Origin: Natronococcus sp. CG52
GTDB taxonomy: Archaea; Halobacteriota; Halobacteria; Halobacteriales; Natrialbaceae
DNA: 64,000 bases
Direction: 5' to 3'
Assembly (NCBI RefSeq): GCF_023913515.1
Contig: NZ_CP099391.1
Span: 62,001 to 126,000, forward strand
The translations under genes were made by a program, and so were the position numbers. Below the pieces are notes generated by a model. It had not been told where the DNA came from, searched no databases, and saw only the letters and a program-made list of their open reading frames with translations. Shown piece by piece: positions 1 to 64,000 of this stretch; positions within the stretch are counted from its first letter, which is position 1; each line of letters begins with the position of its first letter.

Positions 1-850
1 ACTCGGTGAGATCCCACTCGACGATCTCCTCGACGCCGTTGGCGCCGAGCTTGACGGGAACGCCGAAGGCGGTGTCCTCGTGGCCGTACTCGCCCTCGAG
101 CTTGACGCTCGCGGGGAGGACCTCGCCCGTGTCGCGGAGGATAGCCTCGACCATGTGGCCGACGCCGGTCGCCGGGCCCCACTCCGTGGCGCCCTTCTTC
201 TCGATGACGTTCATCGCCGAGGTCTGGAGTTCCTCGAGCAGTTCGTCTTTCTCGTCGTCGGTGAACTCGAGGTCCTGACCGTTGACGCGGACCTTCGAGA
301 AGGCCGGGACCTGCGCGTCGCCGTGCTCGCCGAGGATCGTCGCGTCGACGTTCTGGACGGGCGCGTCGAAGCGCCGGGAGATCACGTAGCGAAAGCGAGC
401 GGAGTCGAGTCGGCCGCCGAAGCCGACTACCTTCTCGCGTGCGCGCTCGCCCGATTCGTAGAGGTGGCGGTTCAGCAGGTCGACCGGGTTCGAGGTCGTG
501 ACGGTGATGAAGTCGTCGTTGTGCTCGGCGATCGAGGAGCCGATGTCCTCCATGATCGGCGCGTTGTCGCCCGCGAGATCGATCCGGGTCTGGCCGGGCT
601 GGCGCGGGATACCGGCGGTGATGACGACGACGTCCGAGCCGGCGGTGTCCTCGTAGTCACCCTGCCGAATCGTGGTGTTCGAGTCGTAGGCTGCGCCGTG
701 ATTGGCGTCGGCAGCCTGCCCGATCGTGTCGTCTTCCTTGTCCGGAATGTCGACGAAGACGAGTTCGTCTGCAACGTCCCGAAGTGCGATGTTGTAGCCT
801 GCGGCGGCCCCGACCGTTCCGGCCGCGCCGACCACGCTAACTTTCGTCAT
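1..850 (-). CDS. mdh: Malate dehydrogenase (LDH-like type), C-terminus cut by window edge
   Basis: Catalyses NAD-dependent interconversion of malate and oxaloacetate in the TCA cycle, cytoplasmic. Reading from the ATG at 850 gives 283 residues of a family that is usually about 304 long; the last ~20 lie outside the window. Seen: the N-terminal Rossmann loop [11 protein letters not shown] (residues 8-18), an Asp at the end of the second strand (FVDIPD) that fits NAD rather than NADP, the mobile-loop segment RQPGQTR (83-89) with substrate arginines, the NPVD segment (121-124), GRLDSARF (146-153) and the catalytic GEHGD (174-178, His176). RQPGQTR favours malate over lactate as substrate in this superfamily. 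The gene is divergent from znuA across a 497-base gap. Confident call. Confidence 0.95.
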
Positions 851-1214
851 ACCACGTAAACCTGGACCTGCCCTCGCGTTAAATCCGTCGGATTCCCCAC
901 GATCGCTGGAGAATGACGATAGATGATACGTCGATCGTCGAACTTCTATCGCTCGCGAGCGGTCGCCGAACTCGGACGGCTCATTAGGCTCGTCAAATAA
1001 AGAAGTTGTAGTACTCTAACTCTAGCCGTACAGTACCCTCTATTCAACGGTGGGGTGCTAATTACGCACGGTGGAAACGCGTTGGCACGCGCATAAGCGC
1101 TGAGTGCCGGCGAAATTGGCCGACCAAAACTCTACCAGACTGGAGGAGTGTCGATCACTACCGTCAGAATTGCCTCGTTCGAGCCGATGACCGTCCGACA
1201 GTAACCATCAACGT

Positions 1215-1229
1215 GATAACTCCGTTATC
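1215..1229. promoter_or_regulatory. Perfect palindrome GATAAC-N3-GTTATC, candidate operator
   Basis: A 6-base perfect inverted repeat with a 3-base spacer, about 120 bases before the znuA start. Metal-dependent repressors of importers (DtxR/MntR-like, Fur-like, ArsR-like) bind short palindromes of this size, so an operator role is possible. The distance from the likely TATA is large, and the binding protein is unknown. Confidence 0.3.
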
Positions 1230-1314
1230 GGACGAGACGAATCACTCCGTCACCAATAACGAGTCGGACTCGGAATGGAATTAGACTAGTCAAAATATAT
1301 CTTTTGGACCGTAA

Positions 1315-1324
1315 ACTTTATTAG
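1315..1324 (+). promoter_or_regulatory. TATA-like element of znuA
   Basis: The stretch ACTTTATTAG is centred about 28 bases before the znuA ATG at 1348, the spacing expected for a leaderless haloarchaeal transcript. A second TATA-like stretch (AAATATAT) at 1291-1300 would instead give a short leader. Confidence 0.45.
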
Positions 1325-1347
1325 TTGGGGATGGGGACAAACAGCTG

Positions 1348-2382
1348 ATGAACGACGGCCCGAACCCTGGTGAATCGGAGCTGCATAGAATAACGCGTCG
1401 AACTGCCCTCGCCGGTGCTGGAGCTCTCGTTACCGGGCTAGCTGGATGTGCCGGCGACGCTTCGAACGAATCGACCGGGGAACGGAGCGTTGCCGTTGCG
1501 TCGTTCTTCACGTTCTACGATTTTGCGCGAAAAGTCGCTGACGGAACGCCCCTCTCGGTCGATAACCTCGTACCGACCGGCCTTCACGGGCACGGGTGGG
1601 AACCGGATCCGTCGATCACGCGAGATATCGTCGACGCGGATGCGTTTCTTCACGTCGGCGCCGATTTTCAACCGTGGGCCGATCGCGCTATTCGGACCGT
1701 CCAGGACGACGGTGCTGACACCCGCCTGATCAATGTTCGAGAGGGAATCGAGTTGATCGACCTCGCGGATACTCTCGAGGAGGAAGAACAGGTGGGCGAC
1801 GGAAAGGACCCTCACTTCTGGTTAGATCCCGGGCCAGCGAAACGCTCCGTCGACAACATCGCAAGCGGTCTCGCGGAAATCGCTCCCGACTACGAGAGCG
1901 AATTCGACGAAAACGCCGAGGACGTCAGGTCGAAACTCGACGAGATCGACGCCGAATGGGAAGCGATCTTCGACCGGGCGGAGCGTGACGTCGTTTTCCT
2001 GGCCGCTCACAACGCGTTCGAATACGTCGCACAGCGGTACGATGCGACCATTCAGCCGCTGGTGACGAACCTCGCTGCGGATGACGACGTTCGACCCGCG
2101 GACATGGAGCGTGCACAGGATACTATCGCGGACAACGACATCCGCTACATCGGCGCAGCAGTTTTCGAACCGCGTCGTCCAGCAGAACAACTGCTCGACC
2201 AGACGGCCGTCGAAGCGTACTATCCGGTGACGCCGTACGCCGGTACCACGGAAGCGTGGAACGATCGAGGCTGGGGATACTTCGAAATCGCCCGGAACGT
2301 CAACATGGAGACGTTCAAGATCGTTCTCGATGCGGCGGAACCGGACTCCGGCTTCGACGAGGAATGGCGAAACTTCGAGTGA
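1348..2382 (+). CDS. znuA: Zinc/manganese ABC transporter substrate-binding lipoprotein (ZnuA-like)
   Basis: Extracytoplasmic metal-binding protein that delivers Zn2+ or Mn2+ to the ZnuBC importer. The N-terminus is a Tat lipoprotein signal: RR at 17-18, a short hydrophobic stretch and the lipobox LAGC (31-34), so it is exported folded and lipid-anchored. Metal-binding histidines fit the cluster A-I pattern: H80/H82 in GLHGHGWEPD, H156 in DPHFWLDP and H221 in AHNAFEYVAQRYD. There is an acidic stretch (about 143-154) where bacterial ZnuA has a His-rich loop. 344 residues is normal. It is followed 40 bases later by znuC and then znuB, so a three-gene operon. Zinc versus manganese cannot be settled from sequence. 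Confidence 0.9.
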   Translation: MNDGPNPGESELHRITRRTALAGAGALVTGLAGCAGDASNESTGERSVAVASFFTFYDFARKVADGTPLSVDNLVPTGLHGHGWEPDPSITRDIVDADAFLHVGADFQPWADRAIRTVQDDGADTRLINVREGIELIDLADTLEEEEQVGDGKDPHFWLDPGPAKRSVDNIASGLAEIAPDYESEFDENAEDVRSKLDEIDAEWEAIFDRAERDVVFLAAHNAFEYVAQRYDATIQPLVTNLAADDDVRPADMERAQDTIADNDIRYIGAAVFEPRRPAEQLLDQTAVEAYYPVTPYAGTTEAWNDRGWGYFEIARNVNMETFKIVLDAAEPDSGFDEEWRNFE

Positions 2383-2422
2383 GAGATCGAACAACCCCAA
2401 CAACCTGAAAAACACCCTACCA

Positions 2423-3166
2423 ATGACACTCATAGAAGTCGCGAACGTCTCGTTCGGGTACACAACCAGTCCCGTCGTGCGAGACGTCTCGTTTACTACC
2501 GAATCCGGCGAGTACGTCGGAGTTATCGGTCCCAACGGCTCCGGAAAGAGTACGCTTCTCCAGTTGATCCTGGGACTGCACAAACCTGACGAGGGCGACG
2601 TTCGACTGTTCGGCCGTCCGTCGCGGGACTTCGTCGATCGAGAGCGCGTCGGCTACGTCGCCCAGGACGTCACCGAAAACACCAAAGAAATGCCGATCAC
2701 CGTCGCGGAAGTCGTTCTCATGGGGAGGTTCCCCCACGCGGGGTTCGGTCGTGTCACCGCCGAGGATCGAGAGCGAACCCGCGAAGCGCTTCGGACGGTG
2801 GGCATCGAACACCTCGCCGACAGGCGCGTTACGAAGCTCTCCGGCGGCCAGCGACAGCGCGCCTACATCGCACGAGCGCTCGCGGGTGAGGCCGACCTGC
2901 TCGTGCTCGACGAACCGACCGTCGGGGTAGACGCCGAATCGGTCGAGGCGTTTTTCGACCTTCTAGATGCCCTCAACACCGATGGCATGACGGTGCTACT
3001 CGTCGAACACGATATCGGAGCCGTCCTCGACCACACGGATCGCGTGATCTGTCTGAACGGAGAACTGTACTTCGACGGGCCGCCGGCCGAGTTCGTCGAT
3101 ACCGACGCGTTGGATCGAGCCTACGGAACCGATATCCGTCGAGAAGACGGGGTGACGCCATCGTGA
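2423..3166 (+). CDS. znuC: Metal ABC transporter ATP-binding protein (ZnuC-like)
   Basis: Cytoplasmic ATPase of the zinc/manganese importer. The start is taken at the ATG at 2423 (protein MTLIEVANVSFGY...), because the upstream in-frame extension overlaps the end of znuA and reads as shadow sequence. Over 247 residues it shows Walker A GPNGSGKST (36-44), the ABC signature LSGGQ (139-143), Walker B LLVLDEP (159-165) and the switch histidine in VEHD near 197. Neighbours: substrate-binding protein upstream, permease downstream overlapping by 4 bases (GTGA), which implies translational coupling. Confidence 0.93.
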   Translation: MTLIEVANVSFGYTTSPVVRDVSFTTESGEYVGVIGPNGSGKSTLLQLILGLHKPDEGDVRLFGRPSRDFVDRERVGYVAQDVTENTKEMPITVAEVVLMGRFPHAGFGRVTAEDRERTREALRTVGIEHLADRRVTKLSGGQRQRAYIARALAGEADLLVLDEPTVGVDAESVEAFFDLLDALNTDGMTVLLVEHDIGAVLDHTDRVICLNGELYFDGPPAEFVDTDALDRAYGTDIRREDGVTPS

Positions 3167-4152
3167 CGTTCGAACTCGCCTGGGCGATCGGGTTACTCAG
3201 CGCCCCTTACGACGCGATGGTCTGGCTGCTCGAGCGCTGGAGCGATCTCCTGTCGTCCATCGGCGGCCAGTTCGGTATCGGGATGCTCGAGTACGGATTC
3301 ATGCACCGGGCGTTTCTGGTCGGTATCCTCATCGCGGTGATGGCTCCGCTGATCGGCACGTTCCTCGTTCACCGCCAACTGGCGCTCATCGGCGATGCGC
3401 TCGCGCACACCGCGTTCGCCGGCGTCGCGGTGGGATTGTTCGTCAACGCCGTCCTCGGAACGGGAATCTCGCCGTATCTCACAGCAGTCGTAGTCGCCAT
3501 GACCGCCGCGCTGGCGATCGAGTTGATCTCCGAGGTGACCGACGCCTACAACGACGTCTCGATGGCGATCGTCCTTTCGACGGGGTTCGCCCTCGGTGCC
3601 GTGTTGATCAGCCTCAATGCCGGTGGTCTCGCGGTTGGCGTCAACCAGTACCTCTTCGGAAATCTCTCGACGGTCTCGAACCAGAACGCGATCATCCTCA
3701 TCGGGCTGTTCGTCGTGATCGCGCTCGTCGTCGGCATCACGTACAAGCAACTGCTGTACGTGACGTTCGACGAGACGGCTGCACGCGTCGCCGGACTCAA
3801 CGTCCGCTGGTACAATCGGATTACGGCGATGCTCACCGCGATGGTCGTCGTCGGCGCGATGCAGATTATGGGTGTGATCCTCGTCGCAGCGATGCTCGTC
3901 GTACCGGTCGCCGGTGCGGCCCAACTCTCCCGGAGCTTCCGTGAGGCGCTGCTTGCCTCTGTCGTCCTCGCGGAAATCGCCGTCCTCGCCGGGATTACGC
4001 TGTCGTACCAGTACGAGACCACTGCCGGCGGAACGATCGTACTCGTTGCGGTCGCCATCTACATCGTCGCTGTCCTGATCGGCAAAGTACAATCGCGTCG
4101 GGAACCGGTCACGGAAACCCAGTCGATCGCAGACGAACAGCCGGCGGATTGA
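3163..4152 (+). CDS. znuB: Metal ABC transporter permease (ZnuB-like)
   Basis: Integral membrane subunit of the zinc/manganese importer (ABC-3 family). It starts with GTG inside the GTGA overlap with znuC. 329 residues with eight or nine predicted hydrophobic helices and the ABC-3 hallmark region: MAPLIGTFLVHRQLALIGDALAH-type sequence near 60-80, then GVAVGLF. An extra N-terminal segment of about 45 residues with one amphipathic/hydrophobic stretch precedes the core; it may be a haloarchaeal extension. The C-terminus is short and polar. It ends the operon; the next gene begins 135 bases later. Confidence 0.9.
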   Translation: MTFELAWAIGLLSAPYDAMVWLLERWSDLLSSIGGQFGIGMLEYGFMHRAFLVGILIAVMAPLIGTFLVHRQLALIGDALAHTAFAGVAVGLFVNAVLGTGISPYLTAVVVAMTAALAIELISEVTDAYNDVSMAIVLSTGFALGAVLISLNAGGLAVGVNQYLFGNLSTVSNQNAIILIGLFVVIALVVGITYKQLLYVTFDETAARVAGLNVRWYNRITAMLTAMVVVGAMQIMGVILVAAMLVVPVAGAAQLSRSFREALLASVVLAEIAVLAGITLSYQYETTAGGTIVLVAVAIYIVAVLIGKVQSRREPVTETQSIADEQPAD

Positions 4153-4287
4153 TCTCTGTGGTTCCTCTCGACGGCCGCACGGACGGGGCTCGGTCTCGCC
4201 GGACGTCTCCTCGCCCGCTCTCGAAGCGAGTAGGCCGAGAGCGACGCGACCGAATCCGTCTTTGCGCTCGGCGTCGCGGTCTCGAGT

Positions 4288-4740
4288 ATGCGCGTCAGCG
4301 TTATCGGCGGCGGTGCGATCACGAGCGAGGCGGAATCGCGAGCGGAGGAGATCGGTCGGGAACTCGGTCGACGGGGACACGCGGTCGTCTGTGGCGGCCG
4401 CGGCGGCACGATGGAGGCGGTCTGTCGCGGCGCGAAAGCCGAGGGTGGGACGACGATCGGTATCCTCCCCGGCGAGCGGCGGACGGCGGCGAACGACTCC
4501 ATCGACACTGCGATCGCGACCGGTCTCGGCCACGCAAGGAACGCGCTCGTCCCGATGAACGGCGACGCGGTCATCGCGCTGGCCGGCAGCCACGGTACGC
4601 TCTCGGAGATCGGTTTCGCCGGGATCTACGATCGACCGATCGTCGGCCTCGAGACCCACGACGTTCCCGGCGTCGAAGCCGTCGAGACGCCCGCGGCGGC
4701 CGTCGACGCCGTCGAGAACGCGCTCGAGGAGGAGCGCTGA
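4288..4740 (+). CDS. TIGR00725-type SLOG/Rossmann nucleotide-binding protein
   Basis: A 150-residue Rossmann-like protein of the SLOG superfamily, related to the LOG cytokinin-activating and DprA/Smf folds. Seen: N-terminal MRVSVIGGGAI strand-loop, GGRGGTMEAVCRGAK (about 38-52) in the position of the first phosphate-binding loop, and GSHGTLSE (about 101-108), which corresponds to the PGGxGTxxE nucleotide motif of LOG proteins. The family is widespread and of unproven activity; a nucleotide-derivative hydrolase or sensor is possible. It is followed 3 bases later by a GNAT gene and probably cotranscribed with it. Confidence 0.8.
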   Translation: MRVSVIGGGAITSEAESRAEEIGRELGRRGHAVVCGGRGGTMEAVCRGAKAEGGTTIGILPGERRTAANDSIDTAIATGLGHARNALVPMNGDAVIALAGSHGTLSEIGFAGIYDRPIVGLETHDVPGVEAVETPAAAVDAVENALEEER

Positions 4741-4743
4741 TCG

Positions 4744-5169
4744 ATGACGACGCACGATGCGGATCCCTACGCGATTCGCGAGGAACTGCCCGATCCCGAG
4801 ACGTTCGCCGCGCTCCGGGAGGCCGCCGACATGCCCCCGCGTTCGCCGGAGGGCGTCGAACGCGGGCTGCCGAACTCGATCTACGGCGCGATCGCGGTCC
4901 ACGAACCGTCCGGCGAGGTCGTCGGCATGGGTCGGATCGTCGGCGACGGCGGGACCGTCTACCAGATTTCGGACATGGCGGTCCACCCGGACCACCAGCG
5001 GCGGGGGCTCGGAACGCGGATCATGAATTCCCTGGAGGCGTATCTCGAGGCGGAAGCCCCGCCGCGAGCGTACGTCAACCTCGTGGCCGACGTCGACGGC
5101 TTCTACGAGCGGTTCGGCTTCGAGGAGACGCGTCCGGCCTCGAAGGGGATGTATCGCCGCACCGAGTGA
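4744..5169 (+). CDS. GNAT family N-acetyltransferase
   Basis: 141 residues with the GNAT acetyl-CoA fold. The acetyl-CoA loop is visible as HPDHQRRGLGTRIM (about 83-96), preceded by the strand YQISDMAV and followed by the C-terminal FYERFGFEETRP segment (motif B). Substrate cannot be told; such small GNATs act on free amines, antibiotics or protein N-termini. It starts 3 bases after the SLOG gene stop, suggesting a two-gene unit. Confidence 0.88.
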   Translation: MTTHDADPYAIREELPDPETFAALREAADMPPRSPEGVERGLPNSIYGAIAVHEPSGEVVGMGRIVGDGGTVYQISDMAVHPDHQRRGLGTRIMNSLEAYLEAEAPPRAYVNLVADVDGFYERFGFEETRPASKGMYRRTE

Positions 5170-5242
5170 GCCGAATTTCGAGGCGTCGAGCGGCGCGGCG
5201 GTCTCCGCAGCTTTTTCGACTTTCCGGCGCGTCGAGACGAGT

Positions 5243-5968
5243 ATGAGCGACTTCGACAAGGAAGCCGAGCGCGAGAAGCTTCGCGAGAAGTACGAGCGCG
5301 ACGAGGCCGACCGGAAGGCCACCCAGCGGATGAGCGATCTCCTACTGAAGGGCGCCACGATGACCAACACCCACTGTGGCACCTGCGGCGACCCGCTCTT
5401 CCAGCAGGACGGGACGACGTTCTGTCCTAGCTGTCACGGGAACCCCGACGCCGTCCAGGGGACGGATCTCGAGGCCCGGGCGGCAGAGGAGTCGGCTACC
5501 CAGTCGGCGATCGAGCCCGACGATACCGATCGACCCCAGTCCGGAACGGCCACCGACGACGACTCGGCTACCGCCGAAGACGCCCCCGGTGCGTCTTCGG
5601 AGACGCCCCCGAAGCGGACGGGACAGACCGCCGAAACGGACCCCGCCGGCGACTCGAACGACCATCCCTCGTCACCGCCGTCTCGATCGACGCCGGATCG
5701 CGACGTCCGAACCCAGTCGTCCGGAACCGACCCGTCTCGAGGGAGTGAGACGAACCGAGCGCAGCACGACGAACATCACTCCGGATCGAGCGGCACGCCC
5801 CCAACGAACGCGTCACCGCCGAGCGGTCTCGACGACGCCCACGGCTCGCTGGTCGCCGCGCTCGAGAAGTTCGCGCGGGAGGCCGCCGAGACGGACGATC
5901 CGCGGTACGCGAAGGAGTGTCTGGAAGCCGCTCGCGAGGCGAGCGAGACCCTCGACGTGCTTCGGTAG
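5243..5968 (+). CDS. Sjogren/scleroderma autoantigen 1 (UPF0148) zinc-ribbon protein
   Basis: 241 residues. The first ~70 match the SSSCA1/UPF0148 family found across archaea and in eukaryotes: a charged N-terminal helix (DFDKEAEREKLREKYERD), RMSDLLLKGATM, then a zinc ribbon CGTCGDPLF...CPSCH with two CxxC pairs. A long low-complexity, Ser/Thr/Pro/Asp-rich linker (about 75-185) follows, probably disordered, and then a C-terminal helical segment (SLVAALEKFAREAAE...LEAAREASETLDVLR). Function unproven in archaea. Its own transcription unit. Confidence 0.8.
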   Translation: MSDFDKEAEREKLREKYERDEADRKATQRMSDLLLKGATMTNTHCGTCGDPLFQQDGTTFCPSCHGNPDAVQGTDLEARAAEESATQSAIEPDDTDRPQSGTATDDDSATAEDAPGASSETPPKRTGQTAETDPAGDSNDHPSSPPSRSTPDRDVRTQSSGTDPSRGSETNRAQHDEHHSGSSGTPPTNASPPSGLDDAHGSLVAALEKFAREAAETDDPRYAKECLEAAREASETLDVLR

Positions 5969-6048
5969 TACCCACCCCAGCGTCGACCGCAGGGTCGAAC
6001 CGATCCCCACCGCCTGGTTCGACCCTGCAGGGCAGGCTGAGGACGTCA

Positions 6049-6465
6049 CTAGTCGAGGAACCGTTCCTGGACGTTTCCGGTCGGCATCATACACTTGTCT
6101 TTCTTTCCGAACACCCGATACCGGTTGGCGGCGACCAGATCGTACCCCCAGTCGCGCAGTCGTCGCGGGAGGAATCGCAGCGGGCGAGCGAGCGCGTAGA
6201 TCCCGCCGAGGATGGCGGCGATCCTGACGACGGCCGAGGACTTGACGTACGCGTCGTCGCCCTCGATCAGGACGATCGAGTCGAGTTCGTCGTCCGCGAG
6301 ACCGTACTCGGCGAGCAGCCGCCGGCCGACGTCGGACTGGAGCGACGCGAAGTGAAAGACGCCCTCCGTGTCTCGCGGGACGAGAAACTGGACGAAGCCA
6401 GCACAGAGGTTACAGACGCCGTCGAAGAGCACGATCGGCTCCTCGTCGGGGATCTCCTTGCTCAT
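6049..6465 (-). CDS. DCC family thiol-disulfide oxidoreductase (DUF393)
   Basis: 138 residues beginning with the family signature: VLFDGVCNLCAGFVQFL, where DGVCxxC carries the redox-type CxxC pair (residues about 17-20). The rest (FHFASLQSDVGRRLLAEYGL; DSIVLIEGDDAYVKSSAVVRI) is typical of DUF393, a thioredoxin-like family. It lies just downstream of, and on the same strand as, the HTTM membrane protein at 6678-8267 with a 212-base gap. In many bacteria DCC and HTTM/VKGC-like proteins are neighbours or fused, so a shared membrane redox or carboxylation job is plausible but unproved. Confidence 0.88.
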   Translation of the reverse strand: MSKEIPDEEPIVLFDGVCNLCAGFVQFLVPRDTEGVFHFASLQSDVGRRLLAEYGLADDELDSIVLIEGDDAYVKSSAVVRIAAILGGIYALARPLRFLPRRLRDWGYDLVAANRYRVFGKKDKCMMPTGNVQERFLD

Positions 6466-6677
6466 CGAACGGGTGACCGTTCGCGCCGATCGAAATTCAG
6501 CGTTCCGGTCACCGTTTCGAGGGCGGCTTCGTGTCCCGTCGCTCTCGGGCTACGCGGTCTCGTGGATGAGAGTAACGACTGCAACGATTTACACACCGAT
6601 CGCACTGTCCGCGGTTCTCGCTTGCTTCGCTCGCTCCGAACCGCGCTCCCGTCGTGCGATCGGGTGTGCACCGACTT

Positions 6678-8267
6678 TCAGTGGCCACTATAGCTCCCCG
6701 GCGGCTGTATCTCGGTCGGCTCGTTGCCGTCACAGCCGTACTGGTAGACGAGTCCCGTCTGTCGCTCGCGGTCCGCCGGCGAGGCCGTCGTGTTCATTTC
6801 CACGTTCTCGGTCACTCGGTACATGTTCACGTGGGTGAGCTCCGAACCGCGTTCGTTCTCCCACGCAGTGCAGATGTACTCGGCTAACTTCTCGGGCGCG
6901 TCGTTGATACCGTGGTAGCCGCCGCGGCGAACGCTGTTCATGTAAAACCGCTCTCGGTACGTGCCGTACTGTTTCTGGAGTTCGTCGTACGGCCGATCGT
7001 AGGAGACTGCAGCCCGGCCGTTGTAGACGTCGATCACGTCACCGTCCGCGGTCTGTGCCGGAAAGACGTAGTAGCCGTCGGTCGTCCGCGGCGTCGGCGC
7101 GAAGACGCTCCAGTCGGGTTGGTCGATGCTGAACTGCTGGGCGGTCCCCTCGATCCGTTCCTCGACGACCGTCTCTTTGTCGACAACTCCGATCGGCGCG
7201 AACGAGAGGGTCGTGAACAGTGCCGTCGAGATGACGATGACGCCGATGCCCGCGCTGTAGGTCGCCTGTCTCGCGCGTCGTTGCCGCTCGCTATCGAACC
7301 GGACGTTCGGGACGGAGGCCGCGAACCGACCGAGTTCGGCTCGTCGGTCCGCAAACCGGCGGCGGTCGATCTCGAGGTACCGAGCGACCGCCCGCAGATC
7401 CTCCCAGAACTGCGCCTGGAGGAACAGGGTGAGGCCGGCGATCGCGACGTACGCGAACGCGCCGATTCGCACCGTGAAGATGAACGACGCGTGACCCGCC
7501 ATGAAGATCGCGGCGAGTAGCATTCGTCGCCGACCGACCACGAAGAGCAGCGCCCACGAAGACAGGAGCATGATGAACCACAGCAGCCCACCGATCTGAA
7601 GCAGGGTCTGGAACTCGCGGAGGTACGGCGCGAGGAAGTACGTCGTGTCGCCCAGTCCCATGATCAACGGGGTCGCCTCCCCGGTGGTCCACAGGTCGTT
7701 CTGCGCCTTGTGGTAGCCGTTGACGGAGTACATGAACACCATCTGTCCCAGGATGAGTGCGGAGGCGATATTCGCGACACTCGTCCGCGGTTCCCGGTCG
7801 GCGTGGACGGCGTCGACCGACCACCGTTCGCCGAGCGGGAGGAAGATGGCCCAGAACAGCAGCAGTCGGAACAGCGTGTCGGCGTAGCTCAGGACCAGCG
7901 GATTGTGGTGGTCCAGCGAGACGACGAAGAGAAAGGAGAGGATCGTCGCGATCCGCGTCTTGTAGCCGACGATTAGCTGTATCGCGATCAGTCCCTGCAG
8001 GATGAACAACGCGGCGATGAGCAGCGGATCGGTCGTCAGGTGATAGAACGAGAACGCGCCGTCGGCACTCATCGACCTCGCGAGCGACTGTGGGACGACG
8101 CCGTCGTTCGTGTAGAAGTACGTGAAATTTCGACTCCGAAGCAACAGATCCGCGACGATCAGCAGGCCGACGAACACGCGGAACGCGGCCAGCGCTCGCG
8201 TATCGATCCGGAAGGAGTCGGCGAGACCTCGCCCGATCCGACTCTCGAACCCGGTGTCAGTCGCCAT
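6678..8267 (-). CDS. HTTM domain membrane protein (vitamin K-dependent carboxylase-like)
   Basis: 529 residues. The first ~300 are the HTTM (horizontally transferred transmembrane) domain: TRALAAFRVFVGLLIVADLLLR starts the first helix, then YTNDGVVP, a DHHNPL segment (about 117-122) and several more membrane helices to about 290. HTTM is the domain shared with vitamin K-dependent gamma-glutamyl carboxylase. The C-terminal ~200 residues form a soluble part after a single helix near 345-365 (VIVISTALFTTLSFAPIG); it holds no recognised motif and ends near PPGSYSGH. A DCC redox protein follows downstream. Catalysis has not been shown for the haloarchaeal group. Confidence 0.85.
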   Translation of the reverse strand: MATDTGFESRIGRGLADSFRIDTRALAAFRVFVGLLIVADLLLRSRNFTYFYTNDGVVPQSLARSMSADGAFSFYHLTTDPLLIAALFILQGLIAIQLIVGYKTRIATILSFLFVVSLDHHNPLVLSYADTLFRLLLFWAIFLPLGERWSVDAVHADREPRTSVANIASALILGQMVFMYSVNGYHKAQNDLWTTGEATPLIMGLGDTTYFLAPYLREFQTLLQIGGLLWFIMLLSSWALLFVVGRRRMLLAAIFMAGHASFIFTVRIGAFAYVAIAGLTLFLQAQFWEDLRAVARYLEIDRRRFADRRAELGRFAASVPNVRFDSERQRRARQATYSAGIGVIVISTALFTTLSFAPIGVVDKETVVEERIEGTAQQFSIDQPDWSVFAPTPRTTDGYYVFPAQTADGDVIDVYNGRAAVSYDRPYDELQKQYGTYRERFYMNSVRRGGYHGINDAPEKLAEYICTAWENERGSELTHVNMYRVTENVEMNTTASPADRERQTGLVYQYGCDGNEPTEIQPPGSYSGH

Positions 8268-8364
8268 CTGTCTCCGGCGTTATGTGTCGTTGGCTCACGT
8301 CCGTCGCGTTCGAGAGTCGCGCGTCGTTGCGTCTGGTCTCGCGGTGTAAGTCCTCGCTCATCAT
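8257..8364 (-). CDS. Possible 35-residue leader protein overlapping the HTTM start
   Basis: A short ATG frame (starts at 8364 or 8361) ends in a TGA at 8257-8259, 11 bases inside the HTTM start region, so the two frames overlap as ATGGCGACTGA. The product is polar and charged (begins MMSEDLHRETRRNDARL) with no motif. The overlap suggests translational coupling, but the frame is short and could be chance. Confidence 0.25.
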   Translation of the reverse strand: MMSEDLHRETRRNDARLSNATDVSQRHITPETDGD

Positions 8365-8522
8365 GAGAGATCACAGATCGATGTACTCTCCGCTCTCTCC
8401 CTGACCGAATTAGCGAGCGCCACTCGCGTCTACTCGAATCGCCTCTGGAGGGAACGGGTGGGTTATCTCTCACACAATCGACACCGAACTGATATATATT
8501 TTCCGCTCAGTCTCCGGCTCGC

Positions 8523-10946
8523 TTACTCGTCGTACTCGCTGCCGATGACCTCTCGGATCCGCTCGGCGGTCACTCGTCCGACCCCCTCCGCCTCCATCAA
8601 CTCCTCTTCGGCCGCGATCATCACGGCCTCGACGGTGCCGAACTCACTGAGTAACGACCGCGCCGTGACGGGGCCGATCTCGGCGATCGAGGAGACGACG
8701 TACTCCTGCTGTTCGGCCAGCGTCTTCGCCTGCTTCTCGCCGTGGACCGAAACCTCCCGATCCGCGGTCTCCTGCTCGCGGCCGGCGATTACCGCGAGCA
8801 GGTCGGTCGTGTCGGCCTCGCTCTCGGTGCGGAGAACGCTCGCACCGAAGTCGACCGCGAGACTCGAGAGCGCGCCCCGGACGGCGTTCGGGTGGACGTC
8901 GCGCTGCTCGTACAGTCCCTCGCCCTCGACGATCACGATCGGACGCGCGTAGTGACGACCCATCGCACCGACCTGCTCGAAGACCGACCGTTCGCCGCCG
9001 ACCAGCGAGTCGACGAAGTCGGCGACGGACTTTCGCTCGACGACGACCCGATCCGACAGGACGTAGTCGCCGACGTCGAGCGTCTCGAGGCGCACCTCGT
9101 ACTCGTCGCGTCTCGAGAGTTCCCGCGCGATGTTGGCGTCCATCTCGCGCTGGTCGGCGACGACCTCGACGGTATCACCCTCGGCGTGGGGTTCGTGGGT
9201 TTCGACCACCTCGTCGCTGGTACTCGATTCCGAGTTCTCCTCTCCAAATTTTTGCAGTCCCGGCTGATCTGAAACCCCCTCGTTTCCGCTGGAACCCCCG
9301 CCTTCTGCTTGCGATTTCTCGTCTTTCCCGTCCACTTTCTCTCCGGTGTCGAACGCGGCCAGCGACTGCTGGGCGGCGTCGAGTTCGTCCTCGAGGTCGT
9401 CGGCTATCCCCTTCAATTCGCGCAGTTCCGACTCCATCTCCTTCTCGCGGCGCTGTGAGATCCAGAAGTAGGCCTCGTCGCGAGTGTCTTCGGCCATCAG
9501 GACGACGACCCGTCCCTCGGACTGACGCCCCGTTCGGCCCTTGCGCTGGATCGACCGAATCGCCGTCGGAACGGGTTCGTAGAAGAGCACGAGGTCGACC
9601 TCCGGCACGTCCAGTCCCTCCTCGGCGACCGACGTCGAGACCAGCACCTCGAACTCGCCGGCGCGGAAGGCGTCGAGCACCTCCTGCTGTTGGTTCTGGG
9701 TCATCCCGTCGGAGCCCTCCCGGTCCCCCTGTCCGACGAACCGTTTGGCGTCGAAGCTCTCGGAGAGGAAGTCGGTCAGGGCCTCGGCCGTGTCGCGCGA
9801 TTCCGTGAAGATGATCACGCGCTCGCCGCCCTCGAGCCCCAGCGTCTCGGCGAGGAGCATCCGCGTCTTGCGGTACTTGGGGTGGAGTTCGTCGAAGTTC
9901 TCGGCCTTCCGCATCGCCTCGCGGACCCGCGGATCCGAGACCATTCGCTGGCTGGCCTTCGACGCACCCGACGAGCGGGCCTGGTTGCGCTGGCGATCGA
10001 AGTACCGCCGCAGGGCCTCGACGCTCTGGGTCTCGACCAGGGTGACCGCCTGCCGGAGTTTCATCACCTCCGCGTGGACGGACATTCCCTTGAACCCTTC
10101 CGACTGATCGTTGTTGATCAGCTCCTGGAGTTCCGCGCGCATCCGGTTCAGGTCCTTCTGGGACTGGTCGGGTTGGGTCGACGACGCGACGCCGAGTTCC
10201 TTGAGCTTCCCGAGGCGGTCTTTGATCACCTCGTTCAGCGCGTCGCGGATCTCGAGCACCTCGTCGGGGAGGTCGATCCGCTTCCACTCGACCTCGGTGT
10301 CGTGGGTGAACTCGGCGACGTCGGCGTCCTCCTCGGTCATCACCTCGACCTCCTGGAGACCGAGGTTCTCGCAGACCTCGAGGATGGCCTCCTCGTCGCC
10401 GCCCGGCGACGCCGACATTCCGGTGACGAGCGGCTCCCGGGCGTCGGCGTGGTAGCGCTCGGCGATGTAGTTGTACGCGTAGTCGCCGGTCGCGCGGTGG
10501 CACTCGTCGAAGGTGCAGTGGGTAACGTCGGCGAGCGAAATCCGACTGCCGACGAGATCGTTCTCGATCACCTGGGGGGTGGCCATCACGATCGTCGCCT
10601 CCTTCCATAGTTCGGCGCGGTCGTCCGGGCTGACGTCGCCGGTGAAGACGACGATCTCGTCGTCGGGAACCTTGAGCGCTTCCCGGTAGAACTCCGCGTG
10701 TTGCTGGACGAGGGGCTTCGTCGGGGCCAGCATGAGCGACGTCCCGCCGACCTCCTCGAGTCGCCGCGCGGTGACGAGCAGACTCACCGTCGTCTTGCCC
10801 AGCCCCGTCGGGAGACAGACGAGCGTGTGGTGGTTCGCGGCCGTCCCGGCGAGTTTCAGCTGGTAGAGCCTGCGCTCGAGGAAGTTCGGCTCGAGCAGGG
10901 GGTGATCGATAGTCGGCTGGCCGCCGTCCTCGTCCGTCGCTGCCAT
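8523..10946 (-). CDS. hef: Hef helicase-nuclease (archaeal FANCM/XPF homologue)
   Basis: Acts on stalled replication forks and branched DNA. 807 residues in the usual order: superfamily 2 helicase core with Walker A PTGLGKT (46-52), DECH box (147-150) and motif VI QRKGRTGRQ; an acidic, low-complexity linker (about 560-620, rich in Glu/Ser/Gly); then an ERCC4/XPF nuclease domain with VVVERKSVADFVDSL (the ERKxxxD active site) and a C-terminal tandem helix-hairpin-helix (IAEIGPVTARSLLSEFG; EAEGVGRVTAERIREV). All active-site residues are present, so both helicase and nuclease should work. It is divergent from tspO. Confidence 0.95.
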   Translation of the reverse strand: MAATDEDGGQPTIDHPLLEPNFLERRLYQLKLAGTAANHHTLVCLPTGLGKTTVSLLVTARRLEEVGGTSLMLAPTKPLVQQHAEFYREALKVPDDEIVVFTGDVSPDDRAELWKEATIVMATPQVIENDLVGSRISLADVTHCTFDECHRATGDYAYNYIAERYHADAREPLVTGMSASPGGDEEAILEVCENLGLQEVEVMTEEDADVAEFTHDTEVEWKRIDLPDEVLEIRDALNEVIKDRLGKLKELGVASSTQPDQSQKDLNRMRAELQELINNDQSEGFKGMSVHAEVMKLRQAVTLVETQSVEALRRYFDRQRNQARSSGASKASQRMVSDPRVREAMRKAENFDELHPKYRKTRMLLAETLGLEGGERVIIFTESRDTAEALTDFLSESFDAKRFVGQGDREGSDGMTQNQQQEVLDAFRAGEFEVLVSTSVAEEGLDVPEVDLVLFYEPVPTAIRSIQRKGRTGRQSEGRVVVLMAEDTRDEAYFWISQRREKEMESELRELKGIADDLEDELDAAQQSLAAFDTGEKVDGKDEKSQAEGGGSSGNEGVSDQPGLQKFGEENSESSTSDEVVETHEPHAEGDTVEVVADQREMDANIARELSRRDEYEVRLETLDVGDYVLSDRVVVERKSVADFVDSLVGGERSVFEQVGAMGRHYARPIVIVEGEGLYEQRDVHPNAVRGALSSLAVDFGASVLRTESEADTTDLLAVIAGREQETADREVSVHGEKQAKTLAEQQEYVVSSIAEIGPVTARSLLSEFGTVEAVMIAAEEELMEAEGVGRVTAERIREVIGSEYDE

Positions 10947-11084
10947 TGTCGGGCGTTCACCCTCGCTGCGAATAAGGGTTCTCGTACCGCGGTGAAAGTG
11001 GTACGGTCCGTCTGAACGACCGGGAGAGTAGAGAGTTCGGCTCGCTGGCCGCTGATATAAACGCCCACGCCTCCTGCGAACGGT

Positions 11085-11585
11085 ATGGAAACCCGGACTT
11101 CGACTCGACGACTCCCCGACGGCGAGTCGATACTCGCCGCGATCGGGTTCGTCGTCCTCGTCAACGTCGTCGGCAGCGTCCCCGGCGTTCTCTCCTCGCC
11201 CGACACGGCCTGGTTCGGGAGTCTCGAGAAGCCGTGGTTCTACCCGCCCGATATCGCGTTTCCCATCGCCTGGACCCTGCTGTTCACGCTGATAGGGATC
11301 GCGCTCTGGCTGGTCTGGCGAAGCGACGCCGACGGTCGGCGACTCGCACTGGGGCTGTTCGTCGCACAGATGGCGTTCAACGTCGCCTGGACGCCGGCTT
11401 TCTTTACGCTCGAGGCGCCCCTGGTCGCGCTCGGAATCATTCTCGCACTCTGGGTGCTCGTCACGGCTACCGTCGCCGCGTTCCGGCGCGTCGACCGTCG
11501 TGCCGCGGCGTTGCTCCTCCCCTATCTCGCCTGGGTAACGTTCGCGACGGTGCTCAACTTCGAACTCTGGCGGCTGAACGCCTGA
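11085..11585 (+). CDS. tspO: TspO/MBR family membrane protein
   Basis: 166 residues, five predicted transmembrane helices. Family signature seen: WFGSLEKPWFYPPDIAFPIAW (split here by position, about 45-65), with the WxPPxxxFxxxW core, and later LGLFVAQMAFNVAWTPAFF and the C-terminal YLAWVTFATVLNFELW. TspO proteins bind porphyrins and cholesterol-like ligands and have been linked to tetrapyrrole handling and stress. It is a single gene, divergent from hef, and ends at the edge of a hairpin-rich convergent gap. The heme genes of this window are 27 kb away. Confidence 0.92.
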   Translation: METRTSTRRLPDGESILAAIGFVVLVNVVGSVPGVLSSPDTAWFGSLEKPWFYPPDIAFPIAWTLLFTLIGIALWLVWRSDADGRRLALGLFVAQMAFNVAWTPAFFTLEAPLVALGIILALWVLVTATVAAFRRVDRRAAALLLPYLAWVTFATVLNFELWRLNA

Positions 11586-12043
11586 TACGGGCCGTTCAAG
11601 AGCTTCGGCAATCGAGTACGCTCAACCGACCGTCCCTCGTGGCGCGCGCTGCGTCGCGGCGAGCGATAGCGAGGCGCGAGTGAAACGAGCGCCTCGAAAA
11701 GCGAATAGTGCGAGACCAGAGGTCTCGCATAGCATGCGAACGGACGCGTAGCGTCCGTGAGCAGACGGTGACCGTAGGGAACCGTGAGCCGAGCGAACCG
11801 CGGCACGAACTCGTGCGTGGGATGAGCGAGGGAGCGACGCGACCGAGCGTTAGCGCGGAACCGGCGGTTCCGCGAACCATGCGAACGGGTGCCGCGCACC
11901 CGTGAGCAGAAATCGGTTGGGGAGGGTGTGGTGACTCAGCGTGTTTCGCACGAGCAGGACGCTTTTTCTGGAAACCCACGGTGAAAGGCCCGGCTAGCTG
12001 GTTACCGCGACTCATTGCAGGCCATCGAATTTCGATCCGCGCC
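11586..12043. repeat. Array of perfect short-loop hairpins in a convergent gap
   Basis: No gene. Between the stops of tspO (+) and the DUF6176-like gene (-) lie at least six perfect stem-loops: 11671-11695 (7 bp), 11709-11729 (9 bp, loop AGA), 11741-11757 (7 bp, loop GTA), 11803-11816 (6 bp), 11854-11874 (9 bp, loop GGC) and 11885-11903 (8 bp, loop CGC). The stem sequences differ from each other, but the joining sequence recurs: ATGCGAA before and GTGAGCAG after the stem appear at 11735-11764 and again at 11879-11909. This is a built array, not random GC-rich DNA. It could act as a bidirectional terminator or a mobile intergenic repeat. Confidence 0.75.
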
Positions 12044-12970
12044 TCAACACTCGTCGGGTCGACGCGGCCGATCCGGATCGACCGCGTGTGCGAGTATTTC
12101 GACGTCGGTCTCGAGCGGATACTCGAGGATCTGTGCCGGGTCTTCGAGCACGCGTCCGAGCACGATCTCCGACCCTCTTGCGACCGGATTCCAGGTATCG
12201 TAGTAGGCGTCGTACACCCGTTCCATTTCTTCGGTCTCCATGTACCCGCAAAGCACGTAGCCGTCGGATCGGCGCTCGAGGAATATCGACTCGGTGTGCA
12301 TGTTCTCGGCGTCGAGCATCTCCGCACTCCAGCGCTCGATCGGGCCGAGGTCGAGTTCGCCGCTCTCGACGCGACGCGAAATCCCGGCGAACCAGTCCGC
12401 GAATCGCTCCGGGAGTCCCGGCTCGAGCCCCATCTGCACCAGCTCGACGTCGACGCCGGTGTCCGGGCCGGCGACGACCGGCCCGTCCCGTTCGCCCGTC
12501 GCGGTGCGCGGCCGGACCGGGTTGACGGCGTGGACGAGCAGTTCGTGGTCGACCGCGTCCCCCTCGTCGGCGATCGCCTCGTGCTCGAGGGGAAAGGCCG
12601 CCTCGACCCGTGACTCCGGTTCGTCCCAGTCGACCATCGCGGACCGCGGGAGCTCGACGTACCAGATCACTTCTGAGTTCTCCCCGCCGGTGTCGAGAAA
12701 CAGCGACGCCGTGGTCGCGCCCTCAAGGCCGAGCAACTGGTCGGGATCATCGTCGCCGCGCGTCTGCGAGACCGCTTCTCGAACCGACTCGAGTCGGCCC
12801 TCGTCGATGCGTCGGCGGACGAGAAACGCGCTCGCGTGGCGTTCGGTGATCACTCCAGGCTCGGTCGTGGCCGACGCGGAACGCCTCCGGTACCGCGCGT
12901 AGCCGATCCCAGCGGCGACGGTGATTGCTCCGAGAACGACGCTCCGGCGAACCCACGGACGGACGTTCAT
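12044..12970 (-). CDS. DUF6176-like haloarchaeal protein with an internal duplication
   Basis: 308 residues. An N-terminal hydrophobic helix (about 8-25, VVLGAITVAAGIGYARYRR) probably anchors it. Two similar halves follow: residues about 40-155 and about 170-300, each a ferredoxin-like alternation ending in the same phrase (LLVHAVNPVRP and ILAHAVDPDRP). In the second half ESIFLERRSDGYVLCGYMETEEM resembles DUF6176 proteins, an uncharacterised haloarchaeal family; the assignment is from memory and moderate. No catalytic motif. It converges on tspO across the hairpin array. Confidence 0.6.
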   Translation of the reverse strand: MNVRPWVRRSVVLGAITVAAGIGYARYRRRSASATTEPGVITERHASAFLVRRRIDEGRLESVREAVSQTRGDDDPDQLLGLEGATTASLFLDTGGENSEVIWYVELPRSAMVDWDEPESRVEAAFPLEHEAIADEGDAVDHELLVHAVNPVRPRTATGERDGPVVAGPDTGVDVELVQMGLEPGLPERFADWFAGISRRVESGELDLGPIERWSAEMLDAENMHTESIFLERRSDGYVLCGYMETEEMERVYDAYYDTWNPVARGSEIVLGRVLEDPAQILEYPLETDVEILAHAVDPDRPRRPDEC

Positions 12971-13022
12971 AGCAGATAGTTGGTGGCGATGGCGTTCGCA
13001 GTGTTCCCGAAACCTATCGCCA

Positions 13023-13030
13023 TTTTAAGT
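13023..13030 (+). promoter_or_regulatory. TATA element of the HTH_10 regulator
   Basis: TTTTAAGT is centred about 28 bases before the GTG at 13054, the expected spacing for a leaderless transcript, and it supports that start. Confidence 0.55.
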
Positions 13031-13053
13031 GTCAAGCGCCTGTACGACCGGTC

Positions 13054-13701
13054 GTGAAGTCGGTCCGAATCGAACTGCAGTACGCGCCGGAGGCGCTCTC
13101 CCCGATCCACGAGGGGATCTGTTCGTCTCCCGATCTCGAGCGAGAACTGATCCTCGGCGGACAGGCGGTCGAGGGCGTCGAGACGATCACGTCGTTCGTC
13201 TTCGGCGATCCCAAGGCGTACGAGCCGCTGGTAGCCGACCGGGACCTGGTTCGCGAGTACGAGATTACGCCCGTCGAGGACGGCTTCTTTCTCTACCTTC
13301 GCCAGGAGCTCGGTCCGGAGGGACTCTCCTTACTGAACGCGCTCGCACAGGATACCGTCGTGGTCGTCCCGCCGATCGAGGTTCGATCCGACCGGACGAT
13401 GCGACTGACGCTCGTCGGCCACCCGGACGATCTCAGAGCGATTCTCGAGACGGTTCCGGACGGGGTCTCTATGAGCGTGCTGTGGGCCCACGACGAGTTG
13501 ACGGTGGCCGATCAGTCCGTTTCGGACCGCCAGCGCGAGGCGCTGCGGGCTGCTCGGAACGTCGGCTACTACGAGGTTCCGCGCCGGAACGGCATCGAAA
13601 CCGTCGCCGCCGAACTCGAGTGTGCCGTCTCGACGGCCTCGGAACTGCTTCGCCGGGGCGAGGCTCGAGCGGTAGAACACGTACTCGACGGCGGGCCGTG
13701 A
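13054..13701 (+). CDS. Bacterio-opsin activator-type HTH_10 transcriptional regulator
   Basis: 215 residues. The C-terminal ~55 form the HTH_10 DNA-binding domain of haloarchaeal Bat-like regulators: SDRQREALRAARNVGYYEVP, then the helix-turn-helix ETVAAELECAVSTASELLRRGEARAV. The N-terminal ~140 form the companion sensor/dimerisation domain common to stand-alone members (VRIELQYAPEALSPIHEGIC...). The start is GTG, supported by a TATA element 28 bases upstream. Target genes unknown; neighbours give no clear hint. Confidence 0.88.
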   Translation: MKSVRIELQYAPEALSPIHEGICSSPDLERELILGGQAVEGVETITSFVFGDPKAYEPLVADRDLVREYEITPVEDGFFLYLRQELGPEGLSLLNALAQDTVVVVPPIEVRSDRTMRLTLVGHPDDLRAILETVPDGVSMSVLWAHDELTVADQSVSDRQREALRAARNVGYYEVPRRNGIETVAAELECAVSTASELLRRGEARAVEHVLDGGP

Positions 13702-13729
13702 ACGACAGCCGGCGGACGTCCCCGAACCG

Positions 13730-14320
13730 CTACGCCGGCAGGAAAACAAGCGCCAGATACGCCAGCACGCCCGCGTAGATCGGAATCGTCAGGTTGTCGT
13801 CGACGATGAAGTCGCCGACCCGTAGCTTGACGCCGTCGGCGATCGTCGCACCCACCGCCGCCCCGAGCACGGCGAGGGGATACTCGTAGAGGAATGGGGC
13901 GGCGAGGAGGACGCTCACGACGAACATCGTGACGAGCACTTTCGCTCCCTTGACCCGCTTCAGGCTGTTGTCCGACACCGCGCCGCTGATCGGATCGCCG
14001 ACTGCGAGCATCAGCATCGACGGCAGGGCGATCTCGGCCGGAAACAGGAGGACGACGGCAGTCATGCTGACCATGTAGTAGCCGTAGCCGGCGAACTGGT
14101 TCCGCTCGTACTCGCGGGTCAGTTTCTCGTAGATCCACCACTCGAGACCGACGCGCAGTCGCAGGAACTCGAGGCCGATGACGCCGAGAGCGAGCACCAC
14201 CATCAGGAGCTGAAACCGCTCCCAGGTGAGACCGAGATCGAGAGAGTCCGCGAGGAGATACAGCGCGACCAGCCCCGCCCCGCTGGCGTGGACGAGACGG
14301 CGCTTTAGTTCGTCAGCCAT
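13730..14320 (-). CDS. Dolichol kinase / polyprenol kinase-like membrane protein
   Basis: 196 residues from the ATG at 14320 (a GTG directly before it would add one residue). Six or so membrane helices with the CTP-dependent kinase family features: an N-terminal ELKRRLVHASGAGLVALYL, a conserved LAVGDPISGAVSDNSLKR loop (about 125-142) and the C-terminal VGATIADGVKLRVGDFIVDDNLTIP block. The VGDP and DDNLTIP segments are typical of SEC59/dolichol kinase and phytol kinase relatives. It probably phosphorylates a polyprenol for archaeal N-glycosylation or lipid recycling; the exact substrate is inference. Confidence 0.8.
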   Translation of the reverse strand: MADELKRRLVHASGAGLVALYLLADSLDLGLTWERFQLLMVVLALGVIGLEFLRLRVGLEWWIYEKLTREYERNQFAGYGYYMVSMTAVVLLFPAEIALPSMLMLAVGDPISGAVSDNSLKRVKGAKVLVTMFVVSVLLAAPFLYEYPLAVLGAAVGATIADGVKLRVGDFIVDDNLTIPIYAGVLAYLALVFLPA

Positions 14321-14418
14321 CACCGCAACCCTCGAACGACGATACCTTCAGTCCGTCGGTTACGTTCGCGACGCGACCGACCGCACCAGACGCAGTCGCG
14401 CGAGGCTCGTTCCGTGGC

Positions 14419-14751
14419 TCACTCGTCTGGCTGCTCGACGACCACAGTCCCGCGGCTCGAAACGGTTACTCGACAGCCCTCGTACGAAAAGCCCACTTCG
14501 ACCGGCGTTTTCCGGGTCGACGCCACGAGCCCGGTGAGTGATTCGGGATCGATGGCCGCGAACAGCGGTTCCATGGCCGCGGGTTCGCGGTTCGTGACGG
14601 CTGCCACGGTTTCGACGATCGTCACGACGACCGTGTTGTACTCCGTGTCGAAACGAGCGTGTGACGCTTCCGTCGCCGGGTCGTGTCCCACGCCGTCCTC
14701 ATCGAACGGACCGACGGGCGTGGAATCCGGTGTGGTCGTATTATCGTTCAT
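14419..14751 (-). CDS. HalOD1 output-domain protein
   Basis: 110 residues matching the haloarchaeal HalOD1 domain: VVVTIVETVAAVTNREPAAMEPLFAAIDPESLTGLV (split in family order) followed by VEVGFSYEGCRVTVSSRGTVVV. HalOD1 occurs alone or at the end of signalling proteins and is thought to be an output module; no activity is known. It lies 46 bases after the stop of the PAS/HTH_10 gene on the same strand, so the two may be cotranscribed and act in one signalling path. Confidence 0.85.
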   Translation of the reverse strand: MNDNTTTPDSTPVGPFDEDGVGHDPATEASHARFDTEYNTVVVTIVETVAAVTNREPAAMEPLFAAIDPESLTGLVASTRKTPVEVGFSYEGCRVTVSSRGTVVVEQPDE

Positions 14752-14797
14752 TACCCTCCCTATAGCAGACGTCGTGGTAAGAGGGCACGCTGACCAG

Positions 14798-15940
14798 TCA
14801 GCGTGCGTCCGCGCCGGACTTCTCGAAGAGGTGGCGAAAGACCGTCTGCTGAGCCTTGCGAAGGTGCTGGTTGAAGGTCTGTCGCGTCACGCCGAACCGG
14901 TCCGCCAACTCGTCGCCGGTGCTGGTCCGCGGCGTGTCGAAGTAGCCGCCGAAGTAGGCGGAATTGAGCACGGCGAGTTGCCGATCGGTGAGCGCGTCTG
15001 CGACGATATCGTACAGCAGATGCGGCGAGTAGACGAGTTCCTCGGACACCAGTTCGACGCTGGGGTGGAACCGCCGAATCCCGTCCGCGGCCAGCCGGGG
15101 ATCCACGTCGCCCGGAATCTCTCCGCGGAACCTGACCTCGTCGGAAGCGATGGCGATGTCGCGGGCGCGGCCGCCGAGGGAGAAAAACACCTGGGATACC
15201 GTCTCGGATTCCGCGTGGGCTTCGATGCGATTGTGACCGTCGATCGAACTGAGCAACCGTGCGTCGGTGAAGTGCGGGACCTCTTCAACGGCGTTGACGA
15301 AGTCACTCGCCGAGAGATCCGGCGTTCCCATGTACTGTACGGCCGTCCCGTCGGGGAGCAAGACGACGGAGTCGATGCCGATCCGCGTTTCGTAACCCTC
15401 AGTGCGAAGGGAGGGTGGGACTGCCGACTGCTTCGCGCGGAACTCGAGGTGCCGGACGTGGTCGCTGGTCAACTGTTCCTCGCGTCGCTTCAACGCGGTC
15501 ACGTCCTCGAACGAGACGACGACGTACTCGACGGCTCCGTCCTCGTCCAGAACGGGGGCCGAATTGCTCGAGAACCATCGCTCGGAACCGTTCGGAAGCT
15601 CGATCCAGTGTTCGAAGCCGAGCACCGGTTCGCCACTCTCGAAGACGCGTGTGACCGGGTTTTCGGATACCGGAACGGGCGCTCCATCGTCGTAGTAGAT
15701 GTTCCAGTCGGAGTGATCGTACGCTCGGTCGGCGAGTTCCTCGTTCGTGAGACCGAGCACCTCTACTGCACGTCTGTTTGCAAAGGCGAAGGCGCCCGTC
15801 GAATCGACCACGACGGTGCTAACCGGATTCACGTCGAACACTCGCTGGACGAGGTCCTCCAGGGGCCTGCGCCCCGGCTCGTCCGTCCGGCGGTCGGCCG
15901 ATTCGTCGTCGCGAAGTTCGCTCATCGACGAATCCGTCAC
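14798..15940 (-). CDS. PAS-domain sensor fused to HTH_10 (bacterio-opsin activator-like)
   Basis: 380 residues (a second ATG at 15925 is equally possible). Residues about 30-150 form a PAS domain (VFDVNPVSTVVVDSTGAFAFANRRAVEVLG ... WIELPNGSERWF) ending in the PAC-type VSFEDVTALKRREEQL. A bacterio-opsin activator GAF-like region (about 170-310, VVLLPDGTAVQYMGTPDLSASDF) follows, then the HTH_10 domain (ALTDRQLAVLNSAYFGGYFD ... GDELADRFGVTRQTFNQHLRKAQ). It is a one-component sensor-regulator; ligand unknown. HalOD1 gene follows directly. Confidence 0.9.
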   Translation of the reverse strand: MTDSSMSELRDDESADRRTDEPGRRPLEDLVQRVFDVNPVSTVVVDSTGAFAFANRRAVEVLGLTNEELADRAYDHSDWNIYYDDGAPVPVSENPVTRVFESGEPVLGFEHWIELPNGSERWFSSNSAPVLDEDGAVEYVVVSFEDVTALKRREEQLTSDHVRHLEFRAKQSAVPPSLRTEGYETRIGIDSVVLLPDGTAVQYMGTPDLSASDFVNAVEEVPHFTDARLLSSIDGHNRIEAHAESETVSQVFFSLGGRARDIAIASDEVRFRGEIPGDVDPRLAADGIRRFHPSVELVSEELVYSPHLLYDIVADALTDRQLAVLNSAYFGGYFDTPRTSTGDELADRFGVTRQTFNQHLRKAQQTVFRHLFEKSGADAR

Positions 15941-16278
15941 GGCTTCATCGTCCGTCGGAGGTGTCGACGGTCTCCTTCGAAACGGCTACGTCCGTCGCTT
16001 CCCCGTTCGCTACTGCGATAGCCAGGTCCCGTTCGTCGCCCGTGGACCCAACTGACGCTGCGTCCGAACGACGCCCCGCCGAATCGATGTCGGTCCATAC
16101 CCTCGGTATGGATCCACCGGATAAATGTGTTCCACTGGTCTCAAATTTGAACGGACCACGGTACGACAGCGCGTCCCCGACGAGTTGCCGCGCCGTTCGC
16201 GCTCGATGGCGGGGTGGCGCGGCTCTCACCGGAAGCCGCGGGGCTCACGGTCCGGCCGAAACGACGTCGAGTTCGCGT
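15941..16278. other. Intergenic region between glyS and the PAS regulator
   Basis: 338 bases. A leftward TATA-like stretch (CATTTATCC on the minus strand, near 16118-16126) could serve the PAS gene with a long leader. A 94-codon frame on the minus strand (15945-16229) has an acidic, plausible last third but an Arg/Pro-rich beginning with no good start, so I do not call it. Confidence 0.5.
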
Positions 16279-18060
16279 CTACAGTTCCTCGAACTCGAGT
16301 TCGCCGGCGCGAAGCGCCGCCAGCGTCTCCGGCAGGTCGTCGATCGGCAACCGCTTCTGGCCGGTCGAGTCGCGCTCTCGGACCGTAACTGACCGCTCGT
16401 CGGCCTCCACGGTCTCGTAGTCGACCGTCACGCAGAACGGCGTGCCGACCTCGTCCTGGCGACGGTAGCGTCGGCCGATGTTGCCCGAGTCGTCGTACGT
16501 CACGGCGAGCCCTTCGGCGCGAAGCGCCGCGGCGATGTCGCGGGCCTCGGCCTCGAGCTCGTCGTCGCTCTGCAGCGGGAAGACGCCGACGAAGGTGGGT
16601 GCGACCTCCGGATCGAGGTCGAGGTAGGTTCGTTCCTCGCCGTCGACCTCGTCCTCGCTGTAGGCGTGGTGCAGGACGGTGTAGACTAATCGGTCCACCC
16701 CGAAGGAGGGTTCGACGACGTGCGGCGTGATGTGTTCGCCCGCCTCGGTCTGCTCCTCGACCGCGAAACCGGCCTTCTCGACGGGTAGCCCGTGGCTCTC
16801 GCCCTCGAGGACGATCTCGACCGACTCACCCTCGAACGCCGACCGATCGCGGCTCGCCAGCTCCTCGAGCTTCCGTACGACGGCCTGTGCGTCGCCGCCG
16901 AACTCCGGACCCAGGTAGCTCATGTCGGGATCGACCGTCGCGCGTTCGACCGTCTGTGGCTCGTCGTACTGCTTGAAGACGGTGAATCGGTCGTCGGAGT
17001 GCTCCTGGTGTTTCGAGAGGTCGTAGTCGCTCCGGTAGGCGAAGCCGGCCATCTCGATCCAGTTGCCGTCGATCTCGCTCTCGGCGTCCCAGCAGTCCGC
17101 GGCGTAGTGGGCCCGTTCGCCGGAGAGGTGCTGACGGAACCGGAACCGTTCCATGTCGACGCCGACTGCGTCGTACCACGGCTTGGCGACGCCGAGGAAG
17201 TACGCGACCCACGGACTGCCGATGACTCCCTCGTCGACGGCGTCACCGATCGTCATCCGGATCTCCTCGCCGTCCTCTTTGTTCTGCTCGCTCGCAGAGT
17301 AGAGCGTCACCTCGACGTCTTCGACGCGCTCGAGCGGCGGTTCGTCCGCCTCGGGGTCGATAAAGTACTCGAGTTCGGCCTGCGTGAACTCGCGGGTCCG
17401 AATAATGGAGCGGCGCGGGCTGATCTCGTTGCGGTAGGCCCGGCCGATCTGGGTGACGCCGAAGGGAAGCTGATTGCGCGCGTACTCCTTGAGGCGGGGG
17501 AACTCGACGAAGATGCCCTGGGCCGTCTCCGGGCGCAGGTAGCCGGGATCCGAGTCGCCGGGACCGATGTTCGTCGCGAACATGAGGTTGAACGCCTCGA
17601 CGGCCTGACCCGCGAGTCCGGCACCGCAGGAGGGACAGACGAGTTCGTACTCCGCGATGACGTCCTCGACCTCCGGGATCGGAAGGCTCTCGGCGTCCTC
17701 GTACTCGGTCTCGTCCTCGACGACGTGGTCCGCGCGGTGGCTCTCGCCGCAGTCCGGACACTCGACGAGCATGTCGTCGAAGCCGTCGAGGTGGCCCGAC
17801 GCCTCGAAGACGGGTTCGGGCATGATCGTCGGCGCGTCGATCTCCATGTTCCCCTCCGCGACGGCGAAGCGGTCGCGCCAGGCGTCCTCGACGTTGCCCT
17901 TCAGCGCGGCGCCCTGCGGACCGAAGGTGTAGAAGCCGCCGACGCCGCCGTAGGCGCCGGAGGACTGGAAGAAGTAGCCCCGCCGCTTGGCCAGTTCGAC
18001 CAGTTTCTCGCTCGTCGATTCGTCCGTCTCGTCGACGTTCGTCTGCTGTTGTTCACTCAT
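16279..18060 (-). CDS. glyS: Glycine--tRNA ligase, archaeal/eukaryal alpha2 type
   Basis: Charges tRNA-Gly. 593 residues, normal for the homodimeric class II enzyme. Seen: N-terminal LAKRRGYFFQSSGAYGGVGGFYTFGPQGAALK, zinc-ribbon pairs CPDCGESH (about 100) and CPSCGAG (about 140), class II motif 2 in RSIIRTREFTQAELEYFIDP, motif 3 in EPSFGVDRLVYTVLHH (about 455), and a C-terminal anticodon-binding domain (VAPTFVGVFPLQSDDELEAEARDIAAAL). The start overlaps the end of the upstream CBS-domain gene by 8 bases, so the two are translationally coupled. Confidence 0.96.
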   Translation of the reverse strand: MSEQQQTNVDETDESTSEKLVELAKRRGYFFQSSGAYGGVGGFYTFGPQGAALKGNVEDAWRDRFAVAEGNMEIDAPTIMPEPVFEASGHLDGFDDMLVECPDCGESHRADHVVEDETEYEDAESLPIPEVEDVIAEYELVCPSCGAGLAGQAVEAFNLMFATNIGPGDSDPGYLRPETAQGIFVEFPRLKEYARNQLPFGVTQIGRAYRNEISPRRSIIRTREFTQAELEYFIDPEADEPPLERVEDVEVTLYSASEQNKEDGEEIRMTIGDAVDEGVIGSPWVAYFLGVAKPWYDAVGVDMERFRFRQHLSGERAHYAADCWDAESEIDGNWIEMAGFAYRSDYDLSKHQEHSDDRFTVFKQYDEPQTVERATVDPDMSYLGPEFGGDAQAVVRKLEELASRDRSAFEGESVEIVLEGESHGLPVEKAGFAVEEQTEAGEHITPHVVEPSFGVDRLVYTVLHHAYSEDEVDGEERTYLDLDPEVAPTFVGVFPLQSDDELEAEARDIAAALRAEGLAVTYDDSGNIGRRYRRQDEVGTPFCVTVDYETVEADERSVTVRERDSTGQKRLPIDDLPETLAALRAGELEFEEL

Positions 18061-18904
18061 AGAGTGCCTCCAGAAGATCGACGTCGCGGGCGATGCCGAC
18101 GAGTTGCTCGCCTGAGACCATCGGGATCTGTTCGATGTCGTTGCTGATCATCAGCTGTGCGGTTTTCTGGACCGATCGCTCGGCCGAAACCGTCACCACG
18201 TCGTCGCTCATGAACTCGCGAACCGGGCCGTTCGGGATCTCGATGTCCCGCGTCGGCAGGTAGCGGCTCCCGACGCCCTTGACGCCCTCCCACGACCACT
18301 CGGAGTCCTGGTCGGGGAAGTTGTCGCCGGTCTCCTCCTCGCCCTCGACGATGCGGGCGACCTCGATGATGTCGACCTCGGTAAGCACGCCGCTCATTCG
18401 GCCGTCGTCGTCCAGTGCAACCGTGTAGGGGACGTTCGCGTAGTAGAGTTCGCGCTCCGCGACGGGCAGGGGCGCGCCCTCGTAGGTCGTATTCACGTCC
18501 TCGCTCGCGTGCGAGCCGACGGCGGCGTCGGTCTCCTGGTCTCCCGCCGCGATCGCGTGGATCACGTCGGTCACGGTGACGATCCCTTCGAACTCTCCAT
18601 CGACGACCGGTACACGACGTGCGCTTTCGTCGACCATCAGCCGCGCGACCTCCTCGAGCGTGGTCTCGGCCGTCGTCGTCGGGACCTCCTCCATCAGCAT
18701 GACGAGCTGGTCCTCGTCCGGCTGCTCGATCAGCGCGTCCCGGGAAACCAGTCCTCTGTACTCGAGCCCGTCGTCCGTCTCCGTGACGACCGGGACGGAC
18801 GAGAACGACTGTTCCTGCAGGTACTCGAGGACGTCCTCGCGAGTACCCGGAAGTTCGACGGTTACCACGTTCTCCCGCGGCGTCATCGCGTCGACTACGT
18901 TCAT
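18053..18904 (-). CDS. CBS-domain protein (two CBS pairs)
   Basis: 283 residues from the ATG at 18904; the longer upstream frame is rejected because a TATA element sits 28 bases before this ATG. Four CBS motifs are seen: VVDAMTPRENVVTVELPGTREDVL (first), SARRVPVVDGEFEGIVTVTDVIHAI (second), a divergent middle one (YTVALDDDGRMSGVLTEVDIIEV) and VREFMSDDVVTVSAERSVQKTAQLM...QIPMVSGEQLVGIARDVDLL (fourth). CBS pairs bind adenine nucleotides and act as energy or SAM sensors. Its stop overlaps the glyS start by 8 bases, linking it to glycyl-tRNA synthetase expression. Confidence 0.88.
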   Translation of the reverse strand: MNVVDAMTPRENVVTVELPGTREDVLEYLQEQSFSSVPVVTETDDGLEYRGLVSRDALIEQPDEDQLVMLMEEVPTTTAETTLEEVARLMVDESARRVPVVDGEFEGIVTVTDVIHAIAAGDQETDAAVGSHASEDVNTTYEGAPLPVAERELYYANVPYTVALDDDGRMSGVLTEVDIIEVARIVEGEEETGDNFPDQDSEWSWEGVKGVGSRYLPTRDIEIPNGPVREFMSDDVVTVSAERSVQKTAQLMISNDIEQIPMVSGEQLVGIARDVDLLEALYE

Positions 18905-18929
18905 ATTCCCACGGTACGGCCAAAATAAG

Positions 18930-18935
18930 TATAAA
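18930..18935 (-). promoter_or_regulatory. TATA element of the CBS-glyS operon
   Basis: TTTATA on the minus strand, centred 28 bases before the ATG at 18904. This fixes the CBS start and predicts a leaderless bicistronic mRNA carrying glyS. Confidence 0.6.
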
Positions 18936-19010
18936 CCCAGTGTTTCACGCGCTTCCCCGTCTGTTCCGTTTTCCGAGCAGTCGCGAAACCGGATGTTCCG
19001 ATTCGACGCG

Positions 19011-19018
19011 TTTATATG
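19011..19018 (+). promoter_or_regulatory. TATA element of the 53-residue protein
   Basis: TTTATATG centred 27 bases before the ATG at 19041; predicts a leaderless transcript divergent from the CBS-glyS operon. Confidence 0.6.
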
Positions 19019-19040
19019 TGGGTGGTATTGACATACGTAC

Positions 19041-19202
19041 ATGGTGTTAGACACTCACACTGTCTCCTCCGAGGATACGGTCGTCGGCTCGATCGACGCG
19101 ACCGAGTCGAGCGACGAGTTCATCATCGCGGACATCGCCGTCGACGACGCGTGGCTCTCGATGCGGGCCGACGACGCGCCGACGCTTCCGGCGATGCGGT
19201 GA
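19041..19202 (+). CDS. Small haloarchaeal protein (DUF7556-like), 53 aa
   Basis: A 53-residue acidic protein beginning MVLDTHTVSSEDTVVGS and ending DAPTLPAMR; the middle EFIIADIAVDDAWLSM looks like one beta-hairpin. From memory it matches the short haloarchaeal family DUF7556; no function known. A TATA element 27 bases before the ATG strongly supports expression. It is divergent from the CBS-glyS operon with 137 bases between starts. Confidence 0.75.
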   Translation: MVLDTHTVSSEDTVVGSIDATESSDEFIIADIAVDDAWLSMRADDAPTLPAMR

Positions 19203-19319
19203 GTCCCGCCTCCTGGAGACGTTCGCTGCGAGTGCGCCCCAGCGGAACGAATTCGCGCGAGTGATCGGTTCCCCGCGCATCGTACACTATTTGATTCTCA
19301 GGCGCCTGAGTCGCGATAG

Positions 19320-19838
19320 ATGGTTGGTCCGCGCCCTCGAGACGACCCTGGACGGGACGCGAGTAACGGACGCCGAAGCGAAACGGATACGTCCCGGTAT
19401 ACGACCGCGACCTTCCTTTCGGCGCTCATTCCGGCGGCGGTCGCCCGGCGGGTCGTCCGGGTTTCTATCGAGACCGACCGGGACGTCTACGACCGCGACG
19501 ACCCCGTCGAGATCACCGTCGACTTCAAGAACCCGCTGCCGGTTCCCGTCAACGTTCCGACGCCCGAACAGCGCCGCTGGGGGTGGACGATCGACGGCCG
19601 ACTCGAGGCCAGCGACGAACGACGGTACACCCGTGACCGCCCGTCCTCGTTCGACTTCGGCGGCGGCGAACGAAAACGAACGTCGTTCACCTGGAACGGT
19701 CGGTTCGAACGCGTCCGCGACGGGGCGCACCGCGAGTCCGTGCTTCCTGACCCCGGCGAGTACGAGATTCGCGTCTTCGTCGCGACACACGAGGGTGCCT
19801 TCGAGCCTAGCGACTCCACGACGATTACGATTCGGTAG
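19320..19838 (+). CDS. Haloarchaeal hypothetical protein, beta-sandwich (BsuPI-like)
   Basis: 172 residues. From about residue 46 (VRVSIETDRDVYDRDDPVEI) it reads as an Ig-like beta-sandwich similar in plan to BsuPI intracellular proteinase inhibitor domains: VDFKNPLPVPVNVPTPEQRRWGW, then FTWNGRF and a last strand pair PGEYEIRVFVATH...STTITIR. The first ~40 residues are basic and unlike the rest, so the true start may be further in, for example the GTG near 19455. No signal peptide. Function unknown. Confidence 0.65.
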   Translation: MVGPRPRDDPGRDASNGRRSETDTSRYTTATFLSALIPAAVARRVVRVSIETDRDVYDRDDPVEITVDFKNPLPVPVNVPTPEQRRWGWTIDGRLEASDERRYTRDRPSSFDFGGGERKRTSFTWNGRFERVRDGAHRESVLPDPGEYEIRVFVATHEGAFEPSDSTTITIR

Positions 19839-19908
19839 CGGACGAACTGCGGTCAGCGGAAAACGAGAACTGCTCTCCGTCCGGTCACGCCGAAATCGCC
19901 TTACCGAG

Positions 19909-20064
19909 TTATCCCGTGAGGAACCCGCCCGCGGGAATCTGCGTATCCGGACGCCCGTCCTCGCCCCCCTGTACGCCCGAGAACCGCGGGGAGTGATCGA
20001 TCGTGCGCCGTACCTTCGCGGTGATGCCGATCGCCGTCGTCAGAACTGACATAATCTTACTCAT
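19909..20064 (-). CDS. Candidate 51-residue microprotein with leaderless promoter
   Basis: ATG at 20064, TAA at 19909-19911. The product starts MSKIMSVLTTAIGITAKVRR, a short amphipathic or weakly hydrophobic helix with basic end, and continues as a polar Gly/Asp/Pro-rich tail ending in GGFLTG. Its third codon positions are mostly G/C like real local genes. A TATA-like CTTAAA on the minus strand (20091-20096) is centred 29 bases upstream, the leaderless spacing. No family recognised. A peptide precursor or small membrane-associated regulator are both possible; I do not assign one. Confidence 0.5.
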   Translation of the reverse strand: MSKIMSVLTTAIGITAKVRRTIDHSPRFSGVQGGEDGRPDTQIPAGGFLTG

Positions 20065-20090
20065 GTACGAGTTAATAATGGCGTCAGTGG

Positions 20091-20096
20091 TTTAAG
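20091..20096 (-). promoter_or_regulatory. TATA-like element of the 51-residue microprotein
   Basis: Minus-strand CCTTAAACC lies about 29 bases before the ATG at 20064, as expected for a leaderless haloarchaeal gene. Confidence 0.4.
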
Positions 20097-20306
20097 GCTT
20101 TTTGCGGTTATTGACCGTGTTGTATAATCGCTATCAACGATATTAGTGAACCACTCACAACGTGATAGAATATCAGTAAACGGGATAGTGCCGTCCGAGT
20201 GACGTTCGACGTCCCGTGAATCGGTGCTCGACATCGATCCCGCCCGACGGTCGATCGTTGACGCCCCAGAAACCGCGAAAATCAGCGATTCGTCCGTTTC
20301 GACTCG

Positions 20307-21647
20307 CTATCGGTGGAGGTGACAGGCCGCGAAGTGGGTGTCGGTCCCGTACTCCGGTTCGATCTCGTAGGCGGGCTGTTCCGTCGCACAGATGCTCCGC
20401 CGGGCGAACGACTCGAGCAAGCGTTCGCGCGCCTCGTCCCAGTCCTCCTGGTACTGTTCGTCCTCGTCGCGCCGCTGCTTGCGACCGGTGGCGATGAGGC
20501 CGATTGCCTCCTCGACGATCGCTCCCGCCTCGCCCTCGGGAACCGTGCCGCCGAAGAACTCGAGGCGGAGTTCCTCGGCCGTCATCGGTTCGAACGTTCG
20601 TCGCTTGACCGCGCGCATGAACGCCCGGGTCTGGTCCCACTTCTCCTCGGTCAACTCGTACTCGTCGGGCGCGATCAGACGCGGACACCGGGTGCGGAAC
20701 CGACAGCCCGAGGGCGGGTTGACCGGGCTCGGAACCTCTCCCTCGAGGACGCCGCGTGCGTCACTCTTTCGCGGATCGGGAACGGGAATCGACTCGAGCA
20801 GCGCCTTCGTGTAGGGGTGCTGTGGGTTCTCGAAGAGCTCTTCCTTGTCGGCGAGTTCGACGATGTTCCCGAGGTACATCACCGCGACGCGGTCGGAGAT
20901 GTGCCGGATCACCGAGAGGTCGTGGGCGATGAAGAGGTAGGTGAGTCCGAACTCGTCCTGTAACTTCTCCATCGTGTTTAGCACCTGCGCCTGGATGGAG
21001 ACGTCCAGTGCGGAGACGGGTTCGTCACAGACGATGAAGTCCGGATTGACCGATAGCGCACGCGCGAGGTTGACCCGCTGGCGCTGCCCGCCGGAGAAGG
21101 CGTGGGGATGTCGGTTGTAGTGGTGGGGGTCCAGTCCGACCTTCTCGAGCAGTTCTTTCGCCCGCGACTCTCGACCCTCGTCGTCTAACATGCTGTGGGC
21201 GCGCATCGGCTCCTCGATGATCTGGCCGACCTTCATCCGCGGGTCGAGCGACGCCTGCGGATCCTGGAAGATCATCTGGATCTCGGAGCGCTTCCGGCGA
21301 AGTTCCTCGCCGCTCAGCGTCGCGAGGTCGTCGCCTTTGAAGTTGATGGTCCCCTCGGTGGGCTCGAGGAGCCGGAGGATCGTCCGTCCGAGCGTACTCT
21401 TTCCACAGCCGGACTCGCCGACGAGTCCGAGGGTCTCGCCGCGCCGGATGTCGAAGCTCACGTCGTCGACCGCCTTGACGCGCTGTTGTCCGACGCTGAT
21501 CGGCGGGAACTGGCTGGAATCGAACGAGACGCCGCTCAGCAGACCCGAGTCCTGGGTGAAGTACTTCTTCAGCCCGTCGACCTCGACCAACGACTCGCCG
21601 TAGGCGATGTCCTCGCCGCTCATCTCGGAGCCGAGCGGACTACTCAC
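20307..21647 (-). CDS. dppF: Oligopeptide/dipeptide ABC transporter ATP-binding protein (DppF/OppF)
   Basis: Second ATPase of the peptide importer. Walker [10 protein letters not shown], signature [14 protein letters not shown], Walker [13 protein letters not shown], and the oligopeptide-family C-terminal Cys-containing segment [14 protein letters not shown]. After this it carries an unusually long tail (about 110 residues, charged, ending [27 protein letters not shown]) that holds the common second C...H motif. The start is chosen as GTG at 21647, since GGAGGTGAG lies just upstream within the end of dppD; it overlaps the dppD stop by 8 bases. An ATG at 21623 is the alternative. Last gene of the operon. 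Confidence 0.92.
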
Positions 21648-22758
21648 TCTCCTCACCTCCGCTCGGCGTGCCCGCGGTCATCTGCGGCTCCTTCTCGAGC
21701 GGAACGCTCTCGTCGTAGCCGACGTCGAAGACGTCGTGCTTGACGCAGGCCGCGTTGTGGGGGTGGTCGTCCGCTCGATCGACCTCCCTGTTCTCGGGAT
21801 GGACTCGCTGACAGACCTCCCTGGCGTCCGGACAGCGCGGGTGGAACCGACAGCCGGAGGGCGGCGAGATCGCCTCGGGCATCACGCCCTCGATCGGCTC
21901 GAGTTCGCCGACGGTCTTGTCCGGACGCGGCATCGAGTTCAGCAGCGCCTCCGTGTAGGGGTGCTTGGTGTCGTGGAACAGTTCGTCCACCGGCGCCTGC
22001 TCGATGATCTCCCCGAGGTACATCACGTTCACCCGGTCAGCGATCTCCGCGACGACGCCCATATCGTGGGTAACCCAGATGAAGCTCGTGTTGTACTTTT
22101 CCTGGAGATCGTCGACGAGGTCGATGATCTGGCCCTCGACGGTGACGTCGAGCGCCGTCGTCGGCTCGTCGGCGATGATGAGGTTCGGTTCGCAGGCCAG
22201 CGCCATCGCGATGAGCACTCGCTGGCGCATCCCGCCCGAGAACTGGTGGGGATACTCCTCGTAGCGCTCCTCGGGGTCGGGAATGCCGACCTCCCGGAGC
22301 ATAGTGATCGCCTCCGTCCGGGCGTCCTTCCCCGAGAGGTCGCGGTTGAGTTCGATGAACTCCCGGAGCTGTCCCCCGACGGTAAACACCGGGTTGAGCG
22401 TCTCCATCGGGTCCTGAAAGATGACGGCGATCTCGTTGCCCCGAATGCGGGTTCGAATCTCCTCGTCCGAGAGCGTGTCGTCGCGCTTCCGGAGCTCGCC
22501 GTCGGGACCTTCCTCGAGACCGAAGATGGTCTCGCCCTTGTAGGTGATTTCGCCGCCGACGATCTCGCCGGGACTCTCGACGAGCCGGAGCAGACTCATC
22601 GAGGCGACGCTCTTGCCGGCACCGCTCTCTCCGACGAGTCCGACGATCTCGCCCTCGTGAACGTCGAAGGAGATCCCGTCGACTGCGCGTACTGTACCGG
22701 CGTCCGTAAAGAACTGCGTCTTAAGGTTCTCGACGCGGAGTAGTGGTTCAGAACTCAT
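21640..22758 (-). CDS. dppD: Oligopeptide/dipeptide ABC transporter ATP-binding protein (DppD/OppD)
   Basis: 372 residues. Walker [10 protein letters not shown] (about 40-48), signature [16 protein letters not shown], Walker [13 protein letters not shown] and the family C-terminal [15 protein letters not shown] with a later [12 protein letters not shown]. Pairs with DppF as a heterodimeric ATPase. It starts 2 bases after the dppC stop and overlaps dppF, so it is in the middle of a tightly packed operon. A GGAGG in its last codons serves as ribosome-binding site for dppF. Confidence 0.94.
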
Positions 22759-22760
22759 TG

Positions 22761-23756
22761 TTAGTCGTTAATTCGTGGGTCGAGTGCGTCCTGTAAGCCG
22801 TCGCCGAAGAGGTTGAAGCCCATGATGGTGATCATGATCGCCAGTCCGGGCCAGATAGAGAGCCAGACGTTCGAGTGCATGTAGCCGTGAGAGGTCTGGA
22901 GCATCGCACCCCAGTCCGGGGTGGGCGGCTGGGCGCCGAAACCGAGGAACGAGAGCCCGGCAACGATGAGTATCGTCACGCCGATCTGGAGCGTCGCGTA
23001 CACGAGCACCGGCGCGAAGCTGTTCGGGATGACGTGGCGCAGAATGATATTGCGATCTTTCACCCCGGCGGCTCGGGCCGCTTCGATATAATCCATCTCG
23101 CGGACGGACAGCACCTCGCTGCGGATGATCCGCGCGAACACCGGGATGAAGGCGATTCCGACGCCGACGATCGCGAACCGGACGTCCGGGCTCCCGCCGC
23201 TGACGAAGACCGTGAAGACGATGATGAGGATCAGCGGGGGGATCGCGTACACCGTCTCGATGGCTCGCATCAGGACGTCGTCGACCCAGCCGCCGTAGTA
23301 GCCGGCGACCGCGCCGATGGCCGTGCCGCCGACCAGTCCGAGGAAGGTCGCGGCGAGCCCGACGCTGACCGAAACCTGCGCACCGTAGATGATCCGGGTG
23401 AAGTAGTCCCGTCCGTTCGGATCGGTTCCCAGTGGGTGTGAGAGCGATCCGTCGGCGTGGAACACCGGGGGCTGGTTCGTTTCGGCTTCGCCGGGCGCCG
23501 GCAGCCGTTCCGGATGCTCCAGGATGGGGAGCGCCTCGGCGATCGCAAAGTCCGAGACCGTATCGAACGTGATTCGGGAGAGGTTGCTGTCGATGATAGT
23601 GAAGGCCGTAATGGCCAGCACGAACGAGATGACGTACAGTCCCCAGCGTGCGGTCGTATCCCGTTTGATCTTCCCGAGGGTGTTTCTCCACCCCGTCTGG
23701 GTCTCTTTGGTAGCCGGTTCGGTTCCGCTTTCGACCTGTGTTTCACCTACAGCCAT
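22761..23756 (-). CDS. dppC: Oligopeptide/dipeptide ABC transporter permease (DppC)
   Basis: 331 residues, N-terminal cytoplasmic segment then six membrane helices. Family hallmarks: LGTDPNGRDYFTRIIYGAQVS (about 120-140) at the start of the permease domain and the EAA motif IEAARAAGVKDRNIILRHVIPN (about 225-246) that contacts the ATPases; C-terminal FGAQPPTPDWGAML and NLFGDGLQDALDPR. It begins 2 bases after dppB and ends 2 bases before dppD. Confidence 0.95.
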   Translation of the reverse strand: MAVGETQVESGTEPATKETQTGWRNTLGKIKRDTTARWGLYVISFVLAITAFTIIDSNLSRITFDTVSDFAIAEALPILEHPERLPAPGEAETNQPPVFHADGSLSHPLGTDPNGRDYFTRIIYGAQVSVSVGLAATFLGLVGGTAIGAVAGYYGGWVDDVLMRAIETVYAIPPLILIIVFTVFVSGGSPDVRFAIVGVGIAFIPVFARIIRSEVLSVREMDYIEAARAAGVKDRNIILRHVIPNSFAPVLVYATLQIGVTILIVAGLSFLGFGAQPPTPDWGAMLQTSHGYMHSNVWLSIWPGLAIMITIMGFNLFGDGLQDALDPRIND

Positions 23757-23758
23757 CG

Positions 23759-24757
23759 TTACTCAGCCTCGCCGTACGTGACGCGCGGATCGATGTACGC
23801 GTACGCGATATCTGTGATAATGACGCCGATAACGAACATTGTTGCAATAACCATCGTGATGCCCATGATAAGCTGGTAGTCCAGCTGGATGATCGCCTCG
23901 TAGAACAACCGTCCGAGTCCGTTGATGTTGAAGACGAACTCGGTGAGGACGGCGCCGCCGAGCGCCGTCGACAGGTTGAGTCCGACGATCGTGATGATCG
24001 GCAACTGGGCGACCTGAAACGCGTGCTTTCGGAGGATCGTTCGCTCGGGCACGCCGTACGCCCGGGCGAGCTTGACGTACTCGCCCTGTAACGACTCGAT
24101 CATCTGGGTGCGTTCGACGCGCATTAGCGTCGCCATCTGCAGCGTTCCCAGCGCGACCATCGGCAACAGCAGGTATCGGATAGTCTGGTAGAAGTGCTCG
24201 AGGTAGCCGCTGTGGCCGTAGACCTCCGGCGACCACCACGGGTAGACGAGCCCCGCCGACGGGAGCCAGCCGAGCTGGACGGCGAAGATCAGGATCAACA
24301 TGATTCCGATCCAGAACGACGGCGTGCTCACGCCGATCAGCGCGATGATCCGGGAGACGTGATCGAACGGCTCGTTGCGCCGCTTCGCGGCGAGGATTCC
24401 CAGCGGGATCGAGGTGATGAGCGCGAACACGTACGCCGATAGGATGAGCAGCAGCGTCGGTCCGATTCGACTGGCGATCAGCTCCGAGACGGACCGATTT
24501 CGGTGGAAGCTGTAGCCCATATCTCCCTGTACCAGTCCCGCCATATAGTCGAGGTACCGTTCGTGAAGCGGCCTATCGAGGCCGTACTGTGCCTCAATTC
24601 GCTCGATCTGTTCCGGAGTGACCTCCTGGCCTTGTACCATGAGTCTGACCGGATCCCCCGGTGTCAGGTTCGCGAGGATGAATGTAAGGATAGAGATACC
24701 GATCAGGACCGGGATTGCTTGGATGAATCGATAGGTTGTGTAGCGAAGTAGTCCCAT
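23759..24757 (-). CDS. dppB: Oligopeptide/dipeptide ABC transporter permease (DppB)
   Basis: 332 residues, six membrane helices. N-terminus YTTYRFIQAIPVLIGISILTF, then the conserved LTPGDPVRLMV and YGLDRPLHERYLDY segments, and the EAA motif VKLARAYGVPERTILRKHAFQV (about 215-236). Partner of DppC in the membrane channel. It follows the substrate-binding gene after about 100 bases that include a hairpin with a T-run. Confidence 0.95.
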   Translation of the reverse strand: MGLLRYTTYRFIQAIPVLIGISILTFILANLTPGDPVRLMVQGQEVTPEQIERIEAQYGLDRPLHERYLDYMAGLVQGDMGYSFHRNRSVSELIASRIGPTLLLILSAYVFALITSIPLGILAAKRRNEPFDHVSRIIALIGVSTPSFWIGIMLILIFAVQLGWLPSAGLVYPWWSPEVYGHSGYLEHFYQTIRYLLLPMVALGTLQMATLMRVERTQMIESLQGEYVKLARAYGVPERTILRKHAFQVAQLPIITIVGLNLSTALGGAVLTEFVFNINGLGRLFYEAIIQLDYQLIMGITMVIATMFVIGVIITDIAYAYIDPRVTYGEAE

Positions 24758-24842
24758 ATCTTGGACTGTATTCGGATTATTCTTCGTGATTATTTAGTTC
24801 CTTCTTTGCTCTCCCGCGTAAGCGAGGAGGAAAACGATGCGC

Positions 24843-24858
24843 CGCGCGCTGACGCGCG
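24843..24858 (-). terminator. Perfect hairpin directly after the dppA stop
   Basis: CGCGCG-TCAG-CGCGCG on the minus strand, a 6-bp stem with a 4-base loop abutting the dppA stop, followed about 8 bases later by TTTT. In transporter operons such a structure often keeps the substrate-binding mRNA more abundant than the permease mRNA by partial termination or stabilisation; here it is inference. Confidence 0.45.
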
Positions 24859-26535
24859 TTACTCGTCGATCCAGGTGTTCTGGTAGTCGGAGACGATGCG
24901 CGGATTGTAGCTCACCGAGGGGTGGGCGTGGAGGTCTTTGACCTCCTCACGGGCCGCCATCGTGTTGTGTTCGGAGTAGGCCGGAAGCACCGGGAGATAC
25001 TCGATGATCTCCTCGGTGACGTCGACGTACAGATCGCGCCGTTCGTCCTGGTCGGCGCTCTCTCGGGCGTTCAGGATGTTGTCGTGGAAGTCGCCCTCTC
25101 CCTCGTAGAAGTGGCCCTGGCCGACTCCGGCCTGACTCTCGTGGAACAGGTTGTAGTAGTACACGTCCGGGTCCGGACCGCCGGTCCAGCCGAGCAGGTA
25201 CATCTCGTAGTCGTCGACGTTACCGGTGTTGTACGTGTCGACGAGCGTCGCGAACGACATCCCCTGTACGTCCGCACCGTAGCCGATCTCGCTCAGTCGC
25301 GAGCCGATCCGCTCGGCCAGTTGCTCCCGCGGACCGCCCTCCGGGGCGATGATCCGCGGCTCCCAGTCGTCCGGGACGCCGGCACCCTCGAGGAGTTCTT
25401 GAGCCTGATCGGGGTCGTACTCGGGCATCTCGTCTTCCCACTCGTCCATCGGGAACTCCCAGCCACCCGACTCGTTCGTGACCTCCGGGATGGGGCTCGA
25501 CAGCGGGTCAGCGGCGGGTCCGAGGTGCTCGTTGACGAACTCGCGCATCGAGAACGAGTGACCGACGGCGCGTCTGACGTCCGGATCGGTCGTCTCACCC
25601 TCGTTGCAGTTGAACGCGAGGTACATGTACGAGGGGCTCCGGCTTCCGTGGATACGGACGCCGTCCGCTCCGTCCACTTCGTCCCACTCGGTCGCCGGAA
25701 CGGTGTCGATGACGTCTGTGTCCCCTGCGAGGACCTGGGCGACGCGGTTGGCGTCGTCCGGTGCCGCTTCGAAGCGGATCCGCTGGACGTACGGCTGCGG
25801 TTCGTCCCAGTAGTCGTCCCACCGCTCGAGTTCGACGTACTCGCCGGGCTGGAACTCGGCAAACTGGAACGGACCGGAGCCGACCGGGTCCGTGTTGAAG
25901 GCCTCGGTGTCTTCGGTCCGGACCGCTTCGGGGACGACCGGGACCGCCATCGTCGACATCGTAAACGGACCGTACGGGTGCTCGAGGGTGACCTCGAGCT
26001 GGTAGTCGTCGACCGGTTCGGCCGACTCGATCATCCCGTACGTCGCCGCGTTCTGGGTTTCCTCCTCGACCGGTGCCGTAAAGGAGTGGGCGACGTCGCT
26101 GGCGGTGACCTCGTCACCGTTGTGGAACTCGATTCCCTCCTGAATGTCGAAGAAGTACGTCTCGCCGTCGTCCTCCTCTTCGGGCATCCCATCTGCGATC
26201 TTCGGCTCGAGGTTGAGTTCGTCGTCCCACTCGTAGAGGCCGTCGAATACCAGGTTCGCGACCTGCATACTGTACGAGTCGAAGGAGACGACGGGATCGT
26301 AGTCCTCGTCCGGATCCGCCGGCTGCAGGAACTCGAGTTCACTCTGCCGGGCGGCTTCCTCGTCGTCCGGCTCTTCCCGATCGTGCTGGTACTCGCTGAT
26401 GTCTGCGACCTCGTCGTCGCCGTTACCGTCGTCGTCTCCGTTCCCCCCGATGCACCCTGCAATGGTTGCTGCGGAAACTGCACCACCCGTGGCGAGAACT
26501 CGCCGTCGGGCCCATAATTGCTGGTTGTTTGCCAT
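24859..26535 (-). CDS. dppA: Oligopeptide/dipeptide ABC transporter substrate-binding lipoprotein (SBP_bac_5)
   Basis: 558 residues from the ATG at 26535; upstream frame rejected because the export signal must be N-terminal. Signal: Tat motif ARRRVLATGG, then SAATIAGC lipobox (C about residue 28) and a Gly/Asp linker. The mature part is a family 5 peptide-binding protein: DPVVSFDSYSMQVANLVFDGLYEWDD near the start, SDVAHSFTAPVEEE and the conserved NTDPVGSGPFQFAEFQPGEYVELERWDDYW (described by position 280-310), then LLGWTGGPDPDVYYYNLFH. First gene of the dppABCDF operon. Probable substrate peptides, possibly other nickel- or sugar-like ligands. Confidence 0.94.
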   Translation of the reverse strand: MANNQQLWARRRVLATGGAVSAATIAGCIGGNGDDDGNGDDEVADISEYQHDREEPDDEEAARQSELEFLQPADPDEDYDPVVSFDSYSMQVANLVFDGLYEWDDELNLEPKIADGMPEEEDDGETYFFDIQEGIEFHNGDEVTASDVAHSFTAPVEEETQNAATYGMIESAEPVDDYQLEVTLEHPYGPFTMSTMAVPVVPEAVRTEDTEAFNTDPVGSGPFQFAEFQPGEYVELERWDDYWDEPQPYVQRIRFEAAPDDANRVAQVLAGDTDVIDTVPATEWDEVDGADGVRIHGSRSPSYMYLAFNCNEGETTDPDVRRAVGHSFSMREFVNEHLGPAADPLSSPIPEVTNESGGWEFPMDEWEDEMPEYDPDQAQELLEGAGVPDDWEPRIIAPEGGPREQLAERIGSRLSEIGYGADVQGMSFATLVDTYNTGNVDDYEMYLLGWTGGPDPDVYYYNLFHESQAGVGQGHFYEGEGDFHDNILNARESADQDERRDLYVDVTEEIIEYLPVLPAYSEHNTMAAREEVKDLHAHPSVSYNPRIVSDYQNTWIDE

Positions 26536-26809
26536 TCTCACAGTAATGGCCGTGATAACAAGACATATATGTTTTGGTCTATCGTGAATGATACCAGTTA
26601 TCACCTCTCAGTTCGGTAGGCCGATCCCCTCTCGTCCCTCTGGCTGAATTTTTTCGTGATTGTAAATATATAATTTAAGCATTCAGACATCTGGGACGCA
26701 CCCCGTTTCGTCGGGACGACGCCATCAGAATTGAGACTGCGCTCTCGCGAGTCGCCCTCGTCGTAGGCGACCAGTGGTCTTTTTCTCTCGGCCGATACAG
26801 TAGTTGCGT

Positions 26810-27229
26810 ATGAACTATCGAGCCGTCGAAACCGTAGACGAGTACGTCGCTCGCCTCGAGACGGGAGCAGACTGGCGTGCAGAGATCGAATCGCTCGCGG
26901 ACGAGGTCGACGCCGACGCCGGCTGGTTTAGCGCGCTCGGAGCGGTCCAGGACGTCGAACTGTGGTTCTACGACCAGGACGAGTGCGAGTACTATCCGAT
27001 CGAGTTCGACGAACCGCTCGAGGTCGCCAGCTGCGTCGGCAACGTTTCCCTGCTCGAGGGGGAGCGCTTTGCACACACTCACGCGGTCCTTTCCGATCCC
27101 GACGGCACCACCTACGCCGGCCACCTGAACGAAGCGACGGTGTGGGCGGGCGAGGTCCACCTGCGCGTCTTCGAGGAGCCTCTCGAGCGCGAGTACGACG
27201 AGACGACCGAACTCGACCTCTGGCTCTGA
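26810..27229 (+). CDS. PPC/DUF296 domain DNA-binding-type protein
   Basis: 139 residues from the ATG at 26810 (a TTG two codons upstream is unlikely). PPC domain seen as DAGWFSALGAVQDVELWFYD (about 35-54), EVASCVGNVSLLEGERFAHTHAVLSD with the conserved HTH/H-x-H metal-type residues, and AGHLNEATVWAGEVHLRVFE. PPC proteins are trimeric and in plants bind AT-rich DNA with an AT-hook, which is absent here; the prokaryotic role is unknown. The polC start comes 1 base after its stop (TGACATG), so the two are cotranscribed. Confidence 0.88.
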   Translation: MNYRAVETVDEYVARLETGADWRAEIESLADEVDADAGWFSALGAVQDVELWFYDQDECEYYPIEFDEPLEVASCVGNVSLLEGERFAHTHAVLSDPDGTTYAGHLNEATVWAGEVHLRVFEEPLEREYDETTELDLWL

Positions 27230-27230
27230 C

Positions 27231-30200
27231 ATGCGCGAGGCAGACGAACGCTACTTCCACCGACTCGAGTCCCAGTTGGACGATGCGTTCGACGTGGCCG
27301 AGCGGGCCAAAGAACGCGGCGGGGATCCCGTGCCCGAGGTCGAGATTCCGGTCGCGAAGGACATGGCCGACCGCGTCGAGAACATCCTCGGGATCGACGG
27401 CGTCGCCGAACGCGTCCGCGAACTCGAGGGCCAGATGAGCAGGGAGGAGGCGGCGCTCGAACTCGCGGAGGACTTCGCCGAGGGTCGAGTCGGTGACTAC
27501 GAGACGAAAGCCGGCAAGGTCGAGGGGGCGGTCCGGACGGCCGTCGCACTGCTCACGGAGGGCGTCGTCGCCGCACCGATCGAGGGGATCGACAAGGTCG
27601 AGATCCTCGAGAACGACGACGGTACCGAGTTCGTCAACGTCTACTACGCCGGTCCGATCCGCTCGGCGGGCGGAACCGCCCAGGCGCTGTCGGTCCTCGT
27701 GGCGGACTACACCCGTGCGCTCGTCGGAATCGAGCAGTACGACGCCCGCAGCGAGGAGGTCGAACGCTACGCCGAGGAGGTCGGCCTCTACGACAAGGAG
27801 ACGGGCCTGCAGTACACGCCGAAGGACAAGGAGACGAAGTTCATCGCCAAACACCTCCCGATCATGCTCGACGGGGAGGCGACGGGCGACGAGGAGGTCT
27901 CCGGCTTCCGCGACTTAGAGCGCGTCGACACCAACAACGCCCGCGGCGGGATGTGTCTCGTCATGGCCGAGGGGATCGCCCTCAAGGCGCCGAAGATCCA
28001 GCGCTACACGTCGGCTCTCGACGAGATCGACTGGCCCTGGCTGCAGGACCTCATCGACGGCAACTACGGCGGTGACGAGGGGGCGGACGCCGACGCGGAC
28101 GACTCCGACGAGAGCGACGCCGACGCGGATGCGGAAACGGAAGCGGACGAAGCCGACCCCGATGCGAGCGACGAAGCGGCGGGACCGCCCCGGGTCGAGG
28201 AGTCGACGAAGTTCCTCCGCGACCTGATCGCGGGCCGACCGGTCTTCTCTCACCCCTGTGCCAACGGTGGGTTCCGGCTCCGGTACGGCCGAGCGCGCAA
28301 TCACGGCTTCGCGACCGCCGGCGTCCACCCCGCCGCGATGCACCTGGTCGACGACTTCCTCGCGACCGGCACCCAGATCAAGACCGAGCGACCCGGGAAA
28401 GCGGCCGGCGTCGTCCCGGTCGATTCGATCGAAGGACCGACGGTCAAACTCGCCAACGGCGACGTCCGGCGGGTCGACGACCCCGAGGAAGCCCTCGAGA
28501 TCAGAAACGGCGTCGAAAAGATCCTCGACCTCGGCGAGTACCTCGTCAACTACGGCGAGTTCGTCGAGAACAACCACTCGCTCGCGCCGGCGTCGTACAC
28601 CTACGAGTGGTGGATGCAGGACCTCGAGGCTGCGGGCGCGGACGTTCAAGCGCTTCGGGACGACCCCCGGATCGACCTCGAGTTCCCGCCGGCCGAAAAC
28701 GCCCTCGAGTGGGCCCGCGAGTACGACGCGCCCCTCCACCCCGAGTACACCTACCTCTGGCACGACCTCTCGGTCGAGGACTTTTGCACCCTCGCCGAGG
28801 CCGTCGCGGACGGCCGGATCACGGCCGACGGCGAGACGCTCGTCCTCGGGCGCACCGACACCGTCCGCGCTGCGCTCGAGCGGATCGTCATCGAACACCG
28901 CCAGCGAGAGGACCGCCTCGAGATCGACGACTGGAAACCGTTCGTTCGCTCCGTCGGCTGCGAGATTCGACGGACGGCGACCGACGGCGCCTCCGAGCGA
29001 TCGGCCGGCGCCGCGGACGGCCCCGAACTCGACGAACCGGAAATCGGCCTCGAGCGAACCTGGGCCGACGACGACCTCTCCGAGCGCGCTCGGACCTGGG
29101 GGCACGAGATGGAGGGTGACAACGCAATCGAGGCGGTCAACGAGGTGGCTCCCTTCGCGGTCCGCGAACGCGCACCGACGCGAGTCGGGAACCGGATGGG
29201 CCGACCCGAGAAGTCCGAACGCCGGGATCTGAGCCCCCCGGTCCACACCCTCTTTCCGATCGGCGAGGCCGGCGGCGCACAGCGAAACGTCGCGGACGCG
29301 GCTAAACACGCCGAGACGATGTCGGACACGCCCGGCGTCGTCGAACTCCAGATCGGCCGCCAGCGGTGCGAGTCCTGCGGAACGGAGACGTTCGAGAACC
29401 GCTGTCCGGACTGCGGCGACCGAACGACGCCCGACTACCGCTGTCCGGACTGCGACAGCCGAATCGAACCCGACGAGGCCGGGCGCGTCGAGTGTGGCCA
29501 CTGCGAGGTCGAGGCGACCTGCGTCGAGCGGCGCGAGATCGACATCAACGAGGAGTATCGCGACGCGCTCGAGTCGGCCGGTGAGCGGGAGAACGCCTTC
29601 GAGATCCTGAAGGGCGTCAAAGGGCTGTCCTCGGCGACCAAAATCCCCGAACCGATCGAGAAGGGTGTTCTGCGGGCGAAACACGACGTTTCGTCGTTCA
29701 AAGACGGCACCGTCCGTTACGACATGACCGACCTGCCCGTCACCTCGGTCCGGGCGAGCGAACTCGACGTCGACGTCGGCCAGTTCCAGGCGCTCGGCTA
29801 CGAGGAGGACATCCACGGCGAACCCCTCACGCACGAGGATCAGCTGGTCGAACTCAAGGTTCAGGACATCGTCCTCTCGAACGGCGCGGCCGAGCACATG
29901 ATGCAGACCGCCGCCTTCATCGACGACCTGCTCGAGCAGTACTACGGCCTCGAGCCGTTCTACGAACTCGAGGATCGCCAGGACCTGGTCGGCGAACTCG
30001 TCTTCGGGATGGCACCCCACACGAGTGCAGCTACTGTCGGAAGGGTGATAGGATTTACGAGCGCTGCGGTCGGATACGCACATCCGTACTTTCACGCCGC
30101 TAAGCGGCGTAATTGTGACGGAGACGAGGATTGCGTGATGCTTCTGATGGACGGCCTGTTGAACTTTAGTGAAAGCTTCTTGCCGGATCAACGAGGCGGG

Positions 30201-30860
30201 AAGATGGACGCACCCCTGGTCATGTCCTCGCGCATCGATCCCTCCGAGATCGACGACGAGGCGCACAACATGGACATCGTCTCGCGGTATCCGCGGGAGT
30301 TCTACCTCGCCACCCTCGAGCAGGCCGATCCCGAGGAAGTCGATATCCAGATCGGCGAAGATACCCTCGGAACCGACGGCGAGTACACCGGGTTCGAGCA
30401 CACTCACGACACCACCGACATCGCGATGGGTCCCGATCTGTCGGCGTACAAGACGCTGGGATCGATGATGGAGAAGATGGACGCCCAGCTCGAGCTCTCG
30501 CGAAAGCTCGCGGCGGTCGACGAGACCGACGTCGCCGAGCGGGTCATCGAGTACCACTTCCTGCCGGATCTGATCGGCAATCTCCGGGCGTTCTCCCGAC
30601 AGGAGACGCGGTGTCTCGACTGCGGGGAGAAGTTCCGTCGGATGCCCCTGACCGAGACCTGCCGGGAGTGTGGCGGCCGCGTGAACCTCACCGTCCACCA
30701 GGGATCGGTCAACAAGTACATGCAGACGGCGATCGAGGTCGCCGACGAGTACGACTGTCGAACGTATACGAAACAGCGCCTCGAAGTCTTAGAACGGGCG
30801 CTCGAGAGCGTCTTCGAGAACGACAAGAACAAACAGTCCGGAATCGAGGACTTCATGTAA
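27231..30860 (+). CDS. polC: DNA polymerase D large subunit (DP2), intein-free
   Basis: Catalytic subunit of archaeal replicative polymerase D. 1209 residues. N-terminal READERYFHRLESQLDDAF, an acidic insertion (about 285-320, Asp/Ala/Glu), zinc-type clusters CESCG...CPDCG...CPDCD...CGHC (about 705-765), the active-site block APHTSA...AKRRNCDGDEDCVMLLMDGLLNF (about 928-980; catalytic N961, D963, D965), and a C-terminal CLDCGEKF...CRECGG ribbon. The NCDGDED site is a known intein insertion point in archaeal DP2, but here the host sequence is uninterrupted. Codons 931-990 are sharply different from the rest (see findings). Cotranscribed with the PPC gene. Confidence 0.97.
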   Translation: MREADERYFHRLESQLDDAFDVAERAKERGGDPVPEVEIPVAKDMADRVENILGIDGVAERVRELEGQMSREEAALELAEDFAEGRVGDYETKAGKVEGAVRTAVALLTEGVVAAPIEGIDKVEILENDDGTEFVNVYYAGPIRSAGGTAQALSVLVADYTRALVGIEQYDARSEEVERYAEEVGLYDKETGLQYTPKDKETKFIAKHLPIMLDGEATGDEEVSGFRDLERVDTNNARGGMCLVMAEGIALKAPKIQRYTSALDEIDWPWLQDLIDGNYGGDEGADADADDSDESDADADAETEADEADPDASDEAAGPPRVEESTKFLRDLIAGRPVFSHPCANGGFRLRYGRARNHGFATAGVHPAAMHLVDDFLATGTQIKTERPGKAAGVVPVDSIEGPTVKLANGDVRRVDDPEEALEIRNGVEKILDLGEYLVNYGEFVENNHSLAPASYTYEWWMQDLEAAGADVQALRDDPRIDLEFPPAENALEWAREYDAPLHPEYTYLWHDLSVEDFCTLAEAVADGRITADGETLVLGRTDTVRAALERIVIEHRQREDRLEIDDWKPFVRSVGCEIRRTATDGASERSAGAADGPELDEPEIGLERTWADDDLSERARTWGHEMEGDNAIEAVNEVAPFAVRERAPTRVGNRMGRPEKSERRDLSPPVHTLFPIGEAGGAQRNVADAAKHAETMSDTPGVVELQIGRQRCESCGTETFENRCPDCGDRTTPDYRCPDCDSRIEPDEAGRVECGHCEVEATCVERREIDINEEYRDALESAGERENAFEILKGVKGLSSATKIPEPIEKGVLRAKHDVSSFKDGTVRYDMTDLPVTSVRASELDVDVGQFQALGYEEDIHGEPLTHEDQLVELKVQDIVLSNGAAEHMMQTAAFIDDLLEQYYGLEPFYELEDRQDLVGELVFGMAPHTSAATVGRVIGFTSAAVGYAHPYFHAAKRRNCDGDEDCVMLLMDGLLNFSESFLPDQRGGKMDAPLVMSSRIDPSEIDDEAHNMDIVSRYPREFYLATLEQADPEEVDIQIGEDTLGTDGEYTGFEHTHDTTDIAMGPDLSAYKTLGSMMEKMDAQLELSRKLAAVDETDVAERVIEYHFLPDLIGNLRAFSRQETRCLDCGEKFRRMPLTETCRECGGRVNLTVHQGSVNKYMQTAIEVADEYDCRTYTKQRLEVLERALESVFENDKNKQSGIEDFM
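30024..30205 (+). other. Low-GC recoded patch over the DP2 catalytic motif
   Basis: About 60 codons inside polC use ATA, AGG, TTG, AGT, TTT, GCT, CAT, AAT, TGT and CTT, which are rare in the flanking codons of the same gene where nearly every third base is C or G. The protein sequence stays fully conserved across the active site. The patch ends as abruptly as it starts. Confidence 0.8.
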
Positions 30861-31021
30861 TTTTCCGGATTCGTCGGACCAACACCGTACGACCCCCACG
30901 GTTCTCCACCGAACGGCTCGAACGTCGATTACTCGTAACTCTACCGTGCGATATACCAGTACAAATTCGACATTCATATTCATGGCTAAGGTATATGAAA
31001 TAATTCCACCACCGTGGGGGT

Positions 31022-32557
31022 GTGTCACACGATAACTGTTGTAGTGGCGGTATCGCACCCGATCCGGACGACATTCCATCCATCGCGACCGAACGCCGGT
31101 CGTTCATCAAGGGAGTCAGTGCGTTAACCGGCGGCGCCGTACTCGGTGGCCGGGCGGGCGCCGACGACGAGGCGGACGATACAGGCGACGACCGGGTGGC
31201 GGAGTGCCGAAACGCGATCGTGTTCATCCACGACGGGATGGGGCCGACGCAGGTCACGGGCGCCCGGTACCTGAAGGCCTATCAGGAGGATTCCGACCAG
31301 TTCCCGATGAACGCCGATCCGGCGGAGACGCCGCTTCACATGGATCGTCACGAGGCCCACGGGACGATGACTGTCTTTCCGGACGATCCGAACGAGGTCG
31401 TCATCGACTCGGCGGCCGGAGCGACGAGTCCCGGCGTCATCGACTGCGCCGCGTCGGCCACCGGGATGGGCGCCGGCGTCAAGACGTACAACGGCGCGAT
31501 CGGCGGTATCAGAAACGAGGACGGGGAGTTCGTCCCGACGGAGACGATCCTCGAGGCGGCGCGCGACGCGGGGCTCGCGACGGGACTGGTAACGACCACG
31601 CGGATCACTCACGCAACGCCGGCGGCGTTCGCGGCGCACGTCCCGCACCGATCGATGGAGGACGAGATCGCCGAACAGTACATCGAGGAGGCCGACGTCG
31701 ACGTGCTCCTCGGCGGTGGGAAGGCCCACTTCGATCCGGACCAGCGTGACGACGGGAAGGACCTGCTCGGCGCCGCGGAGCGGGAGGGGTACCGGATCGT
31801 CGAAACGGCGGAGGAACTCTCCGACGTCGACCAGATGCCCGTTCTCGGACTGTTTACGGAGGACGACAGCCACCTGAACTACTATCTCGACCGGCAGTCC
31901 GGGACGACGCAGCCGGGGCTGGTCGGGATGACGAACAAGGCGATCGAGTTACTCTCCCGACACGACGAGGGCTTTTTCGTCATGGTCGAGGCGGGCCGCG
32001 TCGATCACTGCGGTCACAAGAACGATCCGGCGATTCTCGACGAGCAACTGGAGGGCGACCGAGCGGTCGGCGCCTGCCTGGACTTCGCACAGGGCGACGC
32101 GACGGCCCCGACGACCGTCGTGACGACCGCCGACCACGAGTGCGGCGGCTTCTCGCTCGGCCGGGACGGGATCTACAACGTCGACTACGAGATGATCGAC
32201 GCGCTCGAGGCGAGCGTCACGGAGGGAATCGTGCCGGCGATCGACGAGGAGGTCGAGTCGGTCACGGACCTCCGGCGAGTCATGTCGGAGGTCGCGGGGA
32301 TCGAACTCGAGGACGTGGATCGAAACCACTCCGAAGCAGATACGTATCGTGCGATCGATCTCGGGCCGCTCTACGCCGAAATTCCCGCACTGCGAAACAT
32401 GCTCAACCGACAGATGCTGATCGGCTTCACCTCGCACGGTCACACCGGCGTCGACGTTCCGCTGTACGCCGACGGTCCGAACGCCGAATTCTTCAATCGA
32501 CCGCGGGACAACACCGACATCGCCGACGTGATGGCCGACGCGCTGGGAATCAAGTAG
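31022..32557 (+). CDS. Alkaline phosphatase (PhoA family) with Cys in place of the nucleophilic Ser
   Basis: Secreted phosphomonoesterase. 511 residues from GTG at 31022. Tat signal ERRSFIKGVSALTGGAVLGG (RR about 27-28). Metal and catalytic residues of the PhoA family are present: HDGMG (Asp of site 2), THATPAAFAAH, EAGRVDHCGHKND (E, D, H ligands), TADHECGG (D-H) and TSHGHTG (last His). The nucleophile site reads IDCAASATGMGAGVKTYNG, where E. coli PhoA has DSAASAT; spacing to VKTYNG is the same, so Ser102 is replaced by Cys (codon TGC). A second DSAAGAT lies 13 residues earlier. AT-rich promoter region upstream. Confidence 0.9.
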   Translation: MSHDNCCSGGIAPDPDDIPSIATERRSFIKGVSALTGGAVLGGRAGADDEADDTGDDRVAECRNAIVFIHDGMGPTQVTGARYLKAYQEDSDQFPMNADPAETPLHMDRHEAHGTMTVFPDDPNEVVIDSAAGATSPGVIDCAASATGMGAGVKTYNGAIGGIRNEDGEFVPTETILEAARDAGLATGLVTTTRITHATPAAFAAHVPHRSMEDEIAEQYIEEADVDVLLGGGKAHFDPDQRDDGKDLLGAAEREGYRIVETAEELSDVDQMPVLGLFTEDDSHLNYYLDRQSGTTQPGLVGMTNKAIELLSRHDEGFFVMVEAGRVDHCGHKNDPAILDEQLEGDRAVGACLDFAQGDATAPTTVVTTADHECGGFSLGRDGIYNVDYEMIDALEASVTEGIVPAIDEEVESVTDLRRVMSEVAGIELEDVDRNHSEADTYRAIDLGPLYAEIPALRNMLNRQMLIGFTSHGHTGVDVPLYADGPNAEFFNRPRDNTDIADVMADALGIK

Positions 32558-32642
32558 CCGGGACGGGACGGGTCCCGACTCCGGCCGTTCATTTCGTTCT
32601 CCCCCGAAACGGCAATAGTCGAGTGATACTGTCGAATCCAGC

Positions 32643-32765
32643 GTGAACGACGACGAATCTCCCCGAGGAGAACCGTACGTCCATCGTTCCTTCGCCATCC
32701 CGATTTTGTATCGCGTCTATTGGTTTACCGACCGATCACTCCCGGAACTCGAGCGGACGCTGTGA
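32643..32765 (+). CDS. Possible 40-residue protein
   Basis: GTG frame with haloarchaeal-like composition (begins MNDDESPRGEPYVHRSF, ends FTDRSLPELERTL). Only a weak AATAGT lies at the promoter position. It sits in the 285-base gap between the phosphatase and the DUF7130-like gene. No family recognised; could be chance. Confidence 0.25.
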   Translation: MNDDESPRGEPYVHRSFAIPILYRVYWFTDRSLPELERTL

Positions 32766-32811
32766 AACTCTCCGAACCGATCAACTCCGACGATCTGGAC
32801 CCCGTGCTGTC

Positions 32812-32818
32812 TTTATAG
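32812..32818 (+). promoter_or_regulatory. TATA element of the DUF7130-like gene
   Basis: TTTATAG centred 28 bases before the ATG at 32843. It favours that ATG over the one at 32828 and predicts a leaderless mRNA. Confidence 0.55.
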
Positions 32819-32842
32819 TGGTACGGGATGTCAGGGAAACAC

Positions 32843-33142
32843 ATGGCCGAAGAGCAAGAACCACCGCATCTCGGATTCGGCACGAAAGTTTACACGGAAG
32901 ACGGAACGAAGATTGGTCGTATTCGCGGCTTCGACGAGGAGGGGTTCTACGTAACGGCTCGGGAGGGTCTCGAGGGGATGAGCGTTCAGCACGTCCGCTC
33001 GGGCAAGAATCTCGGCGAGGCGGAGCTGATGTGGCGTTGCCTTGAGTGCGGCGAGATGGGCAACCTCGACGACGAACTCCCCGAGAACTGCCCGTCCTGC
33101 GGGGCCGAGCGAGAGGAGCTGTACTACTGGACCGAGGACTAG
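32843..33142 (+). CDS. DUF7130-like protein with PRC-type barrel and rubredoxin-like zinc site
   Basis: 99 residues. N-terminal half is a small barrel (GFGTKVYTEDGTKIGRIRGFDEEGFYV) like PRC-barrel proteins; the C-terminal half has two Cys pairs, CLECGEMG and CPSCGAE, arranged as in rubredoxin-like rubrerythrin tails. From memory this is haloarchaeal DUF7130. It may bind iron or zinc; role unknown. Start fixed by TATA spacing. panE follows 40 bases later on the same strand. Confidence 0.8.
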   Translation: MAEEQEPPHLGFGTKVYTEDGTKIGRIRGFDEEGFYVTAREGLEGMSVQHVRSGKNLGEAELMWRCLECGEMGNLDDELPENCPSCGAEREELYYWTED

Positions 33143-33181
33143 GAGGAAAACGGTTTTTACCGGGCTGGTCCACCTGCAGGC

Positions 33182-34081
33182 ATGGATATCGTCGTTTTCG
33201 GCGCCGGCAGCCTCGGGACTCTCGTCGGCGCCGCCCTCGCGCGTGAGCACGCGGTGACGCTCGTCGGACGCGCGGATCACGTCGACGCGATCCGCGCGAG
33301 CGGGCTCTCCCTCGAGGGTGAACTCGAGGCAACGGTCAACCCGCGGGCGGCGACCGACGGCGAGGGACTCGCCGCCGATCTCGCGATCGTCACCGTCAAA
33401 TCGTTCGACACAGAGGCGGCCGCCGACACGCTCGCGACGGGGGCGTTCGACGTCGTCCTCTCGCTCCAGAACGGGATGGGAAACGAGGAGACGCTCGCTG
33501 CCGGGCTCGAGGCTCCCGTTCTCGCGGGGACGGCGTCTTACGGCGCGATGCTCCGGGAGCCGGGCGTCGTCGAGTGTACCGGAGTCGGCGAGATTGTGGT
33601 CGGCGACCGGCGAGGCGGTCGCTCGCGGCTCGCCGAGCGAGTCGGGGACGCGTTCGCGTCGAGCGGTCTCGAGACGATCGTCACCGACGAGATGCCACAT
33701 CGGCTGTGGGAAAAGCTCGCCGTTAACGCCGGGATCAACGCCGTGACGGCGCTGACGGCGACGAACAACGGAGCCGTCCTCGAGACGCCGGCGAACGATA
33801 TCGCCCGCGCCGCCACCCGCGAGACGGCACGCGTCGCTCGCGCGGACGGCATCCGGCTCTCGAACCGCGAGGCGCTCGCCGCGATGGAACGGGTCGCCGT
33901 GGAGACTGCCGCGAACGCGTCCTCGATGCGCCAGGACGTCCTCGCCGACCGTCGGACCGAAATTGACGCGATCAACGGCTACGTCGTCGATCGAGCGGCC
34001 GATCGGGGGCTCGAGGTCCCGATCAACCGTACGCTCACGACGCTCGTCCGCGCCTGGGAACGCGGCCGTGGGTACGGGTAA
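33182..34081 (+). CDS. panE: 2-dehydropantoate 2-reductase (ketopantoate reductase)
   Basis: NADPH-dependent reduction of ketopantoate to pantoate in coenzyme A synthesis. 299 residues: Rossmann GAGSLGTLVGAALA (7-20), SLQNGMGNEE (about 95-104; the conserved Asn), the catalytic Lys segment PHRLWEKLAVNAGINAVTALTATNNG (about 174-199) and a C-terminal ASSMRQDVLADRRTEIDAINGYVV block with the conserved Ser/Asp/Glu. All family residues present. Same strand as the DUF7130-like gene. Confidence 0.93.
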   Translation: MDIVVFGAGSLGTLVGAALAREHAVTLVGRADHVDAIRASGLSLEGELEATVNPRAATDGEGLAADLAIVTVKSFDTEAAADTLATGAFDVVLSLQNGMGNEETLAAGLEAPVLAGTASYGAMLREPGVVECTGVGEIVVGDRRGGRSRLAERVGDAFASSGLETIVTDEMPHRLWEKLAVNAGINAVTALTATNNGAVLETPANDIARAATRETARVARADGIRLSNREALAAMERVAVETAANASSMRQDVLADRRTEIDAINGYVVDRAADRGLEVPINRTLTTLVRAWERGRGYG

Positions 34082-34175
34082 CGCGGCGCTACGGGTCGCG
34101 GGGCCGAAGCGCGGCGTGACGACTATCCGTCGATAAAAATACGAAGAGAAGACCGCCGCCCAAGCGACGACCCGG

Positions 34176-34529
34176 TTAGAACGGTGCTTCGGGGCCTTCG
34201 TCCGCTTCGCCGTCGTCGACGGTTTCACCGGGGAACGAGGGACTCATGCCGCCCGCGTCGTCGCCGCCCTCCATTCCGGTGTGGGCGTTGACCTTCTCGA
34301 TCTCGGGGATCTCCTTGACCATCCGACTCTTGATCGCCTGGATCGTCATCGGCGAGATCCCACAGCCGCTGCAGGCGCCGCCGAGCGCGATCGAGACCTC
34401 GCCGGTCTCGCGGTCGAGATCCTGGATCGCTGCGCTGCCGCCGTGCATCTGAATCTGCGGGAAGTTCCGTCGCAGGAAGTTCGCGACGCGGTCCTCGAGG
34501 TCGTCTCCGTCCTGGGTTTCGGTGCTCAT
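34176..34529 (-). CDS. NifU C-terminal (Nfu) domain iron-sulfur scaffold protein
   Basis: 117 residues from the ATG at 34529. Nfu domain: VANFLRRNFPQIQMHGGSAAIQDLD and the cluster-binding GACSGCGISPMTIQAIK (CxxC about residues 55-58). The tail after ~90 is acidic and probably disordered. It carries or transfers a 4Fe-4S cluster to client proteins; several iron-sulfur proteins are in this window. The DUF5783-like gene lies just upstream on the same strand. Confidence 0.9.
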   Translation of the reverse strand: MSTETQDGDDLEDRVANFLRRNFPQIQMHGGSAAIQDLDRETGEVSIALGGACSGCGISPMTIQAIKSRMVKEIPEIEKVNAHTGMEGGDDAGGMSPSFPGETVDDGEADEGPEAPF

Positions 34530-34600
34530 GTCTCGCCGTTGGGGACGAGCCTCCCTAAACCTTCCGTCGTTCCCGTTCGCCCGTCGCGCGCGGACCGAAT

Positions 34601-34918
34601 TCAGGCAAACCCGAAGACGCGCTCGAGTTCGGATTCGATCTCCTCGACGTGGATTTCCAGGACTTCTTCGAACCGGTCCTCCTCGACGAGGACGCCGGTC
34701 ACTCGGTCGTACGGATCGTCGGGGAGTTCGACGCGAAACTCCCCGTCCCCCTCGTAGAAGGGCTCGCTCTCGTTCAACACCTGCTGGTCGATCGCGTGGA
34801 CGATCTCGGAGTCGTAGCGGTCGTTCATCCGGTTGAACGCGTTCTTGTACGCCTGCTGGAGTTCGGGAAAGTAGTTGGCGTACTTGTCTTCGAACTTCTC
34901 GGGATCGAACTCTGCCAT
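34601..34918 (-). CDS. DUF5783-like haloarchaeal protein
   Basis: 105 acidic residues, beginning MAEFDPEKFEDKYANYFPEL. Predicted helical first half, then FYEGDGEFRVELPDDPYDRVTGV (beta) and a C-terminal helix rich in Glu. From memory this is DUF5783, found in nearly all haloarchaea; function unknown. 71 bases upstream of the Nfu gene on the same strand. Confidence 0.82.
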   Translation of the reverse strand: MAEFDPEKFEDKYANYFPELQQAYKNAFNRMNDRYDSEIVHAIDQQVLNESEPFYEGDGEFRVELPDDPYDRVTGVLVEEDRFEEVLEIHVEEIESELERVFGFA

Positions 34919-35036
34919 ACCGGATAGAGCGCGAGCGAGGACAAAAGTCGGACGATCGGACGGCCGTTCGTACTCTCTCTGCTAAACGAATCAGTTGCAC
35001 GACACGGTAGGGGTATCCTACATACGGAGGATGCGT

Positions 35037-35465
35037 ATGCAAGCGGAACCGACACTCCCGCCACCGCGATACCAGAGTACAATGTCTTTCGATCAGCATC
35101 CCATTCCGCGGGAGGCGCTCCCACCGGAGTGGGGCCCCGCCGAGTGTTGCGACGGCTACCTCGCGTACCGTCACACTCGGCTTCCGGTCGAACTCATCGC
35201 GGATCGTACTCCCGCCGATGGGTCACATCCCGGACTCGGACTGGGCTACTGCTGGGAGCTTCAGTATCGGTACTCGCTCGACGATCGTTCGATCACCGAG
35301 TTGATCGGGCGGGTCTCGACCCGCCACGCCGCAGTCGAGGGTATCCTCGAGTGTATGTCTCGCGTCTACGACTCCGTCGAGAACCCGACCGATCCGGTCG
35401 AGATACTGGGCGTCCTCGAGGGGGTCGCCCTCGCGGACTCAGTTCCCATCGGATGGTCGGCGTAG
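35037..35465 (+). CDS. Haloarchaeal hypothetical protein, 142 aa
   Basis: No family recognised with confidence. The protein has a globular alpha-beta look: GPAECCDGYLAYRHTRLPVELIA, then GLGYCWELQYRYSLDDRSITELIGRV and a helical C-terminal half. The start is chosen at 35037 because GGAGG lies 6 bases before it; an ATG at 35082 would remove the basic first 15 residues. It is a single gene, divergent from DUF5783. Confidence 0.65.
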   Translation: MQAEPTLPPPRYQSTMSFDQHPIPREALPPEWGPAECCDGYLAYRHTRLPVELIADRTPADGSHPGLGLGYCWELQYRYSLDDRSITELIGRVSTRHAAVEGILECMSRVYDSVENPTDPVEILGVLEGVALADSVPIGWSA

Positions 35466-35979
35466 CGACGACGTCCGAACGGAACGCTCGAAGCGTCACA
35501 CGCCGATTCACTGTGCCGAGAATTGATTTATTGAACCGGTTGTGCACGCGTTTCGACGGTCGAATCGAGTGCGCCAGCAGTTCGCTCGCGCACTGACAGG
35601 TGAAGCGATCCGGGGTATCGTTCTTCCTCGATCGGGGCCCGTCTTTCGCTACGACCGACGCTGCGAGAGGGCTCTACTTTCGCTCTCGTTTCTGGCGATT
35701 CGAACCGTTCTCCGCCGATCTTGCGAACGCCGGAACGAAGGCCGCGAGTATGAACGACAGCATCGCGTGGGTGGCGGCATCCTCCGGAATCCATCAGATT
35801 CCGTTCTCATCGGTAGCGTCTCGATCGGACGTCACCGGATGCCTCGTTCGTGTCAGGATACTCACCAATAAATTCTATATTACGATACGAAAGCTCGCGT
35901 TCTCCGTCGTCGACCGTCGTCGGAGCGCTTATGCAATCGTCCGGAGTACCGTCTGTAACGGTTTCCCCAGTACGGTCCC
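35466..35979. other. Intergenic region, about 510 bases, no clear gene
   Basis: Frames of 88-127 codons exist on both strands but have arginine-rich or unbalanced composition and no promoter at the right distance. TATA-like GATTTATTG at 35525-35533 and TCTATATTAC at 35875-35884 are present; the second could serve the PHP gene with a leader of about 75 bases. Confidence 0.55.
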
Positions 35980-36735
35980 ATGACATCTCAGATCCCCTTC
36001 GCGATTGACTTTCACGTCCACTCGGACGACTCCTACGATGGACACGAGCCGATCGAGCTCATTCTCGAGCACGCGGCCGATATCGGACTCGACGGTATCG
36101 TCGTCACGGATCACGACGAGATCAGCGAGTCACTCCGGGCCGCGGAACTCGCCCCAGAGTACGGACTCGTCGGTATCCCGGGCGTCGAGGTATCGACGCG
36201 ACACGGACATCTGCTCGCGATCGGCGTCGAGGAGCGGCCCGATTCCGGCCAGCCGTTCACGGAGACCGTCGACACCGTCCGCGAACTCGGCGGTGTCGCG
36301 ATCGTTCCGCATCCCTTCCAGCGAAGTCGCCACGGCGTTCGAAAGCGCCACATCCGTGATGCCGACGCGATCGAGGTCTACAACTCGATGCTCTTTACCG
36401 GGTACCGAAACCGCCGTGCGCGGACGTTCGCCAGGCGGCGCGGCTACCCCGAGATCGGCGCGAGCGACGCACACTACCTGCCGAACGTCGGCCGCGCCTA
36501 CACCGAAATCCTCGTCACTCCCGACGAAGCGAACCCGACCAAGGCGGATATCGACGGGGACGACCTCATCGACGCCATCCTCGAGGGACGCACGCAGATT
36601 CGCGGGAAGCGCACGCCGGTTCACAAGAGCACGACCCAGTACGCTAAGGGTGCGGTCAGAAAGTCGACGTACCTGCTAACCTCGCGCGCGCCGCTGGTGC
36701 CGACGGTGCCGGCGTCGATGGATCGATCGAGCTAA
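35980..36735 (+). CDS. PHP-domain phosphoesterase
   Basis: 251 residues. PHP metal-site motifs in order: DFHVHSDDSYDG (about 9-20), TDHDE (about 47-51), GVEVSTRHGHLLAIG, PHPFQRSRHG (about 105-114) and GASDAHYLPNVGRAY (about 161-175). PHP proteins hydrolyse phosphomonoesters such as histidinol phosphate or nucleoside 3',5'-bisphosphates. The C-terminal ~35 residues are basic. It converges on the DHH gene, their ends overlapping by 4 bases. Substrate not known. Confidence 0.88.
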   Translation: MTSQIPFAIDFHVHSDDSYDGHEPIELILEHAADIGLDGIVVTDHDEISESLRAAELAPEYGLVGIPGVEVSTRHGHLLAIGVEERPDSGQPFTETVDTVRELGGVAIVPHPFQRSRHGVRKRHIRDADAIEVYNSMLFTGYRNRRARTFARRRGYPEIGASDAHYLPNVGRAYTEILVTPDEANPTKADIDGDDLIDAILEGRTQIRGKRTPVHKSTTQYAKGAVRKSTYLLTSRAPLVPTVPASMDRSS

Positions 36736-38264
36736 TCGAGCTGGTCGCCGACGATCTCGTCGGCGCGCTCGACGAACTCCTCCTCGTTTCCTTTCGGCAC
36801 CGTCGCACCGGCAGCGACGTCGTGACCCCCGCCGTCGCCACCGACCGCTCGAGACGCCTCGCCCATCACCCGCGAGAGGTCGAGTCCCCGGCGGACCAGG
36901 CTGTGGGTTCCGCGGGCCGAGACCTTGACCTCCTCGCCGTCTCCGCCGTCTCGCCCGTCTTCGTCCTCCGCGGCTTCGCCGCTTCGGTTCGCGGGGCTAC
37001 GCTCCGCGCTCTTCTCCGCGAACGCGAGGATCGGTTTCGATCGGCTGACGCCGTCGTTGCCCATCGCCATTCCGGCGACGATGCCGACGATCGTCTCGCG
37101 GATGCGGTCGCCGGCGTGGAACCACTGGACGTGTTCCTCCTGGGTAACCCCTTCCGTCGTGACGAGGTCGATCCCCTCCGAGAGGTTTCGGCGGTGGTTC
37201 CGCAGGAGGCTGCGGGCGCGCTCGAGCGCACCGTCCCGGTTACCGAGACAGACCCCGAGGCCGACGTCTGCCCTGTCGTACCGAGCGGTCGCGTTGAGGA
37301 GCGTCGAGAACTCGCTCGCGTCTCGAAGCTCCGTCCCGACGGGTTCCGCACTGAGGACGTAGCTGGTCCCGACGAGCTGGTCGATCTTCTTCGCGGGAAC
37401 GCCGCGCGAGACGGCCCGTTTGACGAGCGCGCTGGCGACGGTCTGTTTCTCCTCGTTCGTGAGCGCCGCCCAGCAGCGCCACTCGCCGTCGCGTTTCAAC
37501 TCGAGGTCGAGTCCGTCGAGGAATCGCAGCGCACCCCCCTGGTCGTTCGAGATGCCGGGAATGTAGACGTCCGTTGCGTACTCGAGGAACTTCGGCAGCG
37601 GACGGGTCTGTTTGCCGTAGAGCGCGAGATCCGTCCCGGTCTCGACGACGCCGGCTTCGACGCCCTCCGCGACGATCTTCGCGTTCGCGCCGTGGAGTTC
37701 GCCCTCGGAGTCCTGCATGTCGCCCACGGCGCCGACGACGGCGAGGGCGGCGAGATCGCGGTTGTCGGCGCGGGCTGTCGTCGCTCCGCCGTCCGTCGCA
37801 GCCACGTTTCCGGTTCCTTCCGAGATGTTCGCGAGCGCCCGCGCGAGAACGTAACTTGCACCGGCCCCCGACAGCTCCGAGGCACCGTTGATCCCGAACA
37901 GAAGCGGGTTGAGGTGGTACTCGGTCTCTCGGTCGGCCGGCTGGTGGTGGTCGGCGATGACCGGCGTGAACGCGCCGTCGTCCTCGCGCTCGCCGATGAT
38001 GTCGAGTTGGCCGCTCCCGAAGTCCGTAAAGAGGACGGTATCGTACGCGGTCGCCGCGATGTTCTCGACCGCCGCCTCGTCGAGTTGCTTCTCGAAGACG
38101 GTTTCGAAGGGGATCCCCGCACGCTCGAGCGCCTGCGCGGCGACCGCGGCGCTGGTCAGGCCGTCGGCGTCGATGTGCGAGGCGAGCAACACGCGGTCGC
38201 AGTCGGTGAGATGCTCCGCACACGCGGTCGCTCGATCCTCGAGTTCTGGAACCGGCCCGGTCAT
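36732..38264 (-). CDS. DHH/DHHA1 phosphoesterase (archaeal RecJ-like)
   Basis: 510 residues. DHH domain: ASHIDADGLTSAAVAAQALE (about 28-47), TDFGSGQLDIIG, and IADHHQPADRETEYHLNP (about 103-120) with the DHH triad. C-terminal DHHA1: GTHSLVRRGLDLSRVMGEASRAVGGDGGGHDVAAGA (about 435-475). Between them is an acidic, low-complexity insertion (about 405-430). Archaeal members are 5'-3' ssDNA/RNA exonucleases or GINS-associated nucleases; the exact class is not fixed here. Its end overlaps the PHP gene tail to tail. Confidence 0.88.
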   Translation of the reverse strand: MTGPVPELEDRATACAEHLTDCDRVLLASHIDADGLTSAAVAAQALERAGIPFETVFEKQLDEAAVENIAATAYDTVLFTDFGSGQLDIIGEREDDGAFTPVIADHHQPADRETEYHLNPLLFGINGASELSGAGASYVLARALANISEGTGNVAATDGGATTARADNRDLAALAVVGAVGDMQDSEGELHGANAKIVAEGVEAGVVETGTDLALYGKQTRPLPKFLEYATDVYIPGISNDQGGALRFLDGLDLELKRDGEWRCWAALTNEEKQTVASALVKRAVSRGVPAKKIDQLVGTSYVLSAEPVGTELRDASEFSTLLNATARYDRADVGLGVCLGNRDGALERARSLLRNHRRNLSEGIDLVTTEGVTQEEHVQWFHAGDRIRETIVGIVAGMAMGNDGVSRSKPILAFAEKSAERSPANRSGEAAEDEDGRDGGDGEEVKVSARGTHSLVRRGLDLSRVMGEASRAVGGDGGGHDVAAGATVPKGNEEEFVERADEIVGDQLD

Positions 38265-38407
38265 CGGTTCATCGGTCGATGATGGGTCGTCATACGGGAT
38301 AAACTTCCGGTCCTACAGGTCGGTCGTGGCTACCGCGAAGACGGCGCACTGATCCCCTCGAGACGGCTCTTTCGTCGACGTTCGGACGGCGAAAATCCGC
38401 CGATCTC

Positions 38408-38758
38408 TCAGAAGTTCACCAGCGATTCCCGGAAGAGGAGCAGGAGGACGTTGTTCGCCGCGAGCGCGAGGTACACTCCTACCATCGTTCCGACGAATCG
38501 ACGATCGACCGGGTCCCAGAGGACGTAACCGATCGTGATCACAGCCCCGGCGTAGCAGATCGCCGCGAGAACGACGCCCGGCAGTCCGAACAGCCCGTAA
38601 AAGTAGACGGTGACGGGATTGAGCTCGGTCGCGTAGGGGACGAGAAAGAAGAGGACGGCGGCGACCATGTCGATGCTCCAGAGCGCGAGAAATGCCAGTC
38701 GTAGCCCGATCGATCCCGGTGGAGCCAGATTGGTCTGGTGAACTGATCCTGTGCTCAT
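38408..38758 (-). CDS. Small four-helix membrane protein (DUF5658-like)
   Basis: 116 residues with four hydrophobic helices. The first two flank a conserved-looking YATELNPVTVYFYG segment (ELNPV), which is the hallmark of DUF5658 membrane proteins; I give the family tentatively. Function unknown. Single gene with short gaps on both sides. Confidence 0.65.
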   Translation of the reverse strand: MSTGSVHQTNLAPPGSIGLRLAFLALWSIDMVAAVLFFLVPYATELNPVTVYFYGLFGLPGVVLAAICYAGAVITIGYVLWDPVDRRFVGTMVGVYLALAANNVLLLLFRESLVNF

Positions 38759-38942
38759 GTACTCGTTACCAGGCGCTCAGCGAGATTAGGGGGATGCCTT
38801 GCTAAATCCGGTTGAGACTGAATGGCACGGCTTTCGAACCTACCGATTCGATCGCCTTTGGAGTTCGCACGCTCGCGAGCGTATCGAACGGTTTCGAGCG
38901 TCCCCCCGACCGATCGCTCGAAACGGGTCGTCTGCGGGCCGA

Positions 38943-39686
38943 TCAGTCGTGGTACGTCGGCGCCGCCGTTTCGACCGTCTCACAGGCTAACGCGTCGAAC
39001 GTCGCCTCGCTCGCGACCACGTCGACGTCGATGTCGTGTCCGGCCGCGGTCTCCCGCGTCGGCTCGCCGATGACGCCGACGGTCGCGTCCTCGAGCCCCG
39101 TGATCGCCGCCTCGTGCACGCCGCGGTCGGCGGCGGCCTCGAGGAAGTGTTCGACCGTCAGCGACGAGGTGAAGCAGGCGGCGTCGAGCTCGCCGGCTGC
39201 GGCCAGCTCGGCCGACTCGCCGCTTTCCTCGGGACGAACCAGCCGGTAGAGGATCGTCTCGTGGACGTACGCGCCGGCGGCCTCGAGTCCGTCGAGCAGC
39301 ACCGGACTGCCGTGATCGCTGCGGGCGACCTCGACGCGCGTCCCCTCGACATCGTCTTCGAGCGCGGCGACGAGACCGCTCGAGGTGTACTCGTCCGGAA
39401 CGAGATCGACTTCGTATCCCGCCTTGCGAACGGCGTCGGCCGTCTTCGGACCGATTGCACAGACGGTCGCGTCGCCGGGGTTCCACTCCGCGTCCGCGAC
39501 CAGTTCCGCGCCGGTCTTGCTCGTCAGCACGACGTAGTCGGCGTCCTCGCGGGGCGTCGCGCCGGTCGATTCGACCGACAGCATCGGGTCCGGAACCGGC
39601 GTCGCGCCCAGCGAGTCGATCAGTTCGACCGCGTCGGCGAGGCGCTCGTCGTCGGGCCGGAAGACGGCGACGGTGAGGTCGCGCAT
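38943..39686 (-). CDS. hemD: Uroporphyrinogen-III synthase
   Basis: Closes and inverts ring D of hydroxymethylbilane to give uroporphyrinogen III. 247 residues; weakly conserved family, supported by VVLTSKTGAELV (about 51-62), VCAIGPKTADAVRKAGYEVDLVP, VEVARSDHGSPVLLDGLEAAGAYVHETILYRLV, and FTSSLTVEHFLE, VGVIGEPTRETA. Follows cobA by 5 bases in a hemC-cobA-hemD operon, which confirms the role. Confidence 0.92.
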   Translation of the reverse strand: MRDLTVAVFRPDDERLADAVELIDSLGATPVPDPMLSVESTGATPREDADYVVLTSKTGAELVADAEWNPGDATVCAIGPKTADAVRKAGYEVDLVPDEYTSSGLVAALEDDVEGTRVEVARSDHGSPVLLDGLEAAGAYVHETILYRLVRPEESGESAELAAAGELDAACFTSSLTVEHFLEAAADRGVHEAAITGLEDATVGVIGEPTRETAAGHDIDVDVVASEATFDALACETVETAAPTYHD

Positions 39687-39691
39687 TCGGG

Positions 39692-40504
39692 CTACACCTC
39701 GTCGCTCGCGGTCGCCGTCCGTTCCTCGTCGGCCTCGTTCGCGAGGAACTCGAGCACCTCGTCTCTGGTCGCGGCGACCTCGCCGATCACGGTCACCGCG
39801 GGCGGTTCGATCTCGGCCTCGTCGCGTGCGTCGACGATGGTCTCGAGCGTGCCGGTCGCGACCCGCTGGCCGGGCCAGGTGCCGCGTTCGACGAGCGCAA
39901 CCGGCGTCTCGGGGGCCATGTCGGCCTCGAGCAGCGCCCTCGTGTAGTCGGGCAATCGGCCCACCCCCATCAGGACGACGATCGTTCCCCCGGTAGCGGC
40001 CAGGGCCTCCCAGTCGACCGCGGACTCCTCCTTCGTGGGGTCTTCGTGGCCCGTGACGAACGAGACCGAGGAGGCGTGATCGCGGTGGGTGACCGGAATC
40101 CCGGCCACCGCGGGAGCGGCGATAGCCGAGGTGACGGCGGGGACGACCTCGAACGGAACCTCGTGGTCGGCGAGGTACTCGGCCTCCTCGCCGCCGCGGC
40201 CGAAGACGAACGAGTCGCCGCCCTTCAGCCGGACCACGGAGTTGCCCTCGCGGGCGAGTTCGACCAGCCGCTCGTTGGTCTCCGACTGGGGCGTGCGCTC
40301 GCCGCCGGCGCGCTTGCCGACGTCCTCGCGGCGGTCCTCGGGAAGCATCTCGATGATCTCCGGACCCGGCAACTTGTCGTGGAGCACGACGTCCGCGGAC
40401 TCGAGCAGCCGCTTCGCCTTCACGGTCAGCAGGCCGGGATCGCCGGGACCGCTGCCGACGAGGTAGACGGTTCCCGGCTCCGGGTCGGTCGTCGTCTCGG
40501 GCAT
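39692..40504 (-). CDS. cobA: Uroporphyrinogen-III C-methyltransferase (SUMT)
   Basis: Makes precorrin-2 from uroporphyrinogen III with SAM, the entry to siroheme, heme (archaeal route) and cobalamin. 270 residues: VYLVGSGPGDPGLLTVKA (about 13-30), VVLHDKL, RLKGGDSFVFGRGGEEAEYL (about 94-113), VTSAIAAPAVAGIPVTHR (about 124-141), VVLMGVGRLPDY and ALVERGTWPGQRV. Lies directly after hemC, with no gap, and before hemD. Confidence 0.95.
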   Translation of the reverse strand: MPETTTDPEPGTVYLVGSGPGDPGLLTVKAKRLLESADVVLHDKLPGPEIIEMLPEDRREDVGKRAGGERTPQSETNERLVELAREGNSVVRLKGGDSFVFGRGGEEAEYLADHEVPFEVVPAVTSAIAAPAVAGIPVTHRDHASSVSFVTGHEDPTKEESAVDWEALAATGGTIVVLMGVGRLPDYTRALLEADMAPETPVALVERGTWPGQRVATGTLETIVDARDEAEIEPPAVTVIGEVAATRDEVLEFLANEADEERTATASDEV

Positions 40505-41641
40505 CTACTTCCCCTCCGGCTGATCTTCTTCGCTGGGCTCGTTTTCGCTCTCGGCGTCTCGCTGGGCCGCCTCGATCAGTTCTTCGGCGCCGCGGTCGGC
40601 GAGATCGGCGGCGAACTCGCGGGCGGCCTCCGCGTGGTGTTCGACCGGCAGGTCCCGGTTCGCGGTCACGGACTCCTCGCCGTCGCGGTCGAAGACGGTC
40701 ACCGACGCGCGGACGTACTCGCCCTGGAGGACGGCGTAGACGCCGATCGGGGCGATACAGCCCCCGCCGAGCTCCGCGAGCACGGTGCGCTCGACGGTCG
40801 TCTCGATGCGGCTCCGGGGGTGATCGATCAACGACTGGATCTCGCGGGCGGTCTCACCGTCGGTCGCGGTGACGGCGAGCGCGCCCTGTCCCGGCGCAGG
40901 GACGAACGAGGAAGTCGGCAGCCGCTGGTAGTCGACGTAGCGGGCGAGTCCGCTGCGCTCGAGTCCGGCTTCGGCGAGGACGATGGCGTCGTAGGCAGTC
41001 TCGATCTCGCGACCGAGCGCCTGCTTCTCGAGTTCCGAGAGGCCGTCGAACCACTCGTCGACGTTCTGATCGAACTCGGGTTCGAAATCGTCGTTCCCGG
41101 TATTCCCCTTGCGTTCTTTGTCCGCCTCGGTCCGTTCTTCGTGTTCCGCCTGTAGCGCGGGCGCGAGCAGCTTTTCGAGGCGCGTGTCGACGTTGCCGCG
41201 CAGGGGCTCGACCTCGAGGTCGGGCCGCTCGGACAGCAGCTGTGCGCGGCGGCGCAGGCTCGAGGTGCCGACGGTCGCCCCCTCGGGTAGCTCCTCGAGC
41301 GTCGTTCCGTCGGGTGTCACGAGGGCGTCGCCCGCCCGGCCCCGTTCCGGGACGGCCGCGGTCACCAGCTCTTCGGGCTGGTCGGTCGGCATGTCCTTCA
41401 TCGAGTGGATCGCGCCGTCCAGTTCCCCCTCGAGGACTCGTTCGTCCAGTTCGCGGACGAACGCGCCCGTCTTCCCCAGTCGGTGGATCAGTTCGTCCCG
41501 GATCTGGTCGCCCGTCGTTTCGACGGTCACGAGTTCGACCTCGTACCGTCGGTCCTCGAGCGCCTCCTTTACGAGTGCGGCCTGCCGTCGGGCGAGTGAA
41601 GAGCCCCGCGTCGCCAGTCGCAACGTCCCGCGCGTTCTCAT
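40505..41641 (-). CDS. hemC: Hydroxymethylbilane synthase (porphobilinogen deaminase)
   Basis: Joins four porphobilinogens. 378 residues from the ATG at 41641; the long upstream frame is shadow. Seen: LRLATRGSSLARRQAALVK, DAIHSMKDMPT (about 85), GTSSLRRRAQLL, GNVDTRLEKL, and the dipyrromethane-cofactor Cys in LGGGCIAPIGVYA. An acidic insertion of about 55 residues (after GNVDTRLEKL, up to YDAIVLAEAGLER) lengthens the protein beyond the usual ~310; its middle is low-complexity. First gene of the hemC-cobA-hemD operon, divergent from a truncated hemoglobin. Confidence 0.95.
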   Translation of the reverse strand: MRTRGTLRLATRGSSLARRQAALVKEALEDRRYEVELVTVETTGDQIRDELIHRLGKTGAFVRELDERVLEGELDGAIHSMKDMPTDQPEELVTAAVPERGRAGDALVTPDGTTLEELPEGATVGTSSLRRRAQLLSERPDLEVEPLRGNVDTRLEKLLAPALQAEHEERTEADKERKGNTGNDDFEPEFDQNVDEWFDGLSELEKQALGREIETAYDAIVLAEAGLERSGLARYVDYQRLPTSSFVPAPGQGALAVTATDGETAREIQSLIDHPRSRIETTVERTVLAELGGGCIAPIGVYAVLQGEYVRASVTVFDRDGEESVTANRDLPVEHHAEAAREFAADLADRGAEELIEAAQRDAESENEPSEEDQPEGK

Positions 41642-41736
41642 GGGCGGTACTCGTCGCCTGGGGTATGAAAAGCGCACGCTTGTCCCGCCGGCTGTCAGCG
41701 TCCCGACGTTGACTATCGACACATGTTCGGGAGGAA

Positions 41737-41748
41737 GTTTATTTAACC
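41737..41748 (+). promoter_or_regulatory. TATA element of the truncated hemoglobin gene
   Basis: GTTTATTTAACC centred 28 bases before the ATG at 41770; predicts a leaderless mRNA. It lies in the 128-base gap shared with hemC. Confidence 0.6.
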
Positions 41749-41769
41749 AGAACCGGTACGAATACTTGA

Positions 41770-42138
41770 ATGAGTGACACCCTGTACGATCGGCTGGGTG
41801 GGCGGGACGCGATCGCCGCCGTCGTCGATCGATTCTACGAACGCATGCTCGAGGACGAGCGGGTCGCGCACTTCTTCGAGGATATCGACGTGCAACGCCA
41901 GCGCGCCCACCAAACGCAGTTCCTGAGCGCGGTCGCCGGCGGCCCCGTCGATTACGCGGGCCGAGATATGGAGACGGCACACGCGCACCTCGAGATCACC
42001 AGAGCGGAGTTCGCCGTCGTCGCGACCCACCTCGAGGAGACGCTCGAGGAGTTCGGCGTCGAGGAGGGCGATCGGGAGGCGGTCCTCTCGGCGTTCGGCG
42101 ACTACGAGGAGGCGATCGTGACTGCGACGGCCGACTGA
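41770..42138 (+). CDS. Truncated hemoglobin (2/2 globin)
   Basis: 122 residues. Family pattern: SDTLYDRLGGRDAIAAVVDRFYERML (A/B helices with the Phe-Tyr pair), DERVAHFFEDIDVQRQRAHQTQFL (CD/E), and the proximal-His region METAHAHLEITRAEF (HAHL). Binds heme and O2 or NO; often protects against nitrosative stress. It stands back to back with hemC, so heme supply and a heme consumer share an upstream region. Confidence 0.92.
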   Translation: MSDTLYDRLGGRDAIAAVVDRFYERMLEDERVAHFFEDIDVQRQRAHQTQFLSAVAGGPVDYAGRDMETAHAHLEITRAEFAVVATHLEETLEEFGVEEGDREAVLSAFGDYEEAIVTATAD

Positions 42139-42167
42139 GACCGGAACGCATCTGCTGCGGTCCCGGC

Positions 42168-42854
42168 TCAGGGAACGCCGAGCGCTCGCCGCCGTCGGAG
42201 GAGGTAGTACCCCGCGAGAATCGGATGCAGCGGCGGGACGAACAGACTCAGAAACGCGAGTCCCAGGTACAGCCCGGGGTTCGGTCGCCACCTGTCGGCC
42301 TCCGTGCAGACGTAGGCCGCGTCCTGGTGGATCGCGATCGGGAACGCGCCGAACGAGACCGCCCCGGCCAGTCCGACCGCGGTCGTCAGCAGCCGCGGGA
42401 GGGAGAAGACGACGGCGATCACCGCCGCAACGGTCCCGATCAGCGTCGCTGCGAGCGAAACCGCGACGACGACCCACCAGCCCGACCAGGCCGGCGGCGT
42501 CCCGAAGCGCCGGTGCCGGCGGGACAGATAGACGACGCCCGCGACCGGTGCCCAGAGCAGCGCGAAGATGGCGTTGAACAACGGGTTCGGCCGCCAGTGG
42601 CCGCTCGCCTGCGGGCGCCGCCTGACCCGTCGAGCGTCGAGAAAGAGCGCGGCCGCCAGCCCGAGCGACAGGAACGTGTACCCGAACGAACTGAACAGGA
42701 CCAGCCCCCACTGGAGGCCCGGCACGCCGAGTTCGGCGTCCCGGAGGATACCGACGATCCCGACGCCGATCACCGGCGGGAAGAGATAGAGCAACCGCTC
42801 GACGACACGAGCCCAGTCGACCTCGTCGACGTTCGACGGAACCTCGAGCGCCAT
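42168..42854 (-). CDS. Haloarchaeal membrane protein with internal repeat
   Basis: 228 residues, about six to seven membrane helices. A repeated segment is clear: HWRPNPLFNAIFALLWAPVA...YLSRRHRR (about 85-118) and RWRPNPGLYLGLAFLSLFVP...YYLLRRRRAL (about 189-225). Each repeat is W-R-P-N-P, one helix, a Pro-rich turn and a basic end. No family recognised. Single gene between the globin and hemL; no hint of function. Confidence 0.7.
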   Translation of the reverse strand: MALEVPSNVDEVDWARVVERLLYLFPPVIGVGIVGILRDAELGVPGLQWGLVLFSSFGYTFLSLGLAAALFLDARRVRRRPQASGHWRPNPLFNAIFALLWAPVAGVVYLSRRHRRFGTPPAWSGWWVVVAVSLAATLIGTVAAVIAVVFSLPRLLTTAVGLAGAVSFGAFPIAIHQDAAYVCTEADRWRPNPGLYLGLAFLSLFVPPLHPILAGYYLLRRRRALGVP

Positions 42855-42940
42855 CAGTCGCCGTCCGTGAGTATCCGGCGGCCGGTCGTCTCGATCGTCG
42901 TCCGGCCGTCGTCATCGTTTTCCGGCATCTGGGGGCGCGA

Positions 42941-44287
42941 CTACAGCGCCTCCTTGTACGCCTCGAGGGTCTCCTCGACGTCTTCCTCGGTGTGGCCGTA
43001 GCTGACGAACTGGCACTCGAACTGGTTCTGCGAGAGGAAGACTCCCTGCGCTTTCATCTGGCCCCAGAAGATGCGGCGCCAGCGATCCGTCTCGGCGGCT
43101 TTCACGTCGGCCGCGCTCTTCGGACAGTAGTCGTAGCGCGGGCAGGTCGGATTCTGTCGGCAGCCGGCCGAGCACTGCTCCTCGAGGGAGTCGGGACCCG
43201 GCCCCTCGCGCGTGAAAATGACCTTGAACATGCTGTCCGTGCCGGTGACGGTGTAGCTGGGCGCCTGGTCGGCGACGATGTCTGTCAGGCCGCTCCGAAG
43301 TCGATCGCCCAGCCCGTTGACGTGGCCGTAGACGTCGTTCTCGGCGGCGAACTGCAGCGTCTCGAGGCCGGCCGCCATCGTTACGGGGTGGCCGGAGAAG
43401 GTGCCGGCCTGGAAGACGTCGCCGGAGGGGGCGAACTGTTCGACGATCTCGGCCCGGCCGCCGATCGCGCCGACGGGGAAGCCGCCGCCGACGATCTTGC
43501 CGAACGTCGTCAGGTCGGGCGTGATCCCGAACTCGCTCTGGGCGCAGCCCAATCCGCCGACGCGGAAGCCGGTGATGACCTCGTCGAAGATCAGGAGCGA
43601 GCCGTGCTCGTCGGTGATCTCGCGGAGGAACTCGTGGTAGCCCTCTTCGGGGTGGACGATCCCGTAGTTGCCCAGGATCGGCTCCGTGAGGACGGCCGCG
43701 ATGTCGTCGCCGTGTTCCGCGAACACCTCGCGCACCGCGTCCTCGTCGTTGAACGGCACCGGGAGGGTGTGCTCGGAGAACGACTGCGGGATGCCGGCCG
43801 AGGAGGGAGACGGGTTCTCGGCGTCGCCCTCGACCAGCGTCGACTCCTGGGCGCCGTGGTAGCCGCCCTGCATGACGACGATCTTGTTCCGACCGGTGTA
43901 ACCGCGCGCGAGTCGCACGGCGGAGGTGGTCGCTTCGGTGCCCGAGTTGACGAACCGGATCTTCTCGACGCTCGGGACGTGCCGGACGACGAACTCCGCG
44001 AGGTCGACCTCGATCTCGGTCGGGGTGCCGTACATCGGCCCCTCGCTCGCCTTCTGCTGGATCGATGCCCGAACCCGTTCGGGAAGGTCGTGGCCCAGAA
44101 GCAGCGGGCCCAGTCCCATCACCCAGTCGACGTATCGGTTGCCGTCGGCGTCGATGACGTGACCGCCGTCGCCCTTCTGGACGAAGAACGGGTAGGGCTC
44201 GATCGCCGCACGAACCGCCGAGTTGACGCCGCCGGGCATCACCGACAGCGCCCGATCGTACAGGTCGCGTGAGTGGTCGTCGTTCAT
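42941..44287 (-). CDS. hemL: Glutamate-1-semialdehyde 2,1-aminomutase
   Basis: Last step of the C5 route to 5-aminolevulinate. 448 residues: [74 protein letters not shown] and the PLP lysine in [18 protein letters not shown] (about 255-272); [13 protein letters not shown]. It carries an extra Cys-rich segment near 385-405 ([18 protein letters not shown]) common in haloarchaeal HemL, which may bind a metal or disulfides. Ends before a 54-base step to the membrane protein on the same strand. Confidence 0.95.
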
Positions 44288-44393
44288 GCGGGGGGCTTAG
44301 CGATCGGAGGGGAAAGTAGTACCGAGGTTCGATCGCCGTCCGGGGATCAGTACGGTTAAACGGCTGCTTTATCGACTCGCTGAATACTACCGT

Positions 44394-45329
44394 ATGCGCT
44401 ACCGAACCCCGCTCCTGTTTCTGCTCGTCGCCGCCATCTGGGGCTCGACGTTTCCGGCCGTCCGCGCCGGCGTCGAGGTCGTCCCGCCGGTCCTGTTCGC
44501 GGCGCTTCGTTTCGACGCCGTCGCGATCCTCGTGCTCGGCTACGCCGCCGTTCGCGGCTACCGAATTCGCCCCCGTCGGGACGAGTGGATCGGCATCCTC
44601 GCGGGCGGCGCGCTCCTGATCGCGCTCCACCACGCACTGTTGTTCGCCGGCCAGCAGTACGTCACGAGCGCCGTCGCCGCGGTCGTCGTCGCGACGGTAC
44701 CGATCATCACCGCGGCGCTCTCGCGGCTCCTCCTCCCGAGTACCGGCCTCGGCATCGTCGGCGTGATCGGCCTCGGTCTCGGCTTTCTCGGGACGGCTAT
44801 CGTGGCCAACCCCGATCCGGCGGCGCTGTACACGGCCGAATCGCTCGGCGTCCTGCTGGTCCTCGCCGCCGCCGTCGCGTTCGCGCTCGGGGCGGTCCTC
44901 ACCCAGCGAACCCGGAGCTCGCTTCCGGTCGCCTCCCTTCAGGGGTGGATGATGCTCGTCGGCGCGCCGATCCTGCACGTCGCGAGCGTCTCGCTCGGCG
45001 AACCGCAGTCGGTCGAGTGGACGCCGGCCGCGGCGCTCGCGTTCGTCTACCTCGTCCCGGTCGCCGGCGGGCTCGGCTACCTGCTGTACTTCGATCTGCT
45101 CGACCGACTCGGCTCGGTCGAACTCAACCTCGTTTCGTACCTCCTGCCGGTGTTCGCCGCGCTCGTCGGCTGGCTGACGCTGGGCGAGGCGCTCGAGTCG
45201 ACGACCGTCGTCGGCTTCGTCGTCGTCGCGGTCGGCTTCGCGCTGGTCAAGCGACGCGCGCTGGCGCGACTCCTCGACGGACGAACTCGCGGCGCGTCGA
45301 AAGTGGCGGGAGAGAACGACGGCGGATAG
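44394..45329 (+). CDS. EamA/DMT family transporter
   Basis: 311 residues, ten predicted helices in two EamA halves (about 5-135 and 150-290). First half starts PLLFLLVAAIWGSTFPAVRAG; second-half hallmarks LVPVAGGLGYLLYFDLLDRLGSVELNLVSYLLPVFAALVGWLTLGEALE (by position 215-265). Exports or imports small metabolites; substrate unknown. Divergent from hemL, converges on amt. Confidence 0.9.
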   Translation: MRYRTPLLFLLVAAIWGSTFPAVRAGVEVVPPVLFAALRFDAVAILVLGYAAVRGYRIRPRRDEWIGILAGGALLIALHHALLFAGQQYVTSAVAAVVVATVPIITAALSRLLLPSTGLGIVGVIGLGLGFLGTAIVANPDPAALYTAESLGVLLVLAAAVAFALGAVLTQRTRSSLPVASLQGWMMLVGAPILHVASVSLGEPQSVEWTPAAALAFVYLVPVAGGLGYLLYFDLLDRLGSVELNLVSYLLPVFAALVGWLTLGEALESTTVVGFVVVAVGFALVKRRALARLLDGRTRGASKVAGENDGG

Positions 45330-45406
45330 GGTGACGTGAGAGAACGAACACGGATAAGAAGCGGAGGGCTGCGGCGGAGGACCGTTCTCGAGTCGTTTCG
45401 ACCGGT

Positions 45407-47050
45407 TCAGACCGCGTCAGTGCCGGTCTTCCCGGTGCGGATCTGCACGGCGCGCTCGACGGGCGTGACGAAAATCTTCCCGTCGCCGGGTTCGCCGGTG
45501 TTCGCGCCCTCGCGGATCGCGTCGACGACCTCGTCGGCGGGGATGTCGGCGACGACGCACTCGATCTTGACTTTCTGGTGGAGGTCGACCGTGTACTCCT
45601 CGCCGCGCCACTGCCCCTTCTTTGCGGGCTGTGAGCCGCGACCGGAGACGTTCGTGACGGTCAGCGACGGGGCACCGGCTTCCGCCAGCGCCTGCTTGAC
45701 CGCGCCGAGGCGGTCGGGACGGACGATCGCGGTGACCATCTTGATCTGCCCGTCGTTCGGCTCGCCGCCGTCCGCACGAATCACGTCGCCGCTGCCGTCG
45801 GCGGCGACGTCGGGCTGTCCGAATTCGGGGTAGGTGTCCACGCCGTGCTCGGAGACGTCGAGGCCGTCGCGCTCGTGTTCGGGCGTGACCCGTGCCTGTC
45901 CGACAGCCTTGAACGCGAACCAGATGAGGCCGGTCGCGCCGACCGTCCAGGCGGTGATGAGAACGACGCCGGTGAGCTGCGCGACGAACGCGTTCGCGAC
46001 GCTATCGACGACGCCCGGTGCGGCGACGAACGGGAACAGCAGCGTCCCGAGGACCCCGGCGGAGCCGTGGACGGGGAACACCGCACAGACGTCGTCGATT
46101 TTCAGGCGTCTCTCGACGAATTCGAAGACGATCGGCAGCTGCGCGCCGGCGAGACCGCCGACGACGAACGCGCCCCACCAGGCGACGGTGTCTGGAATCG
46201 CGGTGATGCCGACCAGGCCGGCTAACAGCCCGTTTGCGACGTACAGGGTGTCGACCTTGCCGGTCTTGAACCACGCGACGAGACCGGCTCCCATCGCGCC
46301 GCAGGCCATCGAGACGGTCGTGGCCATGGCGACGCGACCGAGCTGGTCGCCGAGGAACGCGCTCTCGCCCAGGATGGCCGAGGTGCCGACGTTGAAGCCG
46401 TACCAGCCGAACGCGAGGATGAGCGTTCCCAGCACGGCGAAGGTCAGCGAGTGACCGGGGATGACGTTGGGGCTTCCGTCGTCGTTGTACCGATCCATGC
46501 GCGGGCCGAGCACCCACGCGGCGGTGAGGCCGGCGATCCCGCCCATGCCGTGGACGATCATTCCGCCCGCAAAGTCTGCGAACGGCGTCCCGGTGAGAGT
46601 CTCGATGTGGCCCCCGGCCCACGTGATCCCGGTGACGACCGGGTAGATGACCGCGGCCAGCAGGAACGTGTAGGTGACGTACGCACGGAGCTTCGCGCGG
46701 CCGGCGACGGCTCCCGAGACGATGGTCGCCGCCGTCATAGCGAACACGGCACCGTACAGCCAGTCCATCCAGCTCGTCGCGTCGCCCGTGAACGCGGGCT
46801 CGAACCCGCTGCCGGCGACGACTCCCTCGATGCCGACGCCGACGAGGAAGAACACCGTCACGCCGACGCTCCAGGTCAGCAGGTTCTTCGTCAACTGGTT
46901 TGCCACGTTCTTCGAGCGCACCTGACCCGCCTCGAGCATGGCGAAGCCGGCGTGCATGAAGAAGATGAGGAACGTGGCGATCAGGATCCACGTGTAGTTG
47001 ATCGCTTCCATCAGCATCTCGGTCTCGGCCTGGAGGACGATGTGCTCCAT
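45407..47050 (-). CDS. amt: Ammonium transporter (Amt) fused to a C-terminal PII domain
   Basis: 547 residues from the ATG at 47050, chosen because GGAGG lies 10 bases upstream. Residues about 15-410 are an Amt channel (eleven helices) with the twin histidines in [13 protein letters not shown] and [13 protein letters not shown] and the AMEAGQVR-like [13 protein letters not shown]. After an acidic linker, residues about 430-540 are a PII protein: [21 protein letters not shown]-loop [21 protein letters not shown]-loop [11 protein letters not shown]. In most haloarchaea PII is a separate gene beside amt; here gate and regulator are one chain. Confidence 0.94.
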
Positions 47051-47130
47051 CAGCCGCACACCTCCGTCGTATCTCCTCCGCTACCGGTAATCCGTAGACA
47101 CTCGTCCATATTTGATCCATTCTGGCTCAT
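47050..47130 (-). CDS. Leader ORF of amt, 26 residues, TGATG overlap
   Basis: ATG at 47130, TGA overlapping the amt ATG by one base (TGATG). Product begins [25 protein letters not shown] element (47169-47178) places the transcript start near 47147, so this frame would be on the mRNA and its ribosomes would end at the amt start. It also contains the GGAGG used for amt. Possible translational coupling or control by nitrogen supply; no peptide family. Confidence 0.45.
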
Positions 47131-47529
47131 GGTTGTCTTCTGAATCACGTCTAATCCGGATGAACTATCTATATATAAGGGTTAGCGTTTAAAACGTCTA
47201 AAAACACTCGAGTAATAGGGACGACCGGGCGAATCTAAAGGCGATTTAATGTGTATAAGGATGGAAAATTTCGAATCTTTTTCGAACGATGGCTATCGTC
47301 TTACGAAGAAAACTTAATTTATAGAGTATAATTGACGCAGGATTGGGGCGGGACTCGAGACGAGGCTATCGGCGCTGCGCGCGGAAAATATTGTCGCGCG
47401 TCTACCGGTCGCGGTGCTCGTCTGGACGTTCGTCAGAATACCGCTCTGATCGCGGCCGGATCGCAGGCGAAATCGCCGACCGGCGACCCGATCCGGCGTA
47501 TCGAGTGGGGCGCGGCGCGGTTCGCCGAA
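47131..47529. other. AT-rich region between hemB and amt
   Basis: About 400 bases between the hemB stop and the amt leader. 47160-47345 is AT-rich with several TATA-like runs (TATATATAA at 47170-47178, GATTTAAT near 47243, TTTATAGAG near 47316). An 18-codon rightward ATG frame lies near 47262; I do not call it. Otherwise nothing. Confidence 0.5.
47169..47178 (-). promoter_or_regulatory. TATA element of amt
   Basis: Minus-strand TTATATATAG; transcript start expected about 25 bases on, near 47147, giving a ~97-base leader before amt that contains the 26-codon ORF. Confidence 0.5.
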
Positions 47530-48555
<1,026 letters not shown>

Positions 48556-48605
48556 ATCGGTCCTACTGACGGAACGTGCAAAAGCGGTGCGCTCGAGGGT
48601 GACTC

Positions 48606-49193
48606 TCAGGTCGTCGCCTCGTCGCTCGCGTCCGGGTTCTCGCGGACGAACGCGACGAGGTCGTCGAGACAAGACTCGAACGGCGGTGCCTCGATTCCGA
48701 TCCCAGCGAGTGCGCGCCGGGTGTTCGGACAGGCGTATCGCGTCGGATGATCGAGGTAGCCGAGCGTCGCGGGCTCTGCAGGTATCCCTCGCGCTGCGGC
48801 GACTTCCATCAGGCGCTTCGTGAGCGGTTTCGATCCGGGTACCGAGACGACGCGGTGACTCATCGCGTCGGCGACCGCGTCGACGAACGCCGGCATCGAC
48901 AGCGGCGCCGGATCGCAGAGCTGGTAGACTTCGCCGACGGTGTCCTCGCGAGCACTCAGGTGAGCGATGGCCCCGACGACGAAATCGCGCGGGACGACGT
49001 TGGGTTCGCTGTCCGCCCCACCGGGAAGGCTGGTCGTAACCGAGCACCACGACGGCTGTGAGAGAAGCATATGGATCAGATAGTAGGCCCCGTCGTACTT
49101 GCCCGTCTCGCCGGTCTCGTTGTCACCGACGACCATCGCGAGAGTGATCGGATCGGTAAGGCTTTTCCAGCCCAGTTTTCCTTTATAAGACAC
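48606..49193 (-). pseudogene. Truncated SDR-family reductase, C-terminal half only
   Basis: 195 codons remain open. From about residue 18 ([27 protein letters not shown]) the sequence equals the second half of extended SDR/NAD-binding_4 proteins, with [31 protein letters not shown] and [33 protein letters not shown]-like end. The Rossmann GxxGxxG, and the YxxxK catalytic pair that come first in the family, are missing: the sequence before about 49180 is unrelated. So a deletion or recombination has removed about 170 N-terminal residues. The remaining frame has no stops, so the loss may be recent. Confidence 0.7.
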
Positions 49194-49323
49194 TTAACCG
49201 GTCGTCAATTGAAGGACAACGGATCGTTGCGGTCTCGGCTGCCGGTATCAACGCCCTCATACCGTCCCGACGATGACGGTCAGATGGTCACTCGTACTGA
49301 CTGGCAGGTGACGCTATACGACG

Positions 49324-50496
49324 ATGCGCTGGCGATATCAGGAGACGGTTCTCGCGCTGTGTACGCTCGCGTTCTTCGCGACGATGGCCGGCCGGCTGGC
49401 GATCAGCCCGGTCGTCGGACAGATCACCGCGGAGTTCGACGTCTCCAACTCGCTGATCGGCGTCGCGCTGACGGGGATGTGGATGTCCTACTTCGCCTCC
49501 CAGTACCCGAGCGGCATCCTCGCGGACCGGTTCGGCGAGCGCCCGGTCATCCTCGTCGCCGTCGGCGGAACGGCGGTCGCGTGTCTCTTCCTCGCCGTCG
49601 CGCCGGTGTTCGCCGTCTTCGTGGTCGGAACGATCCTCCTCGGCGCCGTCGCCGGCCTCCACTACAGCGTGGCCACGACGCTGTTGACCCGAACCTACGA
49701 CGAGATCGGCGCGGCGATCGGGGTTCACAACAGCGGCGGCCCCGCGGCCGGCCTGATCGCGCCGCCCATCGCGGCCTGGGTCGGCGTTCGCTACGGCTGG
49801 CGGCCCGCCGTCGCGATCGCGGTCCCGATCGCGGTCCTGATCTTCGTGCTGTTCACCTGGCGCATCGAACCCACGGAACCGCGCCGGCCCGACCAGCCGA
49901 TGGGCGATCGCGTCGATCTCGAGGCCATCCTCGAGTTGCTCTCGCGACCGCAGATCGCCTTCCCGGTCGCGCTCGCGATCGGCGGAGCGTTCGTCTGGCA
50001 GGCGACCTCCTCGTTCCTGCCGCTCTTTCTCATGGAACACCGGGGCCAGTCGGAGGAACTCGCCGGCCTGGTCTTCGGCGGCTACTTCGTCGTCCAGGCG
50101 ACGACCCAGGTCGGCGTCGGCGCGGTCTCCGACCGGTACGGGCGGGACCTCGCGACCGCAGGTTGTATGATTCTCGCGTCGGCCGGGTTCGTCCTGCTCG
50201 TCACCGTCCCCGGCACCGCTGCCATTCTGGCGGCGGTCGTGCTGGTCGGAACCGGCCTCGGCTGGGGTGCGGCGCTCCTCCCGCGATTCATGGACGTCCT
50301 CTCCGACGCCGAGCGCGGCGCCGGATTCGGTCTCATTCGAACGGTGTACGGCTTCATCGGCGCGCTGGGTTCGGTCGTCACCGGAGCGCTGGCCGACGTC
50401 TTCGGCTGGGGCGTCGCGTTTACGGTTCTGGCAGGGCTGCTCGCACTGGTCTTCTGTGCGCTCGTCGTCAACGGGCTGCTCTCGCTCGGTTACTGA
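49324..50496 (+). CDS. MFS transporter
   Basis: 390 residues, twelve predicted helices. Typical MFS loop between helices 2 and 3: YPSGILADRFGERPVI (about 59-74), and the equivalent in the second half SDRYGRDLATAG. N-terminal MRWRYQETVLALCTLAFFATMAGRLAISPVVG. Resembles sugar/anion or drug exporters; substrate unknown. It begins 130 bases after the broken start of the SDR remnant, possibly part of the same rearrangement. Confidence 0.9.
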   Translation: MRWRYQETVLALCTLAFFATMAGRLAISPVVGQITAEFDVSNSLIGVALTGMWMSYFASQYPSGILADRFGERPVILVAVGGTAVACLFLAVAPVFAVFVVGTILLGAVAGLHYSVATTLLTRTYDEIGAAIGVHNSGGPAAGLIAPPIAAWVGVRYGWRPAVAIAVPIAVLIFVLFTWRIEPTEPRRPDQPMGDRVDLEAILELLSRPQIAFPVALAIGGAFVWQATSSFLPLFLMEHRGQSEELAGLVFGGYFVVQATTQVGVGAVSDRYGRDLATAGCMILASAGFVLLVTVPGTAAILAAVVLVGTGLGWGAALLPRFMDVLSDAERGAGFGLIRTVYGFIGALGSVVTGALADVFGWGVAFTVLAGLLALVFCALVVNGLLSLGY

Positions 50497-50593
50497 CCGG
50501 TATCCGGTCCACGTCAACGCGTTTCGGCGCGCCGAACGCTGTTGTTACTGCCGGAGTAACAGCACGTGTGTCCCTGTTGTATTCACAAATCCC

Positions 50594-50600
50594 CTAAATA
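50594..50600 (+). promoter_or_regulatory. TATA element of the 50-residue zinc protein
   Basis: CTAAATA centred about 26 bases before the ATG at 50623; leaderless start. Confidence 0.45.
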
Positions 50601-50622
50601 CCTGTATAAACTACCGCTAATC

Positions 50623-50775
50623 ATGTCCAGTGAGTCTCGACAGAAAGCGGCGGCGTGCTGTACCGACTGCGGTCGGGCGCTGGCCGTCTGGCTGTCGCCG
50701 TCGGGTGAGATGAATCCGATCGGAAGCGCGGAGGGCTGTCCCTGCGGCGGAACCGAATTTCGGATACTGGAGTGA
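50623..50775 (+). CDS. Small haloarchaeal zinc-finger protein, 50 aa
   Basis: 50 residues with two cysteine pairs, CCTDCG (about 11-16) and CPCGG (about 40-44), a mini zinc finger. Start fixed by TATA spacing; the longer upstream frame is rejected. No named family recalled with certainty. Stands 67 bases before the TrmB regulator. Confidence 0.7.
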   Translation: MSSESRQKAAACCTDCGRALAVWLSPSGEMNPIGSAEGCPCGGTEFRILE

Positions 50776-50811
50776 GAGCGACCGATCCGAGGTCGGCTCC
50801 GAAACGGCTGA

Positions 50812-50818
50812 CTTTTAC
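50812..50818 (+). promoter_or_regulatory. TATA-like element of the TrmB regulator
   Basis: CTTTTAC centred about 27 bases before the ATG at 50842, leaderless spacing. Confidence 0.4.
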
Positions 50819-50841
50819 TCGTCAGGTCCCGTGGACACAGT

Positions 50842-51630
50842 ATGTCTAAAACTGAGGAGGCAGTCTCAGCGCTGGCGGAACTCGGGCTCACGGAGTACGA
50901 GGCCCGCTGTTTCGTCGCGCTGACGAAAATCTCGACGGGGACGGCGAAGGAGATCAGCCAGGTCTCGGACATTCCTCGGTCGCGGGTCTACGACACCATC
51001 GAGCGACTCGAGCGAAAGGGGCTGGTCAGTGTTCAGCAGTCCGACCCCCGCGAGTACCGGGCGACCGAGATCGAGACGGCCTGCGAGCGCATCCGGGAGG
51101 ATTACGACTCGCGAATCAACACCGCGGAGAACGCGCTACAGCAGATCGAGACGCCCGACTACACGGAGGACGAGGGTGTCTGGTCGATCTCGAGCACAGA
51201 CCACGTCACCGATCGCATCGTCTCCTTCCTCGAACTCGCCGAGGAGTCGATCCACCACATTATCGCGAACGACGAGGTAGTCATGGACGACATCCGCGCG
51301 GCCCTGCGCGAGGCTACCGGCCGCGGCGTCGAAGTCGTTCTCGAGGTGCCGACCGATGAAGACCGCGACGAGCTTCGGGAGGCGATTCCGGACGCGACCG
51401 TCGTTGTCGCACCGGACCTCGAGACGACGAATGCCGTCTACTCGGAGTGGCCGGCTCAGCTCCTGCTCATCGATCACGAGTCGGTCGTCGCGGCCGCGAC
51501 CAAAAACAGCGACCTTCCGGACGTGGTCCAGGAGACGGCGATCTGGACGTACGGTCACGACCACGGCTTCGCCGTCTGGATCCGCGAGTTGCTCGACGAC
51601 CGGCGCGCCTTCAAGGATCGAGACGAGTGA
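50842..51630 (+). CDS. TrmB family transcriptional regulator
   Basis: 262 residues. N-terminal winged helix of the TrmB type: AVSALAELGLTEYEARCFVALTKI...GTAKEISQVSDIPRSRVYDTIERLERKGLVS (about 8-60), then a coiled-coil (about 75-105) and a C-terminal effector-like domain (about 115-250) resembling the PLD-like TrmB sensor half. Many haloarchaeal TrmB proteins control sugar metabolism; no sugar genes are close, so the target is unknown. Confidence 0.9.
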   Translation: MSKTEEAVSALAELGLTEYEARCFVALTKISTGTAKEISQVSDIPRSRVYDTIERLERKGLVSVQQSDPREYRATEIETACERIREDYDSRINTAENALQQIETPDYTEDEGVWSISSTDHVTDRIVSFLELAEESIHHIIANDEVVMDDIRAALREATGRGVEVVLEVPTDEDRDELREAIPDATVVVAPDLETTNAVYSEWPAQLLLIDHESVVAAATKNSDLPDVVQETAIWTYGHDHGFAVWIRELLDDRRAFKDRDE

Positions 51631-51767
51631 GTCCGGGTGTGATCCCTCGCTCGTCTATATATACTTTCGATACGGATCGATACTGTCGTCTCGAGGACCA
51701 CAACTTCGTTTCGTCCGCTGAATTTCGTCGCTTCCCGGTCCCGAAGCCCCGAGAAACCGGTACATAC

Positions 51768-52127
<360 letters not shown>

Positions 52128-52152
52128 CGAGTACAAAACGCGGAGACCGAAA

Positions 52153-52317
52153 CTATTCAGCGCGGTCGACGTCCACTTGCTCCTTGAGCGTCTCGAGTCC
52201 GTCGGCTTCGGCGAGTTCCTGCAACCGCTCCCGGAAGTGTTCCTCGCAAAGACCGACCTTGAGCCCGTCCGAATCGGCGGCGAAGGCGGCCTCACGGTCG
52301 CAGTAGTGGCAGTTCAT
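52153..52317 (-). CDS. DUF6757-like small zinc-binding protein, 54 aa
   Basis: 54 residues: begins MNCHYCDREAAFAADSDG, with a Cys pair and a following GLCEEHFRERLQEL (C and H) that complete a CxxC...CxxH zinc knuckle, then a helical acidic tail. From memory it is the haloarchaeal family DUF6757. Convergent with the ferredoxin gene. Role unknown. Confidence 0.8.
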   Translation of the reverse strand: MNCHYCDREAAFAADSDGLKVGLCEEHFRERLQELAEADGLETLKEQVDVDRAE

Positions 52318-52376
52318 GTACGCGTGTACGGGCCACGGTGCATTGAACCCTCCGCTATCGGCCGTCTTCGCCTCAG

Positions 52377-53153
52377 TCAGCTGTCAATATTCAGCCGTCG
52401 ATACGCGTCCCGCGAGAGTCCCGCAACGCCGAGCCTGTCGTCGTGAGCGTCGCTGCCACCGGTCGCGAGCAGGTCGTAGCGGTCGATCGCGCGCTCGACC
52501 GGGCGGCGGTCGACCTCGCGGCCGTACGGGTAGTGTAGTTCGACGGCGTCGAGGTCGGCCGTCAGCTCGAGCGCGCGCTCGGAATCGCGGTACCGCAGGG
52601 GGTGAGCCAGGGAAACGAGTCGCCCCGCTTCGGCGAGCACCCGTCGGCCGCGCTCGAACGACGGAACGTCCCGCGGGACGAAACAGGGGTCGCCGTTCCC
52701 GATGAGGCGGTCGAACGCGCCCTCGTAGTCGCAGTCAGCGTCGGGGTGGTCGGCGATCGCTCGCGCGACGTGCGGTCGGCCGAAGCCGTCGTCGACCGTC
52801 ACGCCGAGATCGATTCCGAGCCGATCCTCGACGCAGTCGACGATCGCCTGCCCGCGTTCGACGCGGTTCCTCTGGATCCGTTCGGTCACCGCCTCGAGTT
52901 CGGTCGTCGGTTCGATTCCGTAGCCGAGCAGGTCGACGCGCTGTCCGCACTCGGTTTCGACCCGGAGCTCGATTCCGTGAACGATCGTCACGCCGTCGCG
53001 TTCGATCACCGACTCATCGAACGGCTGTCGCCGGTCGTGGTCCGTGAGCGCGACGACGTCCACGCCGTCGCGGCGGGCGGCTTCGGGGACGTCCGTCGGC
53101 TCGAGTTCGCCGTCGGACCGCGTCGTGTGGACGTGCAGGTCGGCGTAGGGCAT
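52377..53153 (-). CDS. PHP-domain phosphoesterase (second paralogue)
   Basis: 258 residues: DLHVHTTRSDGEL (about 5-17), VALTDHDRRQPF (about 35-46), GIELRVETECGQRVDLLGYG, SLAHPLRYRD (about 187-196) and TGGSDAHDDRLG (about 236-247). The plan is that of nucleotide 3',5'-bisphosphate or TrpH-like 5'-3' exonuclease PHP proteins. Distinct from the PHP gene at 35980-36735 in length and C-terminus. Starts 150 bases from the DUF5789-like gene, divergent. Confidence 0.88.
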   Translation of the reverse strand: MPYADLHVHTTRSDGELEPTDVPEAARRDGVDVVALTDHDRRQPFDESVIERDGVTIVHGIELRVETECGQRVDLLGYGIEPTTELEAVTERIQRNRVERGQAIVDCVEDRLGIDLGVTVDDGFGRPHVARAIADHPDADCDYEGAFDRLIGNGDPCFVPRDVPSFERGRRVLAEAGRLVSLAHPLRYRDSERALELTADLDAVELHYPYGREVDRRPVERAIDRYDLLATGGSDAHDDRLGVAGLSRDAYRRLNIDS

Positions 53154-53275
53154 GCCTTACTCGAGCCAGCGCGGGGTGGTAAACGCACTGTTCTCGCCGT
53201 CTCCACCTCGTCTCGAGCGCTCCGTTCTAGGTGTATAAGGTGTAGGTGAGTGCTAGTAATCGATTATGGAAAATG

Positions 53276-53282
53276 TTTATAA
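53276..53282 (+). promoter_or_regulatory. TATA element of the DUF5789-like gene
   Basis: TTTATAA centred 30 bases before the ATG at 53309; it supports that ATG over the longer frame. Confidence 0.5.
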
Positions 53283-53308
53283 TCATTGTTCACGCAGGAT
53301 GTGGTGTA

Positions 53309-53596
53309 ATGTTGCTAAACGGCACCGGCGAGGTCATCGACGACCACGAGTACCCCGCGACCACCGAGGAACTGATCGCAGATTACGGCGACCGCACCCT
53401 CGAGCTCCCGAACGGGACCGAGACGGTCGAGGAGGTACTCGCCCGCCTCGCGTCCGAGACCTTCGAGAATCCGGAAGAGGCGCGGTTCGCCGTCTACTCC
53501 GCGGTGAGCAACAAGGCGGTCGGCCGCGTCGGCTACAGCGACCGCGATCCGACGCCGCCCGGCAGCCCGTACTCGCCCGAGTCGGTTTCGTTCTAA
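53309..53596 (+). CDS. DUF5789-like haloarchaeal protein
   Basis: 95 residues: GTGEVIDDHEYPATTEELIADYGDRTLELPNGTETVEEVL and a C-terminal FAVYSAVSNKAVGRVGYSDRDP (both given by their family order). This is the DUF5789 pattern, a small haloarchaeal family with a DUF2795-like fold; function unknown. Start fixed by the TATA element; the 21 residues upstream in frame are hydrophobic shadow. It ends at a hairpin array. Confidence 0.82.
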   Translation: MLLNGTGEVIDDHEYPATTEELIADYGDRTLELPNGTETVEEVLARLASETFENPEEARFAVYSAVSNKAVGRVGYSDRDPTPPGSPYSPESVSF

Positions 53597-53901
53597 GAAC
53601 GAACTTTTTTACTCTCGGATCAGCCTCCGGCCGACCGCGTGGCGGCGAAGCCGCCACGGACTCGGTTGCGGGCTAACGGCCCGCAACCCGCTCGAGCAAA
53701 AACTTCGATGAAAAACGCCGGGAGAGCTTGCTCTCCCGAGCTCTCGTCCGCTCCTCCGGAACTCACGAGAAACGCCGAGCGCGCCATCGGCGCGCTCGGT
53801 ACTTCCGTGGACCGCTGACAGCAGTGAGGTCCGGCGATGTACAAAGCGCTTGCTACGGGCTATTCACGGTCTGGAGTCTCCGTCGGCGAAAGAGTACCCG
53901 T
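53597..53901. repeat. Second array of perfect hairpins in a convergent gap
   Basis: No gene. Four perfect stem-loops follow the DUF5789-like stop: 53638-53658 (9 bp, loop GAA), 53664-53688 (10 bp, loop TAACG), 53719-53738 (8 bp, loop CTTG) and 53775-53799 (11 bp, loop ATC). AAAACTTCGATGAAAAACGCCG joins the second and third (in two halves) and GAAACGCCG recurs before the fourth. As with the array at 11.6 kb, both flanking genes point inward, so it could terminate transcription from both sides; the extra stems exceed what a terminator needs. Confidence 0.75.
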
Positions 53902-54909
53902 TCAGTCGACGAACTCGAGTTCGTCGTCCAACTCGAGCGGCACCGAACCCTTCGTGTAGCCCTCGATCCGTCCGTCCGGTCGGGCGCGGTAGACGACCGC
54001 GGGGCGGTGGCGGACGTCGGGCTGTTCGCCGCGAACGGCGTTCCAGGCGTCGTCGCGGAAGCTCGAGCAGTCGACGAACAGCACGGCGCCGCCGCCGTGT
54101 TCGGCGAGCTGGCCGTTGGTCTTCGTCTCCGCAGTGTCTCGGACCGCGGCGACCGGACCCGCCGCGGCGCGATTCGCCGGCGGCTGGGGTCGCGTCACTT
54201 CGACGAGCACGTTCGTCTCGTCGTCTTCGGCCCGGTAGTCGAGCGAGTGACCGGTCGTCACCTCGATCTCGGGCGTGACCTCGTAGCCGGCGTCGGTGAG
54301 GAGCTTCGCGGCGATGAACTCACCCATCGCGGCGCTCATGCGCACGCGGTCGACGTGGTCGCTGGTACCGAGTTTTCCGGCCATGGTCGGCCGGTACTCG
54401 TCGAACACGCCCGTCTCGAGAAAGGCCTCGAAGTAACGCGTCGCCTCTCGACGACCGGCGTCGGGGAAGCCGGCCGCGTGCTCGCGGAAGAACGCGCGCG
54501 TCGACTCGCGGCCGTCCTTGGACATGAAGACGGGGAGGAAGAACCACGAGAGGTGCGGGTAGTCGGCGAGCCAGGGATCCTCCTCGTGGAGCGTTGCGAG
54601 GAGCTCTCGCTGTGCCCATCGGGTGATATGGTAGGGAACTTCCTCCCAGCCGAACTTGTCGGTTCGCCACAGCGACGAGGGCGTTTCCGTGTTTCCTAAC
54701 CAGTAGGCCTCGTCGTCGTTGCGGGCGAAGAGCGCGATATCGCCGTTCTGCATCTCGAAGCGGTGCGTCTCCCAGTCGGCGCCGATCTCGAACCGCGGTG
54801 TAACGGCTCGAGCCCCGATATTCGACCGGAGCGGTTGCAAAATCTTCTGTCGAACTCGTTGCTCGCTCCAGTGTTCTGGCGAGTAACGAAAGCGAAGCGG
54901 CCGTGCCAC
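53902..54909 (-). CDS. DUF5784-like protein, nuclease-fold C-terminus
   Basis: 335 residues from GTG at 54909 (VARPLRFRYSPEHWSEQRV...); an ATG 9 codons upstream is possible. From memory this is haloarchaeal DUF5784. The C-terminal part (about 195-300) has a PD-(D/E)xK-like arrangement: AAKLLTDAGYEVTPEIEVTTGHSLDYRAED, then ETNVLVEVTRPQPP with the acidic/VEV strand, then ETKTNGQLAEHGG...VLFVDCSSF. This is a possible metal-dependent nuclease fold, not proved. The N-terminal ~180 residues are unique to the family. Confidence 0.75.
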   Translation of the reverse strand: MARPLRFRYSPEHWSEQRVRQKILQPLRSNIGARAVTPRFEIGADWETHRFEMQNGDIALFARNDDEAYWLGNTETPSSLWRTDKFGWEEVPYHITRWAQRELLATLHEEDPWLADYPHLSWFFLPVFMSKDGRESTRAFFREHAAGFPDAGRREATRYFEAFLETGVFDEYRPTMAGKLGTSDHVDRVRMSAAMGEFIAAKLLTDAGYEVTPEIEVTTGHSLDYRAEDDETNVLVEVTRPQPPANRAAAGPVAAVRDTAETKTNGQLAEHGGGAVLFVDCSSFRDDAWNAVRGEQPDVRHRPAVVYRARPDGRIEGYTKGSVPLELDDELEFVD

Positions 54910-55090
54910 GTCTGTCGGTACGGGGCGCGGGTGCATATACTGTTCGCTGTCTCGGTCAGCAGCCTTTCACCGAATCCGGTCGACGATCAGCCTCCCGTTT
55001 TCCGGCGATCGATTTCCCTTCAGCGGGATCCGCGGTGTGAGGGACCGTTACATTGATATGCGTCAGCTCCCTACTATGTGTGTACTTGCC

Positions 55091-55264
55091 ATGTCAATGG
55101 GTGCCTATGACGAAGACGAACACGAGCGGCGCGAAGCGCAAGCCTCACGGGTGGACGCCGATTTCGACGACGAGCGGACGATCTACCACGGGAAAGTGGA
55201 GTACGACTCGGGTGATTCTGCGGAGGAACTCCTGAGCAAGTTCGAGGAGATCAAATCGAACTAG
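55091..55264 (+). CDS. DUF5786-like small haloarchaeal protein, 57 aa
   Basis: 57 residues, very acidic: MSMGAYDEDEHERREAQAS, DADFDDERTIYHGKVEYDSG, then SAEELLSKFEEIKSN. Matches, from memory, the near-universal haloarchaeal family DUF5786. No known role. The start at 55091 (or MGAY at 55097) is preferred over the longer frame because the family begins MSMGAY. Confidence 0.82.
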   Translation: MSMGAYDEDEHERREAQASRVDADFDDERTIYHGKVEYDSGDSAEELLSKFEEIKSN

Positions 55265-55374
55265 CGGCGGTCGACCGATCACGATTCCGCTGTTATCGAA
55301 CGCCACTGGAGGAATACCGAGAGCGCTGCCTCTGCATCGCCGAGGAGGACGTGTCCGAGTAGCCCCGCGAGACA

Positions 55375-56346
55375 CTACTCGAGGGCGTCCCAGCCCGGCG
55401 TTTCCGGTGCGCCCCGCCGGTCTTCTACCGCCTTCGCGATCGAGGACGGGGGAACCGTTTCGTCCCCGTCAGCTCGACGCTGGTGCCACTCGTCGATCGC
55501 AGGGCCGACCCACTCGCCGTCCTCGACAGTCGCCGAGTCGCCAGCGGCCGCGCTATCTCCTCCTTCGAGCGTCTCGAGTGCGCGCTCGTAGTGGTGTGGC
55601 GAGGTCGCGAACGTACCCGGACTCGAGGCGGCGGCGACGGCGAGACACTCCGCGCGATCGGCCGGCGCGAGTTCGTCCCGTGCGAGTCGGCCGACGATCC
55701 CCTCGAGATCGTCGGGCCGGGGATGACAGAAGAGCTTCGCCCCGAGCGCCTGCGGGCCGAGCAACAGCCCCTCGGGGTCGTCGTGGCCGTCGTCGAGCAA
55801 GCGTTCGCCGCCGAACCGCGACTCGACGCGCTCGCACTCGGTTTCCTGCTCGAGCGCGAGGTTGTGCTCGGGGTAGGCGCCGCACTCGTCCGGGAAGCGG
55901 TCGCTCCCGTGGATCCGACACTGTAGCGTCGTCGGGTCGAGAAAGGCGCAGGTCGGCAGCCACACCGGCTCCTCGCGGTCGAACGGAGCGACGGGTTTCG
56001 GCGGCTTCCGAATCCCGACGAAGAAGACCGGGCGGCCGGCGACGGCGGCGACGTGGTGGCCGTCGATCTCGACGCCTTCGCGCTCGTCCTCGACCCGCCA
56101 GAATCGCGGCGTCAGCGCCGCGCCCGCGCCGCGCTCGAGGAAGGTCCGCACCTCGTCGCGGGTGAGCGCGACGAAGTTGTAGCTGCCGCCGAGCGGGACG
56201 CGACCGGATGCCACTCGTTCGTTCTTTCCGTCGATCGATGCGGATCGGGCGGCTCCGCGCCCGCTCACGTCGCGTCCGGCGTCGGACTCGAGCAGCGGCC
56301 GCCAGTCGAGGCAACAACCGGCACAGCCCTGACAGTTCACCTCCAT
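55375..56346 (-). CDS. YkgJ-type cysteine-cluster protein
   Basis: 323 residues from the ATG at 56346. N-terminus MEVNCQGCAGCCLDWRPLL has the CxxCxxCC cluster of YkgJ proteins, later completed by CAFLDPTTLQCRIHGSDRFPDECGAYPE (about 135-165), a second set of Cys residues. The family probably binds zinc or an iron-sulfur cluster; function unknown. The C-terminal third is less conserved. Convergent with DUF5786; divergent from DUF7561. Confidence 0.85.
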   Translation of the reverse strand: MEVNCQGCAGCCLDWRPLLESDAGRDVSGRGAARSASIDGKNERVASGRVPLGGSYNFVALTRDEVRTFLERGAGAALTPRFWRVEDEREGVEIDGHHVAAVAGRPVFFVGIRKPPKPVAPFDREEPVWLPTCAFLDPTTLQCRIHGSDRFPDECGAYPEHNLALEQETECERVESRFGGERLLDDGHDDPEGLLLGPQALGAKLFCHPRPDDLEGIVGRLARDELAPADRAECLAVAAASSPGTFATSPHHYERALETLEGGDSAAAGDSATVEDGEWVGPAIDEWHQRRADGDETVPPSSIAKAVEDRRGAPETPGWDALE

Positions 56347-56426
56347 GGGAGGGGGTATCACGCTGGACCGTATAACGACTGGGTCACGGGGGAACGACTT
56401 TCAGCGCTCGGAACCGATACTCGGGT

Positions 56427-56672
56427 ATGGCACGGGACTCCTGTAACGGCTGCGGGCGACCGGTTACGGTCGCCGGCGGCATCGCGAACCTCTGGGCGTT
56501 CGGCGAGGACGCCGGCAGCGGGGGGTCCGCGATGCTGCTCGAGTTCGAGGACGGGTCGGATCACCTGCTGTGTTATCCCTGCATCGCGGCCCTTCCGGAC
56601 GAACCGACCGCTGCGGACGTCGCGCGACTGGAACAGGTCGACGGGGAAACGTCGCGACTCGGACCTGCGTAA
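56427..56672 (+). CDS. DUF7561-like zinc protein, 81 aa
   Basis: 81 residues: CNGCGRPVTVAGGIANLW near the start and HLLCYPCIAALPD in the middle make a four-Cys zinc site. Matches, from memory, the haloarchaeal DUF7561 family. Divergent from the YkgJ gene. Function unknown. Confidence 0.8.
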   Translation: MARDSCNGCGRPVTVAGGIANLWAFGEDAGSGGSAMLLEFEDGSDHLLCYPCIAALPDEPTAADVARLEQVDGETSRLGPA

Positions 56673-57052
56673 AAACAGTGTCGGAGAGACAGGGGAAGTT
56701 GCGTGAAAGCGTGTGACACACCACTGACACCACGTTTGCAACCACGGTGGGACGACACTGTGAGCGGAAGGGGTGGGATTTGAACGCCACGAGGCACGAA
56801 GGCCGCCGCGGGCCGAGGGCACCGCGGTGCTCTACCGCTGAGCGACCCTTCCGCACTCGAATCCGACGGGAGATTCCGTATTTGTAATCGACCAGCTACC
56901 CGGCCGTATCCCCCTCCTACGTCCCGATAGGCGGTGGTTTCTCGGGCTCGAGCGGACCTCGAGCCGGGTCGAGAGCGGTGCGTTCGAGTCACCGCTGCAC
57001 GGTGCGAAACGGTTCGCAGCCTTTAGGACGCGGCCGGTCCGTGCATCGAACG
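56673..57052. other. Intergenic region holding a tRNA-like element
   Basis: 380 bases between two rightward genes. It contains the leftward tRNA-like element at 56765-56852; the rest shows no gene or clear promoter. Confidence 0.6.
56765..56852 (-). tRNA. tRNA-like gene of unresolved identity, possibly decayed
   Basis: On the minus strand: acceptor stem GGAAGGG pairs perfectly with CCCTTCC; U8-type T then D-arm GCTC-AGCGGTA-GAGC, and TTCAAATC as in a T-loop. But the rest is abnormal. The anticodon arm is CCGCG...CGCGG around a 12-base loop instead of 7, an extra 15-base arm (GGC-CTTCGT-GCC) sits before the T-arm, and the T-stem GTGG/CCAC carries one extra C. The 12-base segment can fold further into a hairpin. 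No anticodon is certain (GCC or CGG are possible after a T). It may be a pseudogene, an unusual tRNA, or a tRNA-derived ncRNA. Confidence 0.5.
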
Positions 57053-58897
57053 GTGAACCCCGAGCGGATCTTCGAGTCCTTCCCCGCGCCGAGCTACCGC
57101 GGGACCCAGGAGCAGGCCCTCCGCGACATCCGCGACGCGTTCGCGACCGGCAACGATGTCGTGTTAGTGCGCGCGCCCACGGGCAGCGGAAAGTCCCTGC
57201 TCGCGCGGGCCGTCGCCGGCTGTGCGCGGACGGTCGACGAGGCGGAGCCGAGCGAGGCCGCCGGGGCCTACTACACGACGCCGCAGGTCTCGCAGTTGGA
57301 CGACGTCGCGTCGGACGATCTGCTCGCCGATCTGAACGTCATCCGCGGGAAGTCGAACTACAGCTGCATCCTGCCGGACGAACGGAACACGCCGGTCAAC
57401 CAGGCGCCCTGCGTCCGCGAGCGGGGGTACGACTGTTCGGTCAAGCATCGCTGTCCGTACTTCTCCGACCGTGCCATCGCGTCGAACCGATCGATCGCGG
57501 CGATGACGCTCGCCTACTTCATGCAGACCGCCGGCAGCGAGGTCTTTCGCCAGCGGGACGTCGTCGTCATCGACGAGGCCCACGGTCTCGCCGAGTGGGC
57601 CGAGATGTACGCGACCATCCAGCTCGGCCCCCGAACGGTGCCGTTCTGGGACGACCTTCGCGTTCCCGAGCTCGACGGCCTGGACCGGGCGGCGCGCTAC
57701 GCCGAGAACGTCGCGCAGATCTGCACCCGCCGGAAGGACGAACTGCTCTCACAGGAGTCGCTCACGCCCCGCGAGGTCCGCGAGCGCGACCGCCTGCAGG
57801 AGCTGATCGGCGAACTCGACTGGTTCGTCTCCGATTACCGGGATCCCCAGAGCGCGACGACGTGGCTGGTCGACCAGTCCGAACCGCGCTCCGGCGAAAG
57901 CGACGGCGACGCCGATGCTGATGCCGATGCGGACGACGAGCCCCAGGGTGGGCCGCTCACGATCAAGCCGATGGACCCGGAACGGTACCTCAGACACACC
58001 GTCTGGGATCGCGGCAACAAGTTCGCGCTGCTCTCGGCGACGATTCTCAACAAGGACGCGTTCTGCCGGCAGGTGGGGCTCGACCCCGCGAAGGTCGCGC
58101 TAGTCGACGTCGAACACACCTTCCCGGTCGAAAACCGCCCGCTGTACGACGTTACGCAGGGGAAGATGACCTACGAGCAGCGCGACGAGACGACGCCGAA
58201 GATCGCCCGGACGATCGTTCGGCTCATGCAGAAACACCCCGACGAGAAGGGGCTGGTTCACGCTCACTCCTACGACATCCAGGAGCGTCTCGCCGACCTC
58301 CTCCGGGACTTCGGCGTCGGGGACCGTATTCGAATCCACGACCGCGACGGCCGCGACGCCGCCCTCGAGGAGTGGAAAGCCAGCGACGGCTCCGACGTCT
58401 TTCTCTCCGTGAAGATGGAGGAGGCGCTCGATCTCAAGGGCGAACTCTGTCGCTGGCAGGTGCTCTGCAAGGCCCCCTTCCTCAACACCGGCGACTCGCG
58501 CGTCGCCCACCGCCTCGAGGACGGCCAGTGGGCGTGGTACTACCGGACCGCCCTGCGAACCGTGATCCAGGCCTGCGGTCGAGTCGTCCGCGCGCCGGAC
58601 GACTACGGCGCCACGTACCTGGCGGATTCGAGTCTCGTCGATCTGTTCGACCGCGCTCGGACGGATACGCCGGACTGGTTCGCGGCCCAGGTCGATCGAA
58701 TGGGTCGGCCGGAACTGCCGGCGTTCGATCCGGGGGCGGCGCTCGGAAACTCGGCGGCGGAGACTCCAGGATCGACGGCGGCAGCGGAGAGCGATCGAGG
58801 CGACGACCGCGACGGCCCCCGCTCCCGGCGACGGAGTCGATCCGGCCGCTCGTCTCGCTCGAGTCCGCTGGCGGACGTCTGGGAGACGGACGGCTGA
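57053..58897 (+). CDS. XPD/DinG-type iron-sulfur helicase
   Basis: Superfamily 2 DNA helicase, 614 residues from GTG at 57053 (family begins NPERIFESFPAP). Q-motif-like N-terminus, Walker A VRAPTGSGKSLL (about 39-50), and a four-Cys cluster SCILPDER...PCVRERGYDCSVKHRCPYF (about 104-143), as in XPD/DinG 4Fe-4S domains; DEAH box VIDEAHGLAEW (about 172-182); later LLSATILN and motif VI VIQACGRVVRAPDD. A short Asp-rich linker (about 285-300) and Ser/Arg-rich tail. All motor residues and the four cysteines are present. Role in repair or fork maintenance. Confidence 0.92.
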   Translation: MNPERIFESFPAPSYRGTQEQALRDIRDAFATGNDVVLVRAPTGSGKSLLARAVAGCARTVDEAEPSEAAGAYYTTPQVSQLDDVASDDLLADLNVIRGKSNYSCILPDERNTPVNQAPCVRERGYDCSVKHRCPYFSDRAIASNRSIAAMTLAYFMQTAGSEVFRQRDVVVIDEAHGLAEWAEMYATIQLGPRTVPFWDDLRVPELDGLDRAARYAENVAQICTRRKDELLSQESLTPREVRERDRLQELIGELDWFVSDYRDPQSATTWLVDQSEPRSGESDGDADADADADDEPQGGPLTIKPMDPERYLRHTVWDRGNKFALLSATILNKDAFCRQVGLDPAKVALVDVEHTFPVENRPLYDVTQGKMTYEQRDETTPKIARTIVRLMQKHPDEKGLVHAHSYDIQERLADLLRDFGVGDRIRIHDRDGRDAALEEWKASDGSDVFLSVKMEEALDLKGELCRWQVLCKAPFLNTGDSRVAHRLEDGQWAWYYRTALRTVIQACGRVVRAPDDYGATYLADSSLVDLFDRARTDTPDWFAAQVDRMGRPELPAFDPGAALGNSAAETPGSTAAAESDRGDDRDGPRSRRRSRSGRSSRSSPLADVWETDG

Positions 58898-59150
58898 GGA
58901 TCTCGAGGCTGGTATCCGACACAGGCAGAAGGATCGGGGAGCGTCTCTCTCGCCAAACGCAGTTATCAGCACACGCAACGATGGGGTCAATAGACAGGAG
59001 GGACTCGGCGTCCGTGGATCCTCGGTGACATTCCGACACCCTCTGACCTACCGAAGCCGATCAGTTCGTACGTTCAGCGGGCGAAGATCCACAGAACAGA
59101 ACGAGAAACGAACGTAGGATGTGCACCCGATAACGAGGTGACGACCGGCG

Positions 59151-59957
59151 TCAGCCCGACTTCGGAACCGCATCGGCAGTGACCCGCCGCGCATCTTCAC
59201 GGTGCTCCCGGTATCGATCGGCCGCCCACGCTCGGAGCCGGTCGTTCCCGCTCTCGAGGATCGCGACGAGCTGTCTCCCCTCGCCGTACGCGCCGAGAAA
59301 GACCGCCGAGTCGATGAGCGTGAGCCCGACCGACGGACTTTCGCGTGCGACGTACAGCTCGTAGTTCGGAAGCGAGACCGACGCTCGAAGCGCGTCCGGA
59401 TAGCGGTCGGCGACGGCACAGTAGGTCGACTCGTCGATGACGAGTTCGGTCGGCGTCCCCCGCTCGATGACCGGCGCGTGGACGCCGATGAATTGGCGAC
59501 TGATGACCGGCGCTACGCCGCGAAGGCGCTCGGGATCGGCGGCCTCGAGCCGATCGGCGTACCACTCCAGCGGCTGGTGCGGGTTCGATTCCGTCACGGT
59601 CGACAGCTCCGCCGTCCGGAACCACTCGATCTCGAGGTCGTCGACGGTCGCGTCGACGCGGGCGAGAAACGGCTCGACGCGATCCAGGGTCCGAAACTCC
59701 GTCTGGGCGTTCCGGTAGGACTCGAGCGCGAGCGCGCCGACGGCGGTGGCGGCGTACCCTCCGTCGACGCGCTCGACCCAGTTTCGATCGACCAGGTCGG
59801 TCAGCGTCCGGTGGACGGTCGTCCGGGAGACGTCGGTCGCGTCGACGAGGGCCGCAGGGCTGGTCGCCTCGTCGCACACCTGCTCGAGAACGGCGACGCG
59901 GGTCGGGGATCCCGAGAGGTAGCGGATACCGCGCTCCGGCTCCGGAACGTCTGTCAT
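59151..59957 (-). CDS. Winged-helix transcriptional regulator (FilR1-like sensor)
   Basis: 268 residues from the ATG at 59957. N-terminal winged helix: GIRYLSGSPTRVAVLEQVCDEATSPAALVDATDVSRTTVHRTLTDLVDRNWVERV (about 8-62). The C-terminal ~180 residues match the methanogenesis-regulator FilR1 middle domain architecture common in haloarchaeal regulators (QFIGVHAPVIERGTPTELVIDESTYCAV and SPSVGLTLIDSAVFLGAYGEGRQLVAILES). Ligand and target unknown. Single gene. Confidence 0.85.
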   Translation of the reverse strand: MTDVPEPERGIRYLSGSPTRVAVLEQVCDEATSPAALVDATDVSRTTVHRTLTDLVDRNWVERVDGGYAATAVGALALESYRNAQTEFRTLDRVEPFLARVDATVDDLEIEWFRTAELSTVTESNPHQPLEWYADRLEAADPERLRGVAPVISRQFIGVHAPVIERGTPTELVIDESTYCAVADRYPDALRASVSLPNYELYVARESPSVGLTLIDSAVFLGAYGEGRQLVAILESGNDRLRAWAADRYREHREDARRVTADAVPKSG

Positions 59958-60064
59958 CGAACTGTCCGTTTCGGGCAACCGAAGTAAATCGTTTCGTTTG
60001 TCCTGCGGCCGGATACAAGACCGATCTTGCGGGCTATTCGTCGGGCCCCGTTTCGTCGCGCAAA

Positions 60065-60151
60065 TCAGAGAATCTGCATCGCGCCCCAGGCGACCATCGA
60101 TGTTACCATGAGAAACGCGAAGAGAACCGCGATGATCTGGTTCTTGTCCAT
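60065..60151 (-). CDS. 28-residue single-helix membrane microprotein
   Basis: ATG at 60151: MDKNQIIAVLFAFLMVTSMV then AWGAMQIL and stop. One clear transmembrane helix after a short charged head. Similar tiny proteins are recurrent in haloarchaea, from memory. An ATG ten codons upstream (60181) is an alternative start. It lies in the 240-base gap between two real genes on the same strand. Confidence 0.6.
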   Translation of the reverse strand: MDKNQIIAVLFAFLMVTSMVAWGAMQIL

Positions 60152-60204
60152 GCGCGGAACCACTCGCTCCGAAAGCATGAATGTCACGACCGCTTCACGA
60201 CCGG

Positions 60205-61401
60205 CTACCCGAACCGGGCATCGACGACGACGTGTGCCACGCCCGCGCTGTGACTCTTGACGCGGCGACGGTCGCGGATCTCGAGGTCGCGTCCGACTGC
60301 GTCGGCCGCCGTCTCGAGGCGCTCGAGCGGACGCTCCCACAGCCGCGACTCCGGCGTCGCCTCGTGGTAGTGAACCACGCCGCCGGGATCGAGCGCCTCG
60401 AGCGCGTCGTCGAGGAACTCGTGGGCCTCGTCGGTTCTGGTGCCGGTCCCGCGGTCGGCGTCACGACCGTCGGAGCGGCCGTAGTAGCCCATGACTACCC
60501 GGTCGACCGACAGATCGCTCGCGAGTTCTCGACAGTCGGTCATGTAGGCGTCGACGCGATCGCCGACGTCGTTCAACACGGCGTTCTCGAGCAGGTAGCG
60601 GAACGCGGTCGGGTTCAGTTCGGTCGCCGTCACCCGCGCGCCGGTGCGGGCCATCGGGAGGGTGAAGTAGCCGATCCCGGCGAACATGTCGAACACGCGC
60701 TCGTCGGCCGCGACCAGGTCCCCCATCCGCGCCCGTTCGGCCTGGTTACCCGGCGAGAACATGACCGTCGCGGGATCGAGACCGTACCGCGTCCCGTGTT
60801 CCGTGTGGATCGTCTCGGTATCGCTCTCGCCCGCGAGCAGTCGCGTCCGCGGTTCGCGGTAGGTGCCCGCTTCGCCGTCGTTCGCGATCCCCTCGTCGGC
60901 CAGCACGCTCGCGGCGTCGCCGTGTAACTCGAGCAGCGCCTCGGCGAGCGCCCGCTCGTCCGGGCAGTCCTCGGGAACCCTCACGAGTACGACCGAGCCG
61001 ATCACGGCCCACGAACCCGGCGCTGATTCGAGGGCCGCGTCGCTCCAGCCCCGCTCGGCGAGCAGGTCCTCGAGGTCGCGGGTTCGCGGCTCGGGATCGA
61101 CCTGCCTGACGACCTCGAGCACCGCCGTCTCCGTCGGCGGTTCGGTCACCGGGAGGGCAACCCTGCCGGGACCGTCCTCACGGGTTTTCGACCCGTTCGC
61201 ACGGTCCGAGGGCTTCGCTCCGCTTCGCCCTCGCGCCTCGCGGACGCGTCTCGAGTCGTCGTAGACGCCCTCGGCCCGGAGGGACTCGATGGCCGTCTCC
61301 GTCCTGAGCTTCTCGACGACGGCGGCGAGCGGCGCGTCGGATCGCTCGAGGACGTCGTCGACGGCTGTACCGGACTCGTCCTCGTCCCTGCCGTCACTCA
61401 T
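60205..61401 (-). CDS. taw2: Taw2-like tRNA(Phe) wyosine-pathway aminocarboxypropyltransferase
   Basis: SAM-dependent enzyme of the Trm5/TYW2 group. 398 residues; N-terminal region unconserved to about 100, then the Trm5-like D2 domain and Rossmann core: MFSPGNQAERARMGDLV, VFDMFAGIGYFTLPMARTGARVTATELNP (about 240-268), then DRVVMGYYGRSD. Trm5 methyltransferases have NLP(P) at that last site; MGYY instead of NLP, with the following VHYHEATPE, is the mark of Taw2/TYW2, which adds the aminocarboxypropyl group to yield yW-86. A start of 61401 overlaps the nmd3 end by 8 bases, so the two are coupled. Confidence 0.78.
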   Translation of the reverse strand: MSDGRDEDESGTAVDDVLERSDAPLAAVVEKLRTETAIESLRAEGVYDDSRRVREARGRSGAKPSDRANGSKTREDGPGRVALPVTEPPTETAVLEVVRQVDPEPRTRDLEDLLAERGWSDAALESAPGSWAVIGSVVLVRVPEDCPDERALAEALLELHGDAASVLADEGIANDGEAGTYREPRTRLLAGESDTETIHTEHGTRYGLDPATVMFSPGNQAERARMGDLVAADERVFDMFAGIGYFTLPMARTGARVTATELNPTAFRYLLENAVLNDVGDRVDAYMTDCRELASDLSVDRVVMGYYGRSDGRDADRGTGTRTDEAHEFLDDALEALDPGGVVHYHEATPESRLWERPLERLETAADAVGRDLEIRDRRRVKSHSAGVAHVVVDARFG

Positions 61402-62530
61402 CGTCGTCGGGAAGGATGTGGACGCCGGCGCGGCTCTTCAGGACGGGCACCGTCTCGGCGTCGGGATCGAAGTACTCCGGTCGGGCGACGGTCTTGGCCT
61501 GGTAGGTCTCGGGATCGAGCACCTGGACGGCGTTCTCGTCCTCGACGGTGACGACCGTCGTCTCGACGGCGTCCTCGCGCTCGCCGAGTCTGTGGGCGTC
61601 GGGGGCGTTACCTTCCTCGTAGCTCGCTTCGTAGCGCTCGCCGGTCGTCAGCCGGGTTCCCTTCAGGTTGCCGCGGGCGCTCCGAACGAGCACGGGGCCG
61701 CCCTCGTCGTCCTCGAGGTCGATGACGTCCCCCGGAATGTACGGCGGGAGGCGGACGGCGAAGGTCACCCGGTAGACTTCGTTGCCGTCCTCGTCCTCGG
61801 TGACGAGGGTCTCGGCGTCGTTGACGCTCCCGCCGAACTCCTCGATCATCTTGTTCGATATCTTCTTGCCGATCTTGTTGGTCGAGATCTTGATGTTCAG
61901 CCCGTCGGGCGTCTCGTTCATTTCGGTGACGAAGGCGTTGCGATCGCCGGTCGCTTCCATCTCGGCGACGACCGTGTTCGCGATCTCCTTCGCTCGTTCG
62001 ATCTCTTCGCTCGTGGGTGTCCGGTCCTCGGCGCGGATCTGGACGATGCTGGCGTAGTAGTCGCCGGCGATCCGACCGCAGCGGGTGCAGGTCTGACGGG
62101 CGATCTTGACCGGCACCATCACCTGCTCTTCGACCGGGGTCCCGCGGACGATCCCCGTAAAGTAACAGTGCATCCGAATCGAGTTCTCGTCGATCTGCTC
62201 CGGTTCGACCTGCCAGGCGACGTCCTCGACGTCGACGTGGACGGCGAGCGCCTCGCTTACTTCGTCGATAGCGATATCGGTGTAATCCTCCGCGCCGACG
62301 TCGATCCATCGGTTGCCGCGGTGAACGGCGCCACACCGAGCACAGACGCGAACGTCGATTCGCTCCGGCGCGTCGACGAAGTCGAAATCGTCGAAGTAAC
62401 AGCTGTCACAGAGTTCGACCTCCGTCCCGGGTCGGAGCGGATCGGGGACCTGCTCGCCGTCCGCGTCGCTCGCCGATCGGTCAGGTACCGGATCCCCGCA
62501 CCGGGGACAGAACGCACGCGACTCACTCAT
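61394..62530 (-). CDS. NMD3 family ribosome-associated protein
   Basis: 378 residues from the ATG at 62530. N-terminal zinc ribbons CPRCGDPV...CDSCYFDDF...CARCGAVHRGNRW (about 8-75) and a third pair CTRCGRIAGDYYASI (about 160-174), then the NMD3 core INIKISTNKIGKKISNKMIEEFGG-type and an OB/SH3-like C-terminal part. In eukaryotes NMD3 escorts 60S export; in archaea it is thought to be a ribosome-assembly factor. Overlaps the taw2 gene; translation-related pair. Confidence 0.93.
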   Translation of the reverse strand: MSESRAFCPRCGDPVPDRSASDADGEQVPDPLRPGTEVELCDSCYFDDFDFVDAPERIDVRVCARCGAVHRGNRWIDVGAEDYTDIAIDEVSEALAVHVDVEDVAWQVEPEQIDENSIRMHCYFTGIVRGTPVEEQVMVPVKIARQTCTRCGRIAGDYYASIVQIRAEDRTPTSEEIERAKEIANTVVAEMEATGDRNAFVTEMNETPDGLNIKISTNKIGKKISNKMIEEFGGSVNDAETLVTEDEDGNEVYRVTFAVRLPPYIPGDVIDLEDDEGGPVLVRSARGNLKGTRLTTGERYEASYEEGNAPDAHRLGEREDAVETTVVTVEDENAVQVLDPETYQAKTVARPEYFDPDAETVPVLKSRAGVHILPDDDE

Positions 62531-62623
62531 TGTCCCCGTTTGTGGATTCACGATGTTAAACGACCCGTTCCGGCCGACGCATTCGGAGCGGCGGTTCGAC
62601 GGCGAGCGTCGAACGCCGCCAGT

Positions 62624-64000
62624 CTACTCCTCTGCCTCGTCCGCTACGCCCGCCTTGCGACGGAGCCACTCGAGGGTGAGCGCACCGCCAGCGACGCTCG
62701 CGCCGGTCGTGAACCCGGGCATACCGTCGTCCTGCCCGTCCTGCCCGTCCTGCCCGTCCTGTTCGTCCTGTTCGTCCTGTTCGTCGTCACTGAGAACGTC
62801 GTCGCTTTCGTCGGCGTCGTCGCCTCCCTCGTCGTCCTCGTCCGCTGGTTCTTCCTCGTCCGTTTCGTCATCCTCGCCCGTCTCTTCGTCCTCGTCACCG
62901 GTCCCGCCCTCGTCCCCCGCGGATCGGATCGCGACGAGTCCGTCGTCGCTGGCGTAGATCGTTCCGTCGGCGAACGCGAGGTCCTCCGGGCCCGTCTCGG
63001 TTTCGACTACCCATTCGAGTTCGTCGGTGACGACGTCGAACGCGGCGACGCCGGTGCCCTCGCTCGAGTCGCTGATACCGACGTAGAGGGTCGGGCCAAC
63101 ACCCACCGGCCGGCCGAAGGTCGCACCTTCGATCGACGGTTGCCAGAACTCGTCTCCCGAGTCCCGATAGTAGCCGACGATGTCGTCTTCCGCCAACGTG
63201 TAGACGTGATCGCTAGTGGCTAACCCCACGACGGCCCCGTCTCTCGCCCAGCTGAGATCGCCCGTCTCCGTCTCGTAGACCGCCACCCGGTCGTCGCCGC
63301 CGGCCTGGACCGAGACGGCGCGGTCGGTCGCCACGACAGTCTGCTCCCGGTACTCCCCGTGACCGTTCGTCCACCGCTCGCTCCCGTCGTCGATCTCGTG
63401 CGCGTACAGCGTCTCTCCGTCCGTCGTGAAGACGGCACCTCCGGCGGCCGCGACGGTCCGTTCGATCAGCCCTTCGCCGTCGGGTTCGAACCGCCAGGCT
63501 TCGTCCCCGCCGTCGGCCTCGAGCGCGTATAGCGTTCCGTCCGCGACGACGAACACCGTGTCGTCGACGACGATCGGCGACGGAACGGCATCCTCGGGTT
63601 CGAGGTCGACGTCCCAGTCGACCTCCCCGTCTCCGAGGTCGATCGCGGTCAACCGGTCGCCGCCGACGTAGACGGTGTCGTCGACGACCGCCGGAGCGCC
63701 GGCCGCACCGACGTCGTCGGTTTCCCCGACCAGTTCCCCGTCTTCCGCGTCGAGCGCGTGGATCGCTCCGTCGACGGTCAAGAAGACGTTCCCGTCGACG
63801 ACGGCGACCGGCCCGCCGTGGTCGTACTCCCAGGTCACGGTCGCCGACTCGTCCGGCCCGCTCTCGCCCGACACGTAGCCGGTGTTACCCGCGTTTCCGC
63901 GTAGCGACGTCCAGGCGCTCGGACCGTCCGATCCGTTTTCGGCGGCGGTCGCCGTGCTCGCCGCGAGCACCCCCCCGGCAGCCGCAAGTCCGGCGTACTT
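62624..64000 (-). CDS. PQQ-type beta-propeller surface protein, N-terminus cut by window edge
   Basis: At least 458 residues; reading continues off the window, where a signal segment (AAAGGVLAASTATA) begins. Repeats of the PQQ/YWTD kind: VDGNVFLTVDGAIHALDAEDGEL, DDTVYVGGDRLTAIDLGDG, VDDTVFVVADGTLYALEADGGDEAWR and so on, about seven blades. C-terminal region is a Glu/Asp linker with a 9-base tandem repeat (62732-62785), then PGFTTGASVAGGALTLEWLRR. PGF followed by a helix and basic residues resembles the PGF-CTERM archaeosortase signal, but a 9-residue acidic tail follows. Secreted or cell-surface protein; binds no proven cofactor. Confidence 0.85.
   Translation of the reverse strand, partial: KYAGLAAAGGVLAASTATAAENGSDGPSAWTSLRGNAGNTGYVSGESGPDESATVTWEYDHGGPVAVVDGNVFLTVDGAIHALDAEDGELVGETDDVGAAGAPAVVDDTVYVGGDRLTAIDLGDGEVDWDVDLEPEDAVPSPIVVDDTVFVVADGTLYALEADGGDEAWRFEPDGEGLIERTVAAAGGAVFTTDGETLYAHEIDDGSERWTNGHGEYREQTVVATDRAVSVQAGGDDRVAVYETETGDLSWARDGAVVGLATSDHVYTLAEDDIVGYYRDSGDEFWQPSIEGATFGRPVGVGPTLYVGISDSSEGTGVAAFDVVTDELEWVVETETGPEDLAFADGTIYASDDGLVAIRSAGDEGGTGDEDEETGEDDETDEEEPADEDDEGGDDADESDDVLSDDEQDEQDEQDGQDGQDGQDDGMPGFTTGASVAGGALTLEWLRRKAGVADEAEE
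62732..62785. repeat. 9-base tandem repeat, six copies
   Basis: Three copies of CTGCCCGTC followed by three of CTGTTCGTC. On the minus strand they encode the Glu-Gln-Asp and Gly-Gln-Asp triplets of the linker. The two variants change Glu to Gly by two-base differences, showing block expansion. Copy number is likely to vary between strains. Confidence 0.8.

Follow-up and report, generated by a model that had tools for sequence, protein, structure and literature searches.

In textbook accounts, alkaline phosphatase uses Ser102 as its nucleophile. This serine has been described as conserved in all alkaline phosphatases other than the Thr-type enzyme (PMC3145672). That exception, SPAP from Sphingomonas, occurs naturally and uses Thr89 instead of Ser as nucleophile, with a private Cys beside it (PMC3145672), and it is without the active-site Arg. 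Replacement of the nucleophile Ser102 by Cys is known from the laboratory-made Escherichia coli PhoA variant S102C, which keeps all ligands and is catalytically competent, possibly by a mechanism that is not strictly analogous; its Cys is reported to be bound to an active-site zinc (PMC8938923). The arylsulfatases (Pfam PF00884) are another family of the alkaline phosphatase superfamily; their genes also encode a Cys as the nucleophile residue, which is converted to formylglycine in a CxPxR-type motif. Here we compare these enzymes, and the Halobacterium salinarum alkaline phosphatase 2x98, with the product of a phoA-family gene in a 64,000-nucleotide stretch of Natronococcus DNA (the window), in which the nucleophile motif is doubled.

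The window protein matched Pfam PF00245 with 276.6 bits (cut-off, 24.4), its residues 63 to 509 covering profile positions 2 to 422 of 423, and no other protein encoded in its own 4.74-Mb genome belongs to PF00245. Its best sequence match was 2x98 (E = 5.7e-107), which is also a PhoA-family, Tat-type haloarchaeal enzyme with the same metal ligands. The predicted structure has the alkaline phosphatase fold: the top Foldseek matches to the AlphaFold2 model (mean pLDDT, 74) were all alkaline phosphatases, and 2x98 was again the best (E = 6.6e-44). The features of the gene are listed below; we take the E. coli residue equivalents from an alignment with E. coli-type proteins and from what is generally known of the enzyme from E. 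coli.

31022 to 32557, forward strand: phoA-family gene, an open reading frame of 511 amino acids with a GTG start
31094 to 31114, forward strand: Tat export motif RRSFIKG, residues 25 to 31, seen in the sequence; both Arg of the pair are invariant in alignments A1 and A2
31232 to 31234, forward strand: D71, equivalent to E. coli D51, a Zn2/Mg ligand in an invariant column
31400 to 31435, forward strand: repeat copy 1, VIDSAAGATSPG, residues 127 to 138, with Ser130 encoded by TCG at 31409 to 31411
31436 to 31471, forward strand: repeat copy 2, VIDCAASATGMG, residues 139 to 150, with Cys142 encoded by TGC at 31445 to 31447
31610 to 31618, forward strand: H197-A198-T199, equivalent by alignment columns to E. 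coli D153-A154-T155, the Mg/M3 site
31649 to 31651, forward strand: R210, equivalent to E. coli R166, the phosphate-binding Arg, present in 9 of 9 clade rows and 77 of 78 rows
31988 to 32017, forward strand: E323-A-G-R-V-D328-H-C330-G-H332, with the M3 Glu, the Zn1 ligands, and Cys330 (codon 32009 to 32011)
32132 to 32137, forward strand: D371-H372, equivalent by alignment columns to E. coli D369-H370, Zn2 ligands
32441 to 32443, forward strand: H474, equivalent by alignment columns to E. coli H412, a Zn1 ligand

We take RRSFIKG to be a Tat signal from the established RRxFxK motif. Ahead of it, in a region that is expected to be cleaved, lies a Cys-Cys pair (NCC or GCC; residues 6 and 7, 31037 to 31042), which is conserved in the orthologues L003 to L008 and L010 but not in Ser-type homologues or in the paralogue L060 described below. 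Upstream of the phosphatase gene is a gene for the DNA polymerase II large subunit (27231 to 30860). The polymerase gene is uninterrupted in the window, and its relatives in L034, L064, and L065 carry inserts of 1.5 to 1.9 kb near residues 960 to 1030, which are probably inteins.

The active-site stretch of the window protein reads FPDDPNEV-VIDSAAGATSPG-VIDCAASATGMG-AGVKTYNGAIGG, and that of 2x98 reads DDPYETTTDSAAAATAFASGVKTYNGAIGG. The two proteins match in both flanks (PDDPxE...VKTYNGAIGG), and 2x98 has a single Ser motif, DSAAAATAFASG, and no insertion, while the window protein has exactly 12 additional residues. An initial annotation of this gene had noticed a D-C-A-A-S-A-T motif at the spacing of the E. 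coli-type DSAASAT to VKTYNG, with a TGC codon for the Cys, and we confirmed both (D141 to T147, 31442 to 31462; TGC at residue 142). It had also placed a second motif, D-S-A-A-G-A-T, 13 residues upstream; this motif is indeed present and begins at D129, but the distance is 12 residues. The two 12-mers, residues 127 to 138 and 139 to 150, are identical at 8 of 12 positions, a degree of identity that was reached at lag 12 in 0 of 2,000 shuffles of the protein. Both copies open with identical residues from the strand end, V-I-D or V-T-D, and each copy has canonical spacing on one side, Ser130 from the left flank (FPDDPNE-VVI-DS) and Cys142 from the right flank. The annotated replacement of Ser102 by Cys thus holds when residues are counted from the C-terminal side; from the N-terminal side it is the Ser that is canonical, and the two copies came from an insertion. 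Since the insertion length equals the repeat lag, 12 residues for the main clade and 28 for L060, the best reading of the 12-residue insertion in the window protein is that the nucleophile motif was duplicated in tandem.

Two simpler origins were considered and discarded. A Ser-to-Cys substitution next to a DSAAGAT that arose by chance is ruled out by the agreement of insertion length with repeat lag and by the shuffles; a simple substitution is likewise excluded because an insertion of the exact repeat length produced two motif copies. A sequencing error for TCC, which the initial annotation had raised, was rejected, because a TGC or TGT codon for the same Cys is present in one metagenome-assembled genome (MAG) and in seven more full-length genes, which come from six other genomes.

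The doubling sets the protein apart from each described system. In PhoA proteins the helix after strand 2 begins with a single Asp-Ser motif, and all nine insertion-bearing proteins instead have DS and then DC; we therefore treat the window protein as a variant of the PhoA family, whose membership is kept on the remaining features. In contrast to the window protein, E. coli S102C has no second Ser motif and no insertion. SPAP has Thr rather than Cys and its motif is not doubled, and the window protein, with Ser and Cys motifs and R210 present, does not belong to the Thr-nucleophile type. The CxPxR-type motif of the arylsulfatases is absent from the window protein. In profile, ligands, and fold, the protein is a PhoA alkaline phosphatase, and it departs from the family in the doubled Ser/Cys nucleophile motif. 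A literature search over open sources and few subscription journals found no natural Cys nucleophile or doubled nucleophile motif in alkaline phosphatases, and the open literature yielded neither a description of a doubled motif in a Natronococcus alkaline phosphatase nor an activity report for doubled-motif phosphatases.

The rest of the active site is intact. By alignment column, every ligand of Zn1, Zn2, and M3 is in place, as is the active-site Arg (D71, T199, R210, E323, D328, H332, D371, H372, and H474), in agreement with the earlier statement that the zinc and magnesium ligands are retained. A further Cys, Cys330, lies between the Zn1 ligands D328 and H332; it is specific to the doubled-motif clade, occurring in 9 of 9 of these proteins and in 0 of 77 other homologues, and 2x98 has Ala at this position.

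To find homologues, we searched sets of relatives and the order, phylum, and family sets and made one scan of GTDB contigs. Nine doubled-motif proteins were found, in six genomes of the window's genus, in genome G179 (two copies), and in MAG G193, the last two belonging to a second haloarchaeal family of the same order as the window; the carriers include the named Natronococcus records L032 to L035. Scans of viral contigs gave few homologues, of use solely for alignment depth. The initial annotation had asked for a count of Ser and Cys among haloarchaea, with Cys as a possible lineage feature. We found Ser, in a single DS or GS, in all 75 homologues that lack the insertion and have a readable site, which rules out Cys as a general haloarchaeal feature; Cys is fixed in the one small clade (9 of 9), always with the upstream Ser. 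In a tree built after the insert had been removed, the doubled-motif proteins form one side of a single branch (support, 100/97). As judged from this tree, the duplication clade is of one origin, so the co-occurrence of the Ser-Cys doubling with Cys330 counts as one event and not as nine.

Sister to the other clade members in the tree is L060 (L060:6283-7815), a diverged second copy in G179, a genome that also has an orthologue. It reads VTDSGAAATALSTIGTGENEHACTDCDGVTDCAAAATSMSGGVKAYNG, a Ser-then-Cys doubling with a lag of 28, and a Ser-type-only profile matches it twice, with profile positions 147 to 170 covered by both matches. The spacer within this lag has a C-x-x-C-x-x-x-x-x-C pattern that ends at the motif Cys (ACTDCDGVTDC), which suggests a metal-binding or disulfide-bonded loop. 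The residue preceding the motif Asp (128 and 140 in the window protein) is Ile or Val in both main-clade copies and Thr in both L060 copies; the motif copies seem to have changed together, by gene conversion or by separate duplications.

Both motifs are constrained, as a codon comparison of seven orthologues shows. In copy 1, the codons for D129 to G138 (DSAAGATSPG) show zero amino acid changes and twelve synonymous variants. Copy 2 has a few amino acid changes, at residues 144, 145, and 149, and none at D141, C142, A146, or T147, so copy 1 is the better conserved of the two. At the codon level, this pattern shows purifying selection acting on both copies. Members of the genus can do without the gene: genome G005 keeps only a degenerate C-terminal remnant (L065:5491-5934, matching residues 370 to 509) and no orthologue was found in G001 or G008. 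The G005 remnant sits between the polymerase gene and a DUF7130 gene, as the phosphatase gene does in the window.

Which copy fills the active site is a matter on which the evidence divides. When either copy was deleted in silico, the hybrids matched the Ser-type profile with near-equal scores, which were 0 to 6 bits higher when the Ser copy was retained. A first AlphaFold2 run, with 18 sequences aligned to copy 1 (mean pLDDT, 57), placed a weak helix on copy 1 with pLDDT of about 30 to 40. In a second run, with 26 sequences (mean pLDDT, 74), the helix starts exactly at C142 (model residues 86 to 95), and residues 121 to 138, which include Ser130, have pLDDT below 50. The placement of the helix changed with the alignment, and the one used for the second run (A5) already had the helix of the homologues aligned with copy 2, so the model is support, not proof, for Cys142. 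In addition, Pro137-Gly138 falls in the second turn of the helix that main-clade copy 1 would form, and copy 2 runs uninterrupted to GVKTYNG. The position of the clade-specific Cys330, between the Zn1 ligands, also speaks for a Cys in the pocket. On balance we lean, by a little, towards Cys142 rather than Ser130 as the occupant of the pocket.

A rather less likely arrangement, though the most serious rival, keeps Ser130 as the canonical nucleophile, extrudes copy 2, and gives Cys142 a structural or regulatory role as a metal ligand or in a disulfide, possibly with Cys330. It would account for the canonical N-terminal flank spacing, for the absence of amino acid change across 10 codons of copy 1, for the slightly higher score of the Ser-retaining hybrid in most comparisons, and for L060, whose copy 1 looks fully canonical and whose spacer adds a CxxC; SPAP offers a precedent, with a disulfide beside the catalytic residue that involves an inserted segment (PMC3145672). 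However, the main-clade Pro137-Gly138 breaks the helix that is required after Ser130, and Ser130 is disordered in the better model. It is unlikely, in our judgment, that the protein alternates between two registers, Ser-in and Cys-in, by one copy or the other sliding into the strand end, with differing activity or metal affinity and with switching that is perhaps responsive to redox state or zinc. The shared strand-end residues, the almost equal fit of both copies to the canonical profile, and the strict retention of both motifs in every clade member agree with such a shift, but the structural evidence that bears on it is one static model of moderate confidence.

More improbable still is that the duplication abolished catalysis and left a pseudo-enzyme that binds metal or phosphate. 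In its favor, the segment with the nucleophile is rearranged, and the G005 remnant means that the gene is dispensable in that genome; on the other hand, no member has lost a metal ligand or R210, the changes around these residues are synonymous with few nonsynonymous ones, and phosphomonoesterase activity persists even in E. coli S102A and S102L, at several hundred-fold lower levels (PMC8938923). We regard the window protein as a likely active phosphatase. Conversion of Cys142 to formylglycine, as in sulfatases, is very improbable and was rejected: the sequence at Cys142 is C-A-A-S-A, without the Arg of a CxPxR/CxAxR motif, and a search for formylglycine-generating enzymes of the PF03781 family found no match in the window's own genome and matches in 4 of 14 control genomes.

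The account that we favor as a whole, to which we give an even chance, is that the gene encodes a metal-dependent phosphatase that is exported by Tat and is active, in which Cys142 holds the Zn2-facing Ser102 position and the Ser130 loop adjoins it. The nucleophile segment (the end of the beta strand, Asp-Ser, and the first helix turns) would have been duplicated once, in tandem, in an ancestor that gave rise to a small clade of haloarchaea. The full nucleophile helix would come from copy 2, with Cys142 taking the place of Ser102, and copy 1, with Ser130, would be extruded from the same strand end as a short conserved loop near the metal site. Phosphate monoesters would be hydrolyzed with the family's usual metals, two Zn and one M3. 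Species of Natronococcus grow at high pH, where a thiol would be largely ionized. At the Ser102 place, Cys142 should be a thiolate ligand of Zn2, as is reported for the Cys of E. coli S102C, and it would probably also be the phosphoryl acceptor; Ser130 may be an auxiliary or alternative acceptor. That both the Ser and the Cys motifs work, whether as a register-shift switch or as a thiolate-zinc phosphatase that the Ser assists, with Cys330 adding a further sulfur to the metal site, is a possibility that we raise tentatively.

The doubled motif, with both copies unchanged, is a natural test of which residue performs catalysis. As a natural counterpart of S102C, the enzyme would make Cys versus Ser in one bimetal site testable with a few point mutants. 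A natural clade in which Cys is fixed, with a Ser duplicate 12 or 28 residues upstream, would show how a segment essential for catalysis can be doubled and re-specialized within a fold.
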